Shown: positions 1 through 64,000 of the stretch, one piece after another
How the letters are laid out: each line of letters begins with the position of its first letter
Numbering within the stretch: the first letter of the stretch is position 1
From: Chitinophagales bacterium
GTDB lineage: Bacteria > Bacteroidota > Bacteroidia > Chitinophagales > Saprospiraceae
DNA: 64,000 bases
Assembly: GCA_013298845.1 (NCBI GenBank)
Contig: JAAFJN010000005.1
Location: forward strand, 1 to 64,000
Direction of reading: 5' to 3'
The notes under the pieces: model-generated
Databases searched by the model: none
What the model saw: only the letters and a program-made list of their open reading frames with translations
What the model was told of the DNA's origin: nothing
Position numbers and translations under genes: made by a program

Positions 1-142
1 GTGAATAGTGAAGAATTTTCGTTGGTTCCTATCTCTCTTAACTGTTGCAGACTATTCAATTAAATATCTTTTAATATTCACTCAATAACCATTTACTTTT
101 TTTCACTAAAATAACTATTAGTACTCATCTCTAACATTCCCC

Positions 143-180
143 AACAAGAGTCATCCTGCATTAGGATGGCTCTTGTTTTT
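143..180 (+). terminator. Rho-independent terminator of an upstream gene
   Basis: A 14-bp stem (AACAAGAGTCATCC against GGATGGCTCTTGTT, one G-T pair) with a 7-nt loop is followed by a run of T. It must end transcription of a gene lying left of the window, because bases 1-245 contain no convincing reading frame. The rest of this stretch holds only AT-rich sequence and short repeats. Confidence 0.8.
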
Positions 181-194
181 ACAACGTCGCACAT

Positions 195-240
195 CACTTT
201 TCACTCTACACTTTTCACTCTACACTTTTCACTCTACACT
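195..240. repeat. Heptad-periodic tandem repeat, three 14-bp units
   Basis: The 14-mer CACTTTTCACTCTA occurs three times head to tail and a fourth copy starts. Each 14-mer is itself two heptads; on the minus strand they read GTGAAAA and GTGTAGA. The array stops six bases before the ATG of the glycosyltransferase gene, so it occupies its leader or promoter region. Bases 1-14 (GTGAATA, GTGAAGA) look like a small piece of the same family. Confidence 0.85.
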
Positions 241-245
241 AAAAA

Positions 246-2135
246 ATGCTTTCGGTAATTATTGTCAATTACAATGTCCGGTATTTTCTGGAACAGGCAT
301 TACTTTCTGTGCAACGCGCATTGGAAGGTATGGAAGGTGATATTTGGGTAGTGGATAACAATTCGGTGGATGGCTCGGTGGAAATGGTCCGCGAAAAGTT
401 CCCCGATGTACACCTGATTGCCAATAAAGACAATACGGGGTTCGCGGTGGCCAATAACCAGGCGATTCGGGCGAGTACGGGCCAATACGTGTTGCTGCTC
501 AACCCCGATACGGTAGTGGAGGAAGACACCTTCAAACGGTGCGTTACCTTTATGGATGCGCACCCAGACGCCGGGGCACTGGGGGTAAAAATGATTGATG
601 GTTCGGGTAAATTTTTGCCGGAAAGCAAACGCGGTTTCCCCACGCCGTGGGTTTCTTTTTGTAAAACGTTTGGTTTAAGCAGTTTTTTCCCAAAAAGCAA
701 AACCTTTAACGGCTATTATCTCGGTCACCTGAGCGACGACGAAACCAACGAAGTGGACGTGCTGGCGGGGGCATTTATGCTCATGCGCCGCTCGGCCCTC
801 GACAAAGCGGGGCTGCTCGACGAGGCGTTTTTTATGTACGGCGAGGATATTGATCTCTCCTACCGGATTCAACTGGCGGGTTTTAAAAACTATTATTTTC
901 CCGAAACCCAAATTATCCACTACAAAGGAGAAAGCACCAAAAAAGGCAGCCTGAACTACGTCAAAACCTTTTACCAGGCGATGATCATTTTTGCCCGTAA
1001 ACATTTCAGCGGGCGCAGCGCCGGGGCATTTGTGCTGTTGCTGCACGCTGCCATCTGGTTGCGGGCGGGTATGACCATTGTGGCCAATTTGGCGCGCCGC
1101 TGGTGGCTTCCGGCGGTGGAAGGTGGGCTTATTTTTGCGGGCCTGCTGCTGCTTAAAGATTTTTGGGCCAATTATTTTTACCACGACCCGCATTATTTTA
1201 AAGCGCCTTTGGTGCAATTCAATTTCCCGCTTTACACCCTGGTCTGGATCGCCATGCTCTGGCTAAGTGGTGCCTACGAAGATCGTTACGACCTGCGCCG
1301 CGTGGTGCGCGGACTTGGGCTGGGGACATTGCTGCTGGCGGCCATTTACGGTTTTTTGGACTTAGAGTACCGGCCTTCGCGGGCGTTGATTGTGCTGGGT
1401 GCGGCCTGGTCGGTATTTACCATCGGCGGATTGCGGTTATTGCTGCATTTTATGGAATACCGCAACCTGCGCATCGGGCGGGAACGGGTAAAAAACCTGA
1501 TGATTATTGGGTCATCTACCGAAGCCGAACGGGTGATGGGTTTGCTCAACGTGGCCGGTGTGCGCAAAAAACTGGTACACACCAGCCCTTCTACCGATCG
1601 TTTGGATGAATTGGTGCGCATTTTCCGCGCCGAAGAGATTATTTTTTGCTCCAAAGACGTCCGCTCGCAGGATATTCTTTTTTGGATGGCTAAATTAGGC
1701 CCACAACTGTCCTATAAAATTGTGCCGCAAGAAAGCATGAGTATCATTGGGAGCAGCAGCAAAGACGAACCGGGTGAACTTTATACCATTGATATTCGGT
1801 ACGCCATTGCCCAACCTTTGCAAAAACGCGCCAAACGCCTGCTCGATTTGGGGGTTTGCGCCGCCTTGCTGTTTACCTTGCCGCTGTGGTTGTTATTTTC
1901 GGGCAAAAGAGGCCACTACCTGCGCGGATGGTGGCCCGTACTGCTGGGGACAAAATCGTGGGTGGGGTACAAACCCGGATCCGGCACCGCTACCTTGCCT
2001 AAAATAAAACCCGGTATTTTTCATCCGCTCGACCGTTTTAACCACACACCAGTCAACGATGATATTGCCGCCCGGCTGAATTTCCTGTACGCCCGCGATT
2101 GGACGGAATGGAATGATTTGGAGGTGATCCTGTAG
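246..2135 (+). CDS. Family 2 glycosyltransferase fused to membrane and degenerate sugar-transferase regions
   Basis: Residues 1-235 are a GT2 (GT-A fold) glycosyltransferase: VIIVNYN at the start, a DxD-like NPDT at 86-89 and GEDID at 199-203. About five hydrophobic segments follow (roughly 255-405), then a Rossmann-like stretch beginning KNLMIIGSS near 415. The C-terminus ends YARDWTEWNDLEVIL, resembling the last residues of WbaP-type polyprenyl-phosphate sugar transferases, but the catalytic core of that family is missing or very short. The likely role is transfer of a sugar in cell-surface polysaccharide synthesis at the inner membrane; donor and acceptor cannot be read. The ATG is chosen because GT2 proteins begin with this beta-strand. 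The stop codon lies inside a palindromic repeat shared with the convergent neighbour. Confidence 0.85.
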   Translation: MLSVIIVNYNVRYFLEQALLSVQRALEGMEGDIWVVDNNSVDGSVEMVREKFPDVHLIANKDNTGFAVANNQAIRASTGQYVLLLNPDTVVEEDTFKRCVTFMDAHPDAGALGVKMIDGSGKFLPESKRGFPTPWVSFCKTFGLSSFFPKSKTFNGYYLGHLSDDETNEVDVLAGAFMLMRRSALDKAGLLDEAFFMYGEDIDLSYRIQLAGFKNYYFPETQIIHYKGESTKKGSLNYVKTFYQAMIIFARKHFSGRSAGAFVLLLHAAIWLRAGMTIVANLARRWWLPAVEGGLIFAGLLLLKDFWANYFYHDPHYFKAPLVQFNFPLYTLVWIAMLWLSGAYEDRYDLRRVVRGLGLGTLLLAAIYGFLDLEYRPSRALIVLGAAWSVFTIGGLRLLLHFMEYRNLRIGRERVKNLMIIGSSTEAERVMGLLNVAGVRKKLVHTSPSTDRLDELVRIFRAEEIIFCSKDVRSQDILFWMAKLGPQLSYKIVPQESMSIIGSSSKDEPGELYTIDIRYAIAQPLQKRAKRLLDLGVCAALLFTLPLWLLFSGKRGHYLRGWWPVLLGTKSWVGYKPGSGTATLPKIKPGIFHPLDRFNHTPVNDDIAARLNFLYARDWTEWNDLEVIL

Positions 2136-2216
2136 ATTCATACGGCCGTATGAATTTACGGTGCCGTATGAATTTACGGTCCCGTATTGCGGGATTCATA
2201 CGGCCGTATGAATCTA
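2133..2216. repeat. Palindromic repeat cassette joining two convergent genes
   Basis: The 20-bp perfect palindrome ATTCATACGGCCGTATGAAT is present at 2136-2155 and 2194-2213. A partial copy (CCGTATGAATTTACGG) lies between them. The left palindrome directly follows the TAG of the glycosyltransferase, and the right one directly precedes the CTA (TAG on the minus strand) of the receptor gene, so the whole intergenic space is made of the repeat. It may act as a bidirectional terminator or be a REP-like element; neither is proven. Confidence 0.85.
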
Positions 2217-4643
2217 CGTACCGACCCGGCTTTGTTCGGTTTCGGATCCGCCGCTTTTGCGCGCCCGCAAGGATTCACCCCGGCTGAAACGGTACGAAAA
2301 CGACAACGTTATTACTCGGGTATCGAGGTAACTTAACCACCGGGCTGTGGAATTGGCCAAACTGTGGATCGCTCCACCCGGCTGATTTGTATAAAATAAA
2401 TCGTTCACGTTGAGTTTTACCGTTCCTTTGTCTTTCAATATCTTACACGCTACACCCGCCCGCGCCGACCACACGGGAATCAGCGAAAACTGCCCGTATG
2501 GCATGCGGCTTTGGTAATTTCCCGACAACTCGGCGCTCCACCGTTGGTTAATCTGGAACTGATTATTGGGACCAATATAAATGTAAAAACCCGCCGTATC
2601 GAGTACCTGGCCGTAAATTAAGGACTCAAAACGGTTGTTCATCACCTCCGTATAACATTGAATGGTCCACCATGTTGTGGGTTTTAATACCGCATTCACC
2701 GAAATCCCGTACGAGATACTTTTACCAAAATTTCCCGGACGACTGTAAAAAATATTGGAGCCTTGTTCAATGGTTTCACTAATCACGTCTTTGGTGTAAC
2801 TGTACGACAACGTAGTGGTAATGGCGTTGTTCCAGGTGTGCGATAGTTCTACGTTGTTCGAAAAAGTGGGTTGCAAAAACGGATTGCCGCCGTAAATGGT
2901 AAACCGGTCCATCGGGTACGTAAACGGGTTAAGCGACTGGTAATCGGGGCGATTGATGCGCCGCCCCAACGACAAACCCAATTGGTGAATACCCGCCGAA
3001 TCGAGGTTGTAACTGGCAAAAAACGTGGGAAAAAGGCTGTTGTACGTGCGTTTAAACGAAGAATCCGCCACGACGACGTTACCCAACTGATCGCCTTCCA
3101 AATTGGTATTTTCGAACCGCAAACCACTCTGAACGCCCCACCGGCCCCACGATTTGTTGTAATTCACGTACGCCGCATTGATGTTTTCGCGGTATTGGAA
3201 CCGGTTCGAAAACTCGTAATTGGGCGTGGCCACATTGTCTAATACATCGAAAAAATTGGCGGTATTGTCCGTATTAACCCAACTGGTTTTGGCCCCGGCT
3301 TCCAGTTTGGCATCGCCCGGTAACGGATGGGTATAATCGGCTTTCAGGGTGCGGATATAAATTTCGGCGGGCAAGTCCGAATCCAAAATGGATTGCCCGA
3401 CGTACTCCTTCGCGGGGCTAAACACCGTATTGGTCAGGGTTTGATCCAACGTAGAGGTATAACCAATGTAGTCGGCGTTGGCCGATAATTCGCGGCCTTT
3501 ATCGTTCATTTTATAGGTATAATTGACGTTGGCGGTGCCGTTTTGCCAGCGTTTATCGGCGGGCGTCACCGCTTCGATGAGCGATACCGGCGCACCCAAT
3601 GCATCCGAAACAGTAGCGTTGTTGGTTGTCGTGACCAACGACGGATTATCAAACCCGTTCAGCACAAAACCCACCGTGGATTTTGCGTTGAGATAATAGT
3701 CCAACCCCAATTTCACATTGGCACTTTTGAACTGTTTTTTGATGTACGATTGTTGCACAAAACCCGACAACGGCGCGCCGGTTTCGGTGAAATAATCGCG
3801 CCAAATGGTCAAATCCTGGTAGGTATTGTTCTGGCTATACGCCGCCGAACCAAAAAAATTGACCTTGTTAATGCGGTAATTGAAGTTAAAACTGTTGTTC
3901 GTGCGGTGATAATGCCCCTGACCGTAACTCAAACTCACGCCACCGCTAAAACCCTTCGTGACGGTTTTTTTCAGGCGAATATTAATGACCCCGGCATTCC
4001 CCGCTGCGTCGTATTTGGCGGGCGGGTTGGGCATAATTTCAATTTTATCGAGCGAACCGGAGGGCAACGAACGCAGGTAATTGGCCAAATCGGCGCTGGA
4101 GAGGTACGTCGGTTTGTCGTCAACAAACACCATTACCCCCGATTTTCCCTTTAACCGAATGTCGCCGTCCATATCCACCGCCACGCCCGGGGCTTTTTCC
4201 AGCACTTCGAGGGCATTAGTACCGGCGTTGGAAATCAGGGCATCCACGTTAACGACCGTACGGTCAATTTTGCGTTCGATAAACGGGACTTTGGCCGTTA
4301 CCGTTACGCCGCTCAGTTCCACGCTGGTTTCGCGCAGGGCGATGGCTGGCAGGGTAATATCGGCTCCATCCACCGAAAACGATGCGCTTTTGTACGCTTC
4401 GTAGCCCATTTGGGCAATGGCCAGGCGGTACTCGCCGGTTTTAATCCGTTCAAAAACAAAACGCCCTTCAGTATCCGTCAACTCGGATTTGACCAAAGCG
4501 GAATCGGGGCTGCGGAGCAAATGCACCACCAAGCCTTCCACGCTTTTGTTGTTTTGTTGCAAAATGGTGCCCGATACGGTATTTTGGGCCAATGCAAAAG
4601 TGCTCCACCAACACAGGCAGAGCCATAAAATGTTTTGTTTCAT
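2214..4643 (-). CDS. TonB-dependent-receptor-like outer-membrane beta-barrel protein
   Basis: The ATG at 4643 gives 809 residues and begins MKQNILWLCLCWWSTFALAQ, a signal peptide; the longer frame upstream would place this inside the protein. Residues about 23-105 are a carboxypeptidase-regulatory-like domain, followed by a plug-like domain (IMPNPPAKYDAAGNAGVINI) and a large C-terminal barrel of the outer-membrane beta-barrel family common in Bacteroidota. Such proteins sit in the outer membrane and often import or export undefined ligands. Substrate cannot be deduced. It is divergent from the thioredoxin gene, with about 125 bp between the starts. No TonB box is obvious. Confidence 0.85.
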   Translation of the reverse strand: MKQNILWLCLCWWSTFALAQNTVSGTILQQNNKSVEGLVVHLLRSPDSALVKSELTDTEGRFVFERIKTGEYRLAIAQMGYEAYKSASFSVDGADITLPAIALRETSVELSGVTVTAKVPFIERKIDRTVVNVDALISNAGTNALEVLEKAPGVAVDMDGDIRLKGKSGVMVFVDDKPTYLSSADLANYLRSLPSGSLDKIEIMPNPPAKYDAAGNAGVINIRLKKTVTKGFSGGVSLSYGQGHYHRTNNSFNFNYRINKVNFFGSAAYSQNNTYQDLTIWRDYFTETGAPLSGFVQQSYIKKQFKSANVKLGLDYYLNAKSTVGFVLNGFDNPSLVTTTNNATVSDALGAPVSLIEAVTPADKRWQNGTANVNYTYKMNDKGRELSANADYIGYTSTLDQTLTNTVFSPAKEYVGQSILDSDLPAEIYIRTLKADYTHPLPGDAKLEAGAKTSWVNTDNTANFFDVLDNVATPNYEFSNRFQYRENINAAYVNYNKSWGRWGVQSGLRFENTNLEGDQLGNVVVADSSFKRTYNSLFPTFFASYNLDSAGIHQLGLSLGRRINRPDYQSLNPFTYPMDRFTIYGGNPFLQPTFSNNVELSHTWNNAITTTLSYSYTKDVISETIEQGSNIFYSRPGNFGKSISYGISVNAVLKPTTWWTIQCYTEVMNNRFESLIYGQVLDTAGFYIYIGPNNQFQINQRWSAELSGNYQSRMPYGQFSLIPVWSARAGVACKILKDKGTVKLNVNDLFYTNQPGGAIHSLANSTARWLSYLDTRVITLSFSYRFSRGESLRARKSGGSETEQSRVGT

Positions 4644-4754
4644 GCTTATCAATATTCGATTGTTAAATGACCACAAAAAGGCCAAATTTGCCCCATAAAC
4701 CTTATTTTTTTCTTCAAAAAAGCCTTTCCAACGGATTAACAACGGCCAATATCT

Positions 4755-4762
4755 TATCTTTG
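4755..4762 (+). promoter_or_regulatory. TAnnTTTG promoter box for thioredoxin gene
   Basis: TATCTTTG lies five bases before the ATG at 4768. This is the Bacteroidota primary-sigma -7 element; with transcription usually starting a few bases downstream, the messenger would be nearly leaderless. Family knowledge supports the motif; the start site itself is inferred. Confidence 0.7.
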
Positions 4763-4767
4763 TCCCT

Positions 4768-5961
4768 ATGCCCAACCGTACCAATACTGCGTGGGGAGTC
4801 CTTTTTTCGCTCCTTTTTTTGGGGTTTTGCCAAGCCCAAAACGCCCCCGCCCGCCTCACCGGAACCCTTGCTTTGTCCGATCAATGGAAACCCGTTGTGT
4901 ATCTTATTCAGCCGCGCCAATTCAACGAAATTGCCGCTAATTTCAGCGGTTTGGTCGTGGATTCTGCCGCCATTGACACCCGGGGAAATTTTGCTTTTTC
5001 GCGCCCGATCCCACCCGATCAGGCCGTTTTGTACCAAATTTGCGTGCAGCCCAAAGGCAGCCGCTACGCCAACCAACTCACCGACGACGATCCGCTAATG
5101 GCCAATTATTTCCCGTTGGTGCTGCAATCCGGGGTTTCGGTGCAGTTCACCGGCGAAGCCGATCGCCTGCAAGCCACCGCCGCCATTGCCCAACCGGATG
5201 CCCACAACGCGCGGTTGTTGCGTCTGCGCGATATTCGGCACGCGGCATTCCGGCGCGAGCAGCAATGGTTGGCACCGGGCACATCGCACGACGAAACCCA
5301 ATTGCTCAATCACGAAGCGGCCTTGCTCCGGTATCGCCGCGATTTGATGGCTTTTGCCGATTCCTGCGGCGATATTTTGCCCGCTTTGGTGGCGGCCCGG
5401 TGGGTTAGTCCCGAAAGTGACTACGAACGGGTGCCGGAATTTGTGGTGGGTCAATGCAATAAATGGACAACCCAACAACCGGCGCATCCGTGGGCGGCGG
5501 CGTTGTGCCAATGGAGCCGCGACGGGAAATTGCCCGTGCTCGTGGGCGATACTATTCCTAATTTTGATTTACCCACCGCCGCGGGCGATACGGTTCAGTT
5601 GTACCAATTGTTGGGCGAAAAATACACGATTTTGGACATTTGGGCATCGTGGTGCGCCCCTTGCCGCCGCGAAAACCGCACGGTGTTGGCGCCTTTGTAC
5701 ACCAAATACCACGAAAAGGGCCTGCAAATTATCGGTTATTCCATTGATAGCAGCCCCAACGCCTGGAAAGCGGCCATTGCCAAAGATGGTGCCGTTTGGC
5801 CCCATACATCACACCTCACGGGCGACGCCACCCCTTTTATGGAAGCCCTCCGCCTGACGACCATTCCGGCAAATTTTATTTTGGACAAAAACGGCAGGGT
5901 ATTGGCCAAAAACCTTCACGGAACGGAATTGGAACGTTTTTTAGTGATGAGATATGAGTGA
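4768..5961 (+). CDS. TlpA-like thioredoxin-fold disulfide protein
   Basis: The N-terminus (GVLFSLLFLGFCQAQ) is a signal peptide, so the protein is exported to the periplasm or anchored outside. Residues 30-250 resemble the DUF4369-type domain often placed before thioredoxin domains in this phylum. The C-terminal third is an AhpC/TSA-like thioredoxin domain with WASWCAPCRRENR, catalytic cysteines C296 and C299, and a cis-proline in TTIPANF. It probably reduces or isomerises disulfides in exported proteins. The last codons (VMRYE and stop) are written by a heptad repeat that continues beyond the gene, so the C-terminus may have been overwritten by repeat growth. Confidence 0.85.
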   Translation: MPNRTNTAWGVLFSLLFLGFCQAQNAPARLTGTLALSDQWKPVVYLIQPRQFNEIAANFSGLVVDSAAIDTRGNFAFSRPIPPDQAVLYQICVQPKGSRYANQLTDDDPLMANYFPLVLQSGVSVQFTGEADRLQATAAIAQPDAHNARLLRLRDIRHAAFRREQQWLAPGTSHDETQLLNHEAALLRYRRDLMAFADSCGDILPALVAARWVSPESDYERVPEFVVGQCNKWTTQQPAHPWAAALCQWSRDGKLPVLVGDTIPNFDLPTAAGDTVQLYQLLGEKYTILDIWASWCAPCRRENRTVLAPLYTKYHEKGLQIIGYSIDSSPNAWKAAIAKDGAVWPHTSHLTGDATPFMEALRLTTIPANFILDKNGRVLAKNLHGTELERFLVMRYE

Positions 5962-5984
5962 GGAGTGATGAGATATGAGTGAGA
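5943..5984. repeat. Two 21-bp units of a heptad repeat
   Basis: AGTGATGAGATATGAGTGAGG is followed at once by the same sequence with a final A. Each unit is three heptads (AGTGATG, AGATATG, AGTGAGG/A). The first copy encodes the end and the stop codon of the thioredoxin gene. The heptads resemble those at 195-240, read on its minus strand. Confidence 0.85.
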
Positions 5985-6003
5985 AGAGATAAGAAAAAAA
6001 CTT

Positions 6004-6070
6004 CTAATATCTGCTATCATATATCGTCAATCATATATCAAAATAACATACGGGCAAAACCTACAAAATA
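6004..6070. repeat. 67-bp direct repeat, left copy
   Basis: This copy begins CTAATATCTGCTATC and ends ACAAAATA. The copy at 6950-7016 differs at only three positions by eye. Its first 36 bases have a seven-base period (CTAATAT, CTGCTAT, CATATAT and so on). Together the two copies bracket the AT-rich lipoprotein gene. Confidence 0.9.
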
Positions 6071-6072
6071 CG

Positions 6073-6125
6073 CAAAAAGCCGCTACGTGCTGGTTTGATT
6101 TATTAGGCTACGCTTGCAGCACGGC
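6073..6125 (-). terminator. Terminator of the lipoprotein gene
   Basis: On the minus strand GCCGTGCTG pairs with CAGCACGTAGCGGC (a four-base bulge, GTAG) across a loop of about 24 bases, followed by TTTTT. It lies just past the minus-strand lipoprotein stop codon. Confidence 0.55.
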
Positions 6126-6135
6126 CACACAGTAC

Positions 6136-6738
6136 TTAGAAGTCTTTTATACCTTGCTTTTCTCTCTCTTTATCTAAACTGTCTTTCCGCACCTGAAGCA
6201 TTTTATAGGTTACAATGTCCGTATATTCAACAATTGCCTCATCATGAATATTACAAAATACATGAACCTTTAAATTTCCTTTGTATAGAATTCTACCCTC
6301 ACAATCAGTAAGACCATTATTCGGCTCCTTTAACAACTCTCCAAGTTGATACTTTCTAATAATATTTAGTGCCATTTCATTAACACACAATGAAACGCTA
6401 GTTTCTGGTTTTGCAAATACGCGAAGTTGATAAAGCCTATCATCATGATATTCTGATTTTATATAACAACGATATTCATTTGAACTTAGACCTTTCATAA
6501 GATAATAGAATCCATTCTCATCAGATGCGACTTTTTTCTCTTTTGCTAAATTAAAAAGATGCATATCGAATTCCTTTGGTGTCATCCCAAACCTAAAACC
6601 TAAAAAAATTGTATCAATTTTTTCATTGCTTTTCAATGCCTGCTCTTCAGCAGATACCTGTTTTTCATAGACTGAGGGTTCTTGACAAGAAACAAACACA
6701 ATAGTTAAAAGTAAAATCTCTAAAAACATTTTTTTCAT
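6136..6738 (-). CDS. Putative lipoprotein of unknown function
   Basis: The 200-residue product begins MKKMFLEILLLTIVFVSCQE: a lipoprotein signal peptide with lipidation cysteine at 18. The mature part is hydrophilic and includes IDTIFLGFRFGMTPKEF, a motif style seen in many uncharacterised Bacteroidota lipoproteins; I cannot assign a function. The base composition is clearly more AT-rich than the flanking genes, with codons such as TTT, AAT and ATA, which suggests separate acquisition. The gene sits alone between two 67-bp direct repeats, with its own promoter and terminator. Confidence 0.75.
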   Translation of the reverse strand: MKKMFLEILLLTIVFVSCQEPSVYEKQVSAEEQALKSNEKIDTIFLGFRFGMTPKEFDMHLFNLAKEKKVASDENGFYYLMKGLSSNEYRCYIKSEYHDDRLYQLRVFAKPETSVSLCVNEMALNIIRKYQLGELLKEPNNGLTDCEGRILYKGNLKVHVFCNIHDEAIVEYTDIVTYKMLQVRKDSLDKEREKQGIKDF

Positions 6739-6762
6739 AATGTCACTTATTTAAATTAACGG

Positions 6763-6770
6763 CAAAATTA
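6763..6770 (-). promoter_or_regulatory. TAnnTTTG promoter box of the lipoprotein gene
   Basis: TAATTTTG on the minus strand, about 24 bases before the ATG at 6738. It is the Bacteroidota -7 motif, leaving a leader of roughly 20 bases. Confidence 0.6.
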
Positions 6771-6949
6771 GCGCGTAAACCTTAAATACACCTACCAATT
6801 TTATAAAAACTTCAGAGATATTTTTCATAACCTACTTTATTAATCTATTTCGATAAGCATATTCAGATAACTTCATTTTACCACTACTGCTGCAACTACA
6901 CTGCTACCCAACTCCTCTGAGTTACGAATCAGCAAAAGAAAAATAACTC

Positions 6950-7016
6950 CTAATATCTGCTATCATATATCGTCAATCATATATCAAAAAAACATACGAG
7001 CAAAACCCACAAAATA
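6950..7016. repeat. 67-bp direct repeat, right copy
   Basis: This is the same 67 bases as 6004-6070 with three substitutions, in direct orientation, about 945 bp downstream. Between 6771 and 6949 I see only AT-rich non-coding sequence. Confidence 0.9.
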
Positions 7017-7023
7017 TCAAACA

Positions 7024-7051
7024 CTTATCTCTCATAGTTCATCTCTCAAAT
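7024..7051. repeat. Degenerate heptad repeat before jetA
   Basis: Read on the minus strand the sequence breaks into GAGATGA, ACTATGA, GAGATAA and similar units, the same family as at 5943-5984 but more degenerate. It lies immediately upstream of the jetA promoter box. Confidence 0.55.
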
Positions 7052-7056
7052 ACTGT

Positions 7057-7064
7057 TATCTTTG
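7057..7064 (+). promoter_or_regulatory. TAnnTTTG promoter box of the Wadjet operon
   Basis: TATCTTTG stands six bases before a GTG at 7071. This decides the start: the frame also opens at a TTG (7062-7064), but that TTG lies inside the promoter box and would not be transcribed. The jetABCD message would be almost leaderless. Confidence 0.7.
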
Positions 7065-7070
7065 CGGCCC

Positions 7071-8567
7071 GTGCAACAACAACGCGAATACATTGAACGG
7101 TTATTTCAACAAACCAATGCACTACAACTGCTCCGCGACAGCCGGGCGGTGATTGTTATTTCGTTTTTGAAAATAGCCTTTGCCGATGGCCGAAAAAGTA
7201 TTGGGCAAGAGGAACTAACCACGCTTTTGGCCAATTTTCTTCCCAATTTTGACGAAAAAGAAGTGTTTGACGAGGAAAATACCGCCGTCAACGCGGATCT
7301 TTTTGACCGGTACCGCAACAAGGCAAAAAGCCTGCTGCGCGATTGGGAAAGCACCAAAAAACGGTACCTCCGGGGCGATAACAACGCCGATGGGCAATAC
7401 GAATACAGCCTCACCGAACACGTGGTGCGCGTTTGGCAATGGCTCGATAGCCTCGAACAGCGGGAATTTACCGGTACCCGCTCGCGCCTCGACGATATTT
7501 TTGAAAAAATCCGCCGTGTGGTGGAAAATAGCCGCGAAAAAACCGACGCCGAACGCATTGCCGAACTCCGGCAAAAACAACGGGACATGGAGGCCGAAAT
7601 CGTGGCTATTCAAACCGGCAAAAGCCCGTATCAGCCTTTTGATAATACCCGCCTCCGCGAAGAATACGACGGTTTATTGGAGCAAATTCGCGCTCTTTCC
7701 ACCGATTTTAAAGCCGTAGAAGGGCACTTCGAACGCATCCGCACCGAAATGCTCCGCCAACAAGCCGCCCGACAAGGCAGTAAAGGTGCCCTGCTCGGCT
7801 CCGCCCTCGATGCCCGCGATGCCCTCGATCGAACGCCGCAGGGCATGAGTTTCAACAGTTTTTTTGAAGAAATAAGGGACCAACAACGCCTCCAACAGTT
7901 TGAAACCAAAGTGGCCGAACTGCTCAACGTGCTCAATGAACGCCAAATTGAACACCCCAACGACCAATTGCTGGTGCGCATGTACCGCCACCTGCTGGGC
8001 GAAGCGCAACCCGTGATGAATGCCAACCGGCGCATTGCCGACCGAATTACGCGTATTGTGGCCGAAAACGCCACCCACGACCGCCAATTGCTCCGCGAAC
8101 GCCTCGGGGAAGTGAAGGCGTTGCTGCTGAGCAACGCTTTTTTGCAAAAAAATATTGACTCCAATTTGCCCCTGTGGGAAATGGACAGCGATACCGCTGC
8201 GATACAGTTGCCGCTCGAAAAAGCCCTCAAAACCCAAACCGACCGCACCCGGTCGGGGTACGCATTGCCCCGGAAAAACACCGATGAAAAACCCGAACTG
8301 GCCCTCGGGGCGGATGCTTCGATTGTGCTGCGCCTCCAGGCCAATATCGAACAAGCCCTGGCTTTGGCGCAGGAAGAAACCCTCGCCCGGCTGCTGGAAC
8401 AGTTCCCCATGCAGGAAGGACTGGCCGAAATGCTAGCCTACCTCAATATTGTGGCACAACCCGTTAACCGGCATTTTATTCAACCCGACGAATCGGATAT
8501 TGTGCCGCTTGGCCCCGATCCCGATCTGTTTGTGGAAGGTCCACGGGTGTTTTTTGTGAAAGAGTGA
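7071..8567 (+). CDS. jetA: Wadjet subunit JetA (DUF3375, kleisin-like)
   Basis: The product of 498 residues matches the DUF3375 family: an N-terminal helical domain (YIERLFQQTNALQLLRDSRAVIVISFLKIAF) and long coiled-coil-rich middle. In Wadjet systems JetA is the kleisin-like subunit that bridges the SMC-like JetC heads and holds JetB. The complex extrudes loops on small circular DNA and lets JetD cut it. It is the first gene of a four-gene operon; its TGA overlaps the next start codon as GTGA. GTG at 7071 is preferred because it follows the promoter box. Confidence 0.93.
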   Translation: MQQQREYIERLFQQTNALQLLRDSRAVIVISFLKIAFADGRKSIGQEELTTLLANFLPNFDEKEVFDEENTAVNADLFDRYRNKAKSLLRDWESTKKRYLRGDNNADGQYEYSLTEHVVRVWQWLDSLEQREFTGTRSRLDDIFEKIRRVVENSREKTDAERIAELRQKQRDMEAEIVAIQTGKSPYQPFDNTRLREEYDGLLEQIRALSTDFKAVEGHFERIRTEMLRQQAARQGSKGALLGSALDARDALDRTPQGMSFNSFFEEIRDQQRLQQFETKVAELLNVLNERQIEHPNDQLLVRMYRHLLGEAQPVMNANRRIADRITRIVAENATHDRQLLRERLGEVKALLLSNAFLQKNIDSNLPLWEMDSDTAAIQLPLEKALKTQTDRTRSGYALPRKNTDEKPELALGADASIVLRLQANIEQALALAQEETLARLLEQFPMQEGLAEMLAYLNIVAQPVNRHFIQPDESDIVPLGPDPDLFVEGPRVFFVKE

Positions 8568-9217
8568 CCAAATTTTTGCCCAACATGGAAGAATTAAACA
8601 ACGTAGAACCGCATATCCCCGATACCACCGAAACGCCCCAAAGCAGTTTTGCACCGCTGGCCATTCGCCTGCTGAAAGGGGCTTTGTACGAAGAAGATAC
8701 CCGTTTATGGAACGATTTGGTCAAGGTACAGGAAGTGCCTTTGCGCCGTTATTTTAACGAAATTGGCCTCCAACTCATCGTAAATCGCAACGAAGGGTTC
8801 GCTTTTTTGCGCCAACCACCAGCCGTCCCCGACAATAGTGTACCGCCCCTCCCCCGGCTCATGAACCGCCGCACGCTCACGCTCGATCAATCGGTATTGT
8901 GCGTATTGCTGCGCGAAAGCCTCGAAGAACATACCGTGATTGATACCGCCAGCCGGGAACCCATTTTGACGCTGCGCGATATTCGGGAGATGGTAGAATT
9001 GTTTTTTCGCGAACGCACCACGCACCAACGTTTTTTAAAAGACGTAAAAAAAACGGTAAAAGAGGTAAAAGACATGGGCTTTTTGGAGGTCATTGGCAGT
9101 GAACAACCGCTGAACGAAGACGAAACCCGCTACCGCATCAAACGGATACTAAAAGCATTCATTGATGCCGACGAACTTTACCAATTATCCCAACAAATTG
9201 CCGGATTAATCGCATGA
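8564..9217 (+). CDS. jetB: Wadjet subunit JetB (DUF4194, KITE-like)
   Basis: A 217-residue DUF4194 protein containing two winged-helix-like regions, e.g. LLKGALYEEDTRLWNDLVKVQEVPLRRYFNEIGL and the C-terminal ETRYRIKRILKAFIDADEL. It corresponds to the MukE/KITE subunit that binds the JetA kleisin. The start is GTG at 8564 overlapping the jetA stop by four bases; an ATG at 8585 is an alternative. The stop overlaps the jetC ATG (ATGA), pointing to translational coupling. Confidence 0.93.
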   Translation: MTKFLPNMEELNNVEPHIPDTTETPQSSFAPLAIRLLKGALYEEDTRLWNDLVKVQEVPLRRYFNEIGLQLIVNRNEGFAFLRQPPAVPDNSVPPLPRLMNRRTLTLDQSVLCVLLRESLEEHTVIDTASREPILTLRDIREMVELFFRERTTHQRFLKDVKKTVKEVKDMGFLEVIGSEQPLNEDETRYRIKRILKAFIDADELYQLSQQIAGLIA

Positions 9218-12200
9218 CCGCACCCGAACTAACCCTTTTTTCCAGCGATGCCCAGTCCGCCGGGTTCCGTCTCGACCGCTTTGAGGTGTATAATTGGGGG
9301 GCTTTTGACGCCCAAATTTATTCTTTGCCGCTGTCGGGCGAAAATGCCCTGCTCACCGGAGCCAATGGCGCGGGTAAAACGACCCTCGTGGATGCCCTGA
9401 TTGCGCTGTTGAACCCCACACCGGAGCGGTATTTTAACCAATCGGCCGGTTTTGAAGACCGCAAACGCACCCGCCGCATGGAAGATTACGTGCGCGGCGT
9501 GTACGGCCATTCGAACAATGGCCGCGAACAATTGCGCGGTCGGGCCGACCAACCCGCCACGTATTCGGTGCTATTGGGCGTTTTTCGCAACAACGACCTC
9601 AAGCAGGTATTTACGCTGGCGCATTTGTATTGGTTTAAAAACGACGAATTGCAAAAACGTTTTTACACCGCACCCACGGCCCTGCGCATCGAAGAGCATT
9701 TTTTGTTCAAAGGTGAAATTCGCCCGTTTAATAGTTTTTTGACCAAAACATTTCAGGCCAAAGCCTACGACAGTTTTAACGAATTTGCCCTCGATTTTCA
9801 GCAAAAATTGGGCATGAGGCAATCCGAACGGGCCAATAATATGGCGGGGCGCACCAAACCGCTGCATTTGCTGGCCAAAACGGCGGGTATCAAAGTATTG
9901 GGCAACCTCGACGCGTTTATTCGCGATAATATGCTCGACGAGGCCAATATGGACGACAAATTTGACCAACTCAAAAAGGAATACGCCGACATTGCCGAAA
10001 CCCAACAAACCCTCGATAAAGCCACCGAACAGGAACGCATGTTGATGCCGCTGCTCGATAACAACACCCGTTACCTCGCTGCGGCAGTACAATTGCAACG
10101 CGCCGAGCGGGTGCAATCCGTCATTGTGCCGTGGTTCGCGCAGGAGTACGTGGGGTTGCTCGAACGCGAAATTGAACGCATTAAAAACGATATTGCCCGC
10201 CAAAATGCCGATTTGGAAGTCAGCGACGAGCGCCTCGAACAGTTGCGCGAAGAGGATAAAAACATCGGGATTCAATTGGCCAATAACGACGAAGGCCGCC
10301 GTTTGCAGGATTTACAAAGCCAAAAATTACAAAACGAAAACAAACTCAAAGAGCAACAAAAACGCGCCGACCAATACGCCCAAATCGTAAGGGAACTGGA
10401 CGGGAAATTTATTCCCGAACCCGATGCGGCCATGTTTTATTTGCAAAAAGAGCAAATTCAGGCGGAAGCCACCGCGTTATTGACCCAAAAAGACGGCCAA
10501 ACCGCCCAACGCGACGAATTGGTGGGCCAAAAACGCGATCTGGAACGCCAGGTGAATGAACTCGATCACGAACTAAAATCGCTCCGCCAACGCCGCAATA
10601 ACCTGCCCGCCGATTTGGTCGCCCTGCGCGAACGCCTCGCCCAAGGCACGGGTATTCCCGAAACGGACTTGCCTTTTGTTGGGGAATTGTTGCAAATTCA
10701 CCCCGATGAACGCGAAAAATGGGAAAAAGCCCTGGAAAAATTGCTGACGCCATTTTCGCTGCATTTGCTGGTACCGCCCCGACACTTGCGCCCGGTGGTA
10801 CAATGGGTGCGCGGCCAAAACCTCGGTACCCTGCTGCGTTTCACCGAAGCCGATGACCAGGCGGGCGAACCTTTGGTAGTGGATCAAAGCCGCCGAACGG
10901 CGTTTAATAAACTGGATGTGCAGCCCAAATCGCCTTTTGCCCATTGGCTGCGCGCCGAACTGAACCAACGCTATCCCCACACCTGCACCGAAGATACCAC
11001 CGAATACGAACGCCTCAACCGGGCCATTACGCCCGAAGGTTTGTACAAAAATGGAAAACAACACCAAAAAGACGATCGGCACCAAAAAATGAATTTTGTG
11101 TTGGGCTGGGACAATACCGAAAAGATCCGCCAATTGGACAATACCCTCCGCGAGGCGCAAGGGCATTTGCAAAAAATGGACGAGCGGATTTTGGTTTTTA
11201 AACAAAAAATGGCCCAATTAGACGTTAAATTGGCCAATTTGCAACGTTTGGGCGACATTACCGATTTTAAACAAATTGACACCAAAAGCACCACCGAAGA
11301 TATTCAGGACCTCATTGTCCAAATTGAAGCCCTGAGCCAAGCCTCCTCGCAATTGGCCCTCCTGCGCGAGCGCGCCAAAAAAGTGGCAGCCGACATTAAA
11401 GCCGAAAGCAGCCGCCGCGATGAATTGGTGAGAGCGGTGCAACAACGCAAAGATCAGTTAAAAAGCCGCAGCACGCAGTTGACGTTCAAACGCACTGATG
11501 CCGCCAGTCTTACCCCCGACCGCCAGCCCGATTTGCAAATTTTGGCCGAATACCTCGAAGGTTTGCCGCCGCTGGAATTGGACATGATTGAATCGGTGGA
11601 ACGCGAAAAACGGGCCGTTTTGCGGGGCGATATCGTGCGTTTGGAAAAAGAACAATCGGACCTGCGGTTTGTGCTCGAACGCCTCATGCAGGAGTTCAAA
11701 CAACCCAAAAAGGCCATTTTGGACCGTTTTCCGTCGTGGCCCAACGATACCGATGCCCTCGGCGAACCGCGCATGGAAAACATCGGGGATTATACCAGTT
11801 TGCTGGAACGGATTCAAAACGACCAGTTGCCCGCCCTGCGCGAGCGTTACCAGATCCGCGCCAGCAAGGATATTGGCAACGCCATGCAGGTGTTTCAGCG
11901 CCAATTGGAGGATCAACTCAACGACCACAAAGACAATATCCTGAACATCAACCGGGCGTTGCGGGCTTTGCCGTACACCCACGACACCTATTTGCAGGTG
12001 GTGATGGAAGAGGGGATGCGCAAAGGCCGAATCGGGGAATTTTACCAGTTGCTGCGTTCGTGGGACTACGACCGGGCTTCGTTTTTGGCGGCTTCGGAGG
12101 TGGAAAAATTGGATATTTGGCGCGAAACGGTGCAAAAAATTGGGACAATTATCCGGCGTTTGGACGAAAACCCCGATTGGCGCCGCGAAGTGACCGACGT

Positions 12201-12627
12201 GCGCAATTGGCTGCATTTTAAAACCCAACAATTGTACCGCGACAACGACACGGCGGTGAGTGGTACTTTGCAAGACAGCACCAGCGGCAAATCGGGGGGA
12301 GAACAGGCCAAACTGACTTATACGGTATTGGCCGCCGCGCTCACGTACCAGTTCAACATCAGTACCGACAGCCGCAACGCACGGTCGTTCCGGTTTATCG
12401 TGGTGGATGAGGCATTTAGCAAATTGGACCCGGAAAACAGCGCTTATTTGCTCGATTTATTGGGGAATTTGCATTTTCAAATGCTCATTATTACGCCCAA
12501 CACGGGCATTAATACGGGTGAAAAACGCATGAGTCATTTGATTTTTGTCAAAAAAGAATCCGAAACGCCCCCGCGTTCGGCGGCTTACGTGTATTCGGTT
12601 AAAGAACTTAAAAAGTTAACGGAATGA
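9214..12627 (+). CDS. jetC: Wadjet subunit JetC (SMC/MukB-like ATPase)
   Basis: A 1137-residue SMC-type ATPase. The Walker A GANGAGKT is at 49-56, the ABC signature SGGEQ at 1027-1031 and the Walker B FIVVDEAFSKLD with D1065 and E1066. The stretch between is long coiled coil (about 270-500 and 640-800) around a hinge-like globular part near 490-620, rich in Glu, Gln, Lys and Arg heptads. It powers DNA loop extrusion in the Wadjet complex. All ATPase residues are intact, so the system looks functional. ATGA overlap at both ends with jetB and jetD. Confidence 0.95.
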   Translation: MTAPELTLFSSDAQSAGFRLDRFEVYNWGAFDAQIYSLPLSGENALLTGANGAGKTTLVDALIALLNPTPERYFNQSAGFEDRKRTRRMEDYVRGVYGHSNNGREQLRGRADQPATYSVLLGVFRNNDLKQVFTLAHLYWFKNDELQKRFYTAPTALRIEEHFLFKGEIRPFNSFLTKTFQAKAYDSFNEFALDFQQKLGMRQSERANNMAGRTKPLHLLAKTAGIKVLGNLDAFIRDNMLDEANMDDKFDQLKKEYADIAETQQTLDKATEQERMLMPLLDNNTRYLAAAVQLQRAERVQSVIVPWFAQEYVGLLEREIERIKNDIARQNADLEVSDERLEQLREEDKNIGIQLANNDEGRRLQDLQSQKLQNENKLKEQQKRADQYAQIVRELDGKFIPEPDAAMFYLQKEQIQAEATALLTQKDGQTAQRDELVGQKRDLERQVNELDHELKSLRQRRNNLPADLVALRERLAQGTGIPETDLPFVGELLQIHPDEREKWEKALEKLLTPFSLHLLVPPRHLRPVVQWVRGQNLGTLLRFTEADDQAGEPLVVDQSRRTAFNKLDVQPKSPFAHWLRAELNQRYPHTCTEDTTEYERLNRAITPEGLYKNGKQHQKDDRHQKMNFVLGWDNTEKIRQLDNTLREAQGHLQKMDERILVFKQKMAQLDVKLANLQRLGDITDFKQIDTKSTTEDIQDLIVQIEALSQASSQLALLRERAKKVAADIKAESSRRDELVRAVQQRKDQLKSRSTQLTFKRTDAASLTPDRQPDLQILAEYLEGLPPLELDMIESVEREKRAVLRGDIVRLEKEQSDLRFVLERLMQEFKQPKKAILDRFPSWPNDTDALGEPRMENIGDYTSLLERIQNDQLPALRERYQIRASKDIGNAMQVFQRQLEDQLNDHKDNILNINRALRALPYTHDTYLQVVMEEGMRKGRIGEFYQLLRSWDYDRASFLAASEVEKLDIWRETVQKIGTIIRRLDENPDWRREVTDVRNWLHFKTQQLYRDNDTAVSGTLQDSTSGKSGGEQAKLTYTVLAAALTYQFNISTDSRNARSFRFIVVDEAFSKLDPENSAYLLDLLGNLHFQMLIITPNTGINTGEKRMSHLIFVKKESETPPRSAAYVYSVKELKKLTE

Positions 12628-13757
12628 TTTCCCCGGATCAAATTCGCCGCCGCGCCAACGCTCAATTGTACGCGTGGCTGGCCGAAATAGCCCGCACCAA
12701 CGCCCCGTTTGCCCCGGTGGTACTCGACCGATTGGGGGATAAACTGGACGACCCCGACCGTTACGCGCAACTGGAAGCCATAACAGCCAATAGTAAATCC
12801 AGAACCGGATACGGTTACCGCGTTGAACTGGAACCGCCGCGCCTGGGCAGCAAGGTGCAACAAAGCCGAATTCGGGCGTTGGTTTGGGACTCAGAAACAG
12901 ATTTATTGCGTTTTTTAGGGGCGGAAGACTTGTTCCGCGATTTTAAAACCAACCTCGAACAGATTCAGCGGGAGGTACCGGCTTTGCGGGCCTGGTGCCC
13001 CGAAAACGTCAAAAAAATAGTGGATTACGCCGCAATTTGGCCCCACCTCATTTTGGTGGTTCGTTTTTTTGAAGAAAATCCCACGCCGGATGTTACGTCT
13101 TTGCGGCTTTTGCCCATCAATGGGGTGGATACGAAATTTATCGAACGAAACGGCGGCATTTTAAGTCAATTATTGGACGTGGTATTGCCGCCCGAACGGA
13201 TTGACGCTACACAAAAGCAGTTTAAGCGGCGCTATCGTTTGCCCGAAGAAGAAACTTGTATCGTCTGTTACTGGAATGATGCTAAATGTATAAAGATGTT
13301 CGAAGGCGGAACGGGGTTAATCGTTCCGGCGGATCAATTTTTGAGCACTGCACTGCCGTTTGGTCGCGTGATTATTGTCGAAAACCAGGCCAGTGTGCAA
13401 CAATTATTGGCACAACCGCTGCCCGATACCTTGGTGATTTTTGGTTCGGGCTGGCGGGTAAATATCCTGCGGGAAGGTACCTGGCTTCAGGAGCGGGAGG
13501 TGTATTATTGGGGCGACTTGGACACGCACGGATTGGCCATTTTGAGTGCGGTGCGCGGTTTTTTGCCCCATGTAATTCCCCTTTTAATGGACGAAGCCAC
13601 TTTTGATGCCCACTCGGCGGCGTGGGTACCGGGTGCCGATTACACCGGTGCAACACCCGCCAGCCTTACGCCCGATGAAGTCCGTTTGTTTGAACGGCTC
13701 AAAGCGGGTCGCCTGCGGCTGGAGCAGGAAAGGATTCAGGGGGCAGTGGCGCTGTAA
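12624..13757 (+). CDS. jetD: Wadjet nuclease subunit JetD (DUF3322-DUF2220, Toprim)
   Basis: The 377-residue product has an N-terminal DUF3322 region followed by a DUF2220 Toprim domain. The Toprim metal ligands are visible as E253 in VIIVEN and D298/D300 in YYWGDLDTHG. JetD is the endonuclease that cleaves plasmid DNA once the JetABC motor has stalled on a small circle. Its ATG overlaps the jetC stop (ATGA), completing the typical order jetA-B-C-D. No transposase or integrase is next to it. A weakly organised 150-bp gap leads to the response-regulator gene. Confidence 0.95.
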   Translation: MISPDQIRRRANAQLYAWLAEIARTNAPFAPVVLDRLGDKLDDPDRYAQLEAITANSKSRTGYGYRVELEPPRLGSKVQQSRIRALVWDSETDLLRFLGAEDLFRDFKTNLEQIQREVPALRAWCPENVKKIVDYAAIWPHLILVVRFFEENPTPDVTSLRLLPINGVDTKFIERNGGILSQLLDVVLPPERIDATQKQFKRRYRLPEEETCIVCYWNDAKCIKMFEGGTGLIVPADQFLSTALPFGRVIIVENQASVQQLLAQPLPDTLVIFGSGWRVNILREGTWLQEREVYYWGDLDTHGLAILSAVRGFLPHVIPLLMDEATFDAHSAAWVPGADYTGATPASLTPDEVRLFERLKAGRLRLEQERIQGAVAL

Positions 13758-13907
13758 ACAAGGCGGCCACGAAGGACGACAGTGTCCGAAATCGAACACA
13801 TTCGCGCGCATTCGCACACTCCATGTTCCAAAAACGTACTACTTTGCCGCGATTTTTAAAAGGCACTGTGTTTGCAGTATTATCCAACATCATCCATCCA
13901 AGATAAC

Positions 13908-15275
13908 ATGCACGAAGCCAATATTATGATTGCCGACGATAATCCGGGCGTTTTGAGCGCCGGTAAACTTTTCCTGAAACGGCATTTTTCGCAGGTGGAA
14001 ACAACCCGCGACCCGGACACCATTCCGGCCCTGTTGCGCAGCCAGCGGTTCGACGTGGTGCTGCTGGACATGAACTTTAACCGCACCAAAAATACCGGTG
14101 AAGAAGGCCTGTATTGGCTCACGAAAATCCGGGAAATTGATCCCTCGGTGGTGGTCGTGCTCATTACCGCTTACGGCGATGTGGAACTGGCGGTGCAGGC
14201 CATTCGCAAGGGTGCCGCCGATTTTGTGCTCAAACCCTGGGACAACGAAAAACTGCTGGCAACCCTGCTCGCGGCGTTGCGCCTCAAAAATACGCAGGAC
14301 GAGGCCGATACCCTCAAAACCAAACAAACGGGCCGTAACCTGGCCGGTGCCCGCGACCTGCCCGAAATGATCTGGCGCAGCCGGGCCATGCAACAAGTGA
14401 TGGATACCATCAGCCGGGTGGCCGAAACCGACGCCAACGTGCTGATTTTGGGCGAAAATGGTACGGGTAAAGACCTGATTGCGCAGGCTATTCACGCGCA
14501 ATCGGACCGAAACAGCGAAAATTTTGTAAAAGTGGACCTGGGTGCTTTGACCGAGTCGCTGTTTGAAAGCGAGTTATTCGGCCACGTAAAAGGCGCTTTC
14601 ACCGATGCCCGCGAAGATCGTCCCGGCCGATTCGAGGCGGCCAACGGCGGCGTTATCTTTTTGGATGAAATTGGCAATTTGCCCCTACCGCTGCAATCCA
14701 AACTGCTCACCGTACTCCAAAACCGCACCATTACCCGCGTGGGGGCCAACCGCTCGCGCGATATTGACGTGCGGGTCATTGCGGCCACCAATCAAGACCT
14801 GTACGACATGGTGAAAAACCGCATTTTCCGTCAGGATTTGTTGTACCGGATCAATACCATCGAAATTAATATTCCGGCCCTGCGCGAACGCGTGGACGAT
14901 ATTGAGCCGCTGGCCGCGCATTTTGCGGAGCAATTTGCCCAAAAATACAAACGAAAAGCCCGTACCCTGAGTTCGGCCCTGCTCCGCGAAATGGAGCGTT
15001 ACCCCTGGCCGGGCAATATCCGCGAATTGAGGCACGCCGTTGAACGGGCGGTTATTATGTCGCAGGGCGATCAATTAACGGTGTCCGATTTCTTTTTCCG
15101 CGATAGCAACGGGAGCAGCGGCGGCGATTTGCCCCTCATGAATCTCGAAGACATGGAAAAACAACTCATCGAAAAGGCCCTGAACAAACACTACGGCAAT
15201 ATCACCGAAGCCGCCAAAGAACTGGGCCTCACCCGCGCTTCGTTGTACCGCCGTTTGGAAAAACACAAACTCTAA
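13908..15275 (+). CDS. Sigma-54-dependent response regulator (NtrC family)
   Basis: Starting at the ATG 13908 (MHEANIMIADDNPG) gives a proper receiver domain: acidic pocket D10/D11, phospho-acceptor D54 and the conserved lysine in VLKPWD. Next comes an AAA+ domain with Walker A GENGTGKD (182-189), the sigma-54 contact loop written GAFTDA (229-234) rather than GAFTGA, and FLDEIGNL. A Fis-type helix-turn-helix (LTRASLYRRLEKHKL) ends the protein. It should activate sigma-54 promoters when phosphorylated by the kinase encoded eight bases downstream. The GAFTDA form is, as far as I recall, common in Bacteroidota. Confidence 0.93.
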   Translation: MHEANIMIADDNPGVLSAGKLFLKRHFSQVETTRDPDTIPALLRSQRFDVVLLDMNFNRTKNTGEEGLYWLTKIREIDPSVVVVLITAYGDVELAVQAIRKGAADFVLKPWDNEKLLATLLAALRLKNTQDEADTLKTKQTGRNLAGARDLPEMIWRSRAMQQVMDTISRVAETDANVLILGENGTGKDLIAQAIHAQSDRNSENFVKVDLGALTESLFESELFGHVKGAFTDAREDRPGRFEAANGGVIFLDEIGNLPLPLQSKLLTVLQNRTITRVGANRSRDIDVRVIAATNQDLYDMVKNRIFRQDLLYRINTIEINIPALRERVDDIEPLAAHFAEQFAQKYKRKARTLSSALLREMERYPWPGNIRELRHAVERAVIMSQGDQLTVSDFFFRDSNGSSGGDLPLMNLEDMEKQLIEKALNKHYGNITEAAKELGLTRASLYRRLEKHKL

Positions 15276-15283
15276 CTCCCGCC

Positions 15284-16642
15284 GTGAAACAAATTCCCTT
15301 CACCGACGCCTTTGTTTTTAACATTGCCGGGCGCATTCTGTTGCTGTTGCTGCTGTTTGCGGGCGGCACTTACCTCCACCTCACTTTTCAGGAGCACGAC
15401 AAAGGCTGGATCTGGACGCTGGTGGGCATCGGGGCGGTGACGGTAGCCTGGAACCTGCACCATTACGTGAACGATACGAACCGCCGACTGACCCGTTTTT
15501 TGGAAAGTGTGCGGTACTCGGATTTTGCGGTGCGGTTTTCGTCGGGTGCCGAAAAAAATGATTCTTTTGGCCAATTAAACCAACAATTCAACGCGGTATT
15601 GGAGGCTTTTCGCCAAACCCGCGCCGAAAAAGAGGCCAATTTGTTGTTTATGAACGCCATTGTACAACACCTCAGCGCGGGGGTTTTGGCCTTTGACCAA
15701 CAAGATATGCTGCTGATTTCGAACAATTCGGCGTTTCAATTGCTGGGTGTGTACCGTTTTTCGCAATTGGGTGATTTGCCCGAAAGCCACCGCGATTTGA
15801 TTGATTTTGTCAATAACCTCAAATCAAAGGGCAAAATGTTGTACCAACCCGAATCCGGGCGGCAAATTTCGGTGCAGGGCGTGGCGCTCAATTTGCAGGG
15901 CCGCAACGTGCGCCTCATTACCCTGCAAAATATCCACAACGAACTACAACGCAAGGAACTGGATGCCTGGCGCGACCTTACCCGCGTGCTGCGCCACGAA
16001 ATTATGAACTCGGTAACGCCCATTGTAACCATCGTGGAAACCATGCAGGATATTGTGAGTGCCGATCTTGAACCGGGCATGGCCAAAGAAGACCTCGAAG
16101 AAGCATTAGACGTAGTGGCTTCCCGCAGCCGCAGCCTCATGGATTTTGTGGAGGCGTACCGGAGTTTTAGTTCCATTCCGCAACCGCGCCTCGAAACGGT
16201 TTTGCTCAAAAAAATTATCGAAAACGTCACCGCGCTGGTGACTCCCGACCTCAAAAACAACGATGTAGCGTTCGTTTGCCAATGGGAAACCAACCCCGAT
16301 ATTACGGTATTTGCCGATCCGGGACAAATAGAAATGGTGTTGCTGAATTTGGTAAAAAATGCCAAAGAAGCGCTACTCGGTGTTCCTGGGAATGCCCCCC
16401 ACCGCATTGCGCTAAAAATTGGTTTAGACCTGAAAAACAGCCCGTTTGTGGCCGTGGAAGACAACGGCACGGGCATTGAGCCGGAATTGCTGGAAGAAAT
16501 ATTTATCCCGTTTTTCACCACCAAACCCACCGGAACGGGCGTTGGCTTGAGTATTTCCAAACAAATTATGCAATTGCACGGCGGCGATTTGCGCGTCAGT
16601 TCATCGCCCGGTAAAGGAAGCCGGTTTATCATGGGTTTTTAA
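15284..16642 (+). CDS. Membrane sensor histidine kinase (NtrY/NtrB-like)
   Basis: GTG start eight bases after the regulator stop, so the two form an operon. Two transmembrane segments (about 12-35 and 45-62) enclose almost no periplasmic domain, so the signal is probably sensed in or near the membrane or by the PAS-like region at about 120-225. H238 in RVLRHEIMNSVTPI is the phosphorylated histidine. The catalytic domain has N (LVKNAKEAL), G1 (EDNGTGIE), F (FFTTKPTGTG) and G2 (GVGLSIS) boxes. It should phosphorylate the NtrC-type regulator. Confidence 0.92.
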   Translation: MKQIPFTDAFVFNIAGRILLLLLLFAGGTYLHLTFQEHDKGWIWTLVGIGAVTVAWNLHHYVNDTNRRLTRFLESVRYSDFAVRFSSGAEKNDSFGQLNQQFNAVLEAFRQTRAEKEANLLFMNAIVQHLSAGVLAFDQQDMLLISNNSAFQLLGVYRFSQLGDLPESHRDLIDFVNNLKSKGKMLYQPESGRQISVQGVALNLQGRNVRLITLQNIHNELQRKELDAWRDLTRVLRHEIMNSVTPIVTIVETMQDIVSADLEPGMAKEDLEEALDVVASRSRSLMDFVEAYRSFSSIPQPRLETVLLKKIIENVTALVTPDLKNNDVAFVCQWETNPDITVFADPGQIEMVLLNLVKNAKEALLGVPGNAPHRIALKIGLDLKNSPFVAVEDNGTGIEPELLEEIFIPFFTTKPTGTGVGLSISKQIMQLHGGDLRVSSSPGKGSRFIMGF

Positions 16643-16762
16643 TTTTTTGTTCATTTTTAGGGCACTCCTGCAACGATAACCTGCGTTATTTACGTCTTTA
16701 AATGCAGTTTCAAAAAACAATCTGCTTTTTGACGTTAAAAAGTAACAGACTTTATCCCAACA

Positions 16763-18913
16763 ATGAAAAAACAATACGTTGCCCTGGTTGTACTTGCCCT
16801 TTTCGCGTATTCTTTATCGGCGCAGCCGGTGCGCAAACAGGCCGTCGGGCTTTGCCTCAGTGGCGGCGGAGCGCGGGGGTTGGCCCACATTGCCCTGCTC
16901 AAAGCCATTGATTCGCTGGGCGTACAGGTGGATTATATCACCGGCACGAGTATGGGTGCCATCATGGGTGGTTTGTACGCCATTGGTTATTCGGGCAAAC
17001 AATTGGACAGTATAGCGCGCACGACGGATTGGGCGCGGCTGTTTGAAACCAAAACGCCATTTGACGAAGTGCCCCCCGACGAACAGGATGAATTTGGGCG
17101 TTACGTGTTGGAAATGCCGATGCGCAACAACAAATTTGAATTGCCTTCGGGAATGATTGAGGGGCAAACCCTGCTGAATATGCTGGAGCGAATGACGGCC
17201 CACGTGGCGCACATCCAGGATTTTAACCAATTACCCATTCCGTTCCGGTGCATGGCGGCCAATATTTCCGACGGCCAGCCGGTGGTGATTGACCACGGTA
17301 ACCTGGCGATGGCCATGCGTACGTCCATGTCCATTCCGGGCGTATTTGCGCCGGTGAGCATGGGAGGTAATAAAATATTGGTGGACGGCGGGGTATTTAA
17401 AAACTTTCCGGTGGACGTGCTGTGCGACATGGGGTCCGACATGGTGATTGGCGGATACACCAGTATTTCGATTATTCCGGAGAACGAATTGCATTCCATG
17501 ACCAAAATTGTGGCGCAAAGTGCCAATTTTAGCCGTTTGACCGACAGCGATAACCAACGCATGAGTTGCACCATTTTTGCCGATTACGCGCAGGCGCTGA
17601 ACGCGGCCAAACTCAGTGCCGGTGATTTCCGAAAAGCCAAAGACATTTTAGCCGTGGGTGATGCGGTGGTTGCGTCGTTGTTGCCCGAACTCAAAAGACT
17701 GGCCGAAGAGCAACAAATGGCCCACAACGAAATACCCGCCGGGACTTTAAAACTCAAACGTCCGGCCCCTTACCACAGCAAACCCCTGCCGCCACTGCAA
17801 ATTTACAGCAACAGCAACGCCCGACTGGTGTTTAAAGCCGGGTTGCACTACGACAGTGAAATGGACGCGGGGCTGATCGGGAATTTTACTTTTCGCAACC
17901 TGCTGGGCGATCGTTCACGCACCCTGCTTTCCACCGAAATTTCGGAAAACTACAAAATCCGGGCGGAGCACCGCATGGGCATCCGGAACAGTGACAATTA
18001 TTTTGTTACCCGAACCTATTACGAGCGGGTGGTGACGCCCGTTGCGTTGTACGAATCGCCCAACGAGGTGTTTCGCCGTCGGTATTTTCGGTTTCAAACG
18101 GGTGTTCAGCGCACCGTTGGCCGACGCACCCTCATGGGCACTTTTTTGACCTGGGAGCAAGTGGGTTACAAACCCGATACGCGGATTAGCCGCCGTTTGC
18201 AACCTTTGCCGGAAAATGATACCATAACGGGAGTGATCAAAATTAGCGCGCAAATGCCTGCTCTGGAGTTTATATTGTTGCGGCAAAGTTTGGATAATCC
18301 GGTATTCCCCACGTCGGGCGGGCGATTTTCGGTGCAGGCGCGGTTTAGTGTGGCGACCCGTACCCGGCTTCGTTTTGAAACGGTCAACGACGGGCGCATC
18401 ATCGAAACGGAAGATATTATCAACCTGGTGCAGCCGTACACCAAAGTGCTGTTGCGGTGGGAACGGGTGTATCCAATGGGTCAATACGTCAGTTTTTACC
18501 CCCGGCTCATGGGCGGTGCGCGCCTGACCAATGCCCAACAGGAATCGGAATTGTACGTTTTGGATCGGTTCAACGTGGGCGGCACCGATTGGCGGAACGA
18601 TTGGGCGTTTGTGCCATTTGCCGGAAACCGAGAAGGTTACGCGTTGTTTTCGGCCTTTGCCACGGCCCAATTGTCGTTTCCGGTGCATTTTCAAAAAAAG
18701 TACTTCGTTATACCGCAGTACAATATACTCTCCGGGGCCGATGCCTTGCAGTTGCAAAGTACCCCCGTGCTCAATATTGGCCAAACCCTTCAGCAAAGTG
18801 TAGCCCTCACCGTCGGTATGCAAACCATTTTAGGGCCGGTCTGGATCAACGTCGCCAAAGCCGATAACGATAAATCGCTGCGTTTATACAGTAGCATTGG
18901 ATTGCGGTTTTGA
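16763..18913 (+). CDS. Patatin-like phospholipase with outer-membrane barrel domain
   Basis: A signal peptide (residues 1-20) is followed by a patatin domain: oxyanion GGGARG at 34-39, nucleophile S63 in GTSMG, and the dyad aspartate D208 in DGG. From about 320 to the end (716) the sequence alternates polar and hydrophobic residues and ends in LRLYSSIGLRF with a terminal phenylalanine, typical of a BamA/Omp85-like barrel. The arrangement matches the PlpD-type (type Vd) autotransporter layout without a clear POTRA assignment. It probably hydrolyses phospholipids at the cell surface. Confidence 0.88.
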   Translation: MKKQYVALVVLALFAYSLSAQPVRKQAVGLCLSGGGARGLAHIALLKAIDSLGVQVDYITGTSMGAIMGGLYAIGYSGKQLDSIARTTDWARLFETKTPFDEVPPDEQDEFGRYVLEMPMRNNKFELPSGMIEGQTLLNMLERMTAHVAHIQDFNQLPIPFRCMAANISDGQPVVIDHGNLAMAMRTSMSIPGVFAPVSMGGNKILVDGGVFKNFPVDVLCDMGSDMVIGGYTSISIIPENELHSMTKIVAQSANFSRLTDSDNQRMSCTIFADYAQALNAAKLSAGDFRKAKDILAVGDAVVASLLPELKRLAEEQQMAHNEIPAGTLKLKRPAPYHSKPLPPLQIYSNSNARLVFKAGLHYDSEMDAGLIGNFTFRNLLGDRSRTLLSTEISENYKIRAEHRMGIRNSDNYFVTRTYYERVVTPVALYESPNEVFRRRYFRFQTGVQRTVGRRTLMGTFLTWEQVGYKPDTRISRRLQPLPENDTITGVIKISAQMPALEFILLRQSLDNPVFPTSGGRFSVQARFSVATRTRLRFETVNDGRIIETEDIINLVQPYTKVLLRWERVYPMGQYVSFYPRLMGGARLTNAQQESELYVLDRFNVGGTDWRNDWAFVPFAGNREGYALFSAFATAQLSFPVHFQKKYFVIPQYNILSGADALQLQSTPVLNIGQTLQQSVALTVGMQTILGPVWINVAKADNDKSLRLYSSIGLRF

Positions 18914-19025
18914 ACAGACTTGACGGAACGGGTAATTGGGGGAGCAACCGAGACAGCGGGAAAAGTGGTAACTTGCGGCCGCTTTCCCAAAAACAACCCG
19001 AAATACACAATAATTCCGTCTAAAT

Positions 19026-20330
19026 ATGTATAAAATTACGTTATTTTTCCTTTTTGCCTTTAATATTACTGGCTACGCGCAGCAATCGTTGAGTATTACT
19101 TGTAGCGAAATCAATTATAATTCGCACCCGAGCAAAGCATCGGGGAACTGGTTGGAATTGCACAATTTTGGCACAACTGCGATAAACTTGAGTGGCTACC
19201 GGTTACAGGAAGAAGGGAATACTACTTTTTTCACGTTGCCCAATACGGCGACGATTCCGGCCAACGGCTATTTGGTATTGTCCGATAATTTGACGCAGTT
19301 TCAGGGTGTTTTTCCGGCGGTGACCAATGTTGTAGGTTCTACCAATATTGCTTTGGGCAACAACGGCGATACGGTATTACTGCTCAATGCAACGGGCGCG
19401 GAAGTACTGCGCATTGGTTACCTCGACAACCTGCCTTGGCCGCAATGCGCCGATGGGGCGGGGCGTACCCTCGAAAACCGCAATCCCGAAACGTCCTCCA
19501 ACCTGCTCAACCCGGCCAACTGGCGCGACGGCTGCATGTTTGGTTCACCGGGGGCTGCATATACACCTTGTAATGAGCCGTTGTTTGTCAACGAAATCAA
19601 CTACCGCTCCTCCGATTTTGCCGATGCCGGCGATTGGATCGAACTGTGGAACCGCAGCGGGGCTGATATTAACATGAGCGGTTGGCAGGTACGCGACCGC
19701 AACGATACACTGCGATACACCATTCCGAACGGGGTTTCTATTAAAAAAGACTCGTTTTTGGTGATTTATAACGATTTATTTTTGTTTAATGACGTGCACC
19801 CGGGTGCGGCGCCGAACAAAACCGGGCCGTTTGAGTTTGGTTTGAGTGGCAACGGCGACCTGATCCGGTTGTTTGACTTTAACCAAGATATTGTGTTGTC
19901 CATGTTTTACAACGATGCCGCTCCCTGGCCGGAAGAACCCGACGGACAAGGCCCGACGCTCGAATTGCGCGCGCCTTTTACCGATTTGAATACCCCGGCG
20001 AACTGGGCTTCGAGTTGTAACTATGGCACACCGGGCCGCAAAAATTCGCCTTGCTCATCGGATACGGACGAAAAAGTGCTGGCTCCGGCCATTGATCTTT
20101 CGCCCAATCCGGTCCGCGATGTATTGACAGTGCAGGTAGCGGAATATTCGGCGGAACAATGGCAATTGTGGGATGTAAACGGCAGCCTGGTCCGGGAGGG
20201 CCGCGTTGGTAAGGGTCAAAATACGTGGCAAATCTCCACGACGACGCTACCGGCGGGCATGTACGTGCTGCACATCCGGGGCGACCGGTGGGTACAGTCT
20301 CGCAAGGTCACCATCACCCCCGCCCACTAG
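19026..20330 (+). CDS. Secreted protein with two lamin-tail domains and T9SS sorting domain
   Basis: Signal peptide MYKITLFFLFAFNITGYAQQ. Two repeats of a lamin-tail domain are visible, about 25-160 and 185-340, each starting with SEINYNS/NEINYRS and containing W-[IL]-E-L and LSGYRLQ/MSGWQVRD. The C-terminal 75 residues (LSPNPVRDVLTV...MYVLHIRGDRW) form a type A T9SS sorting domain. It should be exported by T9SS and attached to the cell surface or released. The role is unknown; lamin-tail domains in bacteria often accompany secreted nucleases or adhesins, but no catalytic domain is present here. Confidence 0.85.
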   Translation: MYKITLFFLFAFNITGYAQQSLSITCSEINYNSHPSKASGNWLELHNFGTTAINLSGYRLQEEGNTTFFTLPNTATIPANGYLVLSDNLTQFQGVFPAVTNVVGSTNIALGNNGDTVLLLNATGAEVLRIGYLDNLPWPQCADGAGRTLENRNPETSSNLLNPANWRDGCMFGSPGAAYTPCNEPLFVNEINYRSSDFADAGDWIELWNRSGADINMSGWQVRDRNDTLRYTIPNGVSIKKDSFLVIYNDLFLFNDVHPGAAPNKTGPFEFGLSGNGDLIRLFDFNQDIVLSMFYNDAAPWPEEPDGQGPTLELRAPFTDLNTPANWASSCNYGTPGRKNSPCSSDTDEKVLAPAIDLSPNPVRDVLTVQVAEYSAEQWQLWDVNGSLVREGRVGKGQNTWQISTTTLPAGMYVLHIRGDRWVQSRKVTITPAH

Positions 20331-20590
20331 GGGCGACCCTTGTGGTCGCCCATCTGTGGCATGTCTGAGGGTGTAGACCCTCGTGGTCGCCCCTAGTGGC
20401 ATGTCTGAGGGCACACAGCACCGTAAGGGCGGCCCTTGTGGTCGCCCATCTGTGGTATCTCCGAGGACGTAGTACCCTCGTGGTCGCCCATCTGTGGCAT
20501 GTCTGAGGGTGGGCACGAAGGGCGACCACAAGGGTCGCCCCGACGTCGCCATCTGTGGTATCTCCGAGGGCGTATACCCCAATATCTCGT
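20331..20590. repeat. Hairpin-rich intergenic repeat array before a helicase gene
   Basis: About five imperfect units of roughly 40 bases contain GTGGTCGCCCATCTGTGG, then CATGTCTGAGGG or TATCTCCGAGG, then a small hairpin such as GAGGGTGTAGACCCTC. GGGCGACC and GGTCGCCC inverted pairs run through the array, so long stems can form. The array begins right at the stop codon of the lamin-tail gene and reaches the helicase start region. The spacing and sequence variation exclude a CRISPR array. It may be a REP-type element cluster. Confidence 0.8.
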
Positions 20591-20594
20591 AAAT

Positions 20595-21827
20595 ATGAAA
20601 TTTGAAGCATACCGGGTAGCCCCGGAAATAAAACGGAACCTGGAAGAAATGGGCCTAAAACGCCCAACCGACATCCAGTTTAAGGCCATTACCCCCATCC
20701 TGAACGGGGAGGATGTATTGGCCATTGCCCAAACCGGAACCGGAAAAACCGCCGCGTTTGTGATACCGGTATTGCATTTAATTGCCGAACAAAAAAAATA
20801 CCGGCGCACCGGCGGAATCCATTGCGTGGTCATGGTACCCACCCGTGAACTGGCCCAACAAATCACGGGGGTATTTGACCAAATCAGCAAAGGCATGAAA
20901 ATCAAAACCCTGAGTTTGTTCGGCGGCGTAGAACAAGACCCCCAAATTGCCCGGCTGGCCAACGGCGTAGATGTGCTGGTAACCACGCCCGGCCGGATGT
21001 TCGACCTGGTGAGTCAGGGCCATTTGGACATGAGCAAGGTGGAAATTTTGGTGCTCGACGAAGCCGACCGAATGCTCGATCTGGGCTTTATCAAAGACAT
21101 TCGCGACGCGGTAAAATTTATGCCACGCAAAAGGCAAACCCTGTTTTTTTCGGCGACCATTGACGAAAAAATTAAAAAACTGGCCTATTCTTTGGTAAAA
21201 GACGCGATTCGCATCCAAATTTCGCCCAAAGACCCCGTCTCCAAAAACGTGATGCACTCGGTGGCTTTTGTCGAAATGGACGACAAACGGTTTTTCCTTA
21301 TGCGCCTCATTGAAGAAAATCCCGACAGCAAAATTATCGTTTTTGTGCGCACCAAAGTCCGCGCCGAACGGGTGAGCAAATCGCTCGAACGCGCCGAAAT
21401 AAAAAGTGTCACCATGCACGGCGACAAAGACCAAATCGAACGGATGAAAGCACTCCAACAGTTCCGCGATGGGGAAGTCCGTATTTTGATTGCTACCGAC
21501 GTCAGTGCGCGGGGGATTGATATTCAGGGCATTGATATGGTGGTCAATTACGACCTGCCCGAAGACCCCGAAAATTACGTGCACCGCGTGGGGCGTACCG
21601 GTCGTGGCACCTCGAAAGGCCGTGCCGTGGCGTTTTGCAGCACCGAAGAAAACCCCCTGCTGGAAGCCATTGAAGCGTATATCACCAAACCCGTAAAAGT
21701 GTTGGAAATATCGCAGGGCGAATACCGCGAAACCATTGATTTGAACGAAGATCGGCCCGAAAAATGGAAAATGGTGATGGAAGAAATTGCCGCCGCCGAA
21801 AAATGGATGAAAAAGAAAAAGAAATAG
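20595..21827 (+). CDS. DEAD-box RNA helicase (RhlE-like)
   Basis: The start at ATG 20595 (MKFEAYRVAPEIKRNLEEMG) is preferred; the longer frame upstream translates repeat sequence. All helicase motifs are visible: Q motif (RPTDIQFKAI), I (AQTGTGKT), Ia (PTRELAQQ), II (DEAD), III (SAT) and VI (HRVGRTGRG). The C-terminus ends in a lysine-rich tail (KWMKKKKK). It remodels RNA, most likely in ribosome assembly or RNA decay, in the cytoplasm. 410 residues, normal for the family. Confidence 0.93.
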   Translation: MKFEAYRVAPEIKRNLEEMGLKRPTDIQFKAITPILNGEDVLAIAQTGTGKTAAFVIPVLHLIAEQKKYRRTGGIHCVVMVPTRELAQQITGVFDQISKGMKIKTLSLFGGVEQDPQIARLANGVDVLVTTPGRMFDLVSQGHLDMSKVEILVLDEADRMLDLGFIKDIRDAVKFMPRKRQTLFFSATIDEKIKKLAYSLVKDAIRIQISPKDPVSKNVMHSVAFVEMDDKRFFLMRLIEENPDSKIIVFVRTKVRAERVSKSLERAEIKSVTMHGDKDQIERMKALQQFRDGEVRILIATDVSARGIDIQGIDMVVNYDLPEDPENYVHRVGRTGRGTSKGRAVAFCSTEENPLLEAIEAYITKPVKVLEISQGEYRETIDLNEDRPEKWKMVMEEIAAAEKWMKKKKK

Positions 21828-21846
21828 GTGTTTTCAAAAACGTTGT

Positions 21847-21854
21847 TACATTTG
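21847..21854 (+). promoter_or_regulatory. TAnnTTTG promoter box of the symporter gene
   Basis: TACATTTG lies 22 bases before the ATG at 21877, so the symporter has its own promoter right after the helicase stop. Confidence 0.55.
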
Positions 21855-21876
21855 CCCGAAGTAAAAAATCAACTTT

Positions 21877-23658
21877 ATGCATTTAACGACACTTGATTGG
21901 ACCCTAATTATCGCCTATTTTGTAATTACCCTCTGGATTGGCCTACGCGGCTCTTCTAAAAGTGGTGAAAGTACCAACGAATATTTTCTTTCGGGCCGCA
22001 GTATGCCCTGGTGGCTGCTCGGTGTATCATTAGTGGCCACTACATTTTCTTGCGACACCCCCAATTTGGTCACCGATATTGTCCGTAACGACGGCGTAGC
22101 GGGTAACTGGGCCTGGTGGGCTTTTTTGCTCACCGGTATGCTCACGGTGTTTGTCTATGCTCAACTTTGGCGGCGTTCCGGCCTGATGACCGACCTGGGA
22201 TTTTACGAATTGCGTTATTCGGGCAAGGAAGCGGCGTTTTTGCGCATGTTCCGCGCCTTGTATCTTGGCGTATTTTTTAACGTCATGATTATGGCCACGG
22301 TGTCGCTGGCCGCCATCAAAATTGGCCGGGTTATGTTCGACGCCGAGCCAATTACTACGCTCGTTTTTTCGGCCATTATCACCGTGGCGTATTCCACAGT
22401 AGGTGGTTTTCGGGCGGTATTGCTCACCGATTTTGTGCAATTTTTTATCGCCATGCTTGGCTCCGTTTGGGCGGCGGTAGAAGTATTAGGTATGCCCGAA
22501 GTAGGTGGTATGGCGGGGCTGTTTAGCCACCCGAACGTGGTGAATAAACTCTCGCTGGTACCCGATTTTAACGATACCAATAAACTGATTCCGTTGTTAA
22601 TTATGCCTTTGGCCGTACAGTGGTGGTCGGTATGGTACCCTGGTGCCGAGCCGGGCGGCGGCGGTTACGTTGCCCAGCGGATGTTGGCGGCCAAAGACGA
22701 AAAAAATGCCATTGGAGCCACCTTGTTGTTCAATATTGCGCACTACGCATTCCGCCCCTGGCCTTGGATTATTGTGGCTTTGGGTTCGTTGATTATTTAC
22801 CCCGAACTGGCCGATATTCAGCGCGCATTTCCCAATGTGGAGCAAAATAAAATCGGGAATGACCTGGGCTACCCCGCCATGATGACCCTGATGCCCGCCG
22901 GTTTGGTGGGCCTGATTGTGGCATCGTTGGCCTCGGCGTACATGAGTACCATTTCTACCCACCTCAACTGGGGTTCCAGTTACGTGGTGAACGATTTTTA
23001 CCTGCGTTTTATCAACCCGAATGCCTCCGATAAGCAATCCGTCAACGTTGGTCGTTTGTCTACCGTTATTCTGATGGTATTGGCCTCTATCGTGGCATTG
23101 GCGTTGGAAAGTGCCAAAAGTTCGTTTGATATTTTGTTGCAAATTGGCGCTGGCACGGGTCTGCTGTTTATTCTTCGTTGGTTTTGGTGGCGCATCAACG
23201 CTTGGTCCGAACTCACCGCAATGGTCGTATCGTTTGTTATGGCGGTGTTCTTTTTTGTGGGTAAAAAAGCCGGTTTTTTGCACCTCGAAGGTTGGCAGGA
23301 GTTATTAATTGGCGTTGGAGTGACAACCGCCAGTTGGTTAGCGGCTACCTTGCTGACTAAACCCAGCGATCACGCCACACTAATTTCATTTTTTAAACTG
23401 ATTCGCCCCCACGCTTACGGCTGGCAACCCGTTCTGGAGCGCGGTATGCGCGAAGGATCGCTCACCGAAAATGACTTGCCGCGCGGTAAAATGACCACGC
23501 AATTATTGTGCATGTTTTTGGGATGCGTTACGGTGTACGCGGCTTTGTTCTGCATGGGTTTCTTTATGTATGGTCAAACCCTCAACGCGGCCATTGGTTT
23601 GGTGGTAACGGCTGTCAGTGGCTGGTTGCTGTTTAAAAACTGGGAGCGGTTGGAGTAG
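21877..23658 (+). CDS. Sodium:solute symporter family transporter
   Basis: A 593-residue protein of the SSS (SLC5-like) family. It starts with the first helix (LDWTLIIAYFVITLWIGLRG), has the family motif NEYFLSGRSMPWWLLG, and about 13 hydrophobic segments. The stretch LASAYMSTISTHLNWGSSY is the usual SSS sodium-site helix. It takes up an organic solute with sodium across the inner membrane; the substrate cannot be told, though the N-terminal part resembles sugar-type members of this family in Bacteroidota. Confidence 0.9.
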   Translation: MHLTTLDWTLIIAYFVITLWIGLRGSSKSGESTNEYFLSGRSMPWWLLGVSLVATTFSCDTPNLVTDIVRNDGVAGNWAWWAFLLTGMLTVFVYAQLWRRSGLMTDLGFYELRYSGKEAAFLRMFRALYLGVFFNVMIMATVSLAAIKIGRVMFDAEPITTLVFSAIITVAYSTVGGFRAVLLTDFVQFFIAMLGSVWAAVEVLGMPEVGGMAGLFSHPNVVNKLSLVPDFNDTNKLIPLLIMPLAVQWWSVWYPGAEPGGGGYVAQRMLAAKDEKNAIGATLLFNIAHYAFRPWPWIIVALGSLIIYPELADIQRAFPNVEQNKIGNDLGYPAMMTLMPAGLVGLIVASLASAYMSTISTHLNWGSSYVVNDFYLRFINPNASDKQSVNVGRLSTVILMVLASIVALALESAKSSFDILLQIGAGTGLLFILRWFWWRINAWSELTAMVVSFVMAVFFFVGKKAGFLHLEGWQELLIGVGVTTASWLAATLLTKPSDHATLISFFKLIRPHAYGWQPVLERGMREGSLTENDLPRGKMTTQLLCMFLGCVTVYAALFCMGFFMYGQTLNAAIGLVVTAVSGWLLFKNWERLE

Positions 23659-23691
23659 TTGAGTAGACATTAGACGGAAGATCCGAATTTT

Positions 23692-23730
23692 CCTCCGTAA
23701 AGAGGGGTTTGAAACCCCTTTTTACGGAGG
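23692..23730. repeat. Strong perfect hairpin after the symporter gene
   Basis: CCTCCGTAAAGAGGGGTTT pairs with AAACCCCTTTTTACGGAGG around a tiny loop, giving a stem of about 18 pairs. No T-run follows on the plus strand, so it is not a classic terminator. It stands between the symporter stop and the start of the small membrane protein and could terminate, stabilise the 3' end of the first message, or control the second. Confidence 0.7.
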
Positions 23731-23777
23731 AGGAGCCGGGTGAACTTTTCCACCTCCTTACTCATGCTGTTTTTATT

Positions 23778-24185
23778 ATGGTAAAAATCATTTTAGCCAC
23801 CCTTTCGGGCACAATTGTTTATTTTTTGGCCGGTTGGCTCGTTTTTGAAGGGCTGCTGGGTACCTACATGAATGCCAATACTACCCAAATTCCCGGTTTT
23901 AAAAAAAGCGCCGAAGAATCGAGTATGGCCATGTTGCTGGTATCCTGTGCAGCGTACGCCCTGCTGTTAACGGTAGTCTTTGGGTATTGGACAACTGTCC
24001 GGACGTTTTGGGAGGGCGCAAAACTGGGGGCACTCATCGGGATGCTGTTCGCCGTAATGACCAATTCTTATTGGTTTTCGACCACCCATTTTTTCAATGG
24101 TCCCGCTCCCCTTTTAGTAGATGTCGCGGCCGCCGGTGTAACCGTTGGCCTGCTGGGAGGTGTTGTAGCGCGTATGCTGGCGTAA
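23778..24185 (+). CDS. Small membrane protein of unknown function
   Basis: ATG 23778 gives 135 residues starting inside the first membrane segment (MVKIILATLSGTIVYFLAGWLVFEG). Four hydrophobic helices are visible, near 5-25, 50-70, 80-100 and 110-132. I do not recognise the family with confidence. It follows the symporter by 119 bp, separated by a strong hairpin, and converges with the gene on the other strand. Confidence 0.7.
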   Translation: MVKIILATLSGTIVYFLAGWLVFEGLLGTYMNANTTQIPGFKKSAEESSMAMLLVSCAAYALLLTVVFGYWTTVRTFWEGAKLGALIGMLFAVMTNSYWFSTTHFFNGPAPLLVDVAAAGVTVGLLGGVVARMLA

Positions 24186-24229
24186 CACCGTAAAAAACGA
24201 CCTTTATTTACCGTTCTTTCTACTCCCGT

Positions 24230-24838
24230 TTACGATTCCAGTTCCTCCAAATACGCCCGAATTTGGGCAATGTGCCGCCCGTACAGGCGCTGAATCCACC
24301 ATTTAAACAACAAAGCGGCAACCGCCGATAAACCAACAATTAACAGCGGCCCCGTGCGCCAACTCAATACTTTTGCGGGGTCAACGTGTTCGATACTGCC
24401 CAAGAACCAAAACAGCGATAAAAAAATGGCGGGTGACAGGCAAATACTGAGGCCAATGGTGATTTTGGCCGATTGCTCCCAATGCACCAAAATCCGTTGG
24501 AGGGCCGCCACCAAATGTTGGCCCTCAACGTTGGTTTGTTGTAATGCCTGTTGCATCGAAACGTAAAAAAACAGGTAGGGAACCATGAGCAACAGGGTCA
24601 TTTGGGCAATGGCGTAGTACATGCCGTTGTCGCGGGGCGTGTACGAGCACATAAAAACCACCATAACAACGGCCGTGAGCACATTGAGCAGCGTGTCGCG
24701 CCCCAAATTGCGCCGCAACACCGAAAGGGTATTGTCCGTTTTCCGGCGCAAAATGGCCTGTAATTCGTGACTTTGAACGTTATTTTGCTCGATTTCCGAT
24801 TGCCACGCGGCGCGTAATTCATCAAATTCGTCTATCAT
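24230..24838 (-). CDS. Membrane protein paired with an ECF sigma factor (possible anti-sigma)
   Basis: The 202-residue product has a soluble N-terminal part (IDEFDELRAAWQSEIEQNN) and four hydrophobic segments from about 60 to 190. Its start overlaps the sigma-factor stop by four bases (24835-24838), so both are translated together. Position and layout suggest a membrane regulator of that sigma factor, but no known anti-sigma fold (zinc-binding HxxxCxxC or FecR domain) can be seen, so this is inference from context. Confidence 0.65.
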   Translation of the reverse strand: MIDEFDELRAAWQSEIEQNNVQSHELQAILRRKTDNTLSVLRRNLGRDTLLNVLTAVVMVVFMCSYTPRDNGMYYAIAQMTLLLMVPYLFFYVSMQQALQQTNVEGQHLVAALQRILVHWEQSAKITIGLSICLSPAIFLSLFWFLGSIEHVDPAKVLSWRTGPLLIVGLSAVAALLFKWWIQRLYGRHIAQIRAYLEELES

Positions 24839-25395
24839 GGCGCTTGTTTATTTTGCAGGGATGGGTTAAGTATGGAGCGGAGTTTTTCTTTTATACGAAA
24901 TATTTTGACCCGTAAATGGGCTTCGGAAAGGCCGGTAATGGCCGCTATTTCTTCGTAGTTGTAATCTTCCAGCAACAGCAGTGCAAAGGATTTTTCCACG
25001 GGCGATAACCGATCAAGCGCGGCGTAGAGTTGTTGCAACCGATCGGGCAGATCCGGTTCGCTGCGGTCGGGAATATTCCAGGCTTGTTCCGTTAATGTTT
25101 CGGTAGGCAGGCGTTTGCGCCGCAACCCCGAAATGGCCACGTTGAGGGCAATCCGGTACATCCACGTACTGATTTTACATTGGTGCCGAAACAGCGGCCA
25201 CGCCCGCCAAAGTTGCACCACCATGTCCTGAAACAGGTCATTTTGCGCTTCGCGGGTACGTGCGTACATCCGGCACACCTTGTGCAACAAGTGCTGGTGC
25301 TGGTCGAGGATTTGAACAAAATCCGCCTCAGATGTAGATAAAGGTGGTTGCATGAGTGAATGTAACACGCTTGTAGGAATATTGGTCGCAAGCAC
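24835..25395 (-). CDS. ECF-type RNA polymerase sigma factor
   Basis: Region 2 is seen as QNDLFQDMVVQLWRAWPLFRHQCKISTWMYRIALNVAI and region 4 as LSPVEKSFALLLLEDYNYEEIAAITGLSEAHLRVKIFRIKEKL, the standard sigma-70 ECF layout without regions 1 or 3. It should direct RNA polymerase to a small regulon. The ATG at 25395 gives 186 residues; the ATG at 25353 (MQPPLSTSEADF) gives 172 and fits equally well. It is co-transcribed with the membrane protein downstream. Confidence 0.9.
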   Translation of the reverse strand: MLATNIPTSVLHSLMQPPLSTSEADFVQILDQHQHLLHKVCRMYARTREAQNDLFQDMVVQLWRAWPLFRHQCKISTWMYRIALNVAISGLRRKRLPTETLTEQAWNIPDRSEPDLPDRLQQLYAALDRLSPVEKSFALLLLEDYNYEEIAAITGLSEAHLRVKIFRIKEKLRSILNPSLQNKQAP

Positions 25396-25410
25396 CCCGT
25401 TTTTTGTTAC

Positions 25411-25506
25411 AAAAAAAAAGCCCGTCGGTCGTTCTACCTCGTTTTGGTGGGTTTTGCGTCATTTTGCACAAAACCAACGGAGTCGAAGTATACAACGCCG
25501 ACGGGC
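25411..25506 (-). terminator. Terminator with a repeat element in its loop
   Basis: On the minus strand GCCCGTCGG (25506-25498) pairs with CCGACGGGC (25428-25420), followed by nine T residues. It ends the T9SS surface-protein gene. The loop is unusually long (about 69 bases) and holds its own hairpin, GGTTTTGTGC against GCAAAACC, beside ACTTCGACTCCG. A related sequence occurs at 43975-44042. Confidence 0.7.
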
Positions 25507-25533
25507 CGAAAGTTAAAACCGTTACTTAACTTC

Positions 25534-28305
25534 CTATCTTAAAACAATTCTTCCGCTGTACAGGGTACCATCCGTGGCGCGAATGGTGAAATAATATACG
25601 CCGCTACTCAACGCCAGGCGCTCAAAACGGTACGTATTGCCGTTAAACGAAGTGGTGCGCGCCACTTTACCCAAAGCATTGGTGAGGGTAAAATGACCAC
25701 CTTGCACCGAAACCGGCAATGCCAGTGTTGCCTCCGAGGTGGCCGGATTAGGAAACACTTGAATGGCATTGGCAAACGGCTCGGTGGTACTTACAAACAT
25801 GAAATCTTTACCAATGGTGTGCACCGTGGTGTTGGTGATGACCGGCGCGTTATTATCAAAATAAATGGCGGCGCGGTTTTCAATCACCGTTCCGAGGGGA
25901 TTATCGGGCGTTTGGGCCACGTTAAACTTGACAAAACCCTGCGAACCGGCTTCATTAATGGCCTGGTGGGGCAGTTTGATGTTGTCAAAACGCACCCGCA
26001 GTATATTGCCGGGCAATACATCCAAATCATACGCGTGTGAAGCCGTGCTGCGGGTAATACTCATCGGGTTCAGCAGGGGCGACAACGTATCCAGCAGGAT
26101 GACCGTGTAAGCCGTGTCGGTACCCGTGTTTTGGAACCGAATGGTGTATTGAATATCGGTGTTGGCTTCGATAAAATGTTCGGCACCAAAGCCCTTTGGA
26201 ACGGCCTGTTTGTCATTAGGATCGTAAGAGGAAACACTTTCGGTGCAATCGGTGGCCACAAACGGGCTGGGCGTTGCCACCGAAAATACCAACGGCATTC
26301 CGGTTTGGGTGAGGCCGCCGCAACCTTCCACAAAAGCCGCCACCTTACCATGCCACGGGTAACCCGATTCCTGCGGCGTTTCGATGCGCCAGGTAGCGCC
26401 ATTGGCGGGCATAATCACTTCTTTGGTTATACCCGGATCAAGTTTGAACGGGTTTGTGGAGTACATAATCAGGTCTTCTACCACCACAAAATTCAATTCG
26501 TTGCTCATGGCCCCCAAACCTACATTTTCGACCACCAACCGGACTTTGTCGCCTTCGCAATAACCTTTGGCGGCAATAATGGCACCCGACCAATTGGCGT
26601 TGCCACACACGGTATCGGGGAAAATACGCGCTTCGCTGCAATGCGTCAGCCCCACGGGAGCGTCACAATTGGTGCTAAAAAACACGTCAAACAGGCCACA
26701 TTCGCCGGGAACCAGGGTATCGAGTACAAAATCGTACATTTGGTTACCCAAACTCGTGTGTGGAATAGACGCCGAATTAAAGAGCAACAACGAATCGAGT
26801 TGTACCACCACGTGTGTTCCCGGAATGGCCTGGTCGCTCAGGTTACAATACGAAACGCTGTATTTACCGGGGAAACAGGGCCGAATCCGTTGCGTGGCCA
26901 ATTCGACCGTGAGCAAAGGGCAGGTATCCACCAGCATTACCGGAATGTTTTGCGAATAACTGGCACCGGCGGGCAAATTCATGGGGTACAAAGTGGGGCA
27001 TATCGTATTGTAGTTAAACGGCACATCAAGGCTGATTTCGAGTTGGGTGTCGCCGGGGCAAATATAAATCTCGTAAGCCCCCGTTGCATCGGTGTAACCC
27101 GTGTACACTTCACCACTGTTGCCCGTTACTTTTACTTTCCAATTGGCTAAAATTGGCTCGGCGGCATCGTAAAGACAATTGTTATTTTCCTCGCGGTAAA
27201 CAAAACCGTACACCGATTGTACGGAGGTATCGAGGTAATTGTACCGAAGTTCCTGCGTATAGGTATAAAGCCCGGATTTTGGTCCCAAATTGGACAAAGT
27301 TTGCCCATTATACACCATCCAAACGCTGTCGTTGCTAAAAATAACGTCGTAGGCATCGCCCGTTTGGCCGTCGCCATCGAGGTCAACCACCGGCAGTTCC
27401 AGGGCCGGGTCGCCGGGTTCACTCGGAAACAACCAGTCAATGACCGTGTGGGTGCGTTTTACGCGGACTTTTTCGCCGTTGCAGGCAGCATCAAACACCT
27501 GGTCGGAATAAGCCTGTGCCATCATAACATCGTTGTCCGATTGCGCAACGAGGTTATCTTCGGTGGCATCGCCGGGGTAAAACCAGCCGGGAACGTGGAT
27601 TTGGGCGTTGTTGCCGTCAATGGTAATTTCCTGAGCAACGACGGTAGCGTTAAATGCTTCATCGAGGGCCATAAAACTACGCGTGATTTTGGAGTGTTGG
27701 TTGTTGGAATTGATTTCCAACTGGTACGATTGGAGCACCACAACGTTATCGTTGGAGCAATTATCCCAAACGGCGGGTGCACCAAACGCCGCCGACATTT
27801 GTACGTTGTTGTCCAAATCAATGGAGGCGGCTTCGTAGTTGGCCAATGAAATGGTGAGGTTGGGCGGTGGGGTACAAGAAGGAGCCTGTACGTCGGGGTT
27901 GCATTTGGGCGGGTTACTTTCAATGAGCACCGTGCACGAATTCCAGTTTCCTGCGGCATCACCGGCCCAGAGCCGGGCAAACGTTTCACCTACGCCGAAA
28001 ATAGGCACCTGAGTGGTATTGGGCGGGGTGGTGGCGGTCAGGTCAGTACCAATCCGGAACGTGAGTGCCGTACAGTTGTCATAAGTGCCGTTGTTCAACG
28101 GGGCGGCTGGGAGCAGGGTCATATTAGGACCGTCTTGGTTGGCCGATATCACCACAACTGGCGCACAGGCCATAGTTGGCGGCTCCACATCGGGGCTACA
28201 CTGGGCAGCAGCGGTATTGTAAACCACGCTGGCCAATAGTAAAAAAACAGCACTCAATAATCGGCTGAATGAGATGCTTCTTTGTGTTAAAAAAAGTTTT
28301 TTCAT
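25534..28305 (-). CDS. Large secreted T9SS surface protein with DUF7619-like domain
   Basis: 923 residues. A signal peptide (1-35) precedes a region of HYR/proprotein-like repeats with CSPDVEPPTMACAPVVVIS and a second, CNPDVQAPSCTPPPNL. Around 365-440 lies an SdrD B-like domain (YGFVYREENNNCLYDAAEP). At about 700-810 is a conserved-repeat domain (SYDPNDKQAVPKGFG ... YTIRFQNTGTDTAY), of the DUF7619/DUF11 type. The end (VFPNPATSEATL...LYSGRIVLR) is a type A T9SS sorting domain. It is a surface-exposed structural or adhesive protein; the ligand is unknown. Confidence 0.85.
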   Translation of the reverse strand: MKKLFLTQRSISFSRLLSAVFLLLASVVYNTAAAQCSPDVEPPTMACAPVVVISANQDGPNMTLLPAAPLNNGTYDNCTALTFRIGTDLTATTPPNTTQVPIFGVGETFARLWAGDAAGNWNSCTVLIESNPPKCNPDVQAPSCTPPPNLTISLANYEAASIDLDNNVQMSAAFGAPAVWDNCSNDNVVVLQSYQLEINSNNQHSKITRSFMALDEAFNATVVAQEITIDGNNAQIHVPGWFYPGDATEDNLVAQSDNDVMMAQAYSDQVFDAACNGEKVRVKRTHTVIDWLFPSEPGDPALELPVVDLDGDGQTGDAYDVIFSNDSVWMVYNGQTLSNLGPKSGLYTYTQELRYNYLDTSVQSVYGFVYREENNNCLYDAAEPILANWKVKVTGNSGEVYTGYTDATGAYEIYICPGDTQLEISLDVPFNYNTICPTLYPMNLPAGASYSQNIPVMLVDTCPLLTVELATQRIRPCFPGKYSVSYCNLSDQAIPGTHVVVQLDSLLLFNSASIPHTSLGNQMYDFVLDTLVPGECGLFDVFFSTNCDAPVGLTHCSEARIFPDTVCGNANWSGAIIAAKGYCEGDKVRLVVENVGLGAMSNELNFVVVEDLIMYSTNPFKLDPGITKEVIMPANGATWRIETPQESGYPWHGKVAAFVEGCGGLTQTGMPLVFSVATPSPFVATDCTESVSSYDPNDKQAVPKGFGAEHFIEANTDIQYTIRFQNTGTDTAYTVILLDTLSPLLNPMSITRSTASHAYDLDVLPGNILRVRFDNIKLPHQAINEAGSQGFVKFNVAQTPDNPLGTVIENRAAIYFDNNAPVITNTTVHTIGKDFMFVSTTEPFANAIQVFPNPATSEATLALPVSVQGGHFTLTNALGKVARTTSFNGNTYRFERLALSSGVYYFTIRATDGTLYSGRIVLR

Positions 28306-28536
28306 AGGAACTATAATTAAATTTTTACCAGTACTTTTTTTTGATGTAAAACTACTGGTTAAGTTGTTATGTATTTTGCGTCAATTAATCTGGTGACAAA
28401 GATGCAGCGCTTTTTTGAGTGAATTCAAAATCAAAAAAACAGAAAAATTGAGTCATTTTTTGCAAATAAATAACCTAAAAAACTGTTTTTCAGCATTTTA
28501 AAAAAATAAAAATTGAATTTAAAAGGGAGAAATTAC

Positions 28537-28544
28537 TACTTTTG
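28537..28544 (+). promoter_or_regulatory. TAnnTTTG promoter box
   Basis: TACTTTTG ends 20 bases before the ATG at 28565. The 260-bp divergent region upstream is AT-rich and otherwise shows nothing I can name. Confidence 0.6.
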
Positions 28545-28564
28545 AGGGTTCAAAAAATACATTT

Positions 28565-29953
28565 ATGCAAAATAGCCAGTTGGTTCAACTCATGCAGGCT
28601 TTTTCTCCGCAGGAAAAAAAGGAAATCCGGCGGTTTCTCCAATCGCCTTATTTCAATACCCGAACGGACACCATTCGGTTGTTTGAATACTGCTGCACGG
28701 CGGAAAACTGGGATAAAGAAGCCGTAAAAAGCGCAGTTTTTGAATCCAAAACTGCCTCCGACGAACAGTTGCGCCTGCTCATGACGTATTTGATGCGCCT
28801 GCTGGAAACCTGGATTGCCCAAAAGGAATTTGACGAAAACACCACCCAACAAAACCTTTTATTAGCCAGCGGATTGCGCAAACGGGGTTTAACAATGGCC
28901 TTTGAACGCCAAAAAAAATGGCTCGAAAAACACCTCGAACAACAGCCCCTGCGCGATACCACTTTTTACGATGCCCGTTACCACCTTCATTGGGAAATGC
29001 ACCAATTGGTATCAAGCACCAAACCCACCTACACCGAACACTTAGAAAAAGCCTCCATCGCGGCCGATATTGCCTATATCGCCCAAAAAATGCGCATTAT
29101 TTGCCTCTCGGCGGCGCAACAAGAGGTATATTCTTCCGACTTTTACGCCGCTTGGGAAAATGAGGTGGTGGCTTTTGCCGAACAGTATTTTGCCCAAAAA
29201 GAGGTGGTGGTGGCTATTTACCTGCATTGTTACAAAATGCTGCGCCAACCGCAGGAGGAAGTGCATTTTCAGCGGTTTAAAAACATGTTGCTGGAGAGTT
29301 TGCGGCTGTTTGCCCCCGACGAGAACAAAGGTTTTTTTGTGTGGGCCATTAATTATTGCGTCAAAAGGCTGAACCAGGGCCAAAAGCACTATTTTAAAGA
29401 GGTGACGGATTTGTACAAATCGGGGTTAGAGCAGGGTATTTTGTTGGAAAACGGCGAAATTTCGACTTATACTTATTATAACGTTGTGGTAGCCGGTTTG
29501 CAAACGCAAGATTTGGAATGGGTGAATTTTTTTATTTACCAATACAAAACCCATTTGCCCAAGCAGCACCGCGACAGTGCGTTCAGTTTTTGTCTGGCCC
29601 GTTTGGAGTACACCCAGAAGAACTTTGGGGCGGTGTTGGAGTTGTTGCAAAAAGTCAATTACCGCGACACACTGGTCAATTTGGCGGCCAAAACATTGTT
29701 GCTCAAAACGTGGTTTGAACTGGGTGAATACGAAGCCTTACAATCGCATTTGGACGCGATGCGGAATTTTATTCACCGAAAAAAAGTGCTGGGTTACCAC
29801 CGCACCAATTATCTCAATATCCTCAAATACACGGATAAAATGTTGAACTTAAACAAGTTGGATAAGTCCGAGCAACAAAAACTGCGGGAAAGCATTCAAA
29901 AAGAAGAGAACCTGACGGAAAGGGATTGGTTGTTGGAGAAATTGGGAGGGTGA
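28565..29953 (+). CDS. Helical-repeat protein of unknown function
   Basis: 462 residues without signal peptide or membrane segments, so cytoplasmic. It starts NSQLVQLMQAFSPQEKKEIRRFLQSPYFN, and the rest is alpha-helical with TPR-like spacing of aromatic and alanine positions. I recognise the style as a Bacteroidota-specific uncharacterised family but cannot name a function. The 494-residue protein at 44361-45845 has a similar size and build (helical N-terminus, TPR-like middle), though I cannot confirm homology by eye. It has its own promoter. Confidence 0.75.
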   Translation: MQNSQLVQLMQAFSPQEKKEIRRFLQSPYFNTRTDTIRLFEYCCTAENWDKEAVKSAVFESKTASDEQLRLLMTYLMRLLETWIAQKEFDENTTQQNLLLASGLRKRGLTMAFERQKKWLEKHLEQQPLRDTTFYDARYHLHWEMHQLVSSTKPTYTEHLEKASIAADIAYIAQKMRIICLSAAQQEVYSSDFYAAWENEVVAFAEQYFAQKEVVVAIYLHCYKMLRQPQEEVHFQRFKNMLLESLRLFAPDENKGFFVWAINYCVKRLNQGQKHYFKEVTDLYKSGLEQGILLENGEISTYTYYNVVVAGLQTQDLEWVNFFIYQYKTHLPKQHRDSAFSFCLARLEYTQKNFGAVLELLQKVNYRDTLVNLAAKTLLLKTWFELGEYEALQSHLDAMRNFIHRKKVLGYHRTNYLNILKYTDKMLNLNKLDKSEQQKLRESIQKEENLTERDWLLEKLGG

Positions 29954-29955
29954 AG

Positions 29956-30225
29956 TTATGGCTGTCCACTCCGTTCTTTTTCGTCGAGTACTTTCTCCAA
30001 CCAAGCCAAAGTTGGGTCGGTTTTAATCATTCGCCGAAAGCGGTAGATTTTTGCCTGATGATCCGTCCAGTCGGGGTTTCTCATTTTAATTCCGTGGATT
30101 TGGAGTGCAATGGCATCATCAATCATTTTGCCACTCAGGACTAAACGTTCTTCCAAAGATTTGGACATCCAAATCTGTTGTTGGATCTTTTTAACGTGTA
30201 AGGGAGTATCGGGTGATAGATACAT
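29956..30225 (-). CDS. Small protein often paired with a nucleotidyltransferase-like gene
   Basis: 89 residues (MYLSPDTPLHVKKIQQQIWMSKSLEERLVLSGKM...), soluble and helical. The SPDTP start and the EERL block resemble a small family that I recall next to AbiEii/DUF6036-like nucleotidyltransferase genes. The start codon lies one base after the stop of the upstream 57-codon gene, so the two share a message. The role could be antitoxin-like, but this rests on memory of gene neighbourhoods. Confidence 0.6.
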   Translation of the reverse strand: MYLSPDTPLHVKKIQQQIWMSKSLEERLVLSGKMIDDAIALQIHGIKMRNPDWTDHQAKIYRFRRMIKTDPTLAWLEKVLDEKERSGQP

Positions 30226-30226
30226 T

Positions 30227-30400
30227 CTAGATAAGGTTATAAGTTTTAAGATTCAGAATGCTAATCCAGCGTTTTATATATTCAAAGTCTATTTTTTCAT
30301 TTGTCAACAAGTTAGAAATGTCGGTTATTTGCTTTGAACTGTGAACATCTTGAATCCATCTAAGTTTAGAAATGACTAAATCTTCAAGCAGTTCAATCAT
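30227..30400 (-). CDS. 57-residue protein resembling the C-terminus of a nucleotidyltransferase
   Basis: The reading frame from ATG 30400 gives MIELLEDLVISKLRWIQD ... EYIKRWISILNLKTYNLI. The pattern E-D-L-[VI]-x-S-K-L-x-W followed by DISNLL and Y-[IV]-K-R-W matches the C-terminal helices of DUF6036/AbiEii-like nucleotidyltransferases, but the catalytic GSxxxxxD domain is absent. An in-frame stop just upstream and a promoter box show that the gene begins here, so it is either an N-terminally lost remnant that gained a promoter or a genuine mini-protein. It is directly followed by the 89-residue gene. Confidence 0.55.
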   Translation of the reverse strand: MIELLEDLVISKLRWIQDVHSSKQITDISNLLTNEKIDFEYIKRWISILNLKTYNLI

Positions 30401-30413
30401 TGTCTTTGTTGGG

Positions 30414-30421
30414 CAAAGTTA
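30414..30421 (-). promoter_or_regulatory. TAnnTTTG promoter box of the two-gene mini operon
   Basis: TAACTTTG on the minus strand, 13 bases before the ATG at 30400. It supports that the 57-codon frame is expressed. Confidence 0.55.
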
Positions 30422-30466
30422 CATAAAATCTGTATTTGCCACTCTTGATTTTAACTCATAACCACC

Positions 30467-31579
30467 ATGCGTTTACCACTTTTTATCTTGTTGCTCGCCA
30501 CGGCACCAATACAAGCCCAAAAAATAAAGTTACCCGAAAACGGCGACAATATCGTGCCTAACCCCAGTTTTGAGCGGTTTGGCAACCTGCCCATCGGTTG
30601 GACGTACAAAGGTAGTGATTTTGGCCGGGTGGTAAAATACTGGTTCAGTGCCACCACGGCCAGCCCCGATATTTACGGCCCCGGCGTAAAAGTCCCTAAC
30701 GACTGGGCCGAAAAAGGTTTTGGCAAACAAACCGCGCGCACCGGTAAGGCATTGGCCGGTATTACCACCTACGGTTGCGTGAACGGCAAACCCCACTGCC
30801 GCGAATATTTGGAAATTCAATTGGCCGAACCATTGGTCATTGACCAACATTACGAGGTGAGTTTTTGGGCCAATCCGATGAGTAAATCCATGTTTATGGC
30901 CAATTTGGGGGCTTATTTTTCGGTAAAACCCATTGACCGTAAAACCGACGAAATATTGGTGCGCAACCCGCAGGTGCAATCGGGCAGCCTCGTTAAACCC
31001 GCCAAACCCGGCGAATGGGTGAAAGTGAGCGGTACTTTTGTGGCGACCTACGAAGCCGAACACATCCTGATTGGTAACTTTAACGACGATACCAATACCC
31101 TCATCGAAACCGCCGGAAAAGACGGCTACAACTACGCCTATTACTACATTGACGATGTTACGGTGAAAAAAATTCCGCCGTTCCGCAAACCACCCATCAA
31201 AGACGACGACCTCACGCGGTTGCCCTTGGAAAAAGGTAAAACAATCCGGCTGAAAAACATTTATTTTGAATTTGACCGCGCCGAACTCATGCCGCGTTCT
31301 TACGTGGAACTGTACAAACTGCTCAAAATCATGAAAGAACACCCCACCATGACCATTCAGGTGATTGGGCACACCGACAGCGACGGCAGCGACGATTACA
31401 ACCTTAGCCTCTCCAAACGCCGCGCCGAGGCCGTAGTGGCCTTTTTAAAAAGCCAGGGCATTAACGTAAAACGCCTCAAATTCGACGGAAAAGGCGAAAG
31501 CACACCCGTGGCGACCAACGACACGGACGAGGGGAAAGCCGAAAACCGGCGGGTGGAATTTGAGATTTTAAAAATGTGA
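30467..31579 (+). CDS. OmpA-family outer-membrane protein with N-terminal beta-sandwich
   Basis: Signal peptide MRLPLFILLLATAPIQAQ. Residues about 20-245 are a beta-rich domain (LPENGDNIVPNPSFE ... YYYIDDVTVKKI) like the carbohydrate-binding galactose-type folds. The C-terminal 110 residues are an OmpA/MotB peptidoglycan-binding domain: IYFEFDRAELMPRS, GHTDSDGSDDYN, LSKRRAEAV and ENRRVEFE. It should attach to peptidoglycan from the outer membrane, possibly with a sugar- or protein-binding part exposed. Single gene. Confidence 0.87.
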   Translation: MRLPLFILLLATAPIQAQKIKLPENGDNIVPNPSFERFGNLPIGWTYKGSDFGRVVKYWFSATTASPDIYGPGVKVPNDWAEKGFGKQTARTGKALAGITTYGCVNGKPHCREYLEIQLAEPLVIDQHYEVSFWANPMSKSMFMANLGAYFSVKPIDRKTDEILVRNPQVQSGSLVKPAKPGEWVKVSGTFVATYEAEHILIGNFNDDTNTLIETAGKDGYNYAYYYIDDVTVKKIPPFRKPPIKDDDLTRLPLEKGKTIRLKNIYFEFDRAELMPRSYVELYKLLKIMKEHPTMTIQVIGHTDSDGSDDYNLSLSKRRAEAVVAFLKSQGINVKRLKFDGKGESTPVATNDTDEGKAENRRVEFEILKM

Positions 31580-31597
31580 GGACTCCCAATTTCACCT

Positions 31598-31605
31598 TAC
31601 CTTTG
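31598..31605 (+). promoter_or_regulatory. TAnnTTTG promoter box of the restriction-modification genes
   Basis: TACCTTTG ends four bases before the ATG at 31610, predicting a leaderless message. An upstream GTG at 31607 is too close to the box to be used. Confidence 0.7.
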
Positions 31606-31609
31606 TGTG

Positions 31610-32527
31610 ATGTTAAAATCAGAAAAGGATCAGTATAAGCAAACTTTTAAGCAAGACTTAGACCAATTGGCTAAGCGTTTGAAAGCGTATGTTTCTTCGG
31701 AAAATGGAGATTGGACCATCAAAGGGTTTATTGATGTTTACAAAAATATTTACACCATATCTTCTGACACCAAAATCGTCTCAAAAATCCTCGAAATCCA
31801 TTTGTTTCCACAAATTGTAGTGTTTGCCGAGCAAATTGGGTATAAAATTATTCTGGCAGAGAAGCAAAATTGGTACCCTGATTTGACGTTTATTCACAAA
31901 GAAAATAACGACATAAAGTTTGCACTTGACCTCAAAACAACATTTCGGCGGAATGATAAAACAGCAGGGTTTACGTTAGGTAGCCACGGCGGATATTTCA
32001 AAGAAAGAGATAAGGATAAAAATATTCAATTCCCCTACAACCAGTACACAGGTCATTATTGCCTTGGGGTCATTTACAGTAGGGTTAAGCCGGACGAAGA
32101 TGTTTCTGATACTGATATTTATCAAGTAGAAGAAATAAAGGAAGCATACGATACGCCAAACAATTACAACGTGGGCGAGCGACAGATAACAACGGTAGAT
32201 AACCTAAAGTCAATTACCTCCGTTATTCGAGATTTCGATTTTTTTGCCGCCGAAAAATGGAAAATTGCCAGCGACAAACAAGGCTCCGGAAATACTGCAA
32301 ATATTGGTTCCGTATTCGACATTGCAGATTTAAAGACTGAAAATGGCGTTTTTAGTCAACTGGGAGAAGAGTGGTTTGATGAATATTGGATTAATCATGG
32401 AACCGCTACGATGATGAAAGATGGCAAACCACAAAAAATAACAACGCTCGCCGATTTCTTGGAATTTAAAGGGCGCCAAGACCTTTTGAGTAAAATTGTA
32501 TCAAAAAATCAGTACAAAAAAATATAA
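31610..32527 (+). CDS. EcoRV-like type II restriction endonuclease
   Basis: The PD-D/E-x-K core reads NWYPDLTF ... FALDLKTTF with D91, D107 and K109. The spacing of 16 and 2 residues equals that of EcoRV D74, D90 and K92, and E62 falls exactly where EcoRV has E45. The EcoRV DNA-recognition loop (GSGNTTN, around 182-188 there) has a counterpart GSGNTAN at 225-231. I therefore expect cleavage of GATATC. It overlaps the methylase start by one base. Base composition is more AT-rich than the neighbours, consistent with transfer as a unit. The comparison to EcoRV is from memory. Confidence 0.93.
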   Translation: MLKSEKDQYKQTFKQDLDQLAKRLKAYVSSENGDWTIKGFIDVYKNIYTISSDTKIVSKILEIHLFPQIVVFAEQIGYKIILAEKQNWYPDLTFIHKENNDIKFALDLKTTFRRNDKTAGFTLGSHGGYFKERDKDKNIQFPYNQYTGHYCLGVIYSRVKPDEDVSDTDIYQVEEIKEAYDTPNNYNVGERQITTVDNLKSITSVIRDFDFFAAEKWKIASDKQGSGNTANIGSVFDIADLKTENGVFSQLGEEWFDEYWINHGTATMMKDGKPQKITTLADFLEFKGRQDLLSKIVSKNQYKKI

Positions 32528-33447
32528 TGAAAATATTTGTACCACCAATAAAAAGTCAGGGTATTAAAACAAAACTTGTTCCCTGGATAATGGATCTGGT
32601 TCCCACGGTAAATGGGCGTTGGATTGAGCCATTTTTGGGCACAGGTGTAGTTGCTTTTAATTCTGGTTTTAATAAAGCCATTTTAAACGATACCAACCCT
32701 CATATCATTAACTTTTACAAAGGTGTTCAGCAAGGTGTAATTACGGCCCCGCTCATGCGTCAGTATCTTGAACAAGAGGGCGCACTTTTGAGCGCAGCAG
32801 AAAGAGATGGTTATGAGCATTATCTTAAAGTGCGTACCCGTTTTAACAGTGGTGCGTTTTCGCCCTATGATTTTATCTTTCTCTCTCGCGCTGGCTTTAA
32901 CGGGATGATGAGATTTGGAAGTAAGGGAAATTGGAATATTCCATTTTGCAAAAAACCAGATCGTTTTGCGCAGGCTTATATCACCAAAATAACCAATCAA
33001 CTTTCTACGGTTGCTCAGATCATTCAACCCGAACCGAACTGGGTATTTCACAACAAGTCTTTTGAGGATATTATTCCGCTGGCAACCGCCGATGACATCA
33101 TTTATTGTGATCCGCCTTACTACGGGCGGCACGTTGATTACTATAATGGATGGACCGAGGACAACGAAAAACTACTTTTTGAATTATTATCCGCCACTAA
33201 AGCCAAGTTTATCTTATCAACCTGGCATCATAATGATTGGCGTTCTAATGAAATGATTGAAAAGTACTGGAGTAAATTCAACATTGTTACAAGAGATCAT
33301 TTTTATCACAATGGCGGCAGTTTAGAAAACCGACGAACCATTGTGGAAGCCTTAGTTTGCAATTTTGAAACGCAGGGTATTTCTGTACATAATCACGGAA
33401 AAAAAGAAAAAGCGGTACATCAACTGGCGTTCGAATGGACCGATTAG
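32527..33447 (+). CDS. EcoRV-like adenine DNA methyltransferase
   Basis: A Dam-type alpha-class N6-adenine methylase of 306 residues. The start FVPPIKSQGIKTKLVPW, the AdoMet-binding EPFLGTGVVAFN, and the catalytic DPPY (195-198, in YCDPPYYGRHVDYYN) follow M.EcoRV closely along the whole length, also RFAQAYITKI and STWHHNDWR. It should protect GATATC sites by methylating adenine. Start and endonuclease stop share bases (TAATG), so the two are translated together. The next gene is convergent. Confidence 0.93.
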   Translation: MKIFVPPIKSQGIKTKLVPWIMDLVPTVNGRWIEPFLGTGVVAFNSGFNKAILNDTNPHIINFYKGVQQGVITAPLMRQYLEQEGALLSAAERDGYEHYLKVRTRFNSGAFSPYDFIFLSRAGFNGMMRFGSKGNWNIPFCKKPDRFAQAYITKITNQLSTVAQIIQPEPNWVFHNKSFEDIIPLATADDIIYCDPPYYGRHVDYYNGWTEDNEKLLFELLSATKAKFILSTWHHNDWRSNEMIEKYWSKFNIVTRDHFYHNGGSLENRRTIVEALVCNFETQGISVHNHGKKEKAVHQLAFEWTD

Positions 33448-33465
33448 ATATTCCGAAAACGCTAA

Positions 33466-34764
33466 CTACTCCGCAAAATACATTTCCACTTCCCCAATAT
33501 TTTTCACCGGAATGGCCCCCCGGTAGGTGAATTCAAAATGCCCTTTCACCAGTTGATAGGTCGCATCGCTGATGTTAATTTGGCCCGCGCTGCTGCTGTT
33601 TTCCATTCGGGCGGCCACGTTGACGGTATCACCCCAGATGTCGAAGGCGAATTTGGCGCTGCCCACCACCCCGCCCGTTACCGGACCGCTGTGAATACCA
33701 ATGCGCGCCATATACACGGGTTTCCCTTCCGCCAAACGCTCTTGCCGCCATTGTTCCAAAAAAACGTGCATATCGCGGGCGGCTTTTATCATCACCAACG
33801 CGTGTTCGGGCGTGTGTTCGGGTACACCCGCCACGCACATGTACGCGTCGCCGATGGTTTTTATCCGTTCAATGCCGTATTGCGCAATAATGCGGTCAAA
33901 TTCCCCGAAACAATAACTCAAATCCCCAATCAGTTCGTCGGGAGAAAGTTGGCGACAAATGCTGGAAAACCCAATAAAATCGCTGAATAACACCGTCGCA
34001 TGTTCGTATTTGCGGGGTTGGGCGCTGCCGTTGTTTCGCAGTTCTTCCACCACCGAGGCCGGCAGGATATTGTGCAATAACTCGTCGCTGCGTTGTTTTT
34101 CGGTTTCAATTTCTTTTTTTTGTTCGGCCAATAACCGCACGTTTTTAAACTGCCGCACCGTCAAATTGTATTGAAAAGTGGCAAAAACAAAATTGGGAAT
34201 CACCAACGCCAAGGTTTCGGAAACGTTCATCACCAACACTTCTACGTTGTGGCGCTGCACCCAAAACACCGCCGCCATAAACGCCAACGTATTGATACCG
34301 TTCAGCAAAATCCGTTCGCGGTGGGGCAACAACACCACAATATTCACCACCCCGATGTAAATGGCAAAAATGGCCACGCTGCTACGGTTGACCAAACTAA
34401 TGATGGACATGGGCAACATGGCCAACATCAGGAGGATAAGGGTAGCCATAGACAATTGTTTGCCGTAATTGTACGCCCCTTGTTTGATGCGGGTAAAATT
34501 TTTGCGAATGAGCAACAACGGAATAATTTGCAGGGCGACCAGCCAATGCGTCAGCATCAGGGAGAGATTGATGGAGTTGTTGAATAAGGTATGTTGCAGG
34601 TAACGCAGGTAATCGAGCAAAAACAACAACAGCACAAATGCCACGCAAATAATGTTGATGATAAACGTACGACGGCTGTTTTGTACACTCAAACGTTGGT
34701 TGAACTCCAACTGGTAAGCGGGAGGAATAGACTCGTAAAACGAAGGACCAAAAATGTGTTTCAT
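33466..34764 (-). CDS. Membrane-anchored class III adenylate cyclase
   Basis: Six hydrophobic segments occupy about 35-215, then a short linker coiled coil (AEQKKEIETEKQRSDELLHNILP) and a class III cyclase domain. Metal-binding aspartates are seen in FSDFIGFS and GDAYM. The lysine in RIKTIGDAYM and the aspartate in FAFDIWGDTVN are the pair that selects adenine, so it should make cAMP rather than cGMP. It would be a dimer at the inner membrane. A minus-strand promoter box lies directly upstream. 432 residues. Confidence 0.9.
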   Translation of the reverse strand: MKHIFGPSFYESIPPAYQLEFNQRLSVQNSRRTFIINIICVAFVLLLFLLDYLRYLQHTLFNNSINLSLMLTHWLVALQIIPLLLIRKNFTRIKQGAYNYGKQLSMATLILLMLAMLPMSIISLVNRSSVAIFAIYIGVVNIVVLLPHRERILLNGINTLAFMAAVFWVQRHNVEVLVMNVSETLALVIPNFVFATFQYNLTVRQFKNVRLLAEQKKEIETEKQRSDELLHNILPASVVEELRNNGSAQPRKYEHATVLFSDFIGFSSICRQLSPDELIGDLSYCFGEFDRIIAQYGIERIKTIGDAYMCVAGVPEHTPEHALVMIKAARDMHVFLEQWRQERLAEGKPVYMARIGIHSGPVTGGVVGSAKFAFDIWGDTVNVAARMENSSSAGQINISDATYQLVKGHFEFTYRGAIPVKNIGEVEMYFAE

Positions 34765-34780
34765 AACGGTGGTTTGGCGG

Positions 34781-34788
34781 CAAAACTA
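34781..34788 (-). promoter_or_regulatory. TAnnTTTG promoter box of the cyclase gene
   Basis: TAGTTTTG on the minus strand, 16 bases before the ATG at 34764. Confidence 0.6.
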
Positions 34789-34826
34789 CACAAATATGGC
34801 ATAAGAGCGGGTCTAAATTTTTAACC

Positions 34827-34834
34827 TACCTTTG
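34827..34834 (+). promoter_or_regulatory. TAnnTTTG promoter box of murI
   Basis: TACCTTTG on the plus strand, 46 bases before the chosen murI ATG. It faces away from the cyclase promoter about 40 bp to the left. Confidence 0.6.
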
Positions 34835-34880
34835 CACCTTTCAACGGGTAATATTGCCCTCACGATACCAGTACCGCACC

Positions 34881-35702
34881 ATGCACGGCCCCATTGGCGT
34901 TTTTGATTCAGGTTACGGTGGCCTCACCGTGTTTCGCGAAATTGCGCGAACCCTTCCCCAATACGATTATATTTACCTCGGCGACAATGCGCGCGCGCCT
35001 TACGGCATTCGGTCGTTTGAGGTCATTTACCGCTATACCCTCGAATGCGTGGAAAAACTGTTTGAAATGGGCTGCCCATTGGTGATTTTGGCCTGTAACA
35101 CGGCCTCGGCCAAGGCGTTACGGTCCATTCAGCAACGCGATTTGGTGACCCGTTATTCGCCGCAACACCGGGTATTGGGAGTAATTCGGCCCACCGCCGA
35201 GGTGATCGGGACGTATTCTAAAACCCGTTCGGTGGGTATTTTGGCGACGCCGGGAACGGTGATTTCCAATTCATACCCCATCGAAATTGAACATTTTTAC
35301 CCCGATATTACCGTTCGCCAGCAACCCTGTCCGCTTTGGGTACCGTTGATTGAAAACGGCGAATTGGACGGCCCCGGTGCCGATTATTTTGTCCAAAAAT
35401 ACCTGAATCAACTCCTGGCCCAATCGGAAAACATGGATACCATTGTGTTGGGCTGCACCCATTACCCGCTCATGTTGCCCAAAATCCGGCAATACACGCC
35501 CGAACACGTGCGCCTCGTTGAACAGGGCAGTATCGTGGCCAATAGCCTCGCCGATTACCTGCAACGCCACCCTTGGATGGACGAACAGTGCAGCAAAAAC
35601 GGCAGCCGTACCTTTTTCACGAGCGAAAATGATACGGCTGCGGCGGATAAAGTGGGGTTGTTTTATGGGCAATCGGTGGCTGTGAACCACATCACTCTGT
35701 AA
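34881..35702 (+). CDS. murI: Glutamate racemase
   Basis: The ATG 34881 gives 273 residues starting MHGPIGVFDSGYGGLTV, where the conserved N-terminal D9-S10 motif sits as expected; the frame extends nine codons upstream to a TTG. Both catalytic cysteines are present: C72 in ACNTAS and C192 in GCTHYP. It converts L- to D-glutamate in the cytoplasm for peptidoglycan synthesis. Normal length. It converges on the DUF6428 gene with only two bases between stops. Confidence 0.95.
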   Translation: MHGPIGVFDSGYGGLTVFREIARTLPQYDYIYLGDNARAPYGIRSFEVIYRYTLECVEKLFEMGCPLVILACNTASAKALRSIQQRDLVTRYSPQHRVLGVIRPTAEVIGTYSKTRSVGILATPGTVISNSYPIEIEHFYPDITVRQQPCPLWVPLIENGELDGPGADYFVQKYLNQLLAQSENMDTIVLGCTHYPLMLPKIRQYTPEHVRLVEQGSIVANSLADYLQRHPWMDEQCSKNGSRTFFTSENDTAAADKVGLFYGQSVAVNHITL

Positions 35703-35704
35703 TT

Positions 35705-36178
35705 TTAGCAACAGCCGCCGCCGGGGGTGCATACGGCGGCACTTTCACCAAAAATCTGGAACATGGGACGGTTCTCGGCGGTTTCCGGAATACCACACGT
35801 TTCTTTGGCGAGGCAATCGGTGTGTTTGGGCAACAACACAAATCCTTGCTCGTTAGCGTCCAATGCGTACCGGCCAACGGTTTCGCCCTGGTACTCCACT
35901 TCCACTTCGAGGTCTTCGTGTTGGAGCAGCGGGGCGGCCTTATCAATAATGCCCAGCAATTTAGCCGGTTCCAGGCGGTGATCTACGTCGGAGGCGACCC
36001 AGATTTGGAAACTGGCCATTTTTTCTTCCCGAACCGTACCGCCGCAATCAATAAAATGTTTGGTGGTAAGTCCCATTTCGGTCACGTGAAAATGCGGCGG
36101 AACGGGCTGGCCGTTGGCCTGTGAAAAGTGCAATTGTGCTGCCGATTGCAAATGTTGTTTGAATGCGGATAAGTTCAT
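35705..36178 (-). CDS. DUF6428 family protein downstream of arsR
   Basis: 157 residues, soluble. The start NLSAFKQHLQSAAQLHF and the block PPHFHVTEMGLTTKHFIDCGG are characteristic of a family that I recall next to ArsR-type regulators. The C-terminus is cysteine-rich (AVCTPGGGCC), suited to binding a metal or metalloid. It lies 66 bp after arsR on the same strand. No arsenate reductase or arsenite pump is nearby in this window. Confidence 0.75.
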   Translation of the reverse strand: MNLSAFKQHLQSAAQLHFSQANGQPVPPHFHVTEMGLTTKHFIDCGGTVREEKMASFQIWVASDVDHRLEPAKLLGIIDKAAPLLQHEDLEVEVEYQGETVGRYALDANEQGFVLLPKHTDCLAKETCGIPETAENRPMFQIFGESAAVCTPGGGCC

Positions 36179-36244
36179 AAGTTCTTGATTTAATGTTAGT
36201 TGCTTCTTTTGTACATTGAGCCTTGTCTGGTTTTGTGCAGCGAT

Positions 36245-36598
36245 TTATTGTGTTGTACCACAATTTTTGGGCACAAAACCTGCATCGTCGAAGTGTGCCC
36301 CCAAAAAAGGTTGCAGGGCCTGAACGTACCGCGACAACGTATCGCGGTTCACGCAATAACAAATGGCGTTCCCTTCGATGTTGCCTTTAATCAGGCCCGC
36401 ATCTTTGAGTTCGCGCAGGTGTTGTGATACGGTGGCCTGGGCCAGCGGCAGTTTGGAAACAATATCACCGCAGATGCATTTGTTGGATTTTACCAAAAAC
36501 TGCATGATGGCAATGCGCGCCGGGTGGCCCAGCGCTTTGGCAATTTGTGCCAGGGTATTTTGTTCTTCCGTGAATTGTTCGGATTTTGATGCGCCCAT
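36245..36598 (-). CDS. ArsR-family metal-sensing repressor
   Basis: A 117-residue winged helix-turn-helix protein ([16 protein letters not shown] ... [19 protein letters not shown]). The cysteines C41 and C43 in KCICGDIV sit in the recognition-helix site used by ArsR for arsenite or antimonite, and C113 near the end may be a third ligand. It should repress its own operon and release DNA on metal binding. It has its own promoter with an overlapping palindrome and is followed by the DUF6428 gene. Confidence 0.88.
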
Positions 36599-36610
36599 TT
36601 CTTAAAAGGT

Positions 36611-36639
36611 ATATTGCAATATTACGATGAACAAAGGTA
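36611..36639 (-). promoter_or_regulatory. arsR promoter and likely operator
   Basis: The minus-strand box TACCTTTG (36639-36632) is followed by the palindrome ATATTGCAATAT (36622-36611), 12 bases before the arsR ATG. The dyad lies between promoter and start codon, where a repressor would block transcription. The motif assignment is seen; operator use is inference. Confidence 0.6.
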
Positions 36640-36726
36640 GTGGGATTTATTCCAATTGCGCAAGGGGACCGGGCACATTTATTTTTTGGCCGACATAAAA
36701 GCCGCTAAGTTTTTAGTTTTTACCGT

Positions 36727-36770
36727 AAAAAAACAGGAGCCTCCACCGGACGAACGGGGAGACTCCTGTT
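36727..36770 (-). terminator. Terminator of the TPR protein gene
   Basis: On the minus strand AACAGGAGTCTCC pairs with GGAGGCTCCTGTT (one mismatch), followed by TTTTT. Confidence 0.8.
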
Positions 36771-36822
36771 GTATGGATAACAAAATTATTGTACGTTACC
36801 AAAAACTGTTTTGAAACAGTTG

Positions 36823-37872
36823 TTAAGCCTTTTCTTTCAACAAACGTTGGGCTTCTGCGTTACCGAGGGCGGCGGCCGATTCAAAATCTTTTTTGTAATC
36901 GGCGGCACCGGCTTCTTTGCGGACAATACCGCGCTGGAGCAGGGCTTCGGCTTCGGGCAACAACTCTACCCCTTCGCGGGTGGCCAACGACTGGTTAATG
37001 GCGTTGAGGGCTTCGTTGATTTTACCGGTACCCAACAGGGCCTGACCTAACAGGTACCAGGCGCGGCGGCGGCGGCGGTAATTGGGGTTCTGATTGTCAA
37101 ACTCGCGTTTGAGGTATTGCTCCAACTCCGGAATGGCTTCGCTGAACTTTTTGCTGTGCACCAGGCACTCGCCCTTTTTGAGGCGGGCTAACCAAAACAG
37201 CGGTTGCAGCGCAATGGAACGTTTGATGGTATTGTCGAAATCCTGCACCGCACTTTCCCATTCATTTTTCAACATCCGAACTTTACCACGGCCGTAATGT
37301 GGCTCGGGGTTACCGGCGTGAATATCAATACTTTTAGAAAAGTCGTACAAGGCATCTTTGTAATTGCCCAATTTATAATTCACGTAACCACGGCGTTCGT
37401 AGGCCAGGGCGTGGCGTTGGTATTTTTCGATGGCCCGGCTCAATGCTTCCGATGCTTCTTCCATACCGCCGTCTTTTTGCACCAGTTCGCAACCCAACCA
37501 ATAATCGAGCACGGCGGCTTTATCGGTTTTGGGTTCCAACACCAATTCCTGCACGGAACCGTCTTTAATGCACCAGCACTGCAACTTGCCGACAATGGCA
37601 AACTGCACGATTTCGCGCATCATATCGGTAGTGCCGCGCCACGCTTTTTCGGAGTGGTACAGTACAGAGTGCGGTTGCGGGAGTACCAAGGCGAACTCAT
37701 CGTCGAGAAAGATCTGTTCGCTTTTAAACAGAATATCCGACTTGAAATAGGTTTCCAACCGGGTAGCCCAGTGTTTGGTAACCATTTCGTAGGTCCGCTG
37801 ATTGCCAAATTCCAAACGTCCTTTAAAGATCATTTTCAATTGTGGCACTGAGTTTGGTACTAGCTGTGACAT
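36823..37872 (-). CDS. TPR-repeat protein of unknown function
   Basis: 349 residues, no signal peptide. The N-terminal third (IFKGRLEFGNQRTYEMVTKHWATRLETYFKSDILF) is unlike TPR and may be a binding domain. From about 150 on, TPR units are visible, e.g. ALAYERRGYVNYKLGNYKDALYDFSKSIDI and AWYLLGQALLGTGKINEALNAINQSL. It is cytoplasmic and probably a scaffold. A promoter box about 240 bp upstream gives a long leader, and a clear terminator follows. Confidence 0.75.
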   Translation of the reverse strand: MSQLVPNSVPQLKMIFKGRLEFGNQRTYEMVTKHWATRLETYFKSDILFKSEQIFLDDEFALVLPQPHSVLYHSEKAWRGTTDMMREIVQFAIVGKLQCWCIKDGSVQELVLEPKTDKAAVLDYWLGCELVQKDGGMEEASEALSRAIEKYQRHALAYERRGYVNYKLGNYKDALYDFSKSIDIHAGNPEPHYGRGKVRMLKNEWESAVQDFDNTIKRSIALQPLFWLARLKKGECLVHSKKFSEAIPELEQYLKREFDNQNPNYRRRRRAWYLLGQALLGTGKINEALNAINQSLATREGVELLPEAEALLQRGIVRKEAGAADYKKDFESAAALGNAEAQRLLKEKA

Positions 37873-38113
37873 AATATGTGTAGAATTTTAAAAAGCACAA
37901 AAAAGGGCATAGCACGCTGTCCGTCAATGAACATTAACTTTTGAGCGAGCGACACGAAAAACCATTTGCCATTGTGCAAACAGTTTCAAAAAAATTAAAA
38001 AATTTGAGTTGTATAGGCGCGTGGCGGCAAGAAACTTCACTAATTCCCCAAAAAACGCAATTACAGTAATCAGTATAAAAGCCAGCGCACCCTACCTTCA
38101 CCTTTCCTACCTA

Positions 38114-38121
38114 CAAAGATA
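38114..38121 (-). promoter_or_regulatory. TAnnTTTG promoter box with a long leader
   Basis: TATCTTTG on the minus strand, 241 bases before the start of the TPR gene at 37872. The gap 37873-38389 (over 500 bases) contains this box, a terminator for the gene to the right and no credible reading frame. A leader this long is unusual here, where most promoters sit next to the start codon, so it may hold a regulatory RNA structure. Confidence 0.5.
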
Positions 38122-38282
38122 GTGCTTTGAGGTATGTTAAGCCAAAGAAAAGATTAGATTTTTTTTATAAATTTTTTGTTTATCAAATTTTCAAACAAAT
38201 TTTGTTCTGAAATGTTCCGCAATTGCCGAACTGCGCCGAATTTTTTACGCTGCCGTTTCGGTTTTGCGGTAGTTCGGTTTGA

Positions 38283-38335
38283 CAAAAATCAAAAACGGGC
38301 GAACCACCGGCGCGTTTGCCGATCATTCACCCGTT
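38283..38335 (-). terminator. Terminator of the CsgG-like gene
   Basis: On the minus strand AACGGGTGAA pairs with TTCGCCCGTT, enclosing a second stem (ATCGGC against GCCGGT), followed by TTTTTGATTTTTG. Confidence 0.75.
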
Positions 38336-38389
38336 CAAAACATATTGACTCCTACTTCACATCTCTATCATTTTCTTGAATGCTGTTGA

Positions 38390-39511
38390 TTAAGACCCGC
38401 CGCGTCCGTTGAACCCCACGGAAAGGCCAAATCGGTGGCCGCCGCGATTGGGGATAAAAAAGACGTTGACCGGAATATTCAACCGACCGGAATGGAACGA
38501 TTTACCAGCGGCAAATACAAAGGAGGAATTCACCTTGTACGAGCCACGGCTATCGAACCGAAATTCGGTATCCGCCGGGACGGGGGCATCGGGGTTTTGA
38601 GACTGCCATTCGCTCAACAGATTCCAGGTGCCGCTTTCGCTGTAAAAACCTTCGGCGTCTTTTAAGATCGACAACGACGGCCCAAAGGCAAACTCAAAAC
38701 CGTTGCGGTTGCTGCGCACCCCGTGCAGTACCGTAATGCTGGGGATAATTTGTGATTGGTCCAAGCCGGTGATAATCGGGATAAACTCAAACAGAGCCTG
38801 TAAACCGCCTTGGTTCAGGTACGTGGTTTCAAACTGGTATCCAAACTGAAACATCACCGGATTGGCGTCAATTCCACCTTCCGAACGCGGCGCCGAAATG
38901 CGGTCGGCGGCTTTACCCGTAAACACCGTCATGCCCATGCGGGGACCACTGAGGTTAAGTTTAGCGGCGTTGGGGATGTTAATGGAACTGGCGTAATCAT
39001 CGGCTTGGGTCAGTTTTTTCATAATATTTTCGTCAACGGGCAGTCCCAGCATTTTACGCAGGGTTAATTCCACCATCAATTGCACCTGATTGCGCAAGTT
39101 GAGGTATTGCGACACCTGACTTCTTTCGACGGTTTCGGTCCCTACATCAATGAGGCGAAGCGAGATGACAATTTGTTCGCCGAGCAATTCCACCGAACCG
39201 GTGAGCATTTTATCGGAGCGGAGTTTGCGGCCCATTTCCACGAGGCAAATTTTACCGTAACAATTGGTCAAATCCAGGCTTTCTTTGTTGGCGAGGTATT
39301 CGACGTCGTATTTGTCCAGAATTTCAAATTGGCCTAATTTATCCAGTTCGAGGCGCACTAAATTGCCCATTTGCGCCGGATCGAGGATAAAACCTTTGGA
39401 ATCAATGTGCAAGACGGCGACTTTGGGTTTGGGCGTGACGGTGCCGACCTGTGCCACGACAAACGTGGAAAACAGCAGCATAAGGGCGATTGGTAAAGCA
39501 AAATTTTTCAT
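38390..39511 (-). CDS. Secreted protein with CsgG-like domain
   Basis: Signal peptide MKNFALPIALMLLFSTFVVAQ. Residues about 28-165 (KVAVLHIDSKGFI ... LDKYDVEYL ... LRSDKMLTGSVELLGEQIVISLRLIDV) follow the pattern of curli-assembly CsgG and related nucleotide-independent outer-membrane domains. The C-terminal part is beta-rich and may be a small barrel or a membrane-associated domain. No csgE, csgF or curlin gene is nearby, so I do not propose curli export. 373 residues, single gene. Confidence 0.7.
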   Translation of the reverse strand: MKNFALPIALMLLFSTFVVAQVGTVTPKPKVAVLHIDSKGFILDPAQMGNLVRLELDKLGQFEILDKYDVEYLANKESLDLTNCYGKICLVEMGRKLRSDKMLTGSVELLGEQIVISLRLIDVGTETVERSQVSQYLNLRNQVQLMVELTLRKMLGLPVDENIMKKLTQADDYASSINIPNAAKLNLSGPRMGMTVFTGKAADRISAPRSEGGIDANPVMFQFGYQFETTYLNQGGLQALFEFIPIITGLDQSQIIPSITVLHGVRSNRNGFEFAFGPSLSILKDAEGFYSESGTWNLLSEWQSQNPDAPVPADTEFRFDSRGSYKVNSSFVFAAGKSFHSGRLNIPVNVFFIPNRGGHRFGLSVGFNGRGGS

Positions 39512-39687
39512 GTCGTTTGATTTGTGCCCCGTTGTTTATTGGATTGCCGTTCGTAAACAAAGGACTTGTAAACTTAAAACTGTTAACGGATTAGGAAATT
39601 TCCTGCAACAAATGTGGGGAGAGCGGTATTGGGCCGGTATGATGCCGGTTAGGAAACGTGGTGATGTTCGTCAATGAGGAGACAGTT

Positions 39688-39857
39688 GAACACCGAACTG
39701 AAAAATGAACACCGAACACCGAACATTCGAACACTGAACATCGAACTGAAAATTGAACACCGAACACCGAATGTCGAACACCGAACACCTAACTGAAAAG
39801 TGAACGCCGAACACCGAACCGTTCGAACACCGAACATCGAACTGAAAATTGAACAGC
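39688..39857. repeat. Heptad-type repeat array of GAACACC units
   Basis: A 170-bp array built of GAACACC, GAACATC, GAACACT and GAACTGAAAATT-like units, mostly seven bases apart with occasional five-base insertions. An inverted copy lies at 40026-40091. Between them (39858-40025) I see no gene. Variation between units and lack of constant spacers rule out CRISPR. Confidence 0.85.
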
Positions 39858-40025
39858 GACGTGTTGAAAAGCCAACATCGAAGTATCGGCTTATAAAACA
39901 GCCTTACCGCATTCCATTATCAACCCTAAATGCTGTGCATAATTTAAGCAATCGTCACTCAAACGCGGGATAAAACCACATCATGCTCTACGGCGTATTA
40001 AAACCTTATTCGATTAAACACTACT

Positions 40026-40091
40026 TCGGCATTCGATATTCGGTGTTAGGTGTTCGGTGTTCAATTGTTCGATGTTCAATTGTTCAATTGT
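40026..40091. repeat. Inverted partner of the GAACACC array
   Basis: This contains GGTGTTC and GATGTTC units, the reverse complement of the array at 39688-39857, interspersed with AATTGTTC. It ends exactly at the stop codon of the lipoprotein gene on the minus strand. Confidence 0.8.
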
Positions 40092-40703
40092 TTATTCCGT
40101 AAAAAAATCATCCGCGTTGACGTACAGTATTTTTACTTTTTGGGGATCGGGTGCCAAGGCGGCATTGCGCTGAATGAGCCGGATAAACCGTTTGGATTGT
40201 CGTCCCATAAAATGGGTCCAATACACAATAATTACCCGTTCGTGGGGCAAAGGACGGACGGTTGCGGTACCAATCATGGGTTGCAGGTACCGCAACTGGG
40301 TAGAAAGTGACACTATACTGTCTAAGGGAGCCTGTTGACGCGGGGGGAACACGTCGAAGGCATGGGTGCGGTTCCAACGTAAATTGGGGAAACCTCCCGC
40401 GTAACAGTTGACGTGGAAGGTTTCCAATGCTCCGTTGGAAGTATAATACAAGGCTTGCAACGGCTGTACATGATTTTTGATCGCTACCCGATGTTGACTG
40501 GTATCCCATTGCAACAACATGGCACGGTAACCGGTATCTATCCGATAACTATCCTGCGCCGGAATACCGTATCGTTTTGCTACGCGCATGATGTCCTCCG
40601 GGGAACGGGCACCCGGGGTTTTGAGGCCATAAAGTGCCGCACAACCAGTGTTCAATCCTGCCAAAAGGAAAAGCAAAAGGCGTACAAACGGGTATTTCCC
40701 CAT
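40092..40703 (-). CDS. Putative lipoprotein
   Basis: The ATG at 40703 (MGKYPFVRLLLFLLAGLNTGC) gives a lipoprotein signal peptide with lipidation cysteine at 21 and 203 residues; the longer frame starts 31 codons upstream without such a signal. The mature part (VKNHVQPLQALYYTSNGALETFHVNCYAGGF) is unfamiliar; the segment VRPLPHERVIIVYWTHFMGRQSKRFIRLI has the form of a thioredoxin-like beta-strand but lacks CxxC. No function is assigned. A small frame precedes it by 16 bases. Confidence 0.65.
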   Translation of the reverse strand: MGKYPFVRLLLFLLAGLNTGCAALYGLKTPGARSPEDIMRVAKRYGIPAQDSYRIDTGYRAMLLQWDTSQHRVAIKNHVQPLQALYYTSNGALETFHVNCYAGGFPNLRWNRTHAFDVFPPRQQAPLDSIVSLSTQLRYLQPMIGTATVRPLPHERVIIVYWTHFMGRQSKRFIRLIQRNAALAPDPQKVKILYVNADDFFTE

Positions 40704-40719
40704 CGCTTTTTTTATGGGT

Positions 40720-40815
40720 TTAGAACGTATGGAACAGGGCCAATGATAACTGATACTCCTGTTTAAAGCCCGCAAGGACGAGCAGAAAGAGTGCAAAAAA
40801 AAGATCCTGTTTCAC
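40720..40815 (-). CDS. Possible 31-residue membrane or secreted peptide
   Basis: A GTG start at 40815 gives KQDLFFALFLLVLAGF followed by KQEYQLSLALFHTF and a stop. The first part is a hydrophobic leader; the second looks like a final barrel strand. Its stop is 17 bases before the lipoprotein ATG, so they would share a message. Nothing but reading frame and hydrophobicity supports it. Confidence 0.3.
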   Translation of the reverse strand: MKQDLFFALFLLVLAGFKQEYQLSLALFHTF

Positions 40816-40860
40816 AATGCTTTAGTTTATTATAAAAAAACAGGCTTTGATGGAAAATGT

Positions 40861-41421
40861 TCAAATGGGTGGCCACGAGGACGGGGCGGCCCCAAGGAGG
40901 GCTGCCCCAACGGCGATCTCATAGCCGCCGTTTTTTTTCACAATGGCGCATTGCTGAGGTACGATATGGGTGCCAAGTGGTATTTGTAGTTTTTGGCACA
41001 AGGAATCGGGGAGCGGACAAGGCCGGGGAATGGAAAAAAAACGCTGGTCAAAAAACTTCGCGCGGGTGCAGGTACGCATGGTCGCGCGGGGGAAAAAGCA
41101 CACCAAATACCCCGGTGTTTCGGAAATTTGGATGGTCCCCCCGACGTGGCGGCACGGGATTGCGGCCCGGAGATAGTGGCGTTTCCAACGGGCATTACTT
41201 TCGCCGGGTTGTTCTTCGTCGTCGCTTTGGTCGTATTCCGTTTCTTCTACCTGATCATCGTCGTCATCGTCGAAAATGTGGCAAAAACCGGCCATTTCGC
41301 AGGTGATCATGCCCATTATTTCGATGGGAACCCCAATAGTAGCGAGCATGGGGAATGTTTTGGCTTCGGTAGTGTTGACCGGAGTTATTATATGTTGTTT
41401 CTCATTGTTATACATGTGCAT
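40861..41421 (-). CDS. Hypothetical protein with aspartate-rich segment
   Basis: 186 residues at most. After an ordinary N-terminus (ITPVNTTEAKTFPMLATIGV), residues about 50-72 are nearly all Asp and Glu (CHIFDDDDDDQVEETEYDQSDDEEQ). The rest has several cysteines and a stretch of normal-looking sequence (FSIPRPCPLPDSLCQKLQIPLGTHI). The family is not recognised. Frames on the opposite strand also stay open, but composition and flow favour this one. The acidic run could bind calcium or be an unstructured linker. Confidence 0.5.
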   Translation of the reverse strand: MHMYNNEKQHIITPVNTTEAKTFPMLATIGVPIEIMGMITCEMAGFCHIFDDDDDDQVEETEYDQSDDEEQPGESNARWKRHYLRAAIPCRHVGGTIQISETPGYLVCFFPRATMRTCTRAKFFDQRFFSIPRPCPLPDSLCQKLQIPLGTHIVPQQCAIVKKNGGYEIAVGAALLGAAPSSWPPI

Positions 41422-41445
41422 GTTTGTAAAAAATGGTCGTCTTAT

Positions 41446-41520
41446 TTATTTCGGCGGAAATTTACTGCTGACAAAACTCACCAATAATCCAGCGCCGATT
41501 GAAAGTAGCAGGTATTTCAA
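41446..41520 (-). CDS. Possible 24-residue membrane peptide
   Basis: From a TTG at 41520 the frame reads LKYLLLSIGAGLLVSFVSS then KFPPK and a stop: a single hydrophobic helix with a charged tail. It lies between the serine hydrolase stop and the acidic-protein start. The start codon is weak and no ribosome site can be used as evidence in this phylum. Confidence 0.25.
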   Translation of the reverse strand: MKYLLLSIGAGLLVSFVSSKFPPK

Positions 41521-41535
41521 AATGCGACATTAGAT

Positions 41536-43335
41536 TTATTTTGTATAAACCAAACGCATTTCGTACCCGGAATAATACAAATTTCCGTTGGGTAGTACTT
41601 TTAACGTGGCGGCGCAACCGCGATCAATACCGTCGGATACGGCGGTTTTTTCGTTTATGATATCAAAACCAATTTCGTCTTTTTCACCCGTGAGCAGATA
41701 ATGCCGGTGCATCACCAACTTCTGCTGCACAATAGTCAATCGTTCCGGCACAATACTTACATTTCCGGGAAAAGGATCAACTATTTCGTAGGTTCCAGCC
41801 CGATTCACCCAATCTTTTGAAACCTCGCTGGCAATATCTTTTCGGGAGATGTATTCAAAATCGCCCGATCCCGGGTAACATGCTTTTAGTACAATACGGT
41901 CATCTACCTTTAAAAATGCAAATTCCATATCTTTCACCTTAATTGGAAACAAACGCAGCAACTTGTACCGAACATGGTAGCGGTTAGTGGCATCATTACG
42001 TTTCAACATGAGTACGTTTTTACCCTGTTTAAAACGTATTTTTTGCTCATTTACCCGCTCTAACCGAACATACCCGCTTCCGCCGCCGCCGTAAATGCCA
42101 CTAATTTCGCGGTGGTCAATTTTTTCGTTTTGCAATCCAAGTGCCGAAAACGTTTTGTCTGGATTGGACTTTGCACCTTCCGCATTGCGATTAATGGCGT
42201 AGTATTTGCGCAACATCCGATGGTAAAGTTTTTGATAAAAAGCATCTCCCTGCTCACCATTGCACACAATGGAAATACCCAGTTTCGCCTTCGGAAAAGC
42301 CATAGTTATGGCGTGGTGGAAACTAAAATCGCCGCCGTGTCCAATAGCATCCCCGATCAAATCATCATCTTTAATTCCAAGGGGTATGATAAACAGACCT
42401 AAACCGAATTTTTCGTCCGTTGCCAGCGTCAGGTTGCTTGTTTGCGGCGTGCACATCATTTCAAACGTTGCCCGGCGGAGTACGCCTGCCTGCTCTAACA
42501 CCTCCGGATTGACCAAGGCTTGGTTCAATATCACCAAATCCTCGATAGTACTGAACACTCCACCGGCGGCAATATCGCGGGTCAAAGGTTCATCAACCCT
42601 TGTCCCCTTGGCATTGTACCCCAAGGCGACTTTTTCGTCGTTGGGAACGTTGTAATACGCTGCGGTAGCGCGCAAACCAAGTGGGCGAAAAAGATACCGT
42701 TCAGTGTATTCGGCGTACGATAACCCGGATACACGTTCAATAACCACCCCCAACAAACCGTAACCAACGTTCGAGTAATTAAAAATGTAGTCAGGTTCGA
42801 TGGTCAATACTTCCTCACTTGCCAATGCCACCAATCTTTGTTGGGGCTGAGCCTGTCCACCATAACTATAGTTAAATACTTCGTCGGTAAACCCTGAAGT
42901 ATGGGTTAGAAGGTGGCGAATGCGCACCGGATTCCCCGGTTTCAATTGCCTGATTTTCAAATCCGTGATGTACTGCTCCACTGGTGCCTCCAGGTCAACC
43001 TTACCCTGTTCCACCAACTGCATGATGGCCATTGCGGTAAACATTTTGGTCACCGACGCGACGCGAAACCGGCTGTCGGGTGCGACTGGTACTTTTTTCT
43101 CCACGTTAATGTATCCGTACGTGGATTGAAATACCACTTTCCCGTGGTCGGTAATGGCCACTGCACAGCCCGGAATTTTGTACTCGGTGCTTAATGCCGC
43201 AATCACCGAATCGGCGTATAATTGAAAAGTTTTATCTTGCTCAAAGTTATTATAAGATGTTTGTGACATAACCTCTATATGATAAGTACAGATACACCCA
43301 ACTAAGAGCACTAACTTCAGCATTTTTGTCCACAT
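41536..43335 (-). CDS. Serine hydrolase of the beta-lactamase/CubicO type
   Basis: A signal peptide (about 1-25) is followed by a penicillin-binding-protein-like hydrolase domain: nucleophile in SVTK (S94, K97), YSN at 187-189, and HGG near 345. After about residue 395 is a separate beta-rich C-terminal domain of some 200 residues (ISGIYGGGGSGYVRLERVNEQKIRF). The protein acts outside the cytoplasm and may be a peptidase, esterase or penicillin-binding protein; class C motifs do not tell which. Two repeated promoter blocks lie upstream. Confidence 0.88.
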   Translation of the reverse strand: MWTKMLKLVLLVGCICTYHIEVMSQTSYNNFEQDKTFQLYADSVIAALSTEYKIPGCAVAITDHGKVVFQSTYGYINVEKKVPVAPDSRFRVASVTKMFTAMAIMQLVEQGKVDLEAPVEQYITDLKIRQLKPGNPVRIRHLLTHTSGFTDEVFNYSYGGQAQPQQRLVALASEEVLTIEPDYIFNYSNVGYGLLGVVIERVSGLSYAEYTERYLFRPLGLRATAAYYNVPNDEKVALGYNAKGTRVDEPLTRDIAAGGVFSTIEDLVILNQALVNPEVLEQAGVLRRATFEMMCTPQTSNLTLATDEKFGLGLFIIPLGIKDDDLIGDAIGHGGDFSFHHAITMAFPKAKLGISIVCNGEQGDAFYQKLYHRMLRKYYAINRNAEGAKSNPDKTFSALGLQNEKIDHREISGIYGGGGSGYVRLERVNEQKIRFKQGKNVLMLKRNDATNRYHVRYKLLRLFPIKVKDMEFAFLKVDDRIVLKACYPGSGDFEYISRKDIASEVSKDWVNRAGTYEIVDPFPGNVSIVPERLTIVQQKLVMHRHYLLTGEKDEIGFDIINEKTAVSDGIDRGCAATLKVLPNGNLYYSGYEMRLVYTK

Positions 43336-43483
43336 AAGTATATATAATTATTTTTTACAACCATATAAAAAAGATTGTTTCACTCGGCTTTTAAAAAAGA
43401 TCATGCTTCATCAGTATAGTTCAATTGTATTCAAGGTTTCTAGAAAATTATTTCACCTTATTTGTATCCTGACTGTTTCTCCC

Positions 43484-43633
43484 CGTTTTGTTGCTACAAA
43501 GGTAAAGGCCCTTTTTCGTGCTGTAACCGACACTTTTGCAGTGGATTTTGGTGCTTTTTTGCGTTTTTTCACCCCAATTCGTTGCGTAAGTCACTGTATT
43601 TCAAACACTTATCCGTTTTTGATTTGGTCGCGG
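43484..43633. repeat. Promoter-containing repeat, copy nearest the serine hydrolase
   Basis: About 150 bases that recur 185 bases further right at 43669-43818, with roughly 20 differences by eye. On the minus strand both contain TACCTTTG (here at 43504-43497), so each copy carries a promoter aimed at the serine-hydrolase gene. Confidence 0.85.
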
Positions 43634-43668
43634 TTATGGTTTATTTTTTATTGTCTAATCGTTCTCTT

Positions 43669-43818
43669 CGTTTTGATGCTACAAAGGTAAAAGCCCTATT
43701 TCGCACTGTAACCGACACTTTTGCAGTGGATTTTGGCACTTTTTTGCGTTTTTTCACCCCGATTCGCTGCATAAGTCACTGTATTTCAAACATTTATCAC
43801 TTTTTCATTTGGTGCAGG
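43669..43818. repeat. Promoter-containing repeat, distal copy
   Basis: Second copy of the 150-bp block, with its TACCTTTG box at 43689-43682 on the minus strand. Both share the exact stretch GTAACCGACACTTTTGCAGT. The rest of the long gap 43336-44360 holds a gene remnant, a hairpin element and a promoter. Confidence 0.85.
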
Positions 43819-43819
43819 T

Positions 43820-43918
43820 TTATTGCACTATAATATCTGTACCTATAATTTCGGTAAGTGCTTGCTTTTGTTGAGTACTTAATTGATTCCATTGGGCTTC
43901 GGATTGGAGGAATCCTAA
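43820..43918 (-). pseudogene. C-terminal remnant of a lost gene
   Basis: On the minus strand, after a stop codon at 43921-43919, the frame reads LGFLQSEAQWNQLSTQQKQ then ALTEIIGTDIIVQ and stops at 43820. This looks like the natural end of a helical protein, but no start codon or body is present. It directly abuts the distal promoter repeat, as if the rest of the gene had been replaced. Confidence 0.4.
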
Positions 43919-43958
43919 TTAAAGTAATAATGTAATAATGACTGTAATCATGGCAAGT

Positions 43959-44042
43959 AAAATTTTGTGTAGTGAACTTCGACTCCGCGGGGTTTGTGCA
44001 CAAAATTTTAGGATACTTCCCCATATTGTGATGCACAAAACC
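43959..44042. repeat. Overlapping hairpins related to the 25.4-kb terminator loop
   Basis: AAAATTTTGTG (43959-43969) is the exact reverse complement of CACAAAATTTT (43999-44009). A second, exclusive pairing joins GGTTTGTGCA (43991-44000) to TGCACAAAACC (44032-44042). ACTTCGACTCCG at 43976-43987 and the GGTTTTGTGC arm recur inside the terminator at 25411-25506 in inverted orientation. Confidence 0.65.
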
Positions 44043-44116
44043 TTGCGACGCTCAGTTTAAATAAAGTTTGTTTAATTTTTTTTCAAAAAAAAACGCACTA
44101 AGTTCAACAAAAAAAA

Positions 44117-44124
44117 TATCTTTG
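44117..44124 (+). promoter_or_regulatory. TAnnTTTG promoter box with a long leader
   Basis: TATCTTTG on the plus strand, 236 bases before the ATG at 44361. No other box is seen closer to that gene. Confidence 0.45.
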
Positions 44125-44360
44125 CACAAGTATTCGATTGTTGGTAATAGTGTGTCGTTCCTGATTGTGATACAAAGGTGGGGGTGTAATTCGGCCAGCA
44201 TACCGACAGTTTTATATACCTTTTTATTCGGTTTTTACAACTTTCCGGAGTTTGCCAATCGAGTAAATAATTACTAATCAATACTTTACAACAAAACAAC
44301 CTATATTTCTCTGGTCGCGAAACGGCCATTATTTTTTCATTTTTCCTTCATTTTTCTCAC

Positions 44361-45845
44361 ATGTTAGTAAAAAGTCTTAATGAAATTGCTCCTCTGATTG
44401 GTGAACGGGTACCCGAAGCCCGTAAAATTCTTGGTTTTTTATGCAAGGGTAAATTGGAAATTATGGCCATTTATGACCACTTTCAAGACCACGTACACCC
44501 CAGCGTAGAAGCCGCCGCCGAAGCCATTCCGGATATGGGGCTTACCAGTTTTAAAAAATACGGTGCTAAACTATTGGTTTATCTGCGCCAAATGGTGCCT
44601 ATGATGATTGAACCGGATGATGATAGTATAGAATCAATTATTTATGATAATGCACTTGTGAAAATACTGGATGCATTTCGTTGTCGCCATACTTCTCGAA
44701 TCGTGGCCGAAAGTGCCTACGAAAGAGCTATGGCACAAGAACAAGCGGCCTTTGCATTAGACGCAGTAAAAAGTTTAATGCGCTGCACGGCAACACTAGG
44801 CGGTAACAGGAAAAAAGAATTTCAGGAGTTGTGGGAATTAAATAAACAACTGACTGAATTTGCTACAGTTCAGCAAAAAAGTTATGATATGACATTAGAA
44901 AATGCCTTTTACAAATCAATAAAAAAAGTTGTTGACAAGGAACGATTACAATACCTTAAAAAAGTAGAAGCAGACTTAAAATTGCACATAGGAAAAGTAG
45001 ATTCATTTCCTTATCATAATAATTACTATAACATATCTTTTGATTACTACTTCTCAAGTGCTTCGTATGAGAACGCTTACACTAATGCTAAAGAAGCACT
45101 TTTATATGCTGAAAAACGTCCTAAATATGCTTCAGATTTAATCGTACTTACTTATCTACGCCTTTGCTACTGCTGCGCCATGCTTGCCCAATATGAAAAA
45201 GGGGAACATCACCTGACACAAAGCCTAAAATACGGTGAAGTAGGTACCATCAATTGGTTTTCCAGCCTTGAAGTGGGTTATTACCTCTACATGCGCGCCG
45301 GCAACACCGAAAAAGCCGCCGAAATATACCTGAAAGCCACCCGCCACAAAAAATTTATCAACCTCTCAGACGCTACACGCGAAACCTGGTATATTATTGG
45401 CGCATACCTGTACATTCGGTTGGCAGCCGCCGGAAAACCAATACTCAAACAGTTCCCCGTTTATAAAGCCACTAAATTCCAAAACGATATTTCCCATTAT
45501 CAGTTCGATAAAGGTGGCCTGAACGCCGCCGCCCTCATCGCGGGGCTACTGCTGACCCACCTCGAAGGACAAAAAGATAAAATCGTGGATCGCATTGATG
45601 CCCTGGAAAAATACCGCGAGCGTTATCTGCTTGAAGGGCATACACCCCGCACGGCATTGCTGCTCAAAATTTACCTCCACATGGCGCGTTCCGGGTTCCA
45701 ACGCCGGTTGTACGGTGAAAAATTAACCGAATACAAAACCGAACTGGCAGCCATAACGCCGGAATCATTTGAGTGGGAAATTATTCCGGGAGAACAAATT
45801 ATTGAATTCATGGAACAATTGGAACAACCGCTGGCTGCGCGGTAG
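44361..45845 (+). CDS. Helical-repeat protein of unknown function
   Basis: 494 residues without a signal or membrane segments. It begins LVKSLNEIAPLIGERVPEARKILGFLCKGK and contains TPR-like helical pairs near 230-340 (ASYENAYTNAKEALLYAEKRP, EKGEHHLTQSLKYGEVG). It is not recognised as a named family. Composition changes within the gene: bases about 44600-45200 are AT-rich, whereas from about 45240 the codon use is GC-rich like the rest of the chromosome, as if two segments of different origin had been joined. It resembles the protein at 28565-29953 in size and build only. Confidence 0.7.
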   Translation: MLVKSLNEIAPLIGERVPEARKILGFLCKGKLEIMAIYDHFQDHVHPSVEAAAEAIPDMGLTSFKKYGAKLLVYLRQMVPMMIEPDDDSIESIIYDNALVKILDAFRCRHTSRIVAESAYERAMAQEQAAFALDAVKSLMRCTATLGGNRKKEFQELWELNKQLTEFATVQQKSYDMTLENAFYKSIKKVVDKERLQYLKKVEADLKLHIGKVDSFPYHNNYYNISFDYYFSSASYENAYTNAKEALLYAEKRPKYASDLIVLTYLRLCYCCAMLAQYEKGEHHLTQSLKYGEVGTINWFSSLEVGYYLYMRAGNTEKAAEIYLKATRHKKFINLSDATRETWYIIGAYLYIRLAAAGKPILKQFPVYKATKFQNDISHYQFDKGGLNAAALIAGLLLTHLEGQKDKIVDRIDALEKYRERYLLEGHTPRTALLLKIYLHMARSGFQRRLYGEKLTEYKTELAAITPESFEWEIIPGEQIIEFMEQLEQPLAAR

Positions 45846-45853
45846 CCAATAGG

Positions 45854-46768
45854 CTAAAACAAACTCCCCTGCTCCCCCGGCGATTTTATCAATTCCGGGC
45901 CGCGCAAAATCGCCGCCGGTATATGCCGCCGGAATTGTTCGGTCACGTACAGCGCCAAATCAGGGGCGAGCAAGTTATCCGGCTCGTGCGAAAAAAAATA
46001 AACCGTTTCCAAACCCGCTTCTACCCACGTGCGCACGCGCTGCACCCAGGCATCTACGCGGGTGTAATCGGTGGGGTGCAGGCCGTTGCCCACAAAACGA
46101 AACATCGCGCAGTTGTTGGTCAATTGCGAATGGCACACGTCGCGACGGCCCGCGACATCGGTGATGATGCTGGCCACGCTCATTTCTTCCAACAAGTCAA
46201 AAAACGCCGCTCCGGCGCCGCTGTTGTCAAAAAATGCTTCGTGGCGCACTTCTACCGCTAAAGGGATATAGGGCGGCCATTTTTCCAAAAAACGCCGCAA
46301 CAAAGGCAAATATTTGGGTTCAAAATAAGGTGGTAATTGCAAAAAACAATACCCCATTTTGGGACCAAACTGGCGCATTTGTTCAAAAAACACCCTTAGT
46401 TCGGTACTGGAAACGCCCAAATCGCGGGCGTGGCTGATGGTTTGGGGAACTTTGGGACAAAAGCGAAAATCGTCGGGGGTTTCGTCGCACCAACGCTGTA
46501 CCGTGGCCGTATCGGGAATGCGGTAGTGGGTGGTATTATGCTCAATGGTGTTGAACTGCTTGCCGTATGCCTTCAGGAAATCGCGTTCTTTGGTAGCAAC
46601 GGGGTACCACTTACCCACCCATTCTTTCATATTATAACCCGTTGGCCCGATATAAATGCGCACGGGTTGGTGTTGGTGCAGGCGATGCAGCAAACTGGCG
46701 TTGCCGGGGGCATCGGGGCGGAGGGTAAAATCTACATTATTGATGTCCGAGCGTTTTCCGAACTCCAT
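45854..46768 (-). CDS. DUF72 (YecE-like) family protein
   Basis: The motifs of DUF72 are clear: IYIGPTGYNMKEWVGKWYP, QFNTIEHNTTHYRIP, FRFCPKVPQTISHARDL, MGYCFLQLPPYFEP and LAVEVRHEAFF. The fold is a TIM barrel; the biochemical role of the family is not established. 304 residues, cytoplasmic. It converges with the preceding gene with a small inverted repeat (TAGCCAATAGGCTA, about 45843-45856) between the stops, and has its own promoter box. Confidence 0.9.
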   Translation of the reverse strand: MEFGKRSDINNVDFTLRPDAPGNASLLHRLHQHQPVRIYIGPTGYNMKEWVGKWYPVATKERDFLKAYGKQFNTIEHNTTHYRIPDTATVQRWCDETPDDFRFCPKVPQTISHARDLGVSSTELRVFFEQMRQFGPKMGYCFLQLPPYFEPKYLPLLRRFLEKWPPYIPLAVEVRHEAFFDNSGAGAAFFDLLEEMSVASIITDVAGRRDVCHSQLTNNCAMFRFVGNGLHPTDYTRVDAWVQRVRTWVEAGLETVYFFSHEPDNLLAPDLALYVTEQFRRHIPAAILRGPELIKSPGEQGSLF

Positions 46769-46804
46769 GAAACAGCGATTTAATTTTCTTTAATACAGGT
46801 TTGA

Positions 46805-46812
46805 CAAATTTA
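46805..46812 (-). promoter_or_regulatory. TAnnTTTG promoter box of the DUF72 gene
   Basis: TAAATTTG on the minus strand, 36 bases before the ATG at 46768. The rest of the gap to 47033 shows nothing I can name. Confidence 0.5.
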
Positions 46813-47032
46813 AGCACGTTCAAACGGGTTGAATGCTTATTTTTGTCAGGAAAAATAAAACTTAATGGCGTTGATCAGGCCAAAGTCCAGCGCAAGGCCG
46901 ATCAAAAGTCGTCAATTTTTACGATAAGGGAAATTTTTTCGTTTGTTCTCAAATTTTATCACTTCATTTGTCCTTCGAATCGGGTAAAAAACCTGGTTTT
47001 CAGTTGACCAATGTTTTGAACTTAGCCAACCG

Positions 47033-49849
47033 ATGTCTCGTATGAAGCACGTTTACAAATTACTTACATTCACTGTTTTAGCACTATTCTTCACTACATC
47101 GCTGCTCGCCCAAAGTACCATTAAGGGCAAAGTAGTGGATGCCGAAACCGGAGAAGAACTCATTGGTGCCGCCGTTGTTATTCAGGGCGGTACGGGAGGG
47201 GCTAACACCGACTACAACGGGGAGTTTACCGTAAAAGTAGCCACTTTCCCGGTCCGCCTCAAAATCACGTACACGGGTTACAACCCCGAAGAATTGACCG
47301 TAAACGAGGCTACCCAACGCCTCGACGTTCGCCTCAATTCCAGTTCGATCATGATTGATGAATTGGTGATTAAAGGCCAACGGATTGATGACAAACAAAA
47401 AGCCGCGCCATTAACCGTAGAAAACTTGGATGCCATTGCCATCAAAGAAACCGCCGCCGTTAGTTTTTACAATGGCCTGGGCAACCTCAAAGGCGTGGAT
47501 ATGACCACGGCGTCGTTGGGTTTTACGGTCATTAACACCCGTGGTTTTAACTCTACCAGCCCGGTGCGCTCCCTGCAAATTATTGACGGGGTAGATAACC
47601 AGGCTCCGGGCCTCAACTTTTCGTTGGGTAATTTCGTTGGCGCAAGCGATCTGGACGTTAATAAGGTAGACCTGGTGGTGGGTGCCTCTTCGTCGTTTTA
47701 CGGCCCTAACGCTTTTAACGGGGTTATTTCGATGGAAACGAAAAATCCGTTTATCCATAAGGGTTTATCGGTGTCGCTCAAAACGGGCGAACGCAACCTG
47801 CTCGAAGGCGCCTTACGCTGGGCCGATGCCATTAATAATAAGGCCGGTAAACCGTTTATGGCCTACAAAATCAATATGTTTGGTTTGCGCGCCGATGACT
47901 GGGTAGCCGATAATTACGACCCGGTAACGGGCACCGAAGGGAACCAGGTTTTTACCGATATTTCTAAAAATCCCGGTCGTTACAACGCAGTTAATATTTA
48001 CGGTGACGAACCCAATCCCACGTACAACTTCTCTACATTGTTCGATAGCCGGGCTGGCCTCAACTCTTTTAGCCGCACGGGCTACCGCGAAGTGGACCTG
48101 GTGGATTACGACACCCGCAACCTGAAAGCCGGAGCAGCCTTGCACTTCCGCACCAACCCCTCCAAAGATTTTGAATCGCCGGAGTTGATTATTGCTTCCA
48201 ACTTTGGGGCAGGTACCACGGTTTACCAGGGCGATAACCGTTTTAGTTTGCGCAATTTGTTGTTTTTCCAAAACCGCATTGAGTTCCGCAAACGCGATAA
48301 ATATTTCATTCGGGTGTACGGTACCAACGAAGACGCGGGCGACTCTTACGACCCGTATTTCACGGCTTTGTTGATGCAACGGGCGCAAAAATCGGCGGGA
48401 CAATGGAGATCCGATTACGAACTTTGGTGGACGAGCAATAGTTTGGGTGCAGTTTTCAAAAGGATGAAAGAAATGGGTTATGGCACCACTGGCACCGATC
48501 CTGCATCGCTCAGCCAATGGCAGGTGGACAACGCTGATTGGTTAGCCGAACAACACGCTCAAGCCGCTGCTCACGCCAGCCGCGCTAATAACAATACCAG
48601 TACGCCCGATTTTTATGCACCGGGTACAGCGCGTTTCGATTCTTTATTCAATGCTATTACTTCCCGGAAAAATACCGAAGGCGGTACGCGCTTTTTTGAT
48701 AAATCCGCGTTGTACCACGCCCACGGGGAGTACCGTTTCAGTTCCAAGTTTTTTGACGATGTCCGCGTTGGGGCCAATGGCCGTATGTATCGCCCGGTAT
48801 CGGAAGGTACGATTTTTAGCGATAGTATCAGCCGGATTACCAATTTGGAATTTGGGGCGTACACGGGTGCCGAAAAACAAGTGGGCAAATTCCGGTTTTC
48901 GGCGACCGTTCGGGTGGATAAAAACCAAAATTTCAACTGGTTGGCCACGCCCGCCGCATCGGTAGTGTGGCAGCCCCGCGAACAAGACTATATCCGATTG
49001 TCGTTTTCATCGGCCATTCGTAACCCAACCTTGACCGACCAATACCTGAACCTGCGCGTTGGTCCGGCTACTTTGGTGGGTAACCTGAATGGTTTTGACA
49101 GTTTAATTACGCTCGAATCGTTTGCCGAATACCGCAAAGATCTTTTCCCCGATCGCAATCGTTTGAAATACCTTAATTTGGCACCAATACGGCCAGAAAA
49201 AGTGCAAACGATTGAATTAGGCTATCGCACTACGCTGTTCAAAAAATTATACGTGGATGCGGGATACTATTTTAATATTTACAGAGACTTCATCGGGTAT
49301 AATATTGGTCTTACGCTGGATTTCATAGAGCCTATTGGCTTCCCCGATTACAGCACATTGGAAGTATGGCGGGTAGCGTCTAACGCTTCCCAAACGGTAA
49401 CTACCCAGGGGTTTGCTTTGGGGCTGAACTATTATTTCCTCGATTACTTTATGGTGCAGGGGAATTACAGTTATAACCGCCTGAATACGGCCGAAACCGA
49501 CCCGATTGTTCCGGCATTTAACACCCCGGAGCACAAGTTTAACCTGGGCTGGTCGGCGCGTGATATTCCGTTGGGTTTGGGCAGCCGCAAAAACGTGTGG
49601 GGCTTTAATATCAACTACAAATGGATCGAAGGATTTGTTTTTGAAGGGTCGCCGCAGTTTACGGGCCAAATCCCAACGTATTCGTTGCTGGACGCTCAAA
49701 TCAACTGCACCATCCCACGGATTAACTCGACCATCAAATTGGGTGCCGCCAACTTGTTAAACAACCAACAATTCCAGGTGTACGGTGGCCCAAGAATTGG
49801 CCGAATGGCTTACCTTAGCTTACTGTATAATTTTCAAAAGAAAAACTAA
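47033..49849 (+). CDS. TonB-dependent receptor
   Basis: Signal peptide KHVYKLLTFTVLALFFTTSLLAQ; the start may be the first ATG (47033) or the second (47042). Residues 28-105 are a carboxypeptidase-regulatory-like domain (KGKVVDAETGEELIGAAVVIQ). A plug follows (VINTRGFNSTSPVRSLQIIDG ... FYGPNAFNGVISMETKNPF), then a large barrel ending LLYNFQKKN. It imports a ligand through the outer membrane with TonB energy. The secreted hydrolase gene begins 43 bases later, so the receptor may take up its product or partner with it. Confidence 0.93.
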   Translation: MSRMKHVYKLLTFTVLALFFTTSLLAQSTIKGKVVDAETGEELIGAAVVIQGGTGGANTDYNGEFTVKVATFPVRLKITYTGYNPEELTVNEATQRLDVRLNSSSIMIDELVIKGQRIDDKQKAAPLTVENLDAIAIKETAAVSFYNGLGNLKGVDMTTASLGFTVINTRGFNSTSPVRSLQIIDGVDNQAPGLNFSLGNFVGASDLDVNKVDLVVGASSSFYGPNAFNGVISMETKNPFIHKGLSVSLKTGERNLLEGALRWADAINNKAGKPFMAYKINMFGLRADDWVADNYDPVTGTEGNQVFTDISKNPGRYNAVNIYGDEPNPTYNFSTLFDSRAGLNSFSRTGYREVDLVDYDTRNLKAGAALHFRTNPSKDFESPELIIASNFGAGTTVYQGDNRFSLRNLLFFQNRIEFRKRDKYFIRVYGTNEDAGDSYDPYFTALLMQRAQKSAGQWRSDYELWWTSNSLGAVFKRMKEMGYGTTGTDPASLSQWQVDNADWLAEQHAQAAAHASRANNNTSTPDFYAPGTARFDSLFNAITSRKNTEGGTRFFDKSALYHAHGEYRFSSKFFDDVRVGANGRMYRPVSEGTIFSDSISRITNLEFGAYTGAEKQVGKFRFSATVRVDKNQNFNWLATPAASVVWQPREQDYIRLSFSSAIRNPTLTDQYLNLRVGPATLVGNLNGFDSLITLESFAEYRKDLFPDRNRLKYLNLAPIRPEKVQTIELGYRTTLFKKLYVDAGYYFNIYRDFIGYNIGLTLDFIEPIGFPDYSTLEVWRVASNASQTVTTQGFALGLNYYFLDYFMVQGNYSYNRLNTAETDPIVPAFNTPEHKFNLGWSARDIPLGLGSRKNVWGFNINYKWIEGFVFEGSPQFTGQIPTYSLLDAQINCTIPRINSTIKLGAANLLNNQQFQVYGGPRIGRMAYLSLLYNFQKKN

Positions 49850-49892
49850 GTACATCACAAATATTATCATTTTATAAACTTTTCTGCATTTC

Positions 49893-51437
49893 ATGAAAAA
49901 ATTTACTTTTCTATGCATGATGGTGGCCTTTAGTGTTACCGTGTTAACGGCACAGGTACGCTACATGGACCAGGTATTTTCGCAAGCATCAACCACAACT
50001 ACTGTTTACGGTAATAACTACACAGTAATTACTTTATCACAAATTGGCCACACGGCTCCGTTGCCACAACGCGTAGATATTTATCAGCCCGTAGGTGATA
50101 CTGCCACCAATCGTCCGTTGATTATTTACCTGCACACCGGTAACTTTTTGCCTATTTCGGTCAATGGTTCTTGCGGTGGTACCATCACCGACTCTTCCAA
50201 CGTTGAGTTTGCCAGCCGCCTCGCTAAAATGGGTTACGTTGTAGCCGTGGCGACTTACCGCCAAGGCTGGCGCCCCGATTTGCCACAGGAGTTGCTCAAG
50301 CGTTTCACATTGATTAACGCGGCTTATCGCGGGGTTCAGGACGTGCGTTCTTGCATTCGTTTCTTCCGCAAAACGGTAGCCGAGCAAGGCAACCCATTTG
50401 GTATTGATCCCAATAAAGTAGTAGTTTGGGGCCAGGGCACCGGTGGTTATGTGTCACTTGCCGCCGGATACCTCAACACGTACAACGAAATCCTGACCAC
50501 TTCGGACCCGAATAAATTCCTGCTTCCAACGGCAGCGGGTAATATCCCGATGGTTATCCCAACTTACAACGGCGACGTAAATGGTTTCCCACCGGCTCCG
50601 CTTACCGTTTGTACGGTTGACGCTGCTTATGCGGCAGCCACTGGTTTCCCGGTAGGTGATACTTTGTGCACACCACAAAATCCTGGCTACCCGTCTAACT
50701 TTAACCTGTGCGTAAACATGGGCGGTGCCCTCGGTGACAGCACGTGGTTGGATGCCGGTGAAATGCCTTTGATTTCGTACCACGTTCCTACGGACAATTT
50801 CGCGCCTTGCGAAACAGACATCCTGAACGTGCCTACATTAAATGGTCCTGAACCGGTAGTGGAAGTAACGGGTTCTTGCGGTTTGCAGTCAATTATCGAG
50901 CAAAACGGCAACAACGACATTTTTGACTTTGTTCCGGCGGCACTTGACCCTTACAAAGTGAATGGTTTCAGCGGTTTCCGTCCATTCTCTGGTACACCAG
51001 CCAACTCAAGTTCACCTTGGGAATGGAGAGCAGGTCCAAATCCTCCGGCCCCATCTCCGTTGTCTACTTGTAACAACGACGCCGCCAGCGCCCGTTCTTA
51101 CATTGACACGATCATCGGTTACTTCGCGCCACGCGCTTGCCTTGCTTTGGCATTGGGTTGCGAATTCTCTAAAGTAAACGAGATCAACAGCGCCGAAATC
51201 GGTTTGTCCGTATCTCCGGTACCTGCTACGGATGCGGTGTTCTTCCAAACTAAAGAAGAGCCAATCCGTTCTATTTACGTGTACGACCTCGGTGGCCGCT
51301 TGGTAAAAGCCCACACGGGTATTGACAATAACTCATTCCGCATGGAGCGCAATGTATTGGGCAATGGCCTGTACATCGCCGAATTGCGTTTTGACAAAGG
51401 TGTAGCGCGCCGCCGTATTGTTTTCTCCGGACAATAA
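49893..51437 (+). CDS. Secreted alpha/beta-hydrolase-like protein with T9SS sorting domain
   Basis: Signal peptide MKKFTFLCMMVAFSVTVLTAQ. The body is an alpha/beta-hydrolase fold of the carboxylesterase type (RPLIIYLHTGNF, RGVQDVRSCIRFFRKTV, GIDPNKVVVWGQGTGGY). At the nucleophile elbow the expected G-x-S-x-G reads GQGTG, so the catalytic serine is a glycine and the protein may be a binding protein rather than an enzyme. Residues about 435-514 (VSPVPATDAVFF ... RRRIVFSGQ) are a type A T9SS sorting domain. It is encoded behind a TonB-dependent receptor, probably in one operon. Confidence 0.85.
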   Translation: MKKFTFLCMMVAFSVTVLTAQVRYMDQVFSQASTTTTVYGNNYTVITLSQIGHTAPLPQRVDIYQPVGDTATNRPLIIYLHTGNFLPISVNGSCGGTITDSSNVEFASRLAKMGYVVAVATYRQGWRPDLPQELLKRFTLINAAYRGVQDVRSCIRFFRKTVAEQGNPFGIDPNKVVVWGQGTGGYVSLAAGYLNTYNEILTTSDPNKFLLPTAAGNIPMVIPTYNGDVNGFPPAPLTVCTVDAAYAAATGFPVGDTLCTPQNPGYPSNFNLCVNMGGALGDSTWLDAGEMPLISYHVPTDNFAPCETDILNVPTLNGPEPVVEVTGSCGLQSIIEQNGNNDIFDFVPAALDPYKVNGFSGFRPFSGTPANSSSPWEWRAGPNPPAPSPLSTCNNDAASARSYIDTIIGYFAPRACLALALGCEFSKVNEINSAEIGLSVSPVPATDAVFFQTKEEPIRSIYVYDLGGRLVKAHTGIDNNSFRMERNVLGNGLYIAELRFDKGVARRRIVFSGQ

Positions 51438-51457
51438 TTAACGGGCGTTTTACGCAA

Positions 51458-51500
51458 AAATCCCCCGGCAGCCGTATGGTTGTCGGGGGATTTGTTTTTT
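51458..51500 (+). terminator. Rho-independent terminator after the hydrolase gene
   Basis: AATCCCCCGGCA pairs with TGTCGGGGGATT around CCGTATGG-type loop sequence and is followed by TGTTTTTT. It also faces hemD on the other strand. Confidence 0.85.
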
Positions 51501-51557
51501 GAGGGGGAAAACCTGAAATTAGGTATTCGTTCGCCACGCGATATTTTGCGCAAATAA

Positions 51558-52220
51558 TTAACAACTGCCCAATACCGCCTCGGCGAGTGCCCGTTCGTCG
51601 GGTTCTTTGGCCACTACCACCTCCGGAATACCCAATTCCGCTAAAGCCGCCGCCGTGGTGCCGCCAATGGCCACTATTTTTTGCCCAAAAACGTAAGGAA
51701 ATACCGAAAAATAGGCTTTTGCATTCAACGGACTGGTAAACACCAGGGCTTGGGCGGCCGTCATCTCGGGTGGGTTATTGACGGGCAAATTATCGTACAC
51801 ATTTAACAAAATACATTCAATACTCTCGCCCAAATACGCCCGGATACCCGGTTGCGCGTTGACCGCCCCCGGAAACAGTACCCGGCTTTTTTTGGCGACC
51901 GTAAAAAAGGCTTTTGCCGTTGCCTCGGGGTCGCCGTTCCCGATAAAATCCGGGGTGCGAAAAATGTACCGGTCAATGGCATCGGCGGTGGCGGGACCAA
52001 TGGCACCAATGCGGAGCAACGGCGGGATATTTTTGCCCGGTAAAAAAAACTGGACGGCGTTTTTACTGGTAAAAAACCACCATTCGGCCGGTGGAATTTT
52101 ACTCACCGACAATGGGGTTAATTGCACCAACGACCGGCCTTCTACTTCCCACCCTACCCTTTCGAGCACAACGCGAAACTCCGAATCGTCGGCAACTTCT
52201 CTTGAAATGAACGCTATCAT
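51558..52220 (-). CDS. hemD: Uroporphyrinogen-III synthase
   Basis: 220 residues in the two-lobed HemD arrangement: AFISREVADDSEF at the start, then WWFFTSKNAVQFFL, IGAIGPATADAI, RVLFPGAVNAQPGIRAYL, VFTSPLNAKAYF and KIVAIGGTTAAAL. The family is weakly conserved, but these positions fit. It closes hydroxymethylbilane to uroporphyrinogen III in heme and siroheme synthesis. It lies one base after the PorP/SprF gene on the same strand, an unusual partner, without other heme genes nearby. Confidence 0.88.
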   Translation of the reverse strand: MIAFISREVADDSEFRVVLERVGWEVEGRSLVQLTPLSVSKIPPAEWWFFTSKNAVQFFLPGKNIPPLLRIGAIGPATADAIDRYIFRTPDFIGNGDPEATAKAFFTVAKKSRVLFPGAVNAQPGIRAYLGESIECILLNVYDNLPVNNPPEMTAAQALVFTSPLNAKAYFSVFPYVFGQKIVAIGGTTAAALAELGIPEVVVAKEPDERALAEAVLGSC

Positions 52221-52221
52221 G

Positions 52222-53214
52222 CTAAAAGTAGTAATAAGTACCTTTTCCGCCGGAATCGGTGCGATCGGGGCGATTGGGATCTACCGCGTCACTGCCCTGC
52301 GGCGGGTTAATAATCCAGCGGAAAGTGGCTTCCACGCTGCCTTTGTTAAAGTTGCGCAGCCGCGTCAGGCCAATATCGTACGATAGCATAAACATCAGGT
52401 TGGGGGTAGCAAAAGCCCCCGCCATCAGGTCAATACTTTCACCAAAGTCTTTTTGGTCGCCACCAGTGCGGTAGGTTACCCCACCCAAAAAGCGCCGCCG
52501 AACGTCCATCATCACATTCAGATCCAGATCGGGCGGGGCGTTGCGCACGTACCGAAACAAAAACTGAGGTACCAGTTCAATTTGTTCACTAATGGCAAAA
52601 GCGCCGCCACTCATGACATTGAGGTGCCACTTTTCGCGCGAAACAAGTGCTCCTTCTTCCGAAAAATCAATATTGTTGTCCACCAGGCGGGGTACACTGG
52701 CCCCCGCATACCAACGGGGTGCGGTGTAAAAAATACCCGTCCCGAAATTGGGGACAATTTTGCCCTGTACCCCGGTGGGCAAGGCTACATCTACCGAACC
52801 GGGCTGAGAAGTGACGATTCGGGGATCGTTCCAGTTTTGCCGGAAATGGCGCATACTGGCTTGTATCCCGATGCCCAAATAACCGCGTGGTAACGCCATC
52901 TGGTAAGCGTACGATACCTCGGCGGTGAGGTGCCGGTTGATGGTAATTTCGTTGCGCGACAGGTTCAACCCTACCCCAAAGTGATTACTCAAAACGGGTT
53001 GACAAAACGAAACCGCCTGGGTATTGGGTGCCCCTTCGATGCCGATCCATTGGTGCCGATTAATGACCGTAACCACCGGCGACGCATAACTGCCCGCGTA
53101 GGCCGGGTTGAAGGCCAATTTGTTGTACATAAATTGCGTCAGGGTGTTTTCCTGCTGCGCCCACAAACTGCCCGTTCCCAAAAGTGCGACAATAAAGGTA
53201 AATTTTATTTTCAT
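52222..53214 (-). CDS. PorP/SprF family type IX secretion membrane protein
   Basis: Signal peptide MKIKFTFIVALLGTGSLWAQ, then the family hallmark QFMYNKLAFNPAYAGSYASPVVTVINRHQWIGIEGAPNTQ. The rest is an outer-membrane barrel of about 14 strands. PorP/SprF proteins assist surface delivery of T9SS cargoes that have a type B C-terminal domain; the giant gene just upstream carries one. Only five bases separate the two genes, which strongly suggests they work together as the SprB/SprF pair does. Confidence 0.92.
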   Translation of the reverse strand: MKIKFTFIVALLGTGSLWAQQENTLTQFMYNKLAFNPAYAGSYASPVVTVINRHQWIGIEGAPNTQAVSFCQPVLSNHFGVGLNLSRNEITINRHLTAEVSYAYQMALPRGYLGIGIQASMRHFRQNWNDPRIVTSQPGSVDVALPTGVQGKIVPNFGTGIFYTAPRWYAGASVPRLVDNNIDFSEEGALVSREKWHLNVMSGGAFAISEQIELVPQFLFRYVRNAPPDLDLNVMMDVRRRFLGGVTYRTGGDQKDFGESIDLMAGAFATPNLMFMLSYDIGLTRLRNFNKGSVEATFRWIINPPQGSDAVDPNRPDRTDSGGKGTYYYF

Positions 53215-53219
53215 GGCTT

Positions 53220-56200
53220 TTATCGTTGAATAAGGATGAAACCCGTTTTGGTGGCAATATTGGTGGCCGTTGGGTATTTTAACACGTAAAAATAACTGCC
53301 AACGGGCAAAGGTTGGTTGTTATAAGTGCCTTCCCAGCCCTGCAAATAAGGAGCCTGGTGGAAAACCAGATCACCCCATTGGTTGAAAATCGAAAGTTCA
53401 CTGTCGTTTTCGCAATCGGCGCAACCCAAACAAGGAATAAAGAACTGGTCATTGATATTATCGCCGTTGGGTGTAATTACCGACGGAATCTCACAGCCTT
53501 CCGAGGTGCCGACCTGCAACACCAATTCCGCAAAATCACAGGCCTGTTCGGGGGCCAGGGTAAGGCAGGCGATATTGCACACCCGGTACAACACGTTTTC
53601 TTCTCCGGCAAAAGTTACATCGGGGATATAGTTGTACAAACCGGAACCGGTGGTTCCCGTGGGCACCAATTGACCGGTATTGGGCGCCTCTTCGATGGTA
53701 ATGATGTAATTTTCGGGTACAATATCGTTGGCTGCCAAATCAATGGCCACGGGGTTACCAAAGGGCACTACAACCAGGTCATCTTCGGCCTCGGGGCGCA
53801 ATTCGAGGGTAACAATAGTCGTATCCCGCGATTTTTCCAAACAAAGGCCGCCGTTGGTTTGCCAGATAAATATATTGTCTCCTTGTTGCAAATTGGACAC
53901 ATCGGTCTCGTACGAACTTGGGTTGTTAATAATAATGGACGGATTGGGGCTGCTCCACATACCAGTTTCAAACGACAACAATTCCGCTGCTTTTAACCGG
54001 GTATTACCATCTGCCTTGCATTGCACAGTATCGGCTTGCGCAATGGGGATATTGTAAATTGGGATAATTTCGACGGTATCCATCGAAATACCGCAGGACC
54101 GTCCGTCAACATTCCAAATAAAAATAAAACCACGTTGGGTGCTGGCAATAGGCCGTAATCCGGTAACTACAGTGCTGTTGCTGTCCGCATCCATAATTTC
54201 AATGGGCGGATTGGTGATACTGGCCTGGCCAATCGGTTGCGTCCAATAACCGTCGTATAATTGTCCGGGGATCGCATTTAGGGTAATTTCTGAAGCAAAA
54301 CACACCGTCGTATCCGCCATTGCCATGGCTTGTTCAAATGCATCCACCGAAATGAGCAGGGTATCCTGACTATAATTTTCGCAGGCACCCCGGCTTAAGG
54401 TCCATAAAAACTGGTAAACATTATTGGGGAGAACACCATTTGCCTCTGAAGCAAATAACGATGGCTCGGCAATAACAGTCGGTGTACCGCTCAATTGCGA
54501 CCAGGCTCCGGTACCCACCGATGGAGGATTCGCGGTTAAGTTTACCTTAGGCCCCATACAAACCCCCAACGAATCGGACGCCACCTGCGCGAAAATATTG
54601 GGAATAACGTCAAAAGAAAGCATGACCGGGGGGGACTTGAGCGACGAACAGCCGTCCAGTTCCGCGATCACGTAAAAAGAATTTGGACCCGGTAAATAGC
54701 CTGTAAAATCGCTTAATTCAAATACCGGCGACAAACTGGGCGTACTCACGGCCGTTTGGGGGCTATGGTACCACGTATAATTGGCTAAATTTGTCTGCGT
54801 GCCCTGGACCACAAACAACCTAAGCGTATCGGCTTGTTGCAAACAAATATTGCTTTCGGCGAGGGCTAAGGGGCGCTGCGGGCGCGGTTTTACCACAACC
54901 GAAACCGGTTCTCCCTGCGAAGACTGGCATCCTTCGGTGGTTTTAATACTAATAAAATATTCTTCCCCCGCGTGTTCGGGCAAAGCCGGAAAACGGAACG
55001 GTGTACTGGTATTACCAGCACTTACCGAAAACCCGGCAGGACCCGTCCACAGCCATTCGGCAACCATAATACCCGGTTCGGCAGTGGCGATAAACTGCAA
55101 GGTATCGCCTTCGCACACCGGAGAATTCACTTCAACCATCGGGGCGGCAGGAAGTGCTTTGATGTCCAAAAACATGGGCGCCGACGGCAATGATACACAA
55201 TCCCCCACCTGTACTTCCACAATGTAAATACCTTCGTTGGCCGAAACCGCGCTAAAAATGGGATACGTGGGGTTATTGGTCACTAATCCCTGTACCGAGG
55301 GTACATACCAAGTAAAACTGGCCGAGGGCGGATAGGCTCCACTATTGGCAATCTCAACGTTCACCGGCTGGCCCTCACACACCGCATTGGCCTGTGCCAA
55401 TACGGGGGTCGCCGGTGTCATTTGTAACGTAATGGTGGTGCTAAATGGTTGCGAAATACAACCGTATTGATCCGTGACCACCAAGGTGTAAGGGCCATTG
55501 TTCGCCACCGATGCCGTTGGGATAACCGGATTGGGATCGGTATTGGTCGTCATGTTCGGGTACGTCCACAAATATTGGTATTGTTGCGTCACCGGAATAA
55601 TCGAGTGAGACAACTGTATCGAAGTAGTCCCATCTACACAAAGCGGTGCATTGCTTGTAATGGAGGTGATCATGGGCGGATTAACCACCTGTACCGATAC
55701 ACTGGCATTGGCCGAACAACCGAAACTGGTCGATACCGTCACCTGGTATACACCCGATGAAGGCGTATCATCCGTTACATTGGGGCTGTTAAACGCCGTA
55801 AAACCATCCAACGGCGGGCCTGCCCACGAATAAGAAGTAACGGGTTGGTTCACATCGGCATCCAATTGCAATGTTCCACCCTGACAAATGACCGAACTGG
55901 CGTTGATAATGACCACCGGATACGTTTCTACCGCTACCAAATGCGGCACCGATGCCGGTGAGGCGCAGCCGTTTAGCACCGAAATTACTTTCCAATAACC
56001 TGAATCGGCCGGTGCGACATTGTTCAGGGTTAATCCGTTCATGGTACCGGTATTGATGGTATCTAACGCCGGAGAAACCCACAAAAACGGGTTACCAATG
56101 GCGGGTTGGGCACTCAACATCACCGTAGCACCTTCACAAACGCCGCTGCTTCCGGTAATCACCGGCGTGTCAGGGCGATCGCGCACCGTCACCATCACCG

Positions 56201-59200
56201 TTGCCGGGGTGCCGGGGCAACCATTTACCGATACCACCAATTGGTAGATACCACCATTGGAAAGTGTTGAAGCGAACGGCAACGGGTATTGCTCCGTTTT
56301 GGAATAGGCACCCGGCCCGGTCCAGGCATACGTGACATTTGGCCCCTGAATATTTGTGCCAAAGGAAATCAAATCACCTTCGCAGGGGTTTTGAACGGCA
56401 TTTAATACGGTGGCCGCAACGGGCACCTGTACGTTGACCGTTTGGGGAGCCGACAACGCCGAACTGCAATTTAAATCTACCACCCGAACAAAATATTGGT
56501 GAATACCGGATGGAGGATTGCCCAAAATTAAGTTGGGCTGAATGGTAGTTGCCACTAAAGTATCAATCGTATTGCGATACCATTGATACGAAACGTCGGA
56601 ACCGGAGTACGCCGCAGTCGTCAGGTTAAAACCTTGACCCGCACATACCAAATTTTGCGAAACATTCAAAACCGGTTGGTACGGCAAACCAATTAACTGC
56701 AATTGAGTTGCCCCAACGGCGGTACAGCCCGTTGGGCCGGTAACGGTTACGATATAGGTACCTTCCTGGCTTAACTGCGCGTTGTTGATAATGGGGTTTT
56801 GCACAATAGAAAACAAACCGGCGGTATTACTCCAGGTGTACGTGTAATTCGCATCGTTGCCCGGCGGGTCGCAAAACAACTGCGCCGTGCCTCCTTCGCA
56901 AATATTTGCCGTTGAACTGGCCGTTATCTGCTCCGTATTCACACTGACCATTGCCGTGCACGAAGCACTATTGCCCGACGTATCGGCCACCGTGAGCGTT
57001 ACCGGGACAATTTGGCCCGACTGATTGCAGGTGAACAAGGTTTGGGACAATTGCAGGGTCAGATTATTCCCGGCGCAATTGTCGGTGCTGCCATTGTTAA
57101 TTTGTGCGGGAGACAAAGTGTAAGGATTATTCCCCGCTACCGACACAAAAATGGCGATATTTTGGCAAAGAGCCTGGGGTTTAACGGTGTCTCTTACCGT
57201 CAACGCAAACGATGCCTGTGCCATATTGCCGTGCACATCCGTGGTATTGTACTGCACCGTGTAGTTCCCGGCGGTTAACGCAGCGGTTGTTTGCTGGCCA
57301 TTGAGCGTACCACTGCCGACCGTCGTTTGCTGGCTATTTTTTATCGTGTAATTAATAATGGCGTAATTGTATTCCAATATTGCCTGCACCGCACTGCTTC
57401 CGTCAAAACCATTGACGTTGAGGGGACCGCAAGGATTGATAAAATCGGTGAAATTAATCGCGTCGGTATTGGCCACTAATTTTATAAGTGCTACTCCATC
57501 GGCGGCCCAGGCGTTGATCTGAGCGGCCGTAACGTTGATGATGGTTTCGTGAAAACCTACGCATGAACTGGACGTAGTATCCAAAGTAGTGGTAGACAAA
57601 GGGATATTTTGCTCATCAAATACCCGGAAAAACTCACCGATATTGCCATTATCTCCCCGGTGGCGAATTTTTATAAAACCGTCGGCAAACGCGTTGGGAA
57701 TCAAACCGATGATGTTGAGCGTAATATCTTTGGGAACAAAACCCGCGTTGGCATTGCTGACGAATGGGGTATTGGTCAGGGGCGAACTTTGGCTCAAAAA
57801 ACCCGATAAATCGCAGTTTTCCGAAATACCCGGCAACGGAATTGTCCAGGTTTTTTCACAATTGTTAATGCCCACGTAAGCGGTTTGAGCCGCCGGAGCC
57901 GAAATTAAGGGTGGTTCTATATCGCTGATGTTCACCACCGTAGTCGCAGTACCGCTGTTGCCAATGCAATCCGTAGCGGTGTAGGTAATCGTGTGAACGC
58001 CCGTTTCGAGGAACACCGTGCTGTTGGCCGGATACGTCTGGACGGGGCCATTATCAATTTTATATTGAATGGTAACGCCTACCGCCGGATCAAGATACTG
58101 ATAATTCAGTTGCGCCCGCACCCGCCTTCCCGGACAAATGGGGTTAATGGCCGCGTCTCCCGTGCCGTTGGGGGCAAGAGTAAGGGTGATTTGCCCATCG
58201 GTGAGCCATTCGTTAATGAGTGACTGACTAATCACAAATACCGTTAATCCATTGCCGCACTGAGTAGGTGTCACCGGTGTCGTGATACCAAGCAAAGCGT
58301 CATTTTCGCCGTAAACCCTGAAATGCTCTGCCGGATTTTCGGCGTCGGCATTATCCAAAAATATGGTCAAAATGGCGTTGCCGTTTACCGGTTGTAAGGG
58401 CGGCAAATGAACGCTGTTCATCGTCAAAAATACGGTATCGCACACGGCGTCACTGAACGGCGGCCCGGTAATGGCCACCGTATCCCTCAACGTAACGCTT
58501 TGGGGTAGCACCGCGCAAAGATCATAGGCCGTCAGGGGAGATGGTGGTAAAATATTCGCCCCGCATAAACCGGGTGTATTGGGCAATTCCACCGTGTCTT
58601 TTACTTCAAAAACCGGCGGCGTATTGTCCATGATACTAATAATTTGTGTGTAGGTCCGGGCATTGGAACAGGCGTCGGTGACGGCCCATTCCCGTTTGAT
58701 TTGGTAATTACTCCAATGGTTACAATTGTTTACATCGGGGTCGCGCAGTTCGGTTTCGGTTAAGACCACCGAAGGCGCAGCATCGCAGTTGTCGCTGGTG
58801 ATTAAACTACCCAAAGCCGGTGCTACCGGAATGGCGTCGCATTCGACCGTAACGTTGAGCGGAATATTACTGATGGTGGGGCGAATGGTATCGCGCACCA
58901 AATAATCGCGGAAAAAAGTGCCTTCGTTGCCACAAACATCGAAAGCGCTCCAAGTTACCCGAATGGTATAACTATCGGGACAAAGCCCGGCAATGATGGT
59001 TTGACTTTTTTGAGTAACCGGATTGAGAACGGGACTACAATTGTCCATTGCCGGAGGAATAGCGGCTAAAAGGGTCAAATTTTGGCAAAAAACAATGGTA
59101 TCGGGCAATGGAATGGCCGATACCGGGCCACGGGTATCGCGGACGCTAACCACTTGCTGCGCGGTGCGGGTGTTCCCGCATTGGTCCGTGGCCGTAAACC

Positions 59201-61169
59201 GGTGGGTTATTTCGTAATTATAATGGCCGCATACGTTGGGGTTCGGGTTCTTGTTATTGGTAGTGGTCACCGTAATGCCCTGCATGGCCCCGCACGGGTC
59301 GTTGGCCGTTACCGTAGTTCCAATCACCGGCACAGGTGCAAAAGCCACGCTGTCGCAGGAAATGGTTACCGGAGCCGGGACCTGCAAAAATTGCGGCCCA
59401 ACGGTATCGCGAACGGCAAAAATTTGGGTTTTGGTGCCCGTATTGCCGCATTGGTCCGTCACCGTCCAAAATACCTTAAACGAATAGTTCCCCACGCAAC
59501 TCGTATCGGCAAATTGCGTGGTATACGTGGCCGTTAAACCCGTCGAGCAATTGTCGGTTACAGTGGCATTAAAAGCAGCGGGCAATGCCGTTGGGCAATA
59601 CACGACCGTTGTATCCGGGAAACCACCGATTACCGGTGCAATATTATCATTTAATTGAAAACGCTGGGTTCGGGCGGACGAGTTGCCGCATTGATCGGTA
59701 GCGCGGAAAGTCACGTCGGTGAACCAGGTGCAGTTGTTGGTTTGTACCGTTGGAAAAGGCCCCGTCACAAAATTGCCCGTCCCCGATTGCCCGTCGGAAG
59801 TGGTGTATGAGAAATTAGACCAAGAAGTGGACGAACATTGGTCGGTCACCGTGGCATTACCGTGGGCATTGATCCAAACGTTGAGGGCGGTTTGGTCATT
59901 GGTGCCGCCACAACTTTCGATGGTTAAAGCCGGACCGGTAATAACGGGCGGTGTGGTATCAATTACCCCAAAAACACCTTGTCCTACAAATACTTCGTTG
60001 AGGCAAATATCGCGGGCGAAAAAGTCAACGCGCACGTAACCGCGCACTTTGGACCAAATCTGGCTACCAATTAATTTGACCCCACAAACGCTACTTGCGA
60101 TGGAATCTTCTAAAATGGCCGCTATTTCTGCCGAATCCCGCACAACGCCGTTCACCAACATGCTCCAGGTGAGCGTGGGAGAACAGGCATCAGTCACCTG
60201 CGAATACCCTCGGGTTTGGATAAATTCGGCCAATCGGGCGGTGTGATTACCGCAATAAGCGACGGTATCTTTGGGTTCAACTACCACTACCGGCGATACG
60301 GTATCGGAAGTGGTAAAAGTAGCCGTTCGGGTGGCCGTAAACCCGCAATTATCGGTCGCGCGGAACGTCACTGTTACCTGCCCCGAACCCGGACAAGGTG
60401 CCGGTACCGGTGGTGCATTATTGGTGTAACTGGCAATTCCCGACGCGTCGGTGGCGGTAAAAGCCGCCATTTGGGCGGCGAGCCAGTTCGTGTATGCGCC
60501 CGGCAACATATCGCAGGGTGCCGAACCATTCACCGGTGGAACGGTAATCACCGGCAGCAAAGAGTCGCGGTACACCGTGATGTATTGGGTGTAAATGGCA
60601 AAGTTACCAGCCACGTCGGTGGCAGTCCAGGTTCGGGTAAATGAACCGGCTTGACACGGCGACGGCAGCATGGTTTGGAAAAAATTCTGCGTGGGCGGGC
60701 CGGTAAATACGCTGCAATTGTCGTCAATGGGAATAGGCCCCAATGGCGGCACTTGCGCAATGGAGTTGACATCGAGGAATGGCGGCGTGGCCACCATATC
60801 GAACACGGGCGGGGTTTGGTCCACCATTGTTACGCCAAATTCAAACGTGAAGGCATTGCCGAGGTTGTCGGCAACATCCCATTTGACCAGCTTAGTGGTG
60901 CCCAAGGGGTGTTGATCGGTAAAACCGTAATCGTTTGCGGGTGAAAATTGCGATAAAGTAATAATCGCGCCCGGATTTACGGGAGTGACAGTTGGCGGTA
61001 CGCCATAGGATACAGCACCGAAGCAGTTGCTGCCTACTCCGATGGCTGAAGGTGGAGGGGTAAAATTAAATGCCCCTTGCTGTGCATTTGCGGCCAAAAC
61101 GGTCAGCAAATAAACGGAAAGTACCGCAAAAGTCCGGGGGAGGTGTAAAAACCGGTTTTGCATAAACAA
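53220..61169 (-). CDS. Giant T9SS type B surface protein with HYR/Ig-like repeats
   Basis: 2649 residues: signal peptide (about 1-30), then many repeats with TDQCGNT, TDNCGF and SDTVSPV in HYR-style modules (about 30-1500), followed by shorter Ig-like modules with CEG or CVDG motifs (about 1500-2400). The last 90 residues (CEIPSVITPNGDNINDQFFIP ... YFYVLKYPTATNIATKTGFILIQR) are a gliding-motility-associated type B C-terminal domain. It should be carried across the outer membrane by T9SS with the PorP/SprF partner encoded downstream, and work as an adhesin or gliding protein. It is first in the operon; no promoter box is obvious. Confidence 0.9.
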   Translation of the reverse strand: MFMQNRFLHLPRTFAVLSVYLLTVLAANAQQGAFNFTPPPSAIGVGSNCFGAVSYGVPPTVTPVNPGAIITLSQFSPANDYGFTDQHPLGTTKLVKWDVADNLGNAFTFEFGVTMVDQTPPVFDMVATPPFLDVNSIAQVPPLGPIPIDDNCSVFTGPPTQNFFQTMLPSPCQAGSFTRTWTATDVAGNFAIYTQYITVYRDSLLPVITVPPVNGSAPCDMLPGAYTNWLAAQMAAFTATDASGIASYTNNAPPVPAPCPGSGQVTVTFRATDNCGFTATRTATFTTSDTVSPVVVVEPKDTVAYCGNHTARLAEFIQTRGYSQVTDACSPTLTWSMLVNGVVRDSAEIAAILEDSIASSVCGVKLIGSQIWSKVRGYVRVDFFARDICLNEVFVGQGVFGVIDTTPPVITGPALTIESCGGTNDQTALNVWINAHGNATVTDQCSSTSWSNFSYTTSDGQSGTGNFVTGPFPTVQTNNCTWFTDVTFRATDQCGNSSARTQRFQLNDNIAPVIGGFPDTTVVYCPTALPAAFNATVTDNCSTGLTATYTTQFADTSCVGNYSFKVFWTVTDQCGNTGTKTQIFAVRDTVGPQFLQVPAPVTISCDSVAFAPVPVIGTTVTANDPCGAMQGITVTTTNNKNPNPNVCGHYNYEITHRFTATDQCGNTRTAQQVVSVRDTRGPVSAIPLPDTIVFCQNLTLLAAIPPAMDNCSPVLNPVTQKSQTIIAGLCPDSYTIRVTWSAFDVCGNEGTFFRDYLVRDTIRPTISNIPLNVTVECDAIPVAPALGSLITSDNCDAAPSVVLTETELRDPDVNNCNHWSNYQIKREWAVTDACSNARTYTQIISIMDNTPPVFEVKDTVELPNTPGLCGANILPPSPLTAYDLCAVLPQSVTLRDTVAITGPPFSDAVCDTVFLTMNSVHLPPLQPVNGNAILTIFLDNADAENPAEHFRVYGENDALLGITTPVTPTQCGNGLTVFVISQSLINEWLTDGQITLTLAPNGTGDAAINPICPGRRVRAQLNYQYLDPAVGVTIQYKIDNGPVQTYPANSTVFLETGVHTITYTATDCIGNSGTATTVVNISDIEPPLISAPAAQTAYVGINNCEKTWTIPLPGISENCDLSGFLSQSSPLTNTPFVSNANAGFVPKDITLNIIGLIPNAFADGFIKIRHRGDNGNIGEFFRVFDEQNIPLSTTTLDTTSSSCVGFHETIINVTAAQINAWAADGVALIKLVANTDAINFTDFINPCGPLNVNGFDGSSAVQAILEYNYAIINYTIKNSQQTTVGSGTLNGQQTTAALTAGNYTVQYNTTDVHGNMAQASFALTVRDTVKPQALCQNIAIFVSVAGNNPYTLSPAQINNGSTDNCAGNNLTLQLSQTLFTCNQSGQIVPVTLTVADTSGNSASCTAMVSVNTEQITASSTANICEGGTAQLFCDPPGNDANYTYTWSNTAGLFSIVQNPIINNAQLSQEGTYIVTVTGPTGCTAVGATQLQLIGLPYQPVLNVSQNLVCAGQGFNLTTAAYSGSDVSYQWYRNTIDTLVATTIQPNLILGNPPSGIHQYFVRVVDLNCSSALSAPQTVNVQVPVAATVLNAVQNPCEGDLISFGTNIQGPNVTYAWTGPGAYSKTEQYPLPFASTLSNGGIYQLVVSVNGCPGTPATVMVTVRDRPDTPVITGSSGVCEGATVMLSAQPAIGNPFLWVSPALDTINTGTMNGLTLNNVAPADSGYWKVISVLNGCASPASVPHLVAVETYPVVIINASSVICQGGTLQLDADVNQPVTSYSWAGPPLDGFTAFNSPNVTDDTPSSGVYQVTVSTSFGCSANASVSVQVVNPPMITSITSNAPLCVDGTTSIQLSHSIIPVTQQYQYLWTYPNMTTNTDPNPVIPTASVANNGPYTLVVTDQYGCISQPFSTTITLQMTPATPVLAQANAVCEGQPVNVEIANSGAYPPSASFTWYVPSVQGLVTNNPTYPIFSAVSANEGIYIVEVQVGDCVSLPSAPMFLDIKALPAAPMVEVNSPVCEGDTLQFIATAEPGIMVAEWLWTGPAGFSVSAGNTSTPFRFPALPEHAGEEYFISIKTTEGCQSSQGEPVSVVVKPRPQRPLALAESNICLQQADTLRLFVVQGTQTNLANYTWYHSPQTAVSTPSLSPVFELSDFTGYLPGPNSFYVIAELDGCSSLKSPPVMLSFDVIPNIFAQVASDSLGVCMGPKVNLTANPPSVGTGAWSQLSGTPTVIAEPSLFASEANGVLPNNVYQFLWTLSRGACENYSQDTLLISVDAFEQAMAMADTTVCFASEITLNAIPGQLYDGYWTQPIGQASITNPPIEIMDADSNSTVVTGLRPIASTQRGFIFIWNVDGRSCGISMDTVEIIPIYNIPIAQADTVQCKADGNTRLKAAELLSFETGMWSSPNPSIIINNPSSYETDVSNLQQGDNIFIWQTNGGLCLEKSRDTTIVTLELRPEAEDDLVVVPFGNPVAIDLAANDIVPENYIITIEEAPNTGQLVPTGTTGSGLYNYIPDVTFAGEENVLYRVCNIACLTLAPEQACDFAELVLQVGTSEGCEIPSVITPNGDNINDQFFIPCLGCADCENDSELSIFNQWGDLVFHQAPYLQGWEGTYNNQPLPVGSYFYVLKYPTATNIATKTGFILIQR

Positions 61170-61247
61170 TTCTTTTCAGTGCCGTAAAGCCCACGGGGAT
61201 GGCCCTACGTTAATCAATGTTCATGGTGAAAAGGATGGATTAAATAA

Positions 61248-61283
61248 GAACATGTCTGCGATTAAAAAACCTCAGACATGTTC
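61248..61283 (-). terminator. Possible terminator of gltX
   Basis: GAACATGTCTG and CAGACATGTTC form a perfect 11-bp inverted repeat with a 14-base loop; on the minus strand it is followed by TTATTT. It lies between the gltX stop and the start of the giant gene. Confidence 0.5.
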
Positions 61284-61337
61284 CATAATTGGGTATAAAT
61301 ATGGTTTAACCAACTGAAAAGAACGCTCTCCAGCCCA

Positions 61338-62834
61338 TTAAACGTTTTCAAATAAACGCAATCGCTCCACCGTTTCGGTTTTGCCCAACATCGCTGCCAT
61401 ATCAAACACCGCCGGACCTTTCATAGTACCGGCCAATGCGATACGCAACAAGGGCAAAATATCGCCCGGTTTAAGGGCTTTATCGTGGATAAAAGTTTTT
61501 ACCGTCTCTTCCAATGCCGCTGCACTGAAGTCGGAACATTGTTCAATAACCGAAGTTAATTCGCTAAAAACGGGTTTTACTTCCGGTTTCCATTTTTTTG
61601 CCACCGTATCCGCATCATAAATACGGACTTTCTCAAATAAGTAGTACCCCGTCTCGGTAAAATCCTGCACGAAAGTAACCCTTTCCTTCATCAATTCAGC
61701 CACTTTAACCAAAAAATCTTCCGTTGCTGTATAATTTTTACTTTCGGCATACGGACGAATAATATTGGCCAACGCCACATTGTCCATCGCCTGGATATAT
61801 TTTTGGTTGAACCATTTGGCTTTTTCATAATCAAAACGCGCACCACCTTTGCTGATTTTTTCCAACGAAAACGCGCTGATTAACTCGTCCATCGTAAAAA
61901 TTTCCTGTTCTCCTTCCGGGTGCCAGCCCAGCAACGCGAGGAAATTCACCACGGCCTCGGGTACAAAACCATTTTCGCGGAAACCGGGCGCGTTTTGCTC
62001 CGGGTCATCGGATACCCACGCCAGCGGGAACACCGGAATGCCAAATTTAGCACCGTCGCGTTTGCTCAATTTTCCGTTACCTTCGGGTTTCATAATCAAA
62101 GGCAAGTGCGCAAATTGTGGCATGGTATCTTCCCAGCCAAAACCCCGGTACAACAATACGTGGTGGGCCGTGCTCGACAACCATTCTTCCCCGCGAATCA
62201 CGTGGGTAATTTTCATCAAATGGTCATCCACGATATTGGCCAGGTGGTAGGTGGGCATACCGTCGGTTTTGAGCAGTACTTTGTCGTCGAGTTCGTCGCT
62301 TTGAAACACCACTTCACCCCGAATCAGGTCATTGATCAGAATGGATTGACCGGGATCAATTTTAAGACGGATAACAGCGGGGGTTCCGTTGGCCAACAGG
62401 GTCTCAGTTTCGGCCTTAGACAAAGCGAGGCTGTTGCGGAGGCCCATTCGGGTGCTGCTGCCGTAAATAAAATTTTCGGTACTGCTGCGCTGTTGGTCCA
62501 GTTCTTCGGCGGTATCAAAAGCGTAGTAGGCATTTCCTCTTTCGATGAGTTGTTGGGCATATTCGGCGTACATGGCCTTGCGGTCACTTTGCCGGTAAGG
62601 GCCGTATTCGCCGCCGAAACCGACTCCTTCATCGGGGACCAGACCGGTCCAGCGCAATGCTTCAATGATGTATTCTTCCGCGCCGGGAACGTAGCGCGTT
62701 TGGTCAGTATCTTCAATTCTGAGGATGAATTGGCCGCCTAATTTGCGGGCCAAAAGATAGTTGTACAAGGCCGTGCGAACGCCGCCAATGTGGAGGGTGC
62801 CGGTTGGAGAGGGAGCAAATCGAACTCTTACCAC
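61338..62834 (-). CDS. gltX: Glutamyl-tRNA synthetase
   Basis: The class I signature HIGG is at 15-18 in FAPSPTGTLHIGGVRTALYN; the KMSKS loop reads KLSKRDG near 253. It has the expected 498 residues, so it is the standard discriminating or non-discriminating GluRS of bacteria, which cannot be told apart by eye. It charges tRNA-Glu in the cytoplasm. The promoter box lies about 80 bases upstream, divergent from the deacetylase gene. Confidence 0.96.
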   Translation of the reverse strand: MVRVRFAPSPTGTLHIGGVRTALYNYLLARKLGGQFILRIEDTDQTRYVPGAEEYIIEALRWTGLVPDEGVGFGGEYGPYRQSDRKAMYAEYAQQLIERGNAYYAFDTAEELDQQRSSTENFIYGSSTRMGLRNSLALSKAETETLLANGTPAVIRLKIDPGQSILINDLIRGEVVFQSDELDDKVLLKTDGMPTYHLANIVDDHLMKITHVIRGEEWLSSTAHHVLLYRGFGWEDTMPQFAHLPLIMKPEGNGKLSKRDGAKFGIPVFPLAWVSDDPEQNAPGFRENGFVPEAVVNFLALLGWHPEGEQEIFTMDELISAFSLEKISKGGARFDYEKAKWFNQKYIQAMDNVALANIIRPYAESKNYTATEDFLVKVAELMKERVTFVQDFTETGYYLFEKVRIYDADTVAKKWKPEVKPVFSELTSVIEQCSDFSAAALEETVKTFIHDKALKPGDILPLLRIALAGTMKGPAVFDMAAMLGKTETVERLRLFENV

Positions 62835-62916
62835 GTTATCAATTATTTAACATTTAATTTCCGCCTGAAAGCCAACCCAAAAGCAATTTTTTCAGGTCTT
62901 ACCTCAAAAAGGAGCG

Positions 62917-62924
62917 CAAAAGTA
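62917..62924 (-). promoter_or_regulatory. TAnnTTTG promoter box of gltX
   Basis: TACTTTTG on the minus strand, 82 bases before the gltX ATG. Confidence 0.5.
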
Positions 62925-62950
62925 GCGCTTTTTTTCCAAAAACAAAAACT

Positions 62951-63583
62951 ATGTATCTTGTTAAAACGCCGAAACTCGTTCAGGCACTGATGCCTGCCTA
63001 CCTCTGGAAGGTAAATACCAGCGAAAAAGTGATTCACCTCACTTTTGACGACGGTCCCGTTCCCGAAATTACACCCTGGGTACTCGATACCCTGGCCCAA
63101 TATAATGCCAAAGCCACGTTTTTTTGCGTGGGTGAAAACGTAGAACGCAACCCCGATCTTTACCAGCGCATTCTGCGGGAAGGACACAGCACAGGAAACC
63201 ACACTTTTAACCACGTTAACGGCTGGGAAACGGAAAATTTGCCCTATTTTCACAATATTCGCCACTGTGCCCGCCTCGTCAAAAGTCCGTTGTTCCGGCC
63301 TCCTTACGGCCGAATTACCCCCGCGCAACGCATGTTTTTGGAGCGACACTACCGCATTGTCATGTGGGATGTGCTCAGCGGCGACTTTGACCCGGAGTTA
63401 TCGCCCGAACAATGCCTGCTCAACGTCACCGAAAACGCCCGCCGAGGTTCCATTGTTGTTATGCACGACAGCGTGAAGGCATCACCCAAATTGCGGTACA
63501 TTCTTCCCCGTGTTTTGGAACACTTTTCGGGTCGGGGTTATAGTTTTGATCTTATTTCGCAGGAAACCCTGGTAGCGCATTAG
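62951..63583 (+). CDS. Polysaccharide deacetylase (NodB domain)
   Basis: The NodB motifs are in place: TFDDGP with D33 and D34, the metal histidines H84 and H88 in GNHTFNH, RPPYGR, and VVMHD near 175. It is a single-domain protein of 210 residues without a signal peptide, so it acts in the cytoplasm or on a lipid-linked or internal substrate. Such proteins remove acetyl groups from N-acetylglucosamine units. It lies 46 bases ahead of the next gene's start region and is divergent from gltX. Confidence 0.92.
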   Translation: MYLVKTPKLVQALMPAYLWKVNTSEKVIHLTFDDGPVPEITPWVLDTLAQYNAKATFFCVGENVERNPDLYQRILREGHSTGNHTFNHVNGWETENLPYFHNIRHCARLVKSPLFRPPYGRITPAQRMFLERHYRIVMWDVLSGDFDPELSPEQCLLNVTENARRGSIVVMHDSVKASPKLRYILPRVLEHFSGRGYSFDLISQETLVAH

Positions 63584-63613
63584 TAAAACGCCTTGTACTT
63601 GCGCCCGAGTACC

Positions 63614-63621
63614 TACCTTTG
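63614..63621 (+). promoter_or_regulatory. TAnnTTTG promoter box of the last gene
   Basis: TACCTTTG eight bases before the ATG at 63630, predicting a very short leader. Confidence 0.65.
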
Positions 63622-63629
63622 CGCCGCCC

Positions 63630-64000
63630 ATGCAGCGCATTCAGTACATCATTGACACCCTGATACAGTTTAGAAACCGTGTCCGCAGCAACCGCTACCT
63701 CAATTTGGGGGTAAAAGTGGGTGTTACGGTGTTGTTGGTACTGGTGTTGTACTACGAAATAAGTCACCATCAGCACATTTCGGAGGTGTGGGATGCTTTC
63801 GTCACCCAATGTCATTCGGTGAATATCAGTTATTTGATCGCTGTATTGATCCTTATGCCGCTGAATTGGCTGGCGGAAACGGAAAAATGGCGGCAATTTG
63901 TGGCGCGTTACGAATATATGCCGCGCGGACGGGCATTTATGGCCGTGCTCACCGGCGTTACTTTTTCGTTGTTTACGCCCAATCGGGTGGGTGAATACGG
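63630..64000 (+). CDS. Flippase-like membrane protein, UPF0104/LPG-synthase TM family (partial)
   Basis: The first 123 residues are present; the window edge cuts the gene. It starts MQRIQYIIDTLIQFRNRVR and continues with two membrane helices (VGVTVLLVLVLYYEI and ISYLIAVLILMPLNWLAE). The segment FSLFTPNRVGEY is the family hallmark of lysylphosphatidylglycerol-synthase transmembrane/UPF0104 proteins, which have eight or so helices. Family members are thought to move lipids or polyprenyl-linked compounds. The companion deacetylase points to envelope polysaccharide work. Confidence 0.8.
   Translation, partial: MQRIQYIIDTLIQFRNRVRSNRYLNLGVKVGVTVLLVLVLYYEISHHQHISEVWDAFVTQCHSVNISYLIAVLILMPLNWLAETEKWRQFVARYEYMPRGRAFMAVLTGVTFSLFTPNRVGEY

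Follow-up and report, generated by a model that had tools for sequence, protein, structure and literature searches.

A putative lipoprotein gene in the genome of a Chitinophagales bacterium (Saprospiraceae) is enclosed by two sister copies of a dispersed repeat, and the locus has a slightly better than even chance of having formed when homologous recombination or template switching placed a gene-bearing segment at the core of an arm-core-arm element that was already there. The locus is located in the window, that is, the whole stretch of 64,000 nucleotides analyzed here (positions 1 to 64,000 of contig JAAFJN010000005.1), between a gene for a thioredoxin-like protein and a type I Wadjet operon. 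A purine-rich left heptad arm (AGTGATGAGATATGAGTGAGG..., 5943–5993, plus strand), identified with TRF as a clear 7-bp array (score 83) and similar to many arms in the same genome, begins at the 3' end of the thioredoxin-like gene. It is followed by core copy 1 (5994–6070, plus strand), which consists of the heptad-periodic words TCTGCTA, TCATATA, TCGTCAA, TCATATA and TCAAAA with a tail, and by an adjoining inner module, ACGCAAAAAGCCGCTAC...GCTTGCAGCA (6070–6121, strand not assigned). Beyond the lipoprotein gene (6136–6738, minus strand) lie core copy 2 (6940–7016, plus strand) and a right junction with an inverse heptad arm (TCAAACACTTATCTCTCATAGTTCATCTCTCA, 7017–7050, plus strand). The direct repeats, 77 nt each with a spacing of 946 nt, are 94% identical and differ at five positions (5998, 6003, 6044, 6053 and 6062); the 67-bp copies with three differences that had been described in the initial annotation correspond to the last 67 nt (6004–6070 and 6950–7016), which have exactly 3 mismatches. 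The heptad repeats that had been noticed on both sides are clear on the left; those on the right (approximately 7024–7050) are present but short and degenerate and, as had gone unnoted, are the inverse of the left array. The two arms, separated by 1 kb, form a degenerate pair with 76% complementarity, and the match between them is, on its own, marginal, with 6% of shuffles equally good. An Rfam search of the whole window produced no match.

The enclosed gene is AT-rich, as had been stated, and encodes an orphan protein of 200 aa with a lipobox-like VSC motif. Its GC content is 31.3% versus 49.4 ± 4.1% for 816 ORFs that were sampled from the same genome and chosen by length (at least 180 aa), the lowest value among these being 32.6%. 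Comparison with Pfam, NCBIfam, PHROGs and PADLOC detected no family above the cutoff, and an AlphaFold single-sequence model with a mean pLDDT of 49 was set aside. Matches are present in 41 of the 298 family genomes searched (own genome counted), the best with 28% identity over most of the length; the own genome encodes one weak paralogue, and no match was found in the 5 congeners among these 298 genomes or in the plasmids and viral contigs searched. With its extreme GC content, lack of congener matches and patchy distribution in the family, the gene looks foreign and probably acquired, which agrees with the earlier proposal that it had entered the locus. The promoter ascribed to it is partly substantiated, by a candidate Bacteroidota -7 box, TAATTTTG (6770–6763, minus strand; a pattern match only), but no -33/-7 pair was matched; the ascribed terminator is not, with no intrinsic terminator recognized at the 3' end of the gene and a fold z-score of +1.4.

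The core repeat forms a dispersed family with 41 matches in its own genome (6.37 Mb in 89 contigs). The initial annotation was to be abandoned if all relatives proved identical and the genome contained no further copies of the repeat; because the core has 41 copies in its own genome, this is not the situation encountered. Searches of 42 congeners recovered two weak heptad fragments only, those of 296 family genomes short partial matches only, several of which are inverted pairs no more than about 0.1 kb apart, and those of viral contigs nothing. In other genera, the heptad part of the core is found as inverted pairs (G169 C148:8190-8296, G156 C265:6676-6757 and G292 C45:389-461), and the comparison suggests that words of the core heptads are common to several genera of the family. 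The core family is itself heptad-periodic (TCTGATA, TCTGCTA, TCATACA, TCATCAA, TCATATA and TCAAAAA, followed by a non-periodic tail). The modules flanking the cores are interchangeable between copies; the inner module of the window is placed after a core in loci L143, L147, L153 and L166 and at a contig end in L157. Several intergenic regions contain clusters of 2–4 copies, arranged either directly or inverted. In the window, the two cores are sister copies, more closely related to each other than to any further copy: they differ at 5 of 72 aligned positions, whereas at least 9 differences separate either of them from any other copy, and they have in common CGTCAATC, which is unique among the 35 aligned copies.

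Period-7 arrays were surveyed in 1.315 Mb of the same genome, sampled mostly without regard to the repeat. The survey identified 85 arrays at lag 7, 40 at lag 14, which is a multiple of 7, and only 0–14 at lags 5, 6, 8–13 and 15; the strict 7-nt periodicity of intergenic heptamer-repeat elements is thus evident. The array words include GTGANNA, GAACANC and AGACNNN. The elements consist of a purine-rich period-7 array, a short center and an inverted array, and are usually found 3' of genes. Among pairs of purine-biased neighboring arrays, 15 of 17 show the purine-rich array first and its inverse second (+- 15, -+ 1, -- 1), and this inverted, convergent pairing extends genome-wide, with 22–230 bp between the convergent arms of paired arrays. 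Twenty-four paired elements fold far better than shuffles (z from -4.8 to -22.5). The arrays are mostly located outside called genes (76 of 85); convergent intergenic regions are enriched for them (20/50 versus 59/358, p 1.2e-5) and divergent ones depleted (1/50 versus 88/358, p about 1e-5). All 15 '+-' arm pairs are confined to within 500 bp, with none beyond, up to 4 kb, and no gene is enclosed by any of these 15 ordinary pairs in approximately 1.3 Mb. Because all convergent pairs are short-spaced and gene-free, a gene between arms is exceptional. Exact GTGANNA arrays number 660 in this genome, 333 in G208 and 244 in G327, and are absent from most congeners; congener G310 has none, yet contains other period-7 words. 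Several of the sampled G208 contigs start within heptad arrays (L252, L256, L260 and L266), so that these repeats seem to break assemblies. Runs of at least four T outside the arm ends were seen for 20 of 48 arms (L235 and other GTGANNA elements) against a background of 23%, which is suggestive only; such a run at the outer end of an arm is perhaps a terminator tail. The window contains a further paired element (39688–40092), in which a GAACACC-type heptad array and, downstream of it, its inverse (GGTGTTC) lie about 170 bp apart, and a CACTTTTCACTCTA heptad array (184–249) near the start of contig C45.

When the interval between the repeats was removed in a script, by fusing 5901–6070 to 7017–7080, the joined flanks aligned over approximately 155 columns, including left arm, core and right arm, with an intact single-core element elsewhere in the genome (L144, contig C4), which also provides the sole full-length match to the right junction of the window. 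Furthermore, the right arm sits between divergent genes, a setting in which heptad arrays are seldom seen; such a position would be expected if the gene arrived later. Together with the sisterhood of the cores, the gene-free arms elsewhere and the foreign appearance of the gene, these observations make insertion the best reading of the locus. The starting point would have been one ordinary intergenic element between the thioredoxin-like gene and jetA, of a type found elsewhere in the same genome, with a purine-rich arm, a single core and an inverse arm. A segment of about 0.95 kb, comprising a core, the GCCGC module and the AT-rich lipoprotein gene, would then have entered at the core by homologous recombination, possibly via single-crossover integration of a small circle or via template switching from another core, after which two sister cores would have flanked the gene and the original arms would have been outermost. 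We infer both the direction of this event, that is, insertion into an element rather than placement of two elements beside a gene, and RecA-type recombination; in principle, the segment could also leave by such recombination. The recombination at repeats proposed earlier is accordingly retained in part: the two repeats look like the result of one event inside one element but not like a cassette system. As for the elements, slippage or misalignment of 7-nt units in DNA that forms hairpins is the most likely source of both their origin and their variation, and their presence at gene 3' ends would be tolerated.

Several considerations count against insertion. The donor would have had to carry a core that is essentially confined to this species; two independent copies lying close together would likewise come to resemble sisters through gene conversion; the complementarity of the window arms is marginal; and cores, in contrast to heptad arrays, are also placed between divergent genes at other loci (4 of 29 further placed sites). 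No empty allele of the locus was found in the genomes searched, in which the thioredoxin-like gene of congeners is at most 61% identical; in the congeners that have this gene, the jet genes and the lipoprotein gene are both absent within 1.5 kb of it. A somewhat unlikely alternative is that two elements settled separately beside an acquired gene that was already present and were later equalized by gene conversion, so that nothing was captured. This scenario is compatible with the occurrence of 2–4 core copies per region in several intergenic regions and with the preference of heptad arrays for convergent regions (the 20/50 versus 59/358 given above), such as the gap between the thioredoxin-like and lipoprotein genes. 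Moreover, copy 1 resembles a core with the GCCGC module and copy 2 a core with an inverse arm, both of which exist separately, and a gene on contig C37 lies between two clearly non-sister copies. Independent settling is, however, at odds with three observations: the window copies are closer to each other than to any other copy and have a unique substitution in common, the joined flanks match a single intact element, and heptad arms are rarely found between divergent genes.

Insertion into a single element also has to be weighed against two kinds of dedicated mobility. The elements could be MITEs moved in trans by a transposase, with the gene as a passenger between transposed copies, as in a composite transposon. 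Like BrickBuilt of Porphyromonas gingivalis (PMC4596501), the elements are multi-copy, species-specific and intergenic, with inverted arms. However, instead of fixed terminal repeats, these arms consist of degenerate period-7 arrays that vary in length and in word, the 77-nt direct cores are far too long for a usual target-site duplication, and the outer ends are not constant, with AGTGA, preceded by variable sequence, as the most that they have in common. Composite transposons and MITEs are marked by fixed terminal inverted repeats and a target-site duplication, which were not found. No transposase is encoded between the repeats, as had been noticed at the outset, and this origin appears very unlikely. 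Still more improbable, to the point that we give it hardly any weight, is a cassette system in which, as in integrons, genes are exchanged by a site-specific recombinase with the core as its attachment site. The direct repeats do bound one gene with a candidate promoter, and on C37 direct cores enclose a second gene, but there is a single gene between sister cores, other clusters are mostly gene-free, and the repeat consists largely of heptads, with flanks that vary. Neither a tyrosine integrase with recurrent cassettes was found at the locus nor a recombinase ORF between the repeats. Different genes enclosed by other copies of the repeat, which the initial annotation had anticipated, were not found between sister cores. 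Direct cores less than 2 kb apart with a gene between them are limited to the window and C37, and the C37 gene, encoding 231 aa, was rejected as a second cassette: the cores flanking it are not sisters. In that region of the same genome (L158:5035-11045 on C37), direct cores extend over three consecutive intergenic stretches, with the 231-aa orphan (41% GC) and a long gene between them. Direct cores also delimit two longer intervals (C37 and C3), whose contents are ordinary called genes.

The adjacent Wadjet system, the presence of which is confirmed, lies outside the repeat feature. The type I operon jetABCD (7062–13757, plus strand) encodes JetA1 to JetD1 in order (PADLOC E-values of 1.8e-85, 4.4e-51, 5.5e-260 and 1.7e-88), with a candidate -7 box, TATCTTTG (7057–7064, plus strand; a pattern match), upstream of jetA, which probably starts at GTG 7071 as judged by comparison with congener G208. 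The lipoprotein gene was considered as a Wadjet accessory gene and rejected, given the lack of linkage: in congeners G208 and G254, the 1.5 kb preceding jetA contain neither this gene nor the core, and in family genomes with both the lipoprotein and Wadjet, the best matches are on different contigs. For the defense field, the message is negative, with no link from the lipoprotein gene to Wadjet.

Elements of this kind have been published already, for Xanthomonas and, in the form of stems or arrays, for Nostoc, Beggiatoaceae and some Bacteroidetes. In Xanthomonas campestris and X. axonopodis, GGGAATC heptamers form hundreds of intergenic arrays with suggested stem-loop or cruciform potential, including about 70 convergent inverted pairs per genome, always one array per strand, and few (7–8%) between divergent genes (PMC4692102). 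The present elements are similarly intergenic, paired in convergent inverted orientation and seldom located between divergent genes, but in place of a single G-rich, quadruplex-prone word they employ GTGANNA, GAACANC, AGACNNN and the TCATATA-type core, and they include composite modules and one element that holds a gene. TAACTGA heptamers are found in Beggiatoaceae, Cyanobacteria and some Bacteroidetes, and the intergenic arrays of Bacteroidetes include multi-heptamer assemblages with a suggested link to gene rearrangement (PMC4679880). An intergenic location in Bacteroidetes is thus common to both; in the principal genome of that study, however, the repeats are mostly direct and just upstream of start codons (PMC4679880), in contrast to the inverted pairs, the gene-3'-end bias and the different words seen here. 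The P6b stem of the Nostoc trnL intron likewise consists of heptad arrays, with class II NNTGAGT and with insertions and whole-repeat indels (PMC4476775), and the GATGAGT units of the window's clade fit NNTGAGT; the Nostoc stem lies inside a group I intron and is not, in that report, a dispersed genome-wide element. BrickBuilt, another species-specific, multi-copy, intergenic element of Bacteroidota with tandem repeats and inverted ends, has a 23-nt unit with a defined leader and tail (PMC4596501), unlike the 7-nt periodic arms without fixed ends described here. Slippage as an origin of heptamers in general has been proposed by others, as cited in passages of PMC4679880 and PMC4692102.

Convergent 7-bp-periodic elements, represented by one word in Xanthomonas, thus occur here with several unrelated words, all of which keep to the same period and orientation rule and share the bias toward gene 3' ends; one of these elements carries an apparently acquired gene. 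Two questions thereby become testable: the reason for the constant period of seven, and whether repeats of this kind admit new genes. A broader and quite unlikely generalization is that inverted period-7 elements act as landing pads, with common cores admitting foreign genes at gene 3' ends without an encoded recombinase, and that the fixed period with differing words across phyla would reflect one generating mechanism on hairpin DNA. Among other repeats in the window are a tandem duplication of 185 bp (43477–43813; 89% identical, 1.8 copies) and a 41-bp unit in about two copies (20335–20411) directly after a gene end.
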